From IMG/VR virus record IMGVR_UViG_3300025810_000077, positions 1-24,689 of that record: 24,689 nt of DNA. One strand, 5' to 3'. The notes beneath the pieces were generated by a model that worked only from the letters and a program-made list of their open reading frames with translations, had not been told where the DNA came from and made no database searches. This document shows positions 1 to 24,689 of this stretch, piece after piece. The stretch is from a virus. The first letter of the stretch is position 1; each line of letters starts with the position of its first letter. The position numbers and the translations under genes were made by a program.

Positions 1-1
1 C

Positions 2-1792
2 AACCGTCTCGTCGAATATATTCGTGAAATCGAGCGCATGTCCTACTCACGCATATCCAGACGATACGACCACTGGAAGCTGGCTGACCGCGCCCATGAC
101 GTCTACGTTCCAGCAGAAGCCACACGTTTCCGCGAAAAAGCCGTCATCGCTGACACCCGTGCCATAGCCGACACAGTCCTCACCTACCTGATGGCCGCAC
201 TAGGCGGTCGAAACCCAATGTTCCAACTTGAAGGGCTGAACCGCAAGTCAAGAAAAGCGTCAGCCATCCTCGAACAAGTTCTACACCAACAAATGAGACG
301 CACGGCAGGCGAAGCACGCCTCGCCCAGCACCTGCTCGACTGCATTCGCTATGGCTTCGCGCCCACCAAAGTCACATGGGATGCAAAGACAAACACCAAC
401 CAGATAACAAACTTCGACCCACGTCGCGTCTTTCCAGATCCTCGCGTTCAGTGGGGCGACTGGGAGTCAATGCAATACTGTGTCTTCACATCAACAGGCT
501 CATACGACGCCCTTGTGCAGACAGGATTATATCCCAAGCTTAAGTCGGATAAAAAATATCGATACAAGATGACCAGCGACCAACAAGCTTGGGAGTCCCA
601 CAGGTGGCATCAGGAAGAAGGCCGTGGCCTTTCCATCGACCCCCTCATGCCAAACGAGCGATCTACAGGCAGATCAAACTCAAGCTTCTTCTCACTCGGC
701 AACGCCCGCATCATTGACGAAGCGTGGATCAAACTAGCTGGCTACCAAGTTGGCCTACCCAACCTAGACGCCATCTGGATGCTAGTAACAATCATAGACG
801 AGAGCATGGTCATCCGATGCCAGCTCAACCCATACGGACGCCAGTTTCCAATCGTAATAGGTGGCCTGTTCCACGACAGCCACAAAACCTACGCACAATC
901 ACTATACGACCTCATGCTACCCCTGCACGACATAGCCACTTGGCTACTACGCTCACGCATAGACAACGTGCAGGCCGCCATGAACAACCTAATCTTCGTA
1001 GATCCTACGAAGGTGGCCGTCAGCGATCTTATAGACCGCAACCCGTGGGGTATTGTTCGTTCTCTCCCAGGCCAAGCCCCAGGGGACGGTGTCTTCATAG
1101 CCAACATTCCCGACGTAACACGCGGGCATTGGAACGACATAGGCGCATTAAGCGAGATGAAGCAGCGCCTGTCTTCAGCTTCCGACGCACAGCAGGGAAT
1201 GCCAAGCCAAGGCTCTGATCGAACCACAGCCTATGAAGTACAACGCCTAACACAACTAGGATCTCAACGACTTGGCGTACTATCACGCATCATCTCGGCT
1301 ACATCCATCCGGCCACTCGTCCGAATGTCCGTCGAGAACATCCAAGACAGCCTAGCACTCAACGGTTCAATCCGCATGAGCGCAGATAACACGTCCGAAA
1401 CCCTAGCACCCATGATCGAAGAGGGCTATCTCGACTACGACAGCGAGGCACTCCAAGGTGACATCGAATACTTGGTCGTAGACGGCACACTTCCAATAGA
1501 GCCGTCCAGATCCCCCCAATCATGGCTCAATGCTGTCCAAATTGCATCACAAGCTGGCCTTGGAATGGAACTAGACCTTAAATCCATGACACTCGAAGCC
1601 GTCAGATCGATGGGCATCTCAGACATAGACCGCTTCCGTATCCCAGCCGAACAACTCCAACGAGAAGGCCCATCCCCTTCCCAGCAAATGGAACTTATGG
1701 AGAAAGCCAGAGGCGCGTCCGTACAGCCTCAAGAGCAAATCGACAGACAAGTGGAGAAAGGCAACATCGTACCAATGAGGAGCCAGCAATGA
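2..1792 (+). CDS. Portal protein (5' end outside window)
   Basis: Portal proteins form the dodecameric ring at the capsid vertex through which DNA enters and leaves. The frame is open back to base 2, with 12 sense codons before the first ATG at 38. That ATG lacks a convincing ribosome site, so the gene probably begins upstream and is cut by the window edge. About 597 codons remain, which suits podovirus portals. What I see: a 'FDPRRVFPDPR' segment near residue 128 (counted from the ATG), a helical central part, and near residue 390 a stretch 'SDRTTAYEVQRLTQLGSQR' followed by a long helix. The TA-x-EV pattern before a long helix is typical of portal C-terminal regions. The tail end is Gln- and charge-rich. 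It overlaps the next gene by ATGA. The family call rests on pattern recognition and position before scaffold and capsid genes. Confidence 0.82.
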   Translation, partial: NRLVEYIREIERMSYSRISRRYDHWKLADRAHDVYVPAEATRFREKAVIADTRAIADTVLTYLMAALGGRNPMFQLEGLNRKSRKASAILEQVLHQQMRRTAGEARLAQHLLDCIRYGFAPTKVTWDAKTNTNQITNFDPRRVFPDPRVQWGDWESMQYCVFTSTGSYDALVQTGLYPKLKSDKKYRYKMTSDQQAWESHRWHQEEGRGLSIDPLMPNERSTGRSNSSFFSLGNARIIDEAWIKLAGYQVGLPNLDAIWMLVTIIDESMVIRCQLNPYGRQFPIVIGGLFHDSHKTYAQSLYDLMLPLHDIATWLLRSRIDNVQAAMNNLIFVDPTKVAVSDLIDRNPWGIVRSLPGQAPGDGVFIANIPDVTRGHWNDIGALSEMKQRLSSASDAQQGMPSQGSDRTTAYEVQRLTQLGSQRLGVLSRIISATSIRPLVRMSVENIQDSLALNGSIRMSADNTSETLAPMIEEGYLDYDSEALQGDIEYLVVDGTLPIEPSRSPQSWLNAVQIASQAGLGMELDLKSMTLEAVRSMGISDIDRFRIPAEQLQREGPSPSQQMELMEKARGASVQPQEQIDRQVEKGNIVPMRSQQ

Positions 1793-2055
1793 GCAAGGAA
1801 GTAGAGCAAGCGTTAGCACCCTCGATCCCGCCAAAGACAAGAGACTACATCAAGTCAATCATCGATCCAGCACTGAAGGAAATGAACACGCTCATCGAAC
1901 AGCAGATAGAAACCATTCTTGAAACACGAAGACAAATGCAAGAAGAAGCATCCACAAACAAGGCACAGATCGCAAGCATGGAACGCATGATTGGCCTACT
2001 CCCCAAAAACAGAGCGGCCATTCGAGACCTTATGAATCTTCTCGAAAAGCAATAG
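1789..2055 (+). CDS. Small coiled-coil protein after the portal
   Basis: An 88 aa protein whose ATG overlaps the portal stop codon (ATGA), implying translational coupling. After a short Pro-containing N-terminus, residues about 25-70 form a charged, Gln/Glu/Met-rich amphipathic helix with heptad-like spacing and no Cys, so a coiled coil is likely. The C-terminus ends in a second short helix. I do not recognise the family. Its place between portal and fibre suggests a virion or assembly role, but that is inference. Its TAG stop shares its G with the first base of a GGGACGAC motif. Confidence 0.75.
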   Translation: MSKEVEQALAPSIPPKTRDYIKSIIDPALKEMNTLIEQQIETILETRRQMQEEASTNKAQIASMERMIGLLPKNRAAIRDLMNLLEKQ

Positions 2056-2062
2056 GGACGAC
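2055..2062 (+). promoter_or_regulatory. GGGACGAC leader motif, copy 1 (before fibre 1)
   Basis: An exact GGGACGAC whose first G is the last base of the preceding TAG stop. It is followed by CCCC and lies 37 bases before the fibre 1 ATG. The leader downstream holds GTATATAA at 2080-2087 and a small inverted repeat, ATGAT 2073-2077 with ATCAT 2089-2093, which covers the start codon. Function unknown; see the finding on the six copies. Confidence 0.55.
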
Positions 2063-2091
2063 CCCCGCCCAAATGATCGGTATATAAAATC

Positions 2092-3696
2092 ATGGCTATT
2101 ACCCGACCCACTGGCGACCAACTAAGATTTAACTCTTCCGCAAACGGAGAGCTAATCCTTGACGCCTACCTAGAGGCCGCCGAAAAAGGTGGCCGTCAAC
2201 TTGGCGACCTCATCTCCGACATCTTCGATTCATCGGGAGAGTACCGCACAGACATATTCCAGTTCCGCGAAGACCCATCTAACCTTGGCATAATGCAAGT
2301 ACGCATTGGAACCTTCACGGGAGCCAACGACGGCTGGGTAAATCTATCCAACACTGACTTCAACACCATCACCCAAACAGTCCTTGGCTACAAAAACTCT
2401 GCTGAGACAGCTTCTAACACCGCAACCACAAAAGCGGGCGAGGCAAGTACCAGCGCAAGCAACGCATCTACCAGTGAGTCGAACGCCTCAACTAGTGCAA
2501 GTAATGCTTCAACATCTGAATCCAACGCATCAACTTCCGCATCCAACGCGGCAACAAGCGCAAGTAACGCATCCACTAGTGAGTCAAATGCGTCTGGGTC
2601 TGCTTCCACAGCATCAACTCACGCAAACACAGCCCAAGGGTTCAGAGACACAGCATCAACTCACGCAACCACCGCAACCACAAAAGCTGGTGAAGCCAGC
2701 ACTAGCGCAAGCAACGCATCAACCTCCGAAGGCAACGCATCGACCTCGGCATCAACTGCCACAACCCAAGCTGGCATCGCAACAACAAAAGCTGGAGAAG
2801 CGGCAACCTCTGCATCAGCCGCCTCAACAAGTGCAAGTAACGCCGCAACATCAGAAACAAACGCCGCGGCATCCCTGACTTCATTCGATGACAAATATCT
2901 CGGAGCCAAGTCTTCCGTTCCGTCTACAGATAACAATGGTAATACACTCGGCGGCAGTGATACTGGAACGCTTTATTTCAACACGACCTCAAATAAGATG
3001 TTCGTCTGGAACGGAAGTTCGTTTGCAGAGACAGGCTCTGCCGTAAACGGCACATCCAACCGCGCCAGCTTTACGGCTACAGCAAACCAGACGACCTTCG
3101 CCATCAACTACGACGTTGGCTATGTAGACTGCTACATAAATGGAGTGAAGCTATCCCCTGCCGACATCACGGCAACCAATGGCTCCCAAGTAGTTCTCGC
3201 ATCTGGAGCCGCTGTCGGGGATCAGATCGACCTCATTGCATACGGAGCTTTCGCTCTAGCGAACGTCTACACACAAACACAAACCTACACGAAAACAGAA
3301 GTAGACAACCTTCTCACCCCGAAAGCCACAACCACAGACCTTGCGACGACTAACACAAATCTGGCTACCACAAACACTAACCTCGCTACGACAAACACCA
3401 ATGTCACCAGCTTGACTTCAACCGTAGCCACAAAAGCCCCATTAGCCAGCCCAAATTTCTCAGGCACTCCGCAAATTGGCGGTGCAAATATTCCAGTTGT
3501 AACAGGGCATATTGCAAATATTTCTGCTGGGGCAAACGGCTCAATTCCTTATCAGACAGGAAGCAATGCAACAACTTTTCTAGGCATTGGTTCTACTGAC
3601 CAAGTTTTAAAAGTTGCTGGCGGTGTTCCTACTTGGGCAGATGCTTCCGCTGGGGGAACTTCTAATTCAAAAGCATACTTTTTCGGATCAATGTAA
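2092..3696 (+). CDS. Tail fibre 1, Ser/Ala/Thr-repeat shaft
   Basis: A 534 aa modular fibre. Residues 1-95 match the N-terminal domain of fibre 2 (13983-15539) in the pattern LG-[DE]-L...[LI]FDS...RVGT[FY]T...GW, so this is probably the mounting domain. Residues about 101-262 are a low-complexity shaft of STSASNA-type heptads, as in lambda Stf-like fibres. Residues about 265-320 (YLGAK...LYFNTTSNKMFVWNGSSF) are a common fibre segment. Residues about 322-393 are a beta module with 'YINGVKL', also found twice in fibre 2. Residues about 416-441 repeat TTNTNLA. The C-terminal part (SIPYQT...QVLKV...PTWAD) is paralogous to the protein at 4605-4994. The start has no strong Shine-Dalgarno. The last 200 bases become AT-rich like the downstream block, suggesting a mosaic join. 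Confidence 0.88.
   Translation: MAITRPTGDQLRFNSSANGELILDAYLEAAEKGGRQLGDLISDIFDSSGEYRTDIFQFREDPSNLGIMQVRIGTFTGANDGWVNLSNTDFNTITQTVLGYKNSAETASNTATTKAGEASTSASNASTSESNASTSASNASTSESNASTSASNAATSASNASTSESNASGSASTASTHANTAQGFRDTASTHATTATTKAGEASTSASNASTSEGNASTSASTATTQAGIATTKAGEAATSASAASTSASNAATSETNAAASLTSFDDKYLGAKSSVPSTDNNGNTLGGSDTGTLYFNTTSNKMFVWNGSSFAETGSAVNGTSNRASFTATANQTTFAINYDVGYVDCYINGVKLSPADITATNGSQVVLASGAAVGDQIDLIAYGAFALANVYTQTQTYTKTEVDNLLTPKATTTDLATTNTNLATTNTNLATTNTNVTSLTSTVATKAPLASPNFSGTPQIGGANIPVVTGHIANISAGANGSIPYQTGSNATTFLGIGSTDQVLKVAGGVPTWADASAGGTSNSKAYFFGSM
2402..2880 (+). repeat. Coding heptad repeats of fibre 1 shaft
   Basis: Degenerate 21-base units encode S-N-A-S-T-S-[AE]-type heptads, interrupted around 2600-2680 by a less regular segment. 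The block TTKAGEASTSASNASTSE appears twice (near 2429-2475 and 2680-2730) with many synonymous differences between copies. It is a protein repeat inside a gene, not a spacer array. Confidence 0.85.
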
Positions 3697-3706
3697 GGAT
3701 TAAAAA

Positions 3707-4021
3707 ATGGCATCAGGAATTTTGGGTCAAACAGACATAACAAGCACAAATACGGACACAAGTATTTATACTGTGCCAAGCAGTACAACTGCATCTCTAA
3801 CGTTGTCACTGGTAAATCGAAATACAACAGTAGCCAAAATCAGAGTTGGTCTTTGTGCTTCTGGATCGATTGGGAATGCTGAGTTCATCGAATATGAAAC
3901 TAGTTTAGGACCAAAAGCTGTTTTAGAGCGAACAGGAATTGTCATGCAAGCAACTAAACAGCTTGTAGTCAGAACAGACACGGCAAATATATCTGCCTGT
4001 GCTTTTGGATTTGAGGAGTAA
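3707..4021 (+). CDS. Small beta-sandwich structural protein near fibre
   Basis: A 104 aa protein with AAGGA upstream of the ATG. It contains 'YTVPSSTTASLTLSLVNR' near residues 23-40, 'AEFIEYETSL' near 61-70, 'VLERTGIVM' near 75-83 and ends in 'FGFEE'. I associate this pattern (YTVP, IEY, VLERTG, FG[IF]EE) with small beta-rich virion accessory proteins near tail fibres in aquatic phages; that is from memory. It has no signal peptide or membrane segment. The two cassette proteins at 4026 and 6729 also carry YTVP but otherwise differ. A fibre-associated or virion-surface role is the best guess. Confidence 0.72.
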   Translation: MASGILGQTDITSTNTDTSIYTVPSSTTASLTLSLVNRNTTVAKIRVGLCASGSIGNAEFIEYETSLGPKAVLERTGIVMQATKQLVVRTDTANISACAFGFEE

Positions 4022-4025
4022 ATTT

Positions 4026-4355
4026 ATGGGTAGATCAATTGTTGAAATACGAAATCCAGACACGCAAATTTCTGCAACTGCCAATTCTGCAAATGCCGTT
4101 GTATACACCGTTCCGGCTGGAAGACGATTTCGCGGCTATTGTTCAAATCAATTCGCATCGGAGCTTAGTTCAAACTATTACACGGCTTTAGTCTTTAATT
4201 CGGTTGAGGTAAAACATCGAAGCGGTCCCGGCGCGGAAAACAAGACTGAGTATACGATGAACTCAGTGGAAGTAACTTTGCTGGCTGGAGCATCTGTTAA
4301 AGTTGATGGACAGGGCAACCATACATATGTTTGGGGAGTAGAAAGCGATGCTTAG
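4026..4355 (+). CDS. YTVP beta protein, cassette copy A
   Basis: A 109 aa protein; the ATG at 4026 is chosen because GAGGAG at 4013-4018 sits 7 bases before it. The core reads QI-x-ATA...VVYTVPAGRRFRGY...SN, then VEVKH, VTLLAGASVKV and a C-terminal 'TYVWGVESDA'. It is clearly paralogous to the protein at 6729-7070 (VVYTVPEGRKFVGW, LTLLAGTTVKV, VYVFGVESDA). It is probably a small all-beta virion or fibre-tip protein. The last bases overlap the next gene by 8 nt, an arrangement preserved in the second copy. No enzyme motif is visible. Confidence 0.75.
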   Translation: MGRSIVEIRNPDTQISATANSANAVVYTVPAGRRFRGYCSNQFASELSSNYYTALVFNSVEVKHRSGPGAENKTEYTMNSVEVTLLAGASVKVDGQGNHTYVWGVESDA

Positions 4356-4608
4356 AAGAACCATTAATGATGTTGAGTATGAAATTGTCTGTGAATTTTA
4401 TGACAGCGGTGAAAGTTCATCGATTGCCAAAACAATAGGGGAAAATTCGGTCAACACCTATCGGCTTACAGTCGGCGCAAAAAATCCACTTACACAAATT
4501 TCATTTAATAAAGATATGGATGCTTTGCAAGCGTATGTAACGAGTAACGATGAGTTTTTGTGGAATGATTATTGGGAAGATCCTGTCGAGGAATCGGAGA
4601 AACGATGA
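4348..4608 (+). CDS. Cassette partner protein, copy A
   Basis: An 86 aa protein with an acidic tail, overlapping the YTVP gene by 8 nt; its ribosome site GGAG lies at 4335-4338. Conserved with the copy at 7063-7326: YEIV near residue 10, 'NTYRL' near 36, 'NPLTQ' near 46-50, 'ALQAYVTSNDE..WNDYWEDP' near the C-terminus. Position directly after a candidate adhesion protein, strict pairing and small acidic nature would fit a chaperone or complex partner, but no known chaperone family is recognised. Its TGA overlaps the next ATG. Confidence 0.72.
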   Translation: MLRRTINDVEYEIVCEFYDSGESSSIAKTIGENSVNTYRLTVGAKNPLTQISFNKDMDALQAYVTSNDEFLWNDYWEDPVEESEKR

Positions 4609-4994
4609 CTAGAGCAAGAGATCTCGCAGACGGAGCCTTATACAAGATCACCCCGTCTACATCTGGGAACTTACTAACCAGCGACGGCAGTAACTGGACA
4701 AGTGCCACACCTCCTGTCGAGCTTCCCGCACACGGTGCAGATGGCAACATCCTCACATCGACTGGCAGTGCATGGATAAGCGAAACCCCAGCCGCGCAAC
4801 CGACACACCTTCCCGTAACAGGCGGCAGTGCGGGAACCATCCCCTATCAGACAGCCGTCAACCAGACAGCCCATACAGCCGTTGGCACGGCGGGTCAGGT
4901 GTTGCAGTCAAACGCGACAAGCGCACCCACATGGGTGGACAAAAGCGCGGTCGCTACGCCGACAGGCGTGGCTACAGTAATGAAGTTCAGCTAG
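4605..4994 (+). CDS. Fibre-tip-like repeat protein
   Basis: A 129 aa protein beginning 'MTRARDLADG'; the ATG at 4605 overlaps the previous TGA (ATGA), and GGAG at 4596-4599 is well spaced. It holds three fibre repeats: GNLLTSDGSNWTSATPP, GNILTSTGSAWISETPA, and a GQVLQSNATSAPTWVD unit after 'GTIPYQTAVNQ'. The last unit is paralogous to the C-terminus of fibre 1 (SIPYQT...QVLKV...PTWAD). It is GC-richer than its immediate neighbours, so it may come from a different donor or be a relict of the fibre gene. Likely fibre-associated. Confidence 0.75.
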   Translation: MTRARDLADGALYKITPSTSGNLLTSDGSNWTSATPPVELPAHGADGNILTSTGSAWISETPAAQPTHLPVTGGSAGTIPYQTAVNQTAHTAVGTAGQVLQSNATSAPTWVDKSAVATPTGVATVMKFS

Positions 4995-5003
4995 GAGAAT
5001 AAA

Positions 5004-6716
5004 ATGGCAGATCAGGTCAAACAGTTGGCGTTTAAACAGTTCACCGCCAGTGAGCTAGTGGCAGGGAGTGCCGCAAATGTGTTAACCACAGATGCCTCTA
5101 CGCATTACGTTATCAAGTCAATTGAAGCAACCCAAGGAGACAATGATTCCGCTGTGATTGCGACTGCTACTCTTGGACTGACGGCTGGTTTAGGCACTGG
5201 TCAATATGCAAGTTTAGGCACTGTAGCCAAAAAAGATCGGGTGGGATTAGGAGGAGGAAGCGCGATCATGGATGCGTCTTCAACGCTCACGATACGTCCT
5301 ACTGCTACAACAATAGATTTTCTTGATGTTAAAGCTCACTCGCAGTTAGAAACCACTGGGGGAACTCCTAGCGGAAATTATGTAACTGCTATAGACCCGA
5401 CTGTGAACGGAAAAGAAGAGCCTACCCTGCACACAGAAACAACGGTAAATAAAACAGGTACAACCTATTCTGGAAGTGCTGCGGCTTCTGGATATGATTC
5501 ACTCCAAGGCTACCCAAGTGGCAATTACAGAATTTATCACACGAATGCAAACGGAGTTAATCTTATCCTTAATTTTCAAGGGGGTACAACCAGTGGCGTG
5601 GCATTCGCAGTTTGGAATGCAGATGATGGTACAAACTATGGTTATTATAATAGCTCATATGACAGAGCAATTTTTGACGGTAAAAGATACATTTTTTGGG
5701 CGTATGTTGACGGTCAAACTAATATGCGAATTAGATGGTATGATTTGGATGAATCAACCACAAATTTAGCGGCGGCTAATACTACAGGCGGCGGTAGTGG
5801 AAATAATTTTTACCACGGTCAAACTGCGGGCATTAGTTCTGGATTTCAAAGCAGAACTTCTTACGACAATATTCTTAATGCTTTTTATCAAAACCGTCAC
5901 ACAAATAACAAACGATATTTTACTGGATTCAGTGGAAGTAATAATAGATTTTGGTTAGTGGAATTGCCAGACACATTGACCAATGATGCGTCCACAACGC
6001 CAGCCCCAAAATGGATTTATCTTTCTAGCCCTTCGGCAAGTTCGTCTGGTGCGACTGATCCATTTGGCACAAATAGTAACTCTTACAACTTGGTTTATTT
6101 AATTAAGAATTATGCAACGGCCACCACAGAAACTCAACTTCAGCTAACTTATGACCCTGTTATCAGTCGTTATATGCTTTGGTACTCGAAAGATAACAAC
6201 CTATGGTATGCTTTTAGTTTTACGCAAGCGGATATTGATGGCACAAGTCAAGGTGGTTTGTTGAGTCCCACTGGCAGTGATGGGATAAGAACAATAGCAC
6301 AGGCTAATGCAAGTAAAATAAATATTGATTCTAATGTTACTGTAAATGGTGGCGGAAATAATCTAGCCATAAATGTTGGTTCGGCTAGTGCCGCTGTCGC
6401 CAACCTCTCTGGGGTACACGCTGGGGAAAGCCCCTCTGAAGACGTATCCCCATGTTACATAGATGGAGCGAATTTTTATTTCAGAGATAACTCTACTGGG
6501 GCGACAGCACAAAAAGTTGTCAAACTAGATATGAGTGACGTAAAACCAGCTAACGTTACAAATTTGATGCCAAATACAACCATACCCAGCAATGTTTTAA
6601 GGCATAATATCTTTGTAAGTATTGCCGCCCCAAATTCAACAACAATCGCAAGCCGCACATATACAAAAGCTCCATCACTTAAAGTGAGGGTGAGCGGTAT
6701 ATTGTCAGATCAATAA
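5004..6716 (+). CDS. Large putative receptor-binding protein
   Basis: A 570 aa protein with AGGAG upstream of the ATG. Residues about 1-115 form a beta-rich Thr/Ala/Gly domain (HYVIKSIEATQ, TATLGLTAG). Residues about 165-460 are rich in Tyr, Trp, Phe, Asn and Gly, with repeated short aromatic strands such as 'YGYYNSSYDRAIFDGKRYIFWAY', which suggests a propeller-like or jelly-roll glycan-binding fold. The C-terminus ends 'KVRVSGILSDQ'. There is no catalytic motif I can name, so depolymerase activity is not supported. Base composition is strongly AT-rich. It is flanked on both sides by copies of the YTVP cassette, making it the likely centre of a host-recognition unit. Function is inferred from context. 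Confidence 0.62.
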   Translation: MADQVKQLAFKQFTASELVAGSAANVLTTDASTHYVIKSIEATQGDNDSAVIATATLGLTAGLGTGQYASLGTVAKKDRVGLGGGSAIMDASSTLTIRPTATTIDFLDVKAHSQLETTGGTPSGNYVTAIDPTVNGKEEPTLHTETTVNKTGTTYSGSAAASGYDSLQGYPSGNYRIYHTNANGVNLILNFQGGTTSGVAFAVWNADDGTNYGYYNSSYDRAIFDGKRYIFWAYVDGQTNMRIRWYDLDESTTNLAAANTTGGGSGNNFYHGQTAGISSGFQSRTSYDNILNAFYQNRHTNNKRYFTGFSGSNNRFWLVELPDTLTNDASTTPAPKWIYLSSPSASSSGATDPFGTNSNSYNLVYLIKNYATATTETQLQLTYDPVISRYMLWYSKDNNLWYAFSFTQADIDGTSQGGLLSPTGSDGIRTIAQANASKINIDSNVTVNGGGNNLAINVGSASAAVANLSGVHAGESPSEDVSPCYIDGANFYFRDNSTGATAQKVVKLDMSDVKPANVTNLMPNTTIPSNVLRHNIFVSIAAPNSTTIASRTYTKAPSLKVRVSGILSDQ

Positions 6717-6728
6717 AGGAGATAAAAA

Positions 6729-7070
6729 ATGTTAACACCAATTGATGATGCCCCACCAGTAGCGGGAGCAACGGTACAAGCCGATAAACAAATTGCGGCA
6801 ACAGCGCAAAACTCTAACACAGTCGTTTATACTGTCCCAGAGGGCAGAAAATTTGTTGGTTGGGCTTCAAATTCCAATTCACAAAATGGGTCGTATTGGG
6901 CGCAACTTGAAGCAGGTGGCGTTGCGGTTCGTCATTTTAGCCAATTTTCTTACAACCCAGCTAACTATCAAACCATAGATTCGCCAGTGCTAACCCTGTT
7001 AGCAGGTACAACTGTCAAGGTTGGTAACGGAAATACTGTTTATGTTTTTGGAGTAGAGAGCGATGCTTAA
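6729..7070 (+). CDS. YTVP beta protein, cassette copy B
   Basis: A 113 aa paralog of the protein at 4026-4355. AAGGAG precedes the ATG. Shared features are QIAATA, VVYTVPEGRKFVGW, SN after it, V-x-V-x-H, LTLLAGTTVKV and the exact C-terminus GVESDA. The N-terminus is about a dozen residues longer (MLTPIDDAPPVAG). The middle third differs strongly between copies, and the two ends are conserved, which is the pattern expected when a variable loop region is under host-driven selection. It overlaps the next gene by 8 nt exactly as in copy A. Confidence 0.75.
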   Translation: MLTPIDDAPPVAGATVQADKQIAATAQNSNTVVYTVPEGRKFVGWASNSNSQNGSYWAQLEAGGVAVRHFSQFSYNPANYQTIDSPVLTLLAGTTVKVGNGNTVYVFGVESDA

Positions 7071-7326
7071 ACGAAATATTAAATTTGAAACATATGAAAT
7101 TGTTGCATCGTTTTATGATGATGGACAGGCAAATGCTATTGCTCGAACAATAGTAGAAGAGGGCGAAACCCCTGTTAATACATACCGTTTGCGAGTTGGA
7201 GCGCGAAATCCACTTACGCAAGTGCCATTTAATGGAAACGAAAATGCATTGCATGATTATTTATTAACAAATGATGAAACAATTTGGGATGCTTATTGGG
7301 AAGACCCAGAGCCAGAGACGGAGTAA
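7063..7326 (+). CDS. Cassette partner protein, copy B
   Basis: An 87 aa paralog of the protein at 4348-4608: YEIV, 'NTYRLRVGARNPLTQVPFN', 'ALHDYLLTNDETIWDAYWEDP' and an acidic end EPETE. The overlap region with the upstream YTVP gene differs at one base in 20 from copy A (7050-7069 against 4335-4354). The conserved pairing argues for a two-protein unit. The family is unknown to me. Confidence 0.72.
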   Translation: MLKRNIKFETYEIVASFYDDGQANAIARTIVEEGETPVNTYRLRVGARNPLTQVPFNGNENALHDYLLTNDETIWDAYWEDPEPETE

Positions 7327-7329
7327 CAG

Positions 7330-7371
7330 ATGATCACAGTCGAAGAAACCACCACAGAAGAAGGAGAATAG
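7330..7371 (+). CDS. Possible 13 aa acidic mini-ORF
   Basis: ATG at 7330 with GGAG at 7320-7323 and a 6-base spacer encodes MITVEETTTEEGE. The ribosome site of the next gene (AAGGAG) lies inside its last codons. It could be a translated acidic peptide, a coupling leader, or simply a chance ORF. Its acidic Thr/Glu composition resembles the tails of the cassette partner proteins. The length gives little statistical support. Confidence 0.3.
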   Translation: MITVEETTTEEGE

Positions 7372-7373
7372 AA

Positions 7374-7520
7374 ATGGGAATGACGCCTGCTGAAGTCGAG
7401 TACAAGAAGATGTTGAAAGCATCCAACATGTCTCGTAACTCTACAATCAAAGAAGGTTCTTTGGTTCAAACCCTTGGCAACAAATCCCCAAAGAAACCAA
7501 AGGGAAAACTAAAAGCTTGA
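7374..7520 (+). CDS. Small basic hypothetical protein (48 aa)
   Basis: Starts at the ATG after AAGGAG (7361-7366). A longer frame exists upstream but overlaps the previous genes without its own ribosome site. Sequence begins 'MGMTPAEVEYKKMLKAS' and ends in a Lys/Pro-rich basic tail (KSPKKPKGKLKA). It shares its stop TGA with the TTG start of the next gene. No family recognised. A basic tail of this type could bind nucleic acid, but that is a guess. Confidence 0.6.
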   Translation: MGMTPAEVEYKKMLKASNMSRNSTIKEGSLVQTLGNKSPKKPKGKLKA

Positions 7521-7834
7521 GCCTGACGCAAGCGGAGAGACAGCTAAAAGCAATCAGACAACTGTCTAAGACTTCTGGCTGGAAAGTTATCGAACAAATT
7601 ATGCGCGACGAAATTGTCGCTCTTGCTCTGCAAACCGCAAAGAACCCGAAGAAGAGCCCCGAAGAAACCGCCTTCTACGCTGGCTGTCTACAAGCCAGCG
7701 AGAACCTCCTGAACATCATACCCAACCTTGAAGCCAAGCTTCAGGGCGAAGCCCAACTACAGTCATGGGAAAACAGGGACGACCCCAACCCCATTGATGA
7801 TCCATTATCCCTGCATCAACAACTTCAACAATAA
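7517..7834 (+). CDS. Small helical protein before scaffold
   Basis: A 105 aa protein with a TTG start inside the overlap TTGA; an upstream purine run is present but distant (about 13 bases), so initiation is probably coupled. Residues about 5-35 (ERQLKAIRQLSKTSGWKVI...IMRDEIVAL) and 45-75 are predicted helices. The pattern L-x-x-L-x-x-x-x-GWKVIEQI resembles small conserved proteins before scaffold genes in podoviruses; this is from memory. Its last 60 bases contain a GGGACGAC motif (7776-7783), encoding part of NRDDPN. Function unknown. Confidence 0.65.
   Translation: MSLTQAERQLKAIRQLSKTSGWKVIEQIMRDEIVALALQTAKNPKKSPEETAFYAGCLQASENLLNIIPNLEAKLQGEAQLQSWENRDDPNPIDDPLSLHQQLQQ
7776..7783 (+). promoter_or_regulatory. 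GGGACGAC leader motif, copy 2 (before scaffold)
   Basis: An exact GGGACGAC followed by CCCA, inside the 3' end of the preceding gene and 89 bases before the scaffold ATG. Preceded by AAAACA, like copy 3. Function unknown. Confidence 0.5.
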
Positions 7835-7864
7835 TCGCCGCGCAAGCCGCGAAAGGAAAACACA

Positions 7865-8905
7865 ATGGCCATAGATCCAAACGACCCAATAGCACGCATT
7901 GCCGCAGGCCAACTTGGCCCAGCCGCACAACCTGCCCAAGCCGCACAACCCGCACCACCGCCGCCACCCCCTGCCCCAGTAGAGGCTCCTCCAACAATGG
8001 AAGAGACGGCGCAGACAGATGCCGCACCGAAGACAGAAGCAGACGCCTCAAACCAAGAGCCGTACAGCTTCATTGAAGTAGATTACAAAGGACAAAAGCG
8101 TAACTTTACGCCCAACCAAATTACAGGAACCTTGGAAAGATACACCGCACTTAACGACAAACATGCTGGCGTGAAGCCAATACTGGATGTCGTTGACAAC
8201 ATGGTGAAGACCACAGGTCAACCGCAGGAAAAAGTCATGAGCGACATGCTCTCACTCATGAAAGCTGGCCTGTCGAAGAACACTCAAATGGGTGGAGACG
8301 GACGACCATCTCAACGACCAGCAGAAGGCACTCCCGCAAGTCAAAACAACGACAACGCGCCCGACCCATTCGCTAACTGGGAAAGCGAAAACGATGTAGC
8401 TCTCCCCCCTGGCTACAGGGAGCAGGCGCAGACAATGGCGCAGATGCAACAGGGCATGGCCCAAATGCAGGGCATGATGCAACAGGTTCTACAGAGCGCA
8501 CAAGGAACAACGCAAGCCGCTGTAGACAAAGAAGCTGCTGCCGGACAAATGCAAAATCAGGCGATGCAAGAGCGCACCAAAATGAACCTTGATCAAGCCG
8601 CAGAAAAGTACGGGCTTACCGAGGAAGACGCTCCAAGATTCCAGACCTTCCTAGCAGAGCGTGGCTTCATGCTTCAGGAAATGAACGATAAGGAACTAAC
8701 TGAAAGAATGGTTGGCGACTATGTCGCCGCTAAGAACGGCCCCGAACTCGCTCGTCTCCAAGAAATCAACGAACGAAGACAGGCGTTCCAAGGAACGATG
8801 GCTCCAACACCAGCCGCTGGTGCAGGCCCAGCTCCATCTGGCCAAGACGACATGCTCAACAGGATGACCGATAAGGCGTTTTCCAAGCAAGCAGGGATGG
8901 CATAA
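7865..8905 (+). CDS. Scaffolding protein candidate
   Basis: A 346 aa protein two genes' worth upstream of the capsid protein, with GAAAGGA before its ATG. Residues about 15-45 are Ala/Pro/Gln-rich with a poly-Pro run. Residues about 70-95 form an ordered segment 'IEVDYKGQKRNFTPNQI'. Residues about 180-235 are a Gln/Met-rich helix. Residues about 240-300 are charged helices, followed by an Ala/Pro linker and a short C-terminal helix ending 'DKAFSKQAGMA'. It has no Cys or Trp-rich core. Disordered ends, a helical centre and acidic to neutral character directly before the capsid gene are typical of phage scaffolds, whose C-terminal helix contacts the coat protein. Identity rests on composition and position. 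Its TAA overlaps the next ATG by one base. Confidence 0.75.
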   Translation: MAIDPNDPIARIAAGQLGPAAQPAQAAQPAPPPPPPAPVEAPPTMEETAQTDAAPKTEADASNQEPYSFIEVDYKGQKRNFTPNQITGTLERYTALNDKHAGVKPILDVVDNMVKTTGQPQEKVMSDMLSLMKAGLSKNTQMGGDGRPSQRPAEGTPASQNNDNAPDPFANWESENDVALPPGYREQAQTMAQMQQGMAQMQGMMQQVLQSAQGTTQAAVDKEAAAGQMQNQAMQERTKMNLDQAAEKYGLTEEDAPRFQTFLAERGFMLQEMNDKELTERMVGDYVAAKNGPELARLQEINERRQAFQGTMAPTPAAGAGPAPSGQDDMLNRMTDKAFSKQAGMA

Positions 8906-9048
8906 TGGCCCCTAAAAAAGGTTTGTACTACAACATTAACAAGAACAAGAAGGCGGGGAAGAAACCCCGCCGCAAAGGAGAAGCGGGCGCTCCGACTGAC
9001 CAAGATTTTGCAAACGCCAAAAAAACCGCCCGTAAAAGGAAAGCCTGA
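8905..9048 (+). CDS. 47 aa basic 'KKGLY' protein
   Basis: Starts at the ATG in TAATG shared with the scaffold stop, and ends in TGATG shared with the next gene. The sequence begins MAPKKGLYYNINKNKKAG and ends in a Lys/Arg cluster (KKTARKRKA) after 'GAPTDQDFANA'. The KKGL[YW]-x-NI...K[PS]-x-x-KG-x-x-GAPT-x-x-[DA]F pattern matches a family of tiny basic phage proteins that I recall from many podovirus and siphovirus genomes, usually between packaging or scaffold genes and the capsid gene. This copy appears shorter in the middle than the form I recall. Role unknown; nucleic-acid binding is plausible from charge. Confidence 0.7.
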   Translation: MAPKKGLYYNINKNKKAGKKPRRKGEAGAPTDQDFANAKKTARKRKA

Positions 9049-9311
9049 TGGCTCCAGCTAAAGGAAAAGCCAAGTCGAAGACTGTACGCAACCCAAAGAC
9101 GGGGCGCACAAAAACGGTTTCATACGGTCAGGCCGGAAACGCAAAAGGTGGCGGCCCAAGGGTGCGCCCAAATTCTCCCAAAGGTGACGCATATTGCGCG
9201 AGATCATACGCCCAGCTTAAGAAGCACAAGAAGGCCGCAAGCAACCCAAACTCCCCACTTCGATTAAGTCGCAAACGATGGAAATGCAAAGGAAAGGTCA
9301 GTTCAGGATGA
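9048..9311 (+). CDS. Small basic phage protein (DUF6321-like)
   Basis: An 87 aa, strongly basic protein starting at the ATG in TGATG. Motifs: 'KTVRNPKTGRTKTVSYGQ' near residues 11-28, 'KGDAYCARS' at 45-53, and 'NPNSPLRLSRKRWKC' at 66-80. This set (NPKTGR, KGD-x-YCARS, NP-x-[ST]P-x-x-LSR-x-x-W-x-C) matches a conserved small phage protein family I recall as DUF6321, whose function is unknown. Two Cys remain, at 50 and 80. It lies in the short gene run between scaffold and capsid. Confidence 0.72.
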   Translation: MAPAKGKAKSKTVRNPKTGRTKTVSYGQAGNAKGGGPRVRPNSPKGDAYCARSYAQLKKHKKAASNPNSPLRLSRKRWKCKGKVSSG

Positions 9312-9505
9312 GCGAAATGCCAATGGGTAAGCTCATCATGGGCGGTATGATTCCAGATGGCATGGACATCTGTGAAAAGTGCGGGGTCGTAATGCGTCCG
9401 GCTGACGCAAAGCCTCATTATGTATCGGGTCATCTACAATGCCGATGCGGAAAGAATATCGACGAGTGCTGTCAAGGGGAGACAGCAAACGAATTATTAG
9501 ATTAA
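9308..9505 (+). CDS. Small Cys-rich putative zinc-binding protein
   Basis: A 65 aa protein; ATG at 9308 overlaps the previous TGA (ATGA). An earlier in-frame ATG at 9278 would overlap the previous gene further and is less likely. Met-rich N-terminus, then 'CEKC' at 22-25, His at 37 and 42, 'CRC' at 45-47 and 'CC' at 54-55. The spacing suggests a zinc-ribbon-like site, though the CRC arrangement is irregular. No family recognised. Five bases after its stop begins a GGGACGAC leader, preceded by a short A run. Confidence 0.68.
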   Translation: MSEMPMGKLIMGGMIPDGMDICEKCGVVMRPADAKPHYVSGHLQCRCGKNIDECCQGETANELLD

Positions 9506-9510
9506 AAACA

Positions 9511-9518
9511 GGGACGAC
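9511..9518 (+). promoter_or_regulatory. GGGACGAC leader motif, copy 3 (before capsid gene)
   Basis: An exact GGGACGAC followed by CCACAAAAAACC, six bases after the preceding TAA and 182 bases before the capsid ATG. It is preceded by AAAAACA. The A/C-rich run after the motif resembles the start of phage late transcripts (T7-type transcripts begin GGGAGACCACAA), but no conserved upstream promoter block is visible. Confidence 0.5.
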
Positions 9519-9651
9519 CCACAAAAAACCTACCTACATAATGCCCAAGTCAAAAGCTGTATAGGCCGCTATGCCGCCGTCACCGCCAGAGACAACCCGC
9601 TGACGTCTACATTCGACGACCATCCGTATGTGTCCGATGCTTATAACCGCG

Positions 9652-9682
9652 CCTTACGGCGTATCATAAACCGTATATAAGG
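9652..9682 (+). promoter_or_regulatory. Hairpin over the capsid gene ribosome site
   Basis: CCTTACGG (9652-9659) can pair with CCGTA (9671-9675) and, across a 4-base bulge, with AAGG (9680-9682 plus A). The paired AAGG is part of the Shine-Dalgarno AAGGAG for the capsid gene (ATG 9693). The loop is 11 bases. The stem is imperfect, so this could be chance. Confidence 0.35.
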
Positions 9683-9692
9683 AGACTATACC

Positions 9693-10871
9693 ATGCCTAC
9701 TGGCATCCAAGGTCTACGCGGCAGTGGGGAATTTTCATCCGACTTCCGTCCGACCAACTATCGTGAGCTTTTCACGCTGTTAGAACCCAACGGTAGCGCA
9801 CCTTTCAATGCACTATTGGCGATGACTTCAGGTGAGGCCACGGACGACCCGAAGTATAACCACTTCAGAGACGAGATCCCTGAAAGGGTTGTTAAAGTAA
9901 ACAACGGCGCTGGCTACAATGCTACTGCTACATCGATCACAATCGACGCAGACATTGAAGTTGGCTTCCTAACAGCCGGTACGTTGCTCGTAAACGCAAC
10001 AACTGGCGAGCTAATGCGGGTCACTGCTGACGCTTCTGGTACTACACTTGCTGTAGCCAGAAACCTCGGATCAAGTGGCTTAACAATAGCTGACAACGCA
10101 GACTTATTTGTCGCAGGTTTTGCGGCTGCTGACGGCGCAGACGTGTCTACAGCAGTGTCGTTCGACCCAAGTGTTGTCTACAACTACACTCAGATCTTCC
10201 GTACTCCATTCGCCGTGACCAACACGTTGAAGGCAACTTACAGAAGAACTGGGGACGCTGAAGACGAGTTCGCAACAAAAGCTCTCAAGCTCCATATGCA
10301 AGAGATCGAGCGAGCAATGTTCTTCGGAAAACGCCACATTGAAAACTCTGCCGCCTACAACGAACGCAGATACACAGGTGGCTTGCTCAACTCCATCACT
10401 AACGTGGTAGACGGAGCAACATGGTCAACCGCAGGCCAGATGACAGAAGACGAGTTCGACTCAATGTTGATCAACTCTATCTTCGCATTCGGTAGCCAGC
10501 AGAAGCTTGCTTTCGTTGGCGCAAAGGTAGCCGCACACTTGCAACGCTTCGGCAAATCAAGATGGCAACCTACTGTTGTTGAAGGAACCTATGGCGTCAA
10601 TGTAACAAATTACGCCACAATGGCTGGTGATTTAATGGTTCACTTGCATCCTCAGTTCCGCCAAGTGCCGACAATGGATAGCGCAATGGTCATTATCGAC
10701 ATGCCACACGTTAAATACCGATACCTAGACGGACGTGACACTCAGTTACTACGCGACCGACAAGGCAACGGTGTCGACGGAGCAATCCACGAGTACCTAA
10801 GTGACTGCGGATTGGAATTAACCCAAGACAAGGTTCACACCTACATCAAGGGTTGGCTGACTACAGCGTAG
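9693..10871 (+). CDS. Major capsid protein, SU10/DUF5309-like
   Basis: A 392 aa coat protein with AAGGAG 8-13 bases before ATG. The order of elements matches the DUF5309/SU10 major capsid family (HK97 fold): an early 'NYRELFTLLEPNGSAPFNALLAM', a beta domain (residues about 75-150) with 'LVNATTGELMRVTADASG' and 'VARNLGSSGL', then 'YNYTQIFRTPFAVTNT', the long helix 'HMQEIERAMFFGKRHIE', 'RYTGGLLNSI', 'FVGAKVAAHLQRFGKSRW', a 'YATMAGDLMVHLHPQF' strand and a C-terminal 'DTQLLRDRQGNGVDG' segment. It forms the icosahedral shell. The GGGACGAC leader and RBS hairpin lie upstream and an intrinsic terminator directly downstream, so it probably sits at the end of a strongly expressed transcript. Family assigned from memory of the pattern. 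Confidence 0.88.
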   Translation: MPTGIQGLRGSGEFSSDFRPTNYRELFTLLEPNGSAPFNALLAMTSGEATDDPKYNHFRDEIPERVVKVNNGAGYNATATSITIDADIEVGFLTAGTLLVNATTGELMRVTADASGTTLAVARNLGSSGLTIADNADLFVAGFAAADGADVSTAVSFDPSVVYNYTQIFRTPFAVTNTLKATYRRTGDAEDEFATKALKLHMQEIERAMFFGKRHIENSAAYNERRYTGGLLNSITNVVDGATWSTAGQMTEDEFDSMLINSIFAFGSQQKLAFVGAKVAAHLQRFGKSRWQPTVVEGTYGVNVTNYATMAGDLMVHLHPQFRQVPTMDSAMVIIDMPHVKYRYLDGRDTQLLRDRQGNGVDGAIHEYLSDCGLELTQDKVHTYIKGWLTTA

Positions 10872-10887
10872 TCAGTTGTCTACAGAT

Positions 10888-10932
10888 GGGCGGGCCGATA
10901 TATGCAAAAATTTACGGCCCGCTCACTCTTTT
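10888..10932 (+). terminator. Intrinsic terminator after capsid gene
   Basis: GGGCGGGCCG (10888-10897) pairs with CGGCCCGCTC (10915-10924) as a 10 bp stem with one G-U pair and a 17-base loop, followed by ACTCTTTT (10925-10932). It is GC-rich, close behind the capsid stop codon (10869-10871), and the best terminator in the window. A terminator directly after the coat gene is a familiar way to boost coat protein transcripts, as with T7 gene 10. Confidence 0.82.
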
Positions 10933-10952
10933 AAAAACGAAATGGAGCGATC

Positions 10953-11045
10953 ATGGGACTCAAAGTAGAAATAAGAATGCCAAAGAAAAAGACAAAGACA
11001 AAGACAAAGGACAAGAAGAAAACGGGTACGAAGAAAAAGTACTAG
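10953..11045 (+). CDS. 30 aa Lys-rich peptide
   Basis: ATG at 10953 with GGAG at 10944-10947 and a 5-base spacer. It encodes MGLKVEIRMPKKKTKTKTKD then KKKTGTKKKKY: more than half of residues 11-29 are Lys. It is the first gene after the terminator. The good ribosome site argues for translation. Alternating KT residues would suit nucleic-acid or polyanion binding. No family recognised. It could be a chance ORF in an A-rich stretch. Confidence 0.5.
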   Translation: MGLKVEIRMPKKKTKTKTKDKKKTGTKKKY

Positions 11046-11053
11046 TAACCAAA

Positions 11054-11209
11054 ATGAACTGTTGGTTTTGCAAGGCTGAACTAATCTGGGGTTGTGACTA
11101 CAGCTACGATGATTACGGTCTAGAAGGAGATGGCATTATAGCAACCTTCAGTTGCCCTCAATGCAACTCTTATGTAGAGGCGTACTCTCCAGAGCAAACC
11201 GATGAATGA
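11054..11209 (+). CDS. Small zinc-ribbon protein
   Basis: A 51 aa protein: 'CWFC' at 3-6, 'IWGCDYSYDDYGLEGDGI' at 11-28, 'SCPQC' at 33-37 and 'YVEAYSP'. Two C-x2-C knuckles about 30 residues apart give a typical zinc ribbon. The pattern CW-[FH]-C-K...W-G-x-D...DYG-x-E-x-x-G-I...C-x-x-C...Y-[VE]-x-Y matches a small conserved family I recall in many phages, function unknown. A longer TTG-initiated frame from 10853 would run back into the capsid gene with no ribosome site, so the ATG at 11054 is preferred although its own Shine-Dalgarno is weak. It overlaps the next gene by 8 nt. Confidence 0.75.
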   Translation: MNCWFCKAELIWGCDYSYDDYGLEGDGIIATFSCPQCNSYVEAYSPEQTDE

Positions 11210-11543
11210 AATAGCCAACATAAACCAAATGTCGATAGATATGGTGTCCCTTGTAGCCCCGCTACTAGCACTCACTGTCTCTATCGGCATTGGTCTTTGG
11301 GTCAAAGACAGCATGGACGCATTCATCAAAGGTCTGACCTTTCGAATGGCCACCGCGTTTGAGGAAGGCTCATTCGTTTACATCGATGGAGAAGCCGCAA
11401 CAATAGTCAAAATCGGACTGTTTAGAACCACGTTCCAAATCAACAACGGTAGAGGCGTGACTTGGCGCTTTGTACCAAACAGACGCATCGAATACCTTAA
11501 AATCGAAAAGGTAGTTAACCAAGCCAAATCCGAGGATCATTAG
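11202..11543 (+). CDS. One-helix MscS-like beta-domain protein
   Basis: A 113 aa protein. Residues about 15-34 (VSLVAPLLALTVSIGIGLWV) are a hydrophobic helix long enough to span a membrane. A linker 'KDSMDAFIKGLTFRMA' follows, then residues about 53-104: 'FEEGSFVYIDGEAATIVKIG', 'TTFQINNGRGVTWRFVPN', 'EYLKIEKV'. The order F-x-x-G-x-x-V-x-I-x-G-x-x-x-x-[IV]-x-x-I-G...T...PN is that of the MscS channel beta domain. Free MscS has three membrane helices and a C-terminal vestibule; this version keeps one helix and the beta domain. It could oligomerise in the host inner membrane, but channel activity is inference. It shares its TAG stop with a GGGACGAC motif. Confidence 0.72.
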   Translation: MNEIANINQMSIDMVSLVAPLLALTVSIGIGLWVKDSMDAFIKGLTFRMATAFEEGSFVYIDGEAATIVKIGLFRTTFQINNGRGVTWRFVPNRRIEYLKIEKVVNQAKSEDH

Positions 11544-11550
11544 GGACGAC
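11543..11550 (+). promoter_or_regulatory. GGGACGAC leader motif, copy 4
   Basis: An exact GGGACGAC followed by ACACCC. Its first G is the last base of the preceding TAG stop, the same arrangement as copy 1. It lies 60 bases before the ATG at 11603. Confidence 0.5.
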
Positions 11551-11556
11551 ACACCC

Positions 11557-11601
11557 GTAAATCTGCGCCACACATAAGCACTTGTAACCGTGGAGATTTA
11601 T
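11557..11601 (+). promoter_or_regulatory. Hairpin over the 11603 ribosome site
   Basis: TAAATCT (11558-11564) is a perfect complement of AGATTTA (11594-11600), with a G-U pair extending it outward. The 3' arm takes the last two bases of the Shine-Dalgarno GGAG (11592-11595), which is 7 bases before ATG 11603. The loop is 29 bases. Confidence 0.4.
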
Positions 11602-11602
11602 A

Positions 11603-11920
11603 ATGAATGTTGTTCAAGGAATGCGATCTAACGCCCAGCCAGATCCCATCTCAGAAGAAGACCCAATGCAAAAGGTCGTTAAGAAAGCCGCGAAGAAAGC
11701 CAAGGCAAGCAATTCTACAGACGTGGAAACATCAGATCTTGTTCTAGTTACCGAAGAATCACACGGCGCAAAATTTGATCTCATCCTAGACCAAGACACA
11801 AAGATCAGAGGTGTACGCGCCCAAGGAGGAAAGGTTCTGTTCAATGTTCCAAGAGAACTTGCAGAACGCGCTCTCAAACATGTCCATGTTACTAGTGGCA
11901 GATTGGTATCTAGCGAATGA
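11603..11920 (+). CDS. Small hypothetical structural-module protein
   Basis: A 105 aa protein with GGAG 7 bases before ATG. Residues about 20-36 hold a basic Lys/Ala cluster (KVVKKAAKKAKA), residues 45-105 a beta-rich part with 'FDLILDQDTKIRGVRAQGGK' and 'ELAERALKHVHVTSGRLV'. The basic linker separates a short acidic N-terminus from the folded part. It precedes the tail adaptor and overlaps it by ATGA, so a head-tail joining role is possible. No family recognised. Confidence 0.65.
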   Translation: MNVVQGMRSNAQPDPISEEDPMQKVVKKAAKKAKASNSTDVETSDLVLVTEESHGAKFDLILDQDTKIRGVRAQGGKVLFNVPRELAERALKHVHVTSGRLVSSE

Positions 11921-12441
11921 CAACAACCAGCACGACAACCAAGGTTGCCCCCGTTCACCCGACTGTTGGAACGCGGAACGCTCCATCCGACACAAGGTTG
12001 GCCCCTCAGGTATTCAGAGGCAGTCCAAACGCGCCACTAGAAAATCTTGTGGCGATAGCTCTTCGACGCTTTGGTGACTTCTCATCCCGCCGAGTAACTG
12101 GAGATGTCGTGCTGATGATGATCGAGTTTGCAAACGAAGTTGTAGAGATGGTTAACAGCCACCCATACAACGACAGCGAAATTCCAGTCGAGTATTACAC
12201 ATCACAGACCGACATAAGACCAATAGAAGATGCAATCATGGTGCGTGGTTTACTGGCTCTGTACGCAGAGCAACAAGTATCTGACAAGTATCCAAACGCA
12301 CGTATGGAGTTTGCCAAACATCTTAACGGCATCCTTTACTCCAGAAAATACAAAGGAACAGTGCGTCACGAAATGACTAGCCTAGAAAATACTGACCCAA
12401 TGAAAACGATGAACGGAACGCAAAGCAGTCTGGCTATCTAA
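11917..12441 (+). CDS. Tail tubular protein A-like head-tail adaptor
   Basis: A 174 aa protein. A Thr/Pro-rich N-terminus (about 35 residues) is followed by helices: 'ENLVAIALRRFGDFSS', 'VVLMMIEFANEVVEMVNSHPY', 'PIEDAIMVRGLLALYAEQQVSDKYPNARMEFAKHLNGIL'. The F-A-N-E-V-[IV]-E-x-[VI]-x-x-HPY segment and length fit the adaptor that docks the podovirus tail to the portal (T7 gp11-type role). It is immediately followed, with no spacer, by the nozzle candidate, the usual gene order. Identity is based on context and pattern. Confidence 0.68.
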   Translation: MTTTSTTTKVAPVHPTVGTRNAPSDTRLAPQVFRGSPNAPLENLVAIALRRFGDFSSRRVTGDVVLMMIEFANEVVEMVNSHPYNDSEIPVEYYTSQTDIRPIEDAIMVRGLLALYAEQQVSDKYPNARMEFAKHLNGILYSRKYKGTVRHEMTSLENTDPMKTMNGTQSSLAI

Positions 12442-13971
12442 ATGGCTACCAAATCGCCCACACTTATAAAGTCTAACCTCTCGGCTTACTTTGGCTTTAA
12501 GGGCATCGACCGTTCGCGTCCAATCATCGGCATGGATGACGGAAAGAAACAGCCCCTCTTCCGTCTCAACAACGGCCACTCCAAGTGGACAGGTACAATC
12601 GTCAGGGACACTGGATTACAAGTCAGAAAGAAAGTGCCAGAAGGAGAAATAGTTCATCAAAACTTCGTCAACAGAACAGGTCTTGGTTACGCAGTGCAAG
12701 ATGGTAAAAGCATTTCACTGTACACCGAGCTTTCTAACGCAAGTGTAGTCGACCTTTACTCAACCAACCAACCAGTAAGTTCCGTGATCTATGCAGGCAA
12801 ACTTAACTTTATGTCTGCTGGCTTTCCCATATATGCAACTGATGGCTACAGCTTCGTCAAAAACGCATCAACAGTCACCCCAGCTTTTGGGGTGGCCATT
12901 GAAGGTCGACTGTATGTAGCTGGAATACCCACCCTTCCCGCAGAGATCAGGGTATCGCGTCTATTCACAAACGATGGCGACGAGCAAATCTTTCTAGACG
13001 AGGAAACCGCAACCACCACAGCCAACCGCGCTGACTTCCTAGACCTCTCAAACGTGATAGGAACAGCAGATGAGATCACAGGTCTTGCCAGATTCGAAAC
13101 AAACCGTCTCGCAATCTTCACGAATGACCAATGCGTTGTCTACAAGGTCGACCCAGACGTAGCCTTGTGGGAAATAGACACGAGAGCAAACGTACAGTTA
13201 GGAACAGTGGCGCACAATGCTATAGCTCAAGTTGGCAGTGATATAATTTTCTGCTCACGACACGGAGTTCACAGTCTCATACGGTCTTCACAAAACGGTA
13301 TATCAATCGAGACACGAACCCTGTCATATGAAATAGAAGATCTTTACAAAGAATTTTTGAGAGCTTGCATTGGCCCTCGCTTTGTAAACTGCACCTACGA
13401 CCAAGACCTTGGCAGGCTACATATCTTCTTCCCAATGGCTGATGGGTTACACAAAACCCTAGTTGGTGAGTTTAGGCGTGGCTACGAAAGCCTGACATGG
13501 TCAACATCAGACACAGGAGCATCTAGATGTGGCGCATTCCTAGCCGGAAGCATGACATTCGGGACAGCATTTACAACCTACAACAGATTAGACGAACTTT
13601 TAGAACTCAATCCACAAGACGATCTCACAGATGACTTCATTCGCCCTAAATTCCTAGTTGAAACTCCCATACTTTGGCATGGCCTAATCGATGAAATAAA
13701 GGAAAGCCGCGCTCTAGTCATTCAAGCATCAGGGAGTGGCACGCTCCTCATCACCGCATTTGATGAAGAAGGGGGAGAAGTCCTGTCCGAAACTATTGCA
13801 ATCGAAAGACGGGACGACAACCCCGAAGGTTTCCCGTCTGATGCACTTGACGTCCAGTTCCGTATTCCTTTTCAGCTTCGATACAGAGGATTGCAACTGA
13901 AGTTTGAAAGCGTAGACATGGGCGACATTGAAATTCTCGGCTTCGCAGTCGAGCTTAAACAGCCAAGCTAG
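12442..13971 (+). CDS. Tail nozzle / tail tubular protein B-like
   Basis: A 509 aa protein beginning right after the adaptor stop. Beta-rich throughout, with repeated propeller-blade-like strands: 'VIYAGKLNFMSAGFPIYATD', 'VAIEGRLYVAG', 'LARFETNRLAIFTNDQCVVY', 'VGSDIIFCSRHGVHSL', 'DLGRLHIFFPMADG'. The pattern 'L-x-x-F-x-x-[NR]-L-x-[IV]-F' followed by a 'G-x-D-[IV]-x-F-x-S-x-x-G-V-x-S-[LI]' blade is typical of stubby-tail nozzle proteins (T7 gp12, P22 gp10 role). The C-terminus (residues about 400-509) is a beta sandwich-like region. A GGGACGAC copy lies in its 3' end at 13811-13818. Confidence 0.75.
   Translation: MATKSPTLIKSNLSAYFGFKGIDRSRPIIGMDDGKKQPLFRLNNGHSKWTGTIVRDTGLQVRKKVPEGEIVHQNFVNRTGLGYAVQDGKSISLYTELSNASVVDLYSTNQPVSSVIYAGKLNFMSAGFPIYATDGYSFVKNASTVTPAFGVAIEGRLYVAGIPTLPAEIRVSRLFTNDGDEQIFLDEETATTTANRADFLDLSNVIGTADEITGLARFETNRLAIFTNDQCVVYKVDPDVALWEIDTRANVQLGTVAHNAIAQVGSDIIFCSRHGVHSLIRSSQNGISIETRTLSYEIEDLYKEFLRACIGPRFVNCTYDQDLGRLHIFFPMADGLHKTLVGEFRRGYESLTWSTSDTGASRCGAFLAGSMTFGTAFTTYNRLDELLELNPQDDLTDDFIRPKFLVETPILWHGLIDEIKESRALVIQASGSGTLLITAFDEEGGEVLSETIAIERRDDNPEGFPSDALDVQFRIPFQLRYRGLQLKFESVDMGDIEILGFAVELKQPS
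13811..13818 (+). promoter_or_regulatory. GGGACGAC leader motif, copy 5 (before fibre 2)
   Basis: An exact GGGACGAC followed by AACCCC, inside the nozzle gene (encoding part of RRDDNP) and 172 bases before the fibre 2 ATG. Being within coding sequence it could be chance, but it matches the extended pattern. Confidence 0.42.
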
Positions 13972-13982
13972 AGAGGCAAGAC

Positions 13983-15539
13983 ATGGCTCGATTACAACAG
14001 TTACACCCATCCAATTACAGATCCACAGGGAACATTGACGACGAGTTCAACTCCGTCATTCGATACCTTGTCAGCGGCGAGAAAGGTGACTTTACGCTCG
14101 GTGAGCTAATGAGTGTCCTTTTCGACTCAACGGGCAAACTCATAGCCCCGCTGGAAATGCGGTTAGACACATCGTCCAACCTTCAGTATCGTGTTGGCAC
14201 TTACACCGACACAACCTCAGGGTGGATCACGATAGTTGCCGCCGCAGACATAAGGGGAGCTGCTGGGGCCGATTTAGGAACGATTGAAGGGCCATTATTC
14301 AACGGAGGAACGGAGTTCACAGCAACCTCTGGTCAAACCGTATTCTCATACGCCCATGAAACAACAGACGATCTCATGGTGTTCGTCAATGGCGTGCTTC
14401 AAGTACCAACTGCATACACAGGAAATGCAACAGCAAACACTGTAACGATGGCTACTGGCGTGACGTCTGGTCACAAAGTCTACATCATCAAGCTACGAGC
14501 AAACTCTGTATCCAACTTTCGCAGAACCTCTTCTACAGCCAGTGCCAGCCAAGCAGTGTTCCCATTCACGCATACCGCGTCAGAAGAAATTATGGTCTTC
14601 AGAAACGGTCTTTTTCAAACCCCTGGCGGGACTGCTGACTACACCTCGTCTTCAGACCAAAACACTGTAACTTTTACATCAGCACTCCCAGCCAATGACG
14701 AAGTGACAATCCTAACCGTCGAGAACACCGCTACCACAAAAGTCAGCGGCCTACTTACAGCAGACGACTACTTGGATGGCAGTGGCTTCATCCCATATAC
14801 GAAGCTCGCAATCACAGCAGGCCAAATTCCTCAAGACCGAGTTGCCAATCTTGCGGCCCTTACAGCCAACAGAGGCAAAACATTCGTATCTTCATCAGCC
14901 CCAACAGGCACAGATGCAGTAGCAGGTAACTTCTGGATTGATACATCAACCTCACCAGATACACCTAAATTCCATGACGGCGTTCAGTGGCTCAACTTTG
15001 CAAGCACAACAGCCATACCAACCTTCACAACAACAGACGCCCTCAAGTCTCTACACATCAACAGTTCAGGAACGGCACTTGAGTTCAGGACAGTCGATCT
15101 TTCTGCCTACATACCGCTAACGCAAAAAGGCGTAGCCTCTGGCGTAGCCGCACTTGATGCAACAGGTAGACTAGCCGCAAGCCAGATCCCATCTGTCATG
15201 GCATTAGACTCGATGTACTTCATCAACTCTGGAACAATCTCATCCCCCACAACTTTCGTCATCAAACGTATCTTCGGAGAGATTGTACGGATCGACAAGA
15301 TCAGCGCACGAACAGTAAGCGGAACCTGTGACGTCACAATACAGGTAAACGGTGTAGACGTATCTGGCTTTTCTGCAATTTCTACAAGCTCCTCGCCCGT
15401 AGAACAGAACCTAGCCAACTCAATCACTATAGACGCACAGACAGGGGGTGCTTCAAAAACAATTGGCATTAATGTCACAAGCCCATCATCCGCCGTTGGT
15501 CTTGAAATTGTACTAGCAGTGACCAAGGTGGCCGCTTAA
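13983..15539 (+). CDS. Tail fibre 2 with shared mounting domain
   Basis: A 518 aa fibre with GAGG 6 bases before ATG, directly after the nozzle gene. Residues 1-95 carry 'LGELMSVLFDSTGK', 'MRLDTSSNLQYRVGTYTDTTSGW', the domain shared with fibre 1 and common at fibre N-termini in short-tailed marine phages. Residues about 110-175 and 180-250 are two copies of a beta module (FTATSGQTVF...LMVFVNGVLQ; ASASQAVF...IMVFRNGLFQ). Residues about 299-340 hold 'GNFWIDTSTSPDTPKFHDG'. Residues about 376-404 (YIPLTQKGVASGVAALDATG) are a frequent fibre linker. The C-terminal beta domain (about 405-518) contains 'GTCDVTIQVNGVDVSG' and probably binds receptor or caps the trimer. It ends in TAATG shared with the next gene. 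Confidence 0.85.
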   Translation: MARLQQLHPSNYRSTGNIDDEFNSVIRYLVSGEKGDFTLGELMSVLFDSTGKLIAPLEMRLDTSSNLQYRVGTYTDTTSGWITIVAAADIRGAAGADLGTIEGPLFNGGTEFTATSGQTVFSYAHETTDDLMVFVNGVLQVPTAYTGNATANTVTMATGVTSGHKVYIIKLRANSVSNFRRTSSTASASQAVFPFTHTASEEIMVFRNGLFQTPGGTADYTSSSDQNTVTFTSALPANDEVTILTVENTATTKVSGLLTADDYLDGSGFIPYTKLAITAGQIPQDRVANLAALTANRGKTFVSSSAPTGTDAVAGNFWIDTSTSPDTPKFHDGVQWLNFASTTAIPTFTTTDALKSLHINSSGTALEFRTVDLSAYIPLTQKGVASGVAALDATGRLAASQIPSVMALDSMYFINSGTISSPTTFVIKRIFGEIVRIDKISARTVSGTCDVTIQVNGVDVSGFSAISTSSSPVEQNLANSITIDAQTGGASKTIGINVTSPSSAVGLEIVLAVTKVAA

Positions 15540-16771
15540 TGCAAAGCTTCACTAGCAAATTACGAGAAAAGGGAAGGTTTGGAGACACGCTTATAGCACA
15601 CTTGTCTGAAGCAGAGGCAGGTGTTCTGAAAAAAGCTGGCGGTGCAGGTACGATCAATCCATTCACTGGAGCCTTAGAGTTCTACAAAGGCACAATGGAC
15701 AACAAAAAAGAAGGAGACAGGCCATCAACCGCTAGTGTGTTCTCTGACCTAATCAATGTATGGGAGTCCAATCAGCCCGAACCTACGGGATCAGAATCCA
15801 CAATTGGAGGATCAAAATTTGCAGAAAACCAAGCACTGGCCGTAGCAACAATCTTAAACAACACCCGCTATGTCTATAACGACAAAGAGGGACTCCATCA
15901 GTACATGTATTTTGGCAAAGATGGAGGAAATCCATTTGAACAAAGCACCAACAAAGAACTGGATAAGCTTCTACACGAGGTAAGTCCAGACATTAGAAGG
16001 CAAGTCGTCAGTGGTAAAGGGTCAGGGGCAACTAACGAAGACTTGGCCGCAAGAGATATGAGCATTTTCTTGAAAGCTATAAGCCCATCTGGGCGATCAG
16101 GGAATTTAAAAAGAGGCAAACCCCTAGTATCTCAGGATAACTTATTCGCCGCATACGAAAAACTCGGCATCAAACCTTATGACTATGAAAAAGGAAAGAT
16201 GCATACCAAGGGGTTTTCTGGAGAAGGATGGACTGAATTCAAAACTGTCGATGACAATCCGATTTCACTAGCACAACAAGAAGTAACAGATGCCGCCCGT
16301 GGTTTGTATAGCTTATACAGAAACGATCCGAGCCAATTCGACAGCTCATCTGCTGATTCAGATGGCACTGGCGGCACGGGTTCTGCTCCAAATTTAGGCG
16401 CGGGTAGTTTCGATTCATTCAGCGCCTTTGCAGACGCGGCATTTGCCCCAGCGTCATATAATCAAGGGAGCATCAAAAACTTAACTGGCCCTCTTTCAAG
16501 ACTTAGCAGGGAAGGCATTGCAAGTTGGGCTTACCAGCAATTTCAAAACATGATGAATAGTCCGACAACGAATGCCGATGGAAAAGCATTTGCAAACGAG
16601 ATCAACCCAGAAACGCACTTTGGTGACGCCCCTGCTTATTCATACGGCGGGTTTGATAGCGGTGGGTTCATATCTGCTGGGGGCGGTTACGGAGTTAACA
16701 ACAACACTGGAACATACAACCAAAATGGCGGGTATTCGGGATTCAGCAACCCCAACGGGGTAGGAGATTAA
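15539..16771 (+). CDS. Virion protein with GDT-AH/NPxTG motif
   Basis: A 410 aa protein starting in TAATG. Residues about 10-48 read 'GRFGDTLIAHLSEAEAGVLK', 'GGAGTINPFTGALEFY'. The same motif opens the next protein. I associate G-D-T-x-x-AH...EA-x-x-LK...GGSGT-x-NP-x-TG-x-x-EF with marine phage structural proteins of unknown role. The middle (residues about 75-265) is charged, mixed helix/strand with no recognised enzyme motif. The tail, from about residue 280, is Ser/Gly-rich and ends in Gly/Asn/Tyr repeats (GGGYGVNNNTGTYNQNGGYS). Likely a virion or ejected protein by position. Confidence 0.7.
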   Translation: MQSFTSKLREKGRFGDTLIAHLSEAEAGVLKKAGGAGTINPFTGALEFYKGTMDNKKEGDRPSTASVFSDLINVWESNQPEPTGSESTIGGSKFAENQALAVATILNNTRYVYNDKEGLHQYMYFGKDGGNPFEQSTNKELDKLLHEVSPDIRRQVVSGKGSGATNEDLAARDMSIFLKAISPSGRSGNLKRGKPLVSQDNLFAAYEKLGIKPYDYEKGKMHTKGFSGEGWTEFKTVDDNPISLAQQEVTDAARGLYSLYRNDPSQFDSSSADSDGTGGTGSAPNLGAGSFDSFSAFADAAFAPASYNQGSIKNLTGPLSRLSREGIASWAYQQFQNMMNSPTTNADGKAFANEINPETHFGDAPAYSYGGFDSGGFISAGGGYGVNNNTGTYNQNGGYSGFSNPNGVGD

Positions 16772-16773
16772 AT

Positions 16774-18186
16774 ATGCCAAATAGATTTTCAGACAAAATG
16801 TTTGGCCCCGCCAAACAAATGGCAAAGGCCGGAAGATTTGGCGACACCATCCTTGCTCACATCAACCCACAAGAGGCGGCCTTATTGAAAGCTCGTGGCG
16901 GTAGCGGCACGGTCAACCCGATGACAGGGGCTATGGAGTTTGCTACACGAGAAGAGTTTGATCCTGAATTTTACTTGGCAAACAACCCTGATGTTGCCGC
17001 CGCTGGGTACGGAACAGGTGAGGGCCAAATCGATCCATTCGAACACTACGATACGTTTATTAATAAAGGAAACGAAACTAGAGCCGCAAACTTTGATGAA
17101 CGCCAAGAGCAAGATCTGGGAGCGTTCACTGGTGTATTTGACTCAGATTATTACCTCTCACAAAACCAAGATGTCGCAGACGCCTTGAGCGGAGGTCTAC
17201 TTGGGGACATCACAACAGCAAGAGGCCACTTCGACGTCTTCGGTCAAACGGAAAAACGAACAGGTAATCAAACACAACAAGATTTAAAAGACGCGGGCTA
17301 CACTGGCACGTTTGGGGGAGGCATGTATGGCGGCCAGTCACAATTTGCCACGGAGCGGGCTGGCCTTTTTGATTCAAACCCAAATTTACTAAACGAAGCC
17401 GGAACAAACCTAAGTGCAAACATCATGGGTTCTGGAGAAGGAGCTTTCGACTTAATCGGGAACACATCTACTACGCTCAATCCCGATTTACTTGACACCT
17501 TGGACGACAGATTTCTTGCAACTGAAACTGGCTACACTGGTGGCTTCCAACCCGGAACCGTAGACGCATTCCGAGGCGACTACACCGATATGGATGATGA
17601 CCCTAAAACCAGATTCACAGCCGCTAACACCTCAAACATCAGTCGGGCTGGAACTGACATAGCTCCGCAAAGAGATGCTGTTCGATCTATTGGTTACGAG
17701 GGAGAGTTTGGACTGGGAGGGGCGGGAGAATATGTCACTGAACAGCTAGGTGAATACGGACTGGCCACAACAGGAAACGTGCAAAACGATGCGGCCTTGA
17801 TAAAAAATGCACAGGAGAATGAAGCCCTGCAAACACAGTTGACCGAAGCGTTGACAGCTTTACAAAATGTGACAGCAGCCGTGCCTGAACCGTCGAATAC
17901 ATTAAATCTAACAACGCCCCCTGCTCCCGTAAATACAGAGCCATCCACTGACGTGTCTACAGCGATACCAACACCGACCATGCCATTTGTAACACCATCA
18001 CCTGCGGCCCCTGCTCCCAGTGTACAATCCGCACCCAGCTTCATGAATAACTTTAGGGGAACAAGGATCAATCCATTTACTGGCGCTCTTGAATACCTGC
18101 CAGCAAGAGTAAACCCAAGCGCATTTTCGCAGACAGTACTCAACCCCCGCTTCAGCGGTGGTTTCGGAACGAACATAAGACTATAG
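16774..18186 (+). CDS. Modular virion protein with DVA repeats
   Basis: A 470 aa protein with AGGAG upstream. Residues about 11-50 repeat the GDT-AH/NPxTG motif (AGRFGDTILAHINPQEAALL; GGSGTVNPMTGAMEF). Two copies of a YLxxNxDVAxA unit follow at about 60-105 (FDPEFYLANNPDVAAAG) and 120-165 (FDSDYYLSQNQDVADAL), each ending in H[YF]-x-x-[FY]. This unit is otherwise common in secreted and surface proteins of bacteria. Three GY-x-G-x-F segments lie at about 175, 253 and 307. A Pro/Thr linker covers about 368-420. Near 429-440 the NPFTGALEYL motif recurs at the C-terminus. No catalytic residues are recognised. Probably an internal or tail-tip virion protein. Confidence 0.7.
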   Translation: MPNRFSDKMFGPAKQMAKAGRFGDTILAHINPQEAALLKARGGSGTVNPMTGAMEFATREEFDPEFYLANNPDVAAAGYGTGEGQIDPFEHYDTFINKGNETRAANFDERQEQDLGAFTGVFDSDYYLSQNQDVADALSGGLLGDITTARGHFDVFGQTEKRTGNQTQQDLKDAGYTGTFGGGMYGGQSQFATERAGLFDSNPNLLNEAGTNLSANIMGSGEGAFDLIGNTSTTLNPDLLDTLDDRFLATETGYTGGFQPGTVDAFRGDYTDMDDDPKTRFTAANTSNISRAGTDIAPQRDAVRSIGYEGEFGLGGAGEYVTEQLGEYGLATTGNVQNDAALIKNAQENEALQTQLTEALTALQNVTAAVPEPSNTLNLTTPPAPVNTEPSTDVSTAIPTPTMPFVTPSPAAPAPSVQSAPSFMNNFRGTRINPFTGALEYLPARVNPSAFSQTVLNPRFSGGFGTNIRL

Positions 18187-18196
18187 GAGTAGAAGC

Positions 18197-19534
18197 ATGG
18201 CCTTCTCATTCAGTGACGCATTAGCATTAGGAAACACAGCACTAAACTTGGTCGGCGGATTTCAAGCATCAGGACGCGCAGATGACGCGGCCAATCAATC
18301 TGCCGCCCTAAGTCAAGCCCAAATTGAGGCGATGCAAAAACAAAATGCCTTGTTTGAGGCTGGCGGTACAGCAATGGAGACAGCTCTCGCCGCATTACTC
18401 AGTAGCTATGATGGGCGAGGCCAATACGATCCTCAGAAGCTGGATGACTTTGCCGCGATGCTTTCACAGGAGCGAGCCGAAGGTGAATTTGACACCAAGT
18501 TAGACATTGGTAGCACTATGAACGAACAGAAAGCTCGACAGAATCGAGCGCTGCTCGCAGAGTTAGGTCTGGCACAATCTCAGTTTGCCCCAACGGCACA
18601 AAACATTGGAGCCAGATCAGCAGTAGACACCACATTTAATCCCAATTCATACGACACACCTGTTGCCGCGCTCAGTGCCGCCTACAAAGCAAACCTAGAT
18701 GCCGTCAGCAAGCAGAACATGGACGAGGTGATGTCAAAGATGATGACAGACAGCCAGCGCAAGCTGGGTGGCGCTGTCACAGGACAGCAAGCCGTAGCGG
18801 CTAGAGCTATGGGCGAGGCTATGAGCGAACAAAACGCACAGAACTCCCTCAATGCAATTAACATGGCCATGAAGCAGATGGCTGGCCTACAGGGGATGGA
18901 CACCACATTACAAAACGCCAACATCAACGCACAAGGAGCAGACCTCAATGCACTCAATTTCGACAAAAGTATACAAGACATGCTCTTCAGGCAGGCTATC
19001 ACTAGTGCAGACGCTGGCCAGCAGTTCTTACAGAATTCTCAAGCGGGTGATAGGGCAAACTACCTATCGGCAATCGGTCAGATAGAAGGCATCAACAAGT
19101 TAAACCAGAACACTGACCTTATTGACTACAACGCGGCACTGGCAACAATGGGTTCAGAACAAGGATTAGCCAACACAACGATAGACACGCTACAGAAGTT
19201 GGCTACAGCACCATACAGCTACAAGGCTCAAGGGCCAGCAGGTGTGTTGAGTTCCGCCCCGTCTGCAATAGACGCGGCCAACAATGCTTTGTCTACATAC
19301 GCTACTCAGGCACAAGGCTCGTTCAATTCGGCGGGCCAAGGCATAGACACCTTCTTCAAGAACAGCGGGTTTGGAGAAAAAAGCGTAGCCGACACATTTG
19401 GCTTTGGAAACTCTAACAATAGCACACAGGGTTATATTCCAACTGGCGGGACGCAATCGACAACAAGCTTTGACCCAATTTTTGGGGATAGCTTCTCGGC
19501 GGGGAACAACCAACGGTTCAACTACCTAACTTAA
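18197..19534 (+). CDS. Helical internal virion protein (ejection candidate)
   Basis: A 445 aa Ala/Gln/Asn-rich helical protein with AGGAG upstream. Residues about 5-25 (FSDALALGNTALNLVGGFQA) are amphipathic to hydrophobic, followed by a long Gln/Ala helix (DDAANQSAALSQAQIEAMQK) and further helices (QAVAARAMGEAMSEQNAQNS; MKQMAGLQGMDTTLQNANIN). The C-terminal 90 residues are Ser/Gly/Asn-rich and likely flexible. N-terminal amphipathic helix plus Ala/Gln-rich helices is typical of small ejection proteins (P22 gp7, T7 gp14 role) that insert into the cell envelope. Family not proven. Confidence 0.66.
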   Translation: MAFSFSDALALGNTALNLVGGFQASGRADDAANQSAALSQAQIEAMQKQNALFEAGGTAMETALAALLSSYDGRGQYDPQKLDDFAAMLSQERAEGEFDTKLDIGSTMNEQKARQNRALLAELGLAQSQFAPTAQNIGARSAVDTTFNPNSYDTPVAALSAAYKANLDAVSKQNMDEVMSKMMTDSQRKLGGAVTGQQAVAARAMGEAMSEQNAQNSLNAINMAMKQMAGLQGMDTTLQNANINAQGADLNALNFDKSIQDMLFRQAITSADAGQQFLQNSQAGDRANYLSAIGQIEGINKLNQNTDLIDYNAALATMGSEQGLANTTIDTLQKLATAPYSYKAQGPAGVLSSAPSAIDAANNALSTYATQAQGSFNSAGQGIDTFFKNSGFGEKSVADTFGFGNSNNSTQGYIPTGGTQSTTSFDPIFGDSFSAGNNQRFNYLT

Positions 19535-19546
19535 AGGAAGACGAAT

Positions 19547-22234
19547 ATGCTATGGGGTATAAGCGGTATCACGCAAGGCATGAACGAAAGCGATGCTCGC
19601 TTCCGAAAGAAGAGAAGCGAGAACATTCAGCTATTCAAAGAATACAAAAGTCTATTCCCTGATGCGCCAATCGAGGACTACCAAAAGTTTATTGACGAAA
19701 CCACAGAAGGCAGTCCGTGGCTAAAGAAACAGATGCCGTCGAGAGACGCCCTACAAACTTATGTTGACCAGCAAGACCTAGCTAGAAAACGTGAAACAAC
19801 GAGAATACAAAACCAAACACTTCAAACAGATTTGGCTATTAGCAACACACTGACTGAACAAGCAAAGAGATTAGCCAGTACTGCCGACAACCCCGAAGAC
19901 GTGAGAGTTAATTTATTGGGCGGTTTAGAAGTAGGTTCAGATCAGTACAACCGAATAAATTCTTGGGTAGACAACAACGGTGAAACAATTACAGGAGCAG
20001 TAATGTCTGCCAAGAGAGATCTTGCAGAGCGCCTTGCCTCACAGCTAAAAACCCTAGACCCTGATTCCGTCCGACGAATTGCAAAAGAAAGCTACGGCCT
20101 CAAACTGAATGACACTACTGTAAACATGACATTGGAATTGGCAAAGCAAACCCAAGACGAAAAGCAACGTAAAGCGCGTTCCAAAATATTTGAGGATTTT
20201 AAATCCGACACAACAACCATGAAACTTATGCGATCAGAAGATCCAGCAGAAAGAGCGCAAGGCGAAAAAATGCTTAAGCAGCAGTTTGCTGACGCAAATG
20301 TACCGTGGGTTGAAGCCAGCCCACAGCAGGGCGTCGAGGGATCTGCGGCACAATTTCGCGATCGGGCGACAGCCGACTACATGGCTAACTCAAACGACCG
20401 AGAACAGAAGGCTCGACTGACAGCGTTGACTGATCCGCTATTCAAAACCATCCAAAGTAACATTAATGAGATGACTCCCGAAGAGGCCATAGAAAGGTTG
20501 CGTGCAATAATTCCAGACGAAGGCATTAATTATTCTCAGGAAACAGAAATAGCACAGGCATTACTCGAAACTATGGAGCTTAACCGAGACGACGCAAACG
20601 CAAAAGATATAGAAAGGCTTGTTCAGCAAGGAAAGGGTATTGCAAAAGACGACGCCAGCCTAGACACATGGCTAAATCAAAAAAATTTCCCAGATACCGT
20701 CAAGGCTCAAGTTAAAATGCAACTCCAGCTAACTGATAAGCTGGAGAGAAAGCAGAAGACAAATGAATGGCAACAGGAAACATTTTCAAATCCGGCTGTC
20801 ATGAGTATGTTTTCAACATCAGACACCAAAGCTTATGAGTCCCTCATGAGCCAATACAAAGCGCAAGCACAAGCCGCTGGATATGACTTCGATGAGAGCT
20901 TATGGGCAAAGTTTGCCGCAACTTCCCTTACGCAAAAGGGCTTACAGCAAAAGGAAAAGATACTTACAGAGTTTTCGAAAAATGCCCGCTACCAAGCGGC
21001 AATAAAAGCGGCTCAAAGAGTAGACGGTCAAGACGGGGCTATCAGAGAAATAATTAATTATGTTAATTCTGAAGGAGATAGATTGACCCAGACCCAACGC
21101 AGGGAAGTAATTTCCAGATTATCTGACGCCGCTGGACTGGACGTGGGCAATGTAATGAATGATCTTTACACGGCCCAAGTAACCAAAGCAAAAGCAGATG
21201 GCCTTAAAGAGTTTACGCAGAGGCTAGAAACGAATGCCGACAATGCAAAGGTAGACGGCGCAATAGCGGCAACACTTTTTGATAGTAGCATAGACGTAAA
21301 AAAGGGAGAGGGTGATGTCCTTGGCACGTTAGCCAAACAGTACGCCACGACAACTGGTGTTCCTAGCAGTGCGATTAAACAGGCACTCCAAACTATATCT
21401 CAAACAGACGAGTACAAAGGGAAAGACGGCCTCGACAAATTGATACCAAATTTTTCTTCAGTAGTCACCGCACAGATCATGGCTACAAATGGAGGGAAAA
21501 TACCATCCCTTCAACAACAGCAAGCGGCATTTATCAACTCAAGAGTGAAGGCTTTAGTAATTGAACCAAAGAAATTAAGCGAACTTCAGGGTCAGTTACA
21601 AAGACACGAAGCTGGCTTTGATAAGGTGCGTGCAAACTTGATGATGCTTTCCGATCAACCTACAAATGGATCTGTCGAAGCATTCGACGCCAAGAAACAA
21701 GAGTTGCTTGGGAGGTTAAGCACGCAAATAGGAAAAATAAAACGGCTACTAACTGGAAACAAGATTATTGCTTTTGAATCCTTGGAGCCATTATCCAACC
21801 AGCTTGCGGGCCTTGAAAGAAAAATGGCTCTTCTTCAGCAAGCAGAGCATCCAAGCAAGATAGAGCGCAGACAACAGAAAGCAGATCAACAAAATCAGAG
21901 AGTGACATATCTCTTGGGCGAAAATCCGAACGATGAAGCCTCTGTTCGCGTCATGGGCCAAAGACATGTGGAGGCGGTTAAAAAAGCTCAAGCCAAGGTT
22001 GCGGCGCTAAAGCGTAAATATCTTGAATCTCAAGGAAGAACAGGGGACAGCACAAGGCTTTTTGTTTATGGCGACCAAAATAAAATTGTTAACACTTATA
22101 ACGAAGACTTGAACCTTGCAGAGAGCGAGCTGAAGGGCGCATTGAATGCCTTGAGTGAGTACAACCAACTCAAGATAAAATACACAGGCGATAGAGATAT
22201 TACGGTAGTCCCTCAAGCTCCACTAATACGATAA
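19547..22234 (+). CDS. Large helical internal virion protein
   Basis: An 895 aa protein with AAGGA before its ATG. It is almost wholly helical and charged, rich in Gln, Lys, Glu and Ala, with no signal peptide, no Cys and no obvious membrane span. Coiled-coil-like stretches include about 95-120, 470-520 and 680-790. The N-terminus is basic (RFRKKRSENIQLFKEYKSLF). Size, composition and place between a small ejection candidate and a giant last gene match the middle internal-core protein of podoviruses (T7 gp15-type role), although no sequence signature is seen. Its TAA is the only stop codon separating it, in frame, from the next ORF. Confidence 0.68.
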   Translation: MLWGISGITQGMNESDARFRKKRSENIQLFKEYKSLFPDAPIEDYQKFIDETTEGSPWLKKQMPSRDALQTYVDQQDLARKRETTRIQNQTLQTDLAISNTLTEQAKRLASTADNPEDVRVNLLGGLEVGSDQYNRINSWVDNNGETITGAVMSAKRDLAERLASQLKTLDPDSVRRIAKESYGLKLNDTTVNMTLELAKQTQDEKQRKARSKIFEDFKSDTTTMKLMRSEDPAERAQGEKMLKQQFADANVPWVEASPQQGVEGSAAQFRDRATADYMANSNDREQKARLTALTDPLFKTIQSNINEMTPEEAIERLRAIIPDEGINYSQETEIAQALLETMELNRDDANAKDIERLVQQGKGIAKDDASLDTWLNQKNFPDTVKAQVKMQLQLTDKLERKQKTNEWQQETFSNPAVMSMFSTSDTKAYESLMSQYKAQAQAAGYDFDESLWAKFAATSLTQKGLQQKEKILTEFSKNARYQAAIKAAQRVDGQDGAIREIINYVNSEGDRLTQTQRREVISRLSDAAGLDVGNVMNDLYTAQVTKAKADGLKEFTQRLETNADNAKVDGAIAATLFDSSIDVKKGEGDVLGTLAKQYATTTGVPSSAIKQALQTISQTDEYKGKDGLDKLIPNFSSVVTAQIMATNGGKIPSLQQQQAAFINSRVKALVIEPKKLSELQGQLQRHEAGFDKVRANLMMLSDQPTNGSVEAFDAKKQELLGRLSTQIGKIKRLLTGNKIIAFESLEPLSNQLAGLERKMALLQQAEHPSKIERRQQKADQQNQRVTYLLGENPNDEASVRVMGQRHVEAVKKAQAKVAALKRKYLESQGRTGDSTRLFVYGDQNKIVNTYNEDLNLAESELKGALNALSEYNQLKIKYTGDRDITVVPQAPLIR

Positions 22235-22236
22235 TC

Positions 22237-22244
22237 GGGACGAC
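22237..22244 (+). promoter_or_regulatory. GGGACGAC leader motif, copy 6
   Basis: An exact GGGACGAC followed by ACAAACCC, two bases after the preceding TAA and 61 bases before the GTG start of the last gene. It stands directly in front of a stable hairpin. Confidence 0.55.
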
Positions 22245-22250
22245 ACAAAC

Positions 22251-22288
22251 CCAGTTTCTGGCGACAACTACGCATCACCGGAAACTGG
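22251..22288 (+). promoter_or_regulatory. Hairpin partly covering the last gene's ribosome site
   Basis: CCAGTTTC (22251-22258) pairs perfectly with GAAACTGG (22281-22288), extended inward by a U-G and two G-C pairs to 11 bp (22251-22261 with 22278-22288) around a 16-base loop. The GG at 22287-22288 belongs to the Shine-Dalgarno GGAG (22287-22290), 7 bases before GTG 22298. No U-tract follows, so it is unlikely to be a terminator. It could limit or gate translation. Confidence 0.55.
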
Positions 22289-22297
22289 AGTACCGAC

Positions 22298-24689
22298 GTG
22301 GCCAACTACAATGAAGACGATATAGACTTTGACGCAATCATAAACATGCGTCCAACAAATGACACAAGTGTCCCTACTTTTGATTACTCAGACAACATCA
22401 ACCCAAAAACAATATTATCCAATCCAAGTTTTCTTGCCGATGTAAGAGACGTTATGGCTTCGCAAGGTCAATTCTTTGACAATGACGAAGACATGATCGA
22501 CGAGTTCTTTTCAGAGCGCAACTGGAGAGATATGAACTTAGCGGCGGCGGCTTTTGGAGACGCTGGAGCCTTGGCTACAGCAAGAGCCGCTCCAGATACT
22601 CGTGAAAAAATGGGTCGAATACAAAAGGTCTTCACACAATACCCCATGTTCTGGCAAGACGGCGGTCGCGGGTGGCTCAAAGGTTTATCCGACGCAGTGC
22701 CTGCGGCACTGCTTGCTGTTGAAAACCTATTCCCTGGAATTTCTGGCTACAAGGTTGGTGCGGCGGCGGCTAAAGCTGGCGCATCAGGACTCGTCAGAGG
22801 CGCTGGAAAAGGTGCCGCCGTAGCCGCTGGAACAGAAGCCATACTGGGCGCTGGCATCAGCGCAACCAACCAAGCAACAGACCTTGTTACTGGAGCGCAA
22901 GATGAGTTCAGCACCGCAGATCTCGCTATAGAAGCTGGCCTTGGCGCTGGCCTCGGAGGAGTTTTGGGTGGCGTCATCGGTGGTGTTGGTGGGGCAATGG
23001 GAGCCAGAACCACACGACAGCAAATGGCAATGCGAGACGTACTCCTTGAAACCAAGGAAGCGCGTCTAAAGGCTGACCCTTCTGCCGACACCTCTGACCT
23101 AGATGAGGAACTAGAAAAAGTATACAGGGCAATGGGCGAAGCGCCAACGATGGCTCCTGACTCTGACACTGAACCAGAACCAGAAGTGACACCAGACGTA
23201 GAAGTTGAAGAGCCAGCACAGCCCAAGTCAATGTTTGATGGCCCTGATGGCTTTGATGCAGTTGACTTCGAGTCAATGGCTCAAGAAGAACTCATTATTG
23301 CAGAAGCAATCAACGATGATTACGGAGGAGAGCTAGGCCAGATAGCAGAGGGCATTGGCAGAGAAAGGCTAAACGATCCAAGCCGCCCTGAAATAAAAGC
23401 TGACTTCAAAGAGTTTACCTTACGCATTGGTAGAGCAGGCAAATACAGAAGCTTGATGGCAAGGAAAGCTGAGTACGACGAGCTATCCGAAAAAATTGCA
23501 TCAGCAAAATCAGCGTCCGAAGTAGCAAAGCTCGAAACAGCTAGAGCAAAGATAGAGGTAAGCCTAAGAGGAATATTAAAAGCAAAGAGGCAAAGTGATT
23601 CCGCACTTGCTGACGCTGTCGATACCCAAGTGGAGGACTTGAGCGAGTTCACAGGAGAGGGATTTAAGAAGAGAACCTCCGAGCCTGAAGCTCCGTTCCA
23701 GCCATCAACAGAAGGTGACTTCCCTACAGCAGATGCTGTTCAGGAGCGCATGTTCCAGTCCGACCTTGAAGGCGCACCTACCCCTGAAGTAGAGACACCA
23801 GCAGAAGCACCAGTTGTCGAAGGACAAGCGTTCACCGCAGACACATTGCCTGAGTTTAAGGACAATGCAGAAGACTTCGTAAATGAAATGCTTTTCGATT
23901 CAGTGCCAACAGTTCGCCAAAATTTCATAAATAGTCTTGATAAGAATGCTAATGATCCTTCGGCCATAATTAAATTTGCAGAGTTAAGAGGGAAAAAATT
24001 AGATCTTGCCGAAACAAAAGCCGCACTACAAAAACTCAAGGGCGAAATGAACACATCCTTCGAGGGCGATACTCCAGACCCAGTATCGAGTGACGCGCCA
24101 AGACTGCAAGGCAAAGAGTTCAAGGCTTACGAAAGCCGTTTAATGAAAGCCGCGTTGAGTGGCCTCGACCTGTCACGAATAGAAGGCGACCAGATCAGGG
24201 AGCAATTCGTCTCTGGACTTATGCGAATTGTAAGAAACTCAAACGATGGCGAACGCCTTGCTCAAGACGTTAGCGAGCCACGGATACGGTCATTCCTAGT
24301 CAATACCGCCAAAGAACGATACAAGATCGCACTTGAAACAAATGACAAAGGAACTGCATCGGCTCTTGGCAAGGACGACGCACAGTTCTTCGACAACAAA
24401 GCGGGCAAACGCATCGGTGGACTGGGTGGCGTAGACAGAACTGGGAGAGTTCAGTCAGGTGACAAGAGTGATCTATCCGAACTGATTGCAGAAGCGGAAA
24501 TCAACGCCGCTTACAACGACACCCTATCGATCAAAGATCAAGAGCTTGGCAAAGAAAAGCCTGTAGTCGTGGAAGCAGTTGCGAAAGCACGCGGAAGGAT
24601 ACGCGCAAACCAAAGCATCAATTCCAAAGACACACGCTACAACGCTGGCGACATCATCCGATGGGACAACGTATCCAAGAAAGCAGAAG
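22298..24689 (+). CDS. Giant virion protein, N-terminal part (runs off window)
   Basis: An ORF of at least 797 codons with no stop before the window end. GTG at 22298 is chosen because GGAG lies 7 bases upstream; the first in-frame ATG is 16 codons later. Residues about 60-130 contain 'MIDEFFSERNWRDMNLAAAA' and 'MFWQDGGRGWLKGLSDAVPA', helical. Residues about 150-235 are Ala/Gly-rich and hydrophobic, ending in a glycine-zipper stretch (EAGLGAGLGGVLGGVIGGVG), a likely membrane-inserting segment. Two acidic Pro-rich linkers follow at about 285-310 and 462-512, separated by charged helices. As the last and longest gene after the ejection candidates, it resembles the large ejected proteins of short-tailed phages, some of which carry a lytic transglycosylase or other enzyme. 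No such domain is visible in the part seen. Confidence 0.8.
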   Translation, partial: MANYNEDDIDFDAIINMRPTNDTSVPTFDYSDNINPKTILSNPSFLADVRDVMASQGQFFDNDEDMIDEFFSERNWRDMNLAAAAFGDAGALATARAAPDTREKMGRIQKVFTQYPMFWQDGGRGWLKGLSDAVPAALLAVENLFPGISGYKVGAAAAKAGASGLVRGAGKGAAVAAGTEAILGAGISATNQATDLVTGAQDEFSTADLAIEAGLGAGLGGVLGGVIGGVGGAMGARTTRQQMAMRDVLLETKEARLKADPSADTSDLDEELEKVYRAMGEAPTMAPDSDTEPEPEVTPDVEVEEPAQPKSMFDGPDGFDAVDFESMAQEELIIAEAINDDYGGELGQIAEGIGRERLNDPSRPEIKADFKEFTLRIGRAGKYRSLMARKAEYDELSEKIASAKSASEVAKLETARAKIEVSLRGILKAKRQSDSALADAVDTQVEDLSEFTGEGFKKRTSEPEAPFQPSTEGDFPTADAVQERMFQSDLEGAPTPEVETPAEAPVVEGQAFTADTLPEFKDNAEDFVNEMLFDSVPTVRQNFINSLDKNANDPSAIIKFAELRGKKLDLAETKAALQKLKGEMNTSFEGDTPDPVSSDAPRLQGKEFKAYESRLMKAALSGLDLSRIEGDQIREQFVSGLMRIVRNSNDGERLAQDVSEPRIRSFLVNTAKERYKIALETNDKGTASALGKDDAQFFDNKAGKRIGGLGGVDRTGRVQSGDKSDLSELIAEAEINAAYNDTLSIKDQELGKEKPVVVEAVAKARGRIRANQSINSKDTRYNAGDIIRWDNVSKKAE

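Follow-up and report, generated by a model that had tools for sequence, protein, structure and literature searches.

A pair of small genes in phage tail-fibre operons is exchanged as a cassette: the body of the first protein (A) and its partner (B) move between phages as one unit, and the leader of A stays with the upstream gene. The exchanged unit is about 530 nt long, its breakpoints lying close to the PDKQI motif of A on one side and to the end of B on the other. Pairs of adhesins and chaperones, together with their transfer between phages, are already known; the movement of the A body and B as a cassette apart from the A leader is new here. The window, by which we mean the whole stretch of DNA analysed, is a 24.7-kb linear virus record (24,689 nt) in which the pair occurs twice, and A1-B1 and A2-B2 appear to occupy the distal end of its tail-fibre operon (Table 1). 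What sets the case apart is the very small size of the exchanged unit, borders that can be read within a few codons, a staying part (the leader) that can be distinguished from the moving part (the body with its putative chaperone), and the occupation of two slots in one phage.

The portal protein of the window is 69% and the major capsid protein 63% identical to the homologous proteins of the Roseobacter (CHUG lineage) phage CRP-810, and the genes near the portal follow the same order (portal, an 88-aa protein, trunk fibre). Because of these identities and of the conserved order, the window is assigned to the CRP-810-type Roseobacter phages (PMC11288001) and is, as judged by sequence, a fragment of a marine podophage of that type. 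A search of CRP-810 for homologues of A, B, tip104 and big570 detected none, and only the trunk fibre matches; CRP-810 instead encodes a 119-aa protein and a 565-aa fibre frame that begins MSKARD. Elsewhere in the window, a 509-aa protein encoded after the capsid gene (12442-13971) shows a weak match to PHROG 5107, a phage amidase family (E 1.5e-5), and a frame at 22298-24688, 797 aa or longer, runs past the right end. An Rfam search of the window returned zero matches, and promoter and terminator scans of it stayed at chance level.

Table 1. Genes of the tail-fibre operon in the window, with the basis of each assignment.
Feature	Position	Strand	Basis
Trunk tail fibre, 534 aa	2092..3696	+	PHROG tail fiber protein, E 1.8e-26
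tip104, 104-aa fibre-tip domain protein	3707..4021	+	PHROG tail fiber protein, E 2.7e-11
A1, putative small tip protein, 109 aa, slot-1 leader MGRS	4026..4355	+	Identity with A2, A profile match, leader comparison
B1, putative dedicated chaperone, 86 aa	4348..4608	+	Identity with B2; family has APC-bearing orthologues
Short fibre-tip gene, 129 aa, MTRARD start	4605..4994	+	Resembles trunk C-terminus and fibre-tip genes of relatives
big570, aromatic-rich, putative receptor binder	5004..6716	+	Homologues precede A-B in nearly all relatives
A2, putative small tip protein, 113 aa; leader 1-17, body 18-113	6729..7070	+	AF2 model; leader/body split
B2, putative dedicated chaperone, 87 aa	7063..7326	+	AF2 pLDDT 91; family evidence as for B1

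From the trunk fibre to B2, the gaps between genes range from -8 to +12 bases. The middle part of the trunk fibre is 57% identical to Roseobacter phage fibres. The tip104 protein, encoded just upstream of A1, also has a YTVP motif and is 88-89% identical in the relatives L045 and L025; homologues with 36-49% identity, annotated as hypothetical, occur in the large cyanophages P-SSM2, P-SSM5, S-CAM1 and S-CAM3. The 129-aa gene had been called a fibre-tip paralog, a fair label since it is about 43-44% similar to the C-terminus of the trunk fibre. Its M[ST]xARD start is common in fibre-tip genes that follow a chaperone-like gene (4605-4994 in the window, L016 3433, L038 7994 and L009 9100), is found in CRP-810 too, and looks as if it were a leader for yet another docking slot. 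A small gene of 92-94 aa stands after large ARD fibre genes (L038 9556-9840, L016 5161-5442, L054 10599-10880), carries GEFTLVDGWxDP near its end and may encode another type of chaperone; a Pfam scan of two copies (L038 and L016) gave no match. Just 3' of B2, a 13-codon ORF (MITVEETTTEEGE; 7331-7372) may be what is left of another small acidic gene. Additionally, a 16-nt inverted repeat, 94% complementary, pairs 3879-3894 in tip104 with 4251-4266 in A1 and may be due to chance.

The original prediction that A1-B1 reappears as A2-B2 was borne out, all coordinates holding and both proteins being paralogous. A1 and A2 are 47% identical over 98 aligned residues (E 1e-23) and B1 and B2 55% over 87 (E 6e-35), with local scores of 193 and 250, respectively, where 2000 shuffles reached at most 52 and 55. 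The 8-base overlap of A and B was confirmed in both pairs, as was the identity of 19 of the 20 bases at the junction. The shared GVESDA end is weaker evidence than it looks, since its last two codons are partly fixed by the overlapping start of B. An independent record (L011) carries both pairs, with 99.8% DNA identity to the window over 8494 nt, which argues against an assembly artefact.

Scanning IMG/VR with B, A and the 570-aa protein (hereafter big, for this protein and its homologues) yielded about 20 further contigs. Most of the contigs are fragmentary. When copies of the pair were counted in other viral contigs, about 20 were found to carry one, nearly always behind a big homologue, and two pairs were seen only here. 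The order big-A-B and the 8-base overlap are kept in all 17 tabulated units. In a profile search of 24 whole records, two A genes were present only in the window and a near-identical record and one A in 21 others, counts that are lower bounds because many of the 24 records are fragments. More remote forms are found in other phages and in contigs that were binned into MAGs of Halobacteriovorax and Neomarinimicrobiota; flanking genes vary widely, which indicates that several phage lineages carry the A-B unit. In one such contig (L053; PBIO01000022, Halobacteriovorax MAG), the fibre unit adjoins a terminase-like gene, so that the contig probably belongs to a phage and calls for caution about its assigned host. 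A tblastn search of 50,697 phage records with A2, B2 and big570 gave no match, and searches with A1 and B1 alone recovered the near-identical record and no other carrier of an A1-B1-like cassette. The copies had been described as lying on both sides of a receptor binder. This is true on the map, but the canonical unit consists of the 570-aa protein with A2 and B2, the place of A1-B1 being the slot that follows the 104-aa tip gene (slot 1).

Comparison of these units divides A into two parts, a leader extending to about PDKQI and a body. The type of leader fits the type of big in 19 of 19 units (the 17 tabulated, L047 and L053): behind a big that ends in DQ the leader is MLTP or MFTP, and behind one that ends in EDRS, EDRT or KETR it is MALT-like. 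For fully independent units, such a match would have a chance of 1e-5; the independence of these 19 is only partial. Mantel correlations of identity were 0.73 for A body with B and 0.59 for big with leader, against 0.26 for big with A body. In AU tests on the A-body data, the big tree was rejected (p 9e-5) and the B tree was not (p 0.11); on the B data, the big tree was strongly rejected and the A-body tree more mildly (p 0.002), which means that the cassette is not perfectly stable. The borders are directly visible in DNA. L053 and L006 share 529 nt at 94% identity, starting at codon 19 of A and finishing where B ends, and no DNA similarity is detectable between their big genes. L006 and L044, like L040 and L039, are 84-86% identical through big into the A leader, after which identity is sharply lost. 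At least three discordances between leader and body are seen (L006/L014 vs L037/L038/L053; L013 vs L016; L042/L047 vs L040).

The second pair in the window had been explained as duplicated and diversified. The pairs are indeed paralogous, but the duplication is less well founded. In L045, L025, L058, L059 and L060, the slot behind tip104 is taken by a longer adhesin-like protein, with an APC chaperone after it; the gene after the tip104 homologue starts MGR in 9 of 10 loci, larger cyanophage-like contigs included. A1 starts MGRS; the window and L045 are 83% identical in DNA through the trunk C-terminus and tip104 as far as position 4037 (codon 4 of A1) and then diverge. Because of this start, and of the other adhesin in the slot of relatives, A1-B1 looks like an A body and a B installed behind a slot-1 leader. 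A tree built jointly from body and B places A2-B2 with pairs from other phages at 96/95 support, and not with A1-B1. The alternative is in-place duplication, in which a single A-B pair gave rise to two within the genome that then diverged, giving alternative specificities, the adhesin and chaperone roles being unchanged. Both pairs do share an operon and a family, and a forced A1-B1/A2-B2 sister group, 8.1 log units worse, was not rejected (AU p 0.13), which leaves this history some probability. Against it stand the grouping of A2-B2, the MGR leader of A1 and the end of the L045 homology at codon 4. Furthermore, the pairs are 61% identical in DNA over their whole length and their longest exact shared word is 12 nt, so that no recent copy was made and a recent homologous duplication is rejected. 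In-place duplication is, in our view, rather unlikely. Since A2-B2 groups with pairs of other phages and A1 has the leader of another slot, the better fit is placement of a cassette into a second slot.

A is probably a small tip protein with a predicted jelly-roll fold. The AlphaFold2 model of A2 is an eight-stranded jelly roll (pLDDT 83); its best Foldseek match, 4dmi (E 6e-3), a pentameric phage protein titled as capsid protein, is a generic fold match, and comparison with nucleoplasmin cores, also jelly rolls, gave a VIA Z of at most 7.4, both matches being suggestive only. Pfam and PHROG searches of A found nothing usable, and PDB sequence-profile searches with A and big gave no useful match. 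No convincing homology emerged when the A profile was compared with tip104, big and two slot-1 adhesins, although the A HMM does match two homologues of tip104 and a further two slot-1 adhesins at 1e-5 to 2e-4. Extended A alignments were too diverse to use in pattern scans. Within A, the conserved stretches YTVPxGRxFxG, LTLLAG and VFGVESDA alternate with variable ones, and the variable regions 45-87 and 98-104 are interleaved with conserved strands. Variable loops at the surface of a tip would be expected to give such an alternation, and the A body may present its variable loops to the receptor. A could instead serve the structure of the fibre, as a cap or decoration protein, and take no part in receptor binding, its swaps reflecting compatibility with big570 as the host receptor binder, or neutral recombination. 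A small, generic jelly roll whose best match is titled as a capsid protein would suit such a part; this reading is nevertheless unlikely in the face of the interleaved variable stretches, the independent evolution of big and A body, and the larger adhesin-like proteins that occupy the A1 slot in relatives.

B1 and B2 matched no family in Pfam and PHROG searches. They lack Phage_tail_APC (PF16778), a domain that stands at the C-terminus of B orthologues, and end in a short acidic tail. The orthologues in L027 and L031 carry PF16778 above the gathering score (E 3e-15 and 4e-16) and have PHROG 'tail fiber assembly' matches; that of L049 also passes the gathering score. Same-position orthologues in L027, L030, L034 and L031 are longer than the window B, and those of L030 and L034, close homologues of L027 B, align with the L027 and L031 proteins throughout. 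As an iterative B HMM drifted into APC-only proteins (extra matches in L025, L030, L039, L040 and L045), short and long B were compared separately: the short-B profile aligns with the N-terminal part of the long, APC-bearing B with an hhalign probability of about 97% (96.8%; E 2e-10). B1 and B2 are homologous to the APC-bearing proteins and share their gene position, the order big-A-B being conserved. Fold searches with B, for which the B2 AF2 model is confident and compact, gave nothing above noise, and a PDB sequence-profile match of the B alignment to 2kz6 was discarded, as it spans the APC part only.

The fused APC domains of the orthologues, together with co-transfer with the A body, suggest a role for B as a dedicated tail-fibre assembly chaperone, the APC domain having been lost or never acquired. 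The proposal of an adhesin with a partner in a tail-fibre locus is well supported, the partner being probably such a chaperone. B might otherwise act as the distal adhesin in its own right, or remain bound to A at the fibre tip as a lasting cap, as with gp38 of S16-like phages. Some fibre accessory proteins stay on the fibre, as stated for Mu and S16 (PMC7289586), and a B that is swapped along with the A body, has a confident, compact fold and is devoid of an APC domain in the window would agree with this. The assembly-chaperone domain of same-position orthologues, and the APC proteins that follow other adhesins of these operons, make it quite improbable.

We consider it probable that the window phage holds two adhesin-chaperone cassettes in two docking slots, in which the leader docks A, B serves the A body, and body and B are exchanged. 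The N-terminal leader, of roughly 10-18 residues, would dock A on the preceding fibre protein; covariation of the leaders points to tip104 as the partner of A1 and big570 as that of A2. B, whose start overlaps the end of A, would fold or assemble the cognate A body. Because it holds the cassette in two slots, the phage could display two tips together, and the two pairs may differ in receptor specificity. More tentatively, and with slightly more doubt than conviction, the arrangement could be a plug-in standard for fibre tips across several marine phage lineages, the leader setting the slot, a ~530-nt unit of body and chaperone, bounded by the PDKQI motif and the end of the chaperone gene, being traded between slots and phages, and one virion bearing several interchangeable tips. 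Cassette swapping would let phages change what they grip on bacteria. If true, the docking place of each tip in uncultured marine phages could be predicted by a simple sequence rule, and nature would supply a compact test of how chaperones stay matched to adhesins.

In phage Mu, S/U and S'/U' swap a variable adhesin part together with its chaperone behind a constant part, by means of an invertible segment and alternative expression. Unlike the Mu alternates, which are inverted and flanked by inverted repeats, the two window pairs share one orientation (+ strand) and one operon, and swaps take place between phages; only two weak inverted repeats were found in 3300-8000, neither flanking the pairs, and the direct orientation of the pairs excludes a Mu-type inversion switch. 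In Alteromonas phage V22, the fibre gp26 binds cells only if co-expressed with gp27 (PMC7289586), and fibre-chaperone modules are common to distantly related marine phages (PMC10579305). Like V22 gp26-gp27 and A5 gp8-gp9 (PMC7289586; PMC10579305), A-B consists of a putative adhesin gene directly followed by that of its partner, and the two are transferred jointly between phages. The V22 and A5 adhesins are fibres of 369-462 aa with chaperones of 195-239 aa that contain DUF4376, whereas A has 109-113 aa and B 86-87 aa with no known domain. In further contrast to V22 and A5, the window phage has two cassettes, and its exchanged segment omits the leader.
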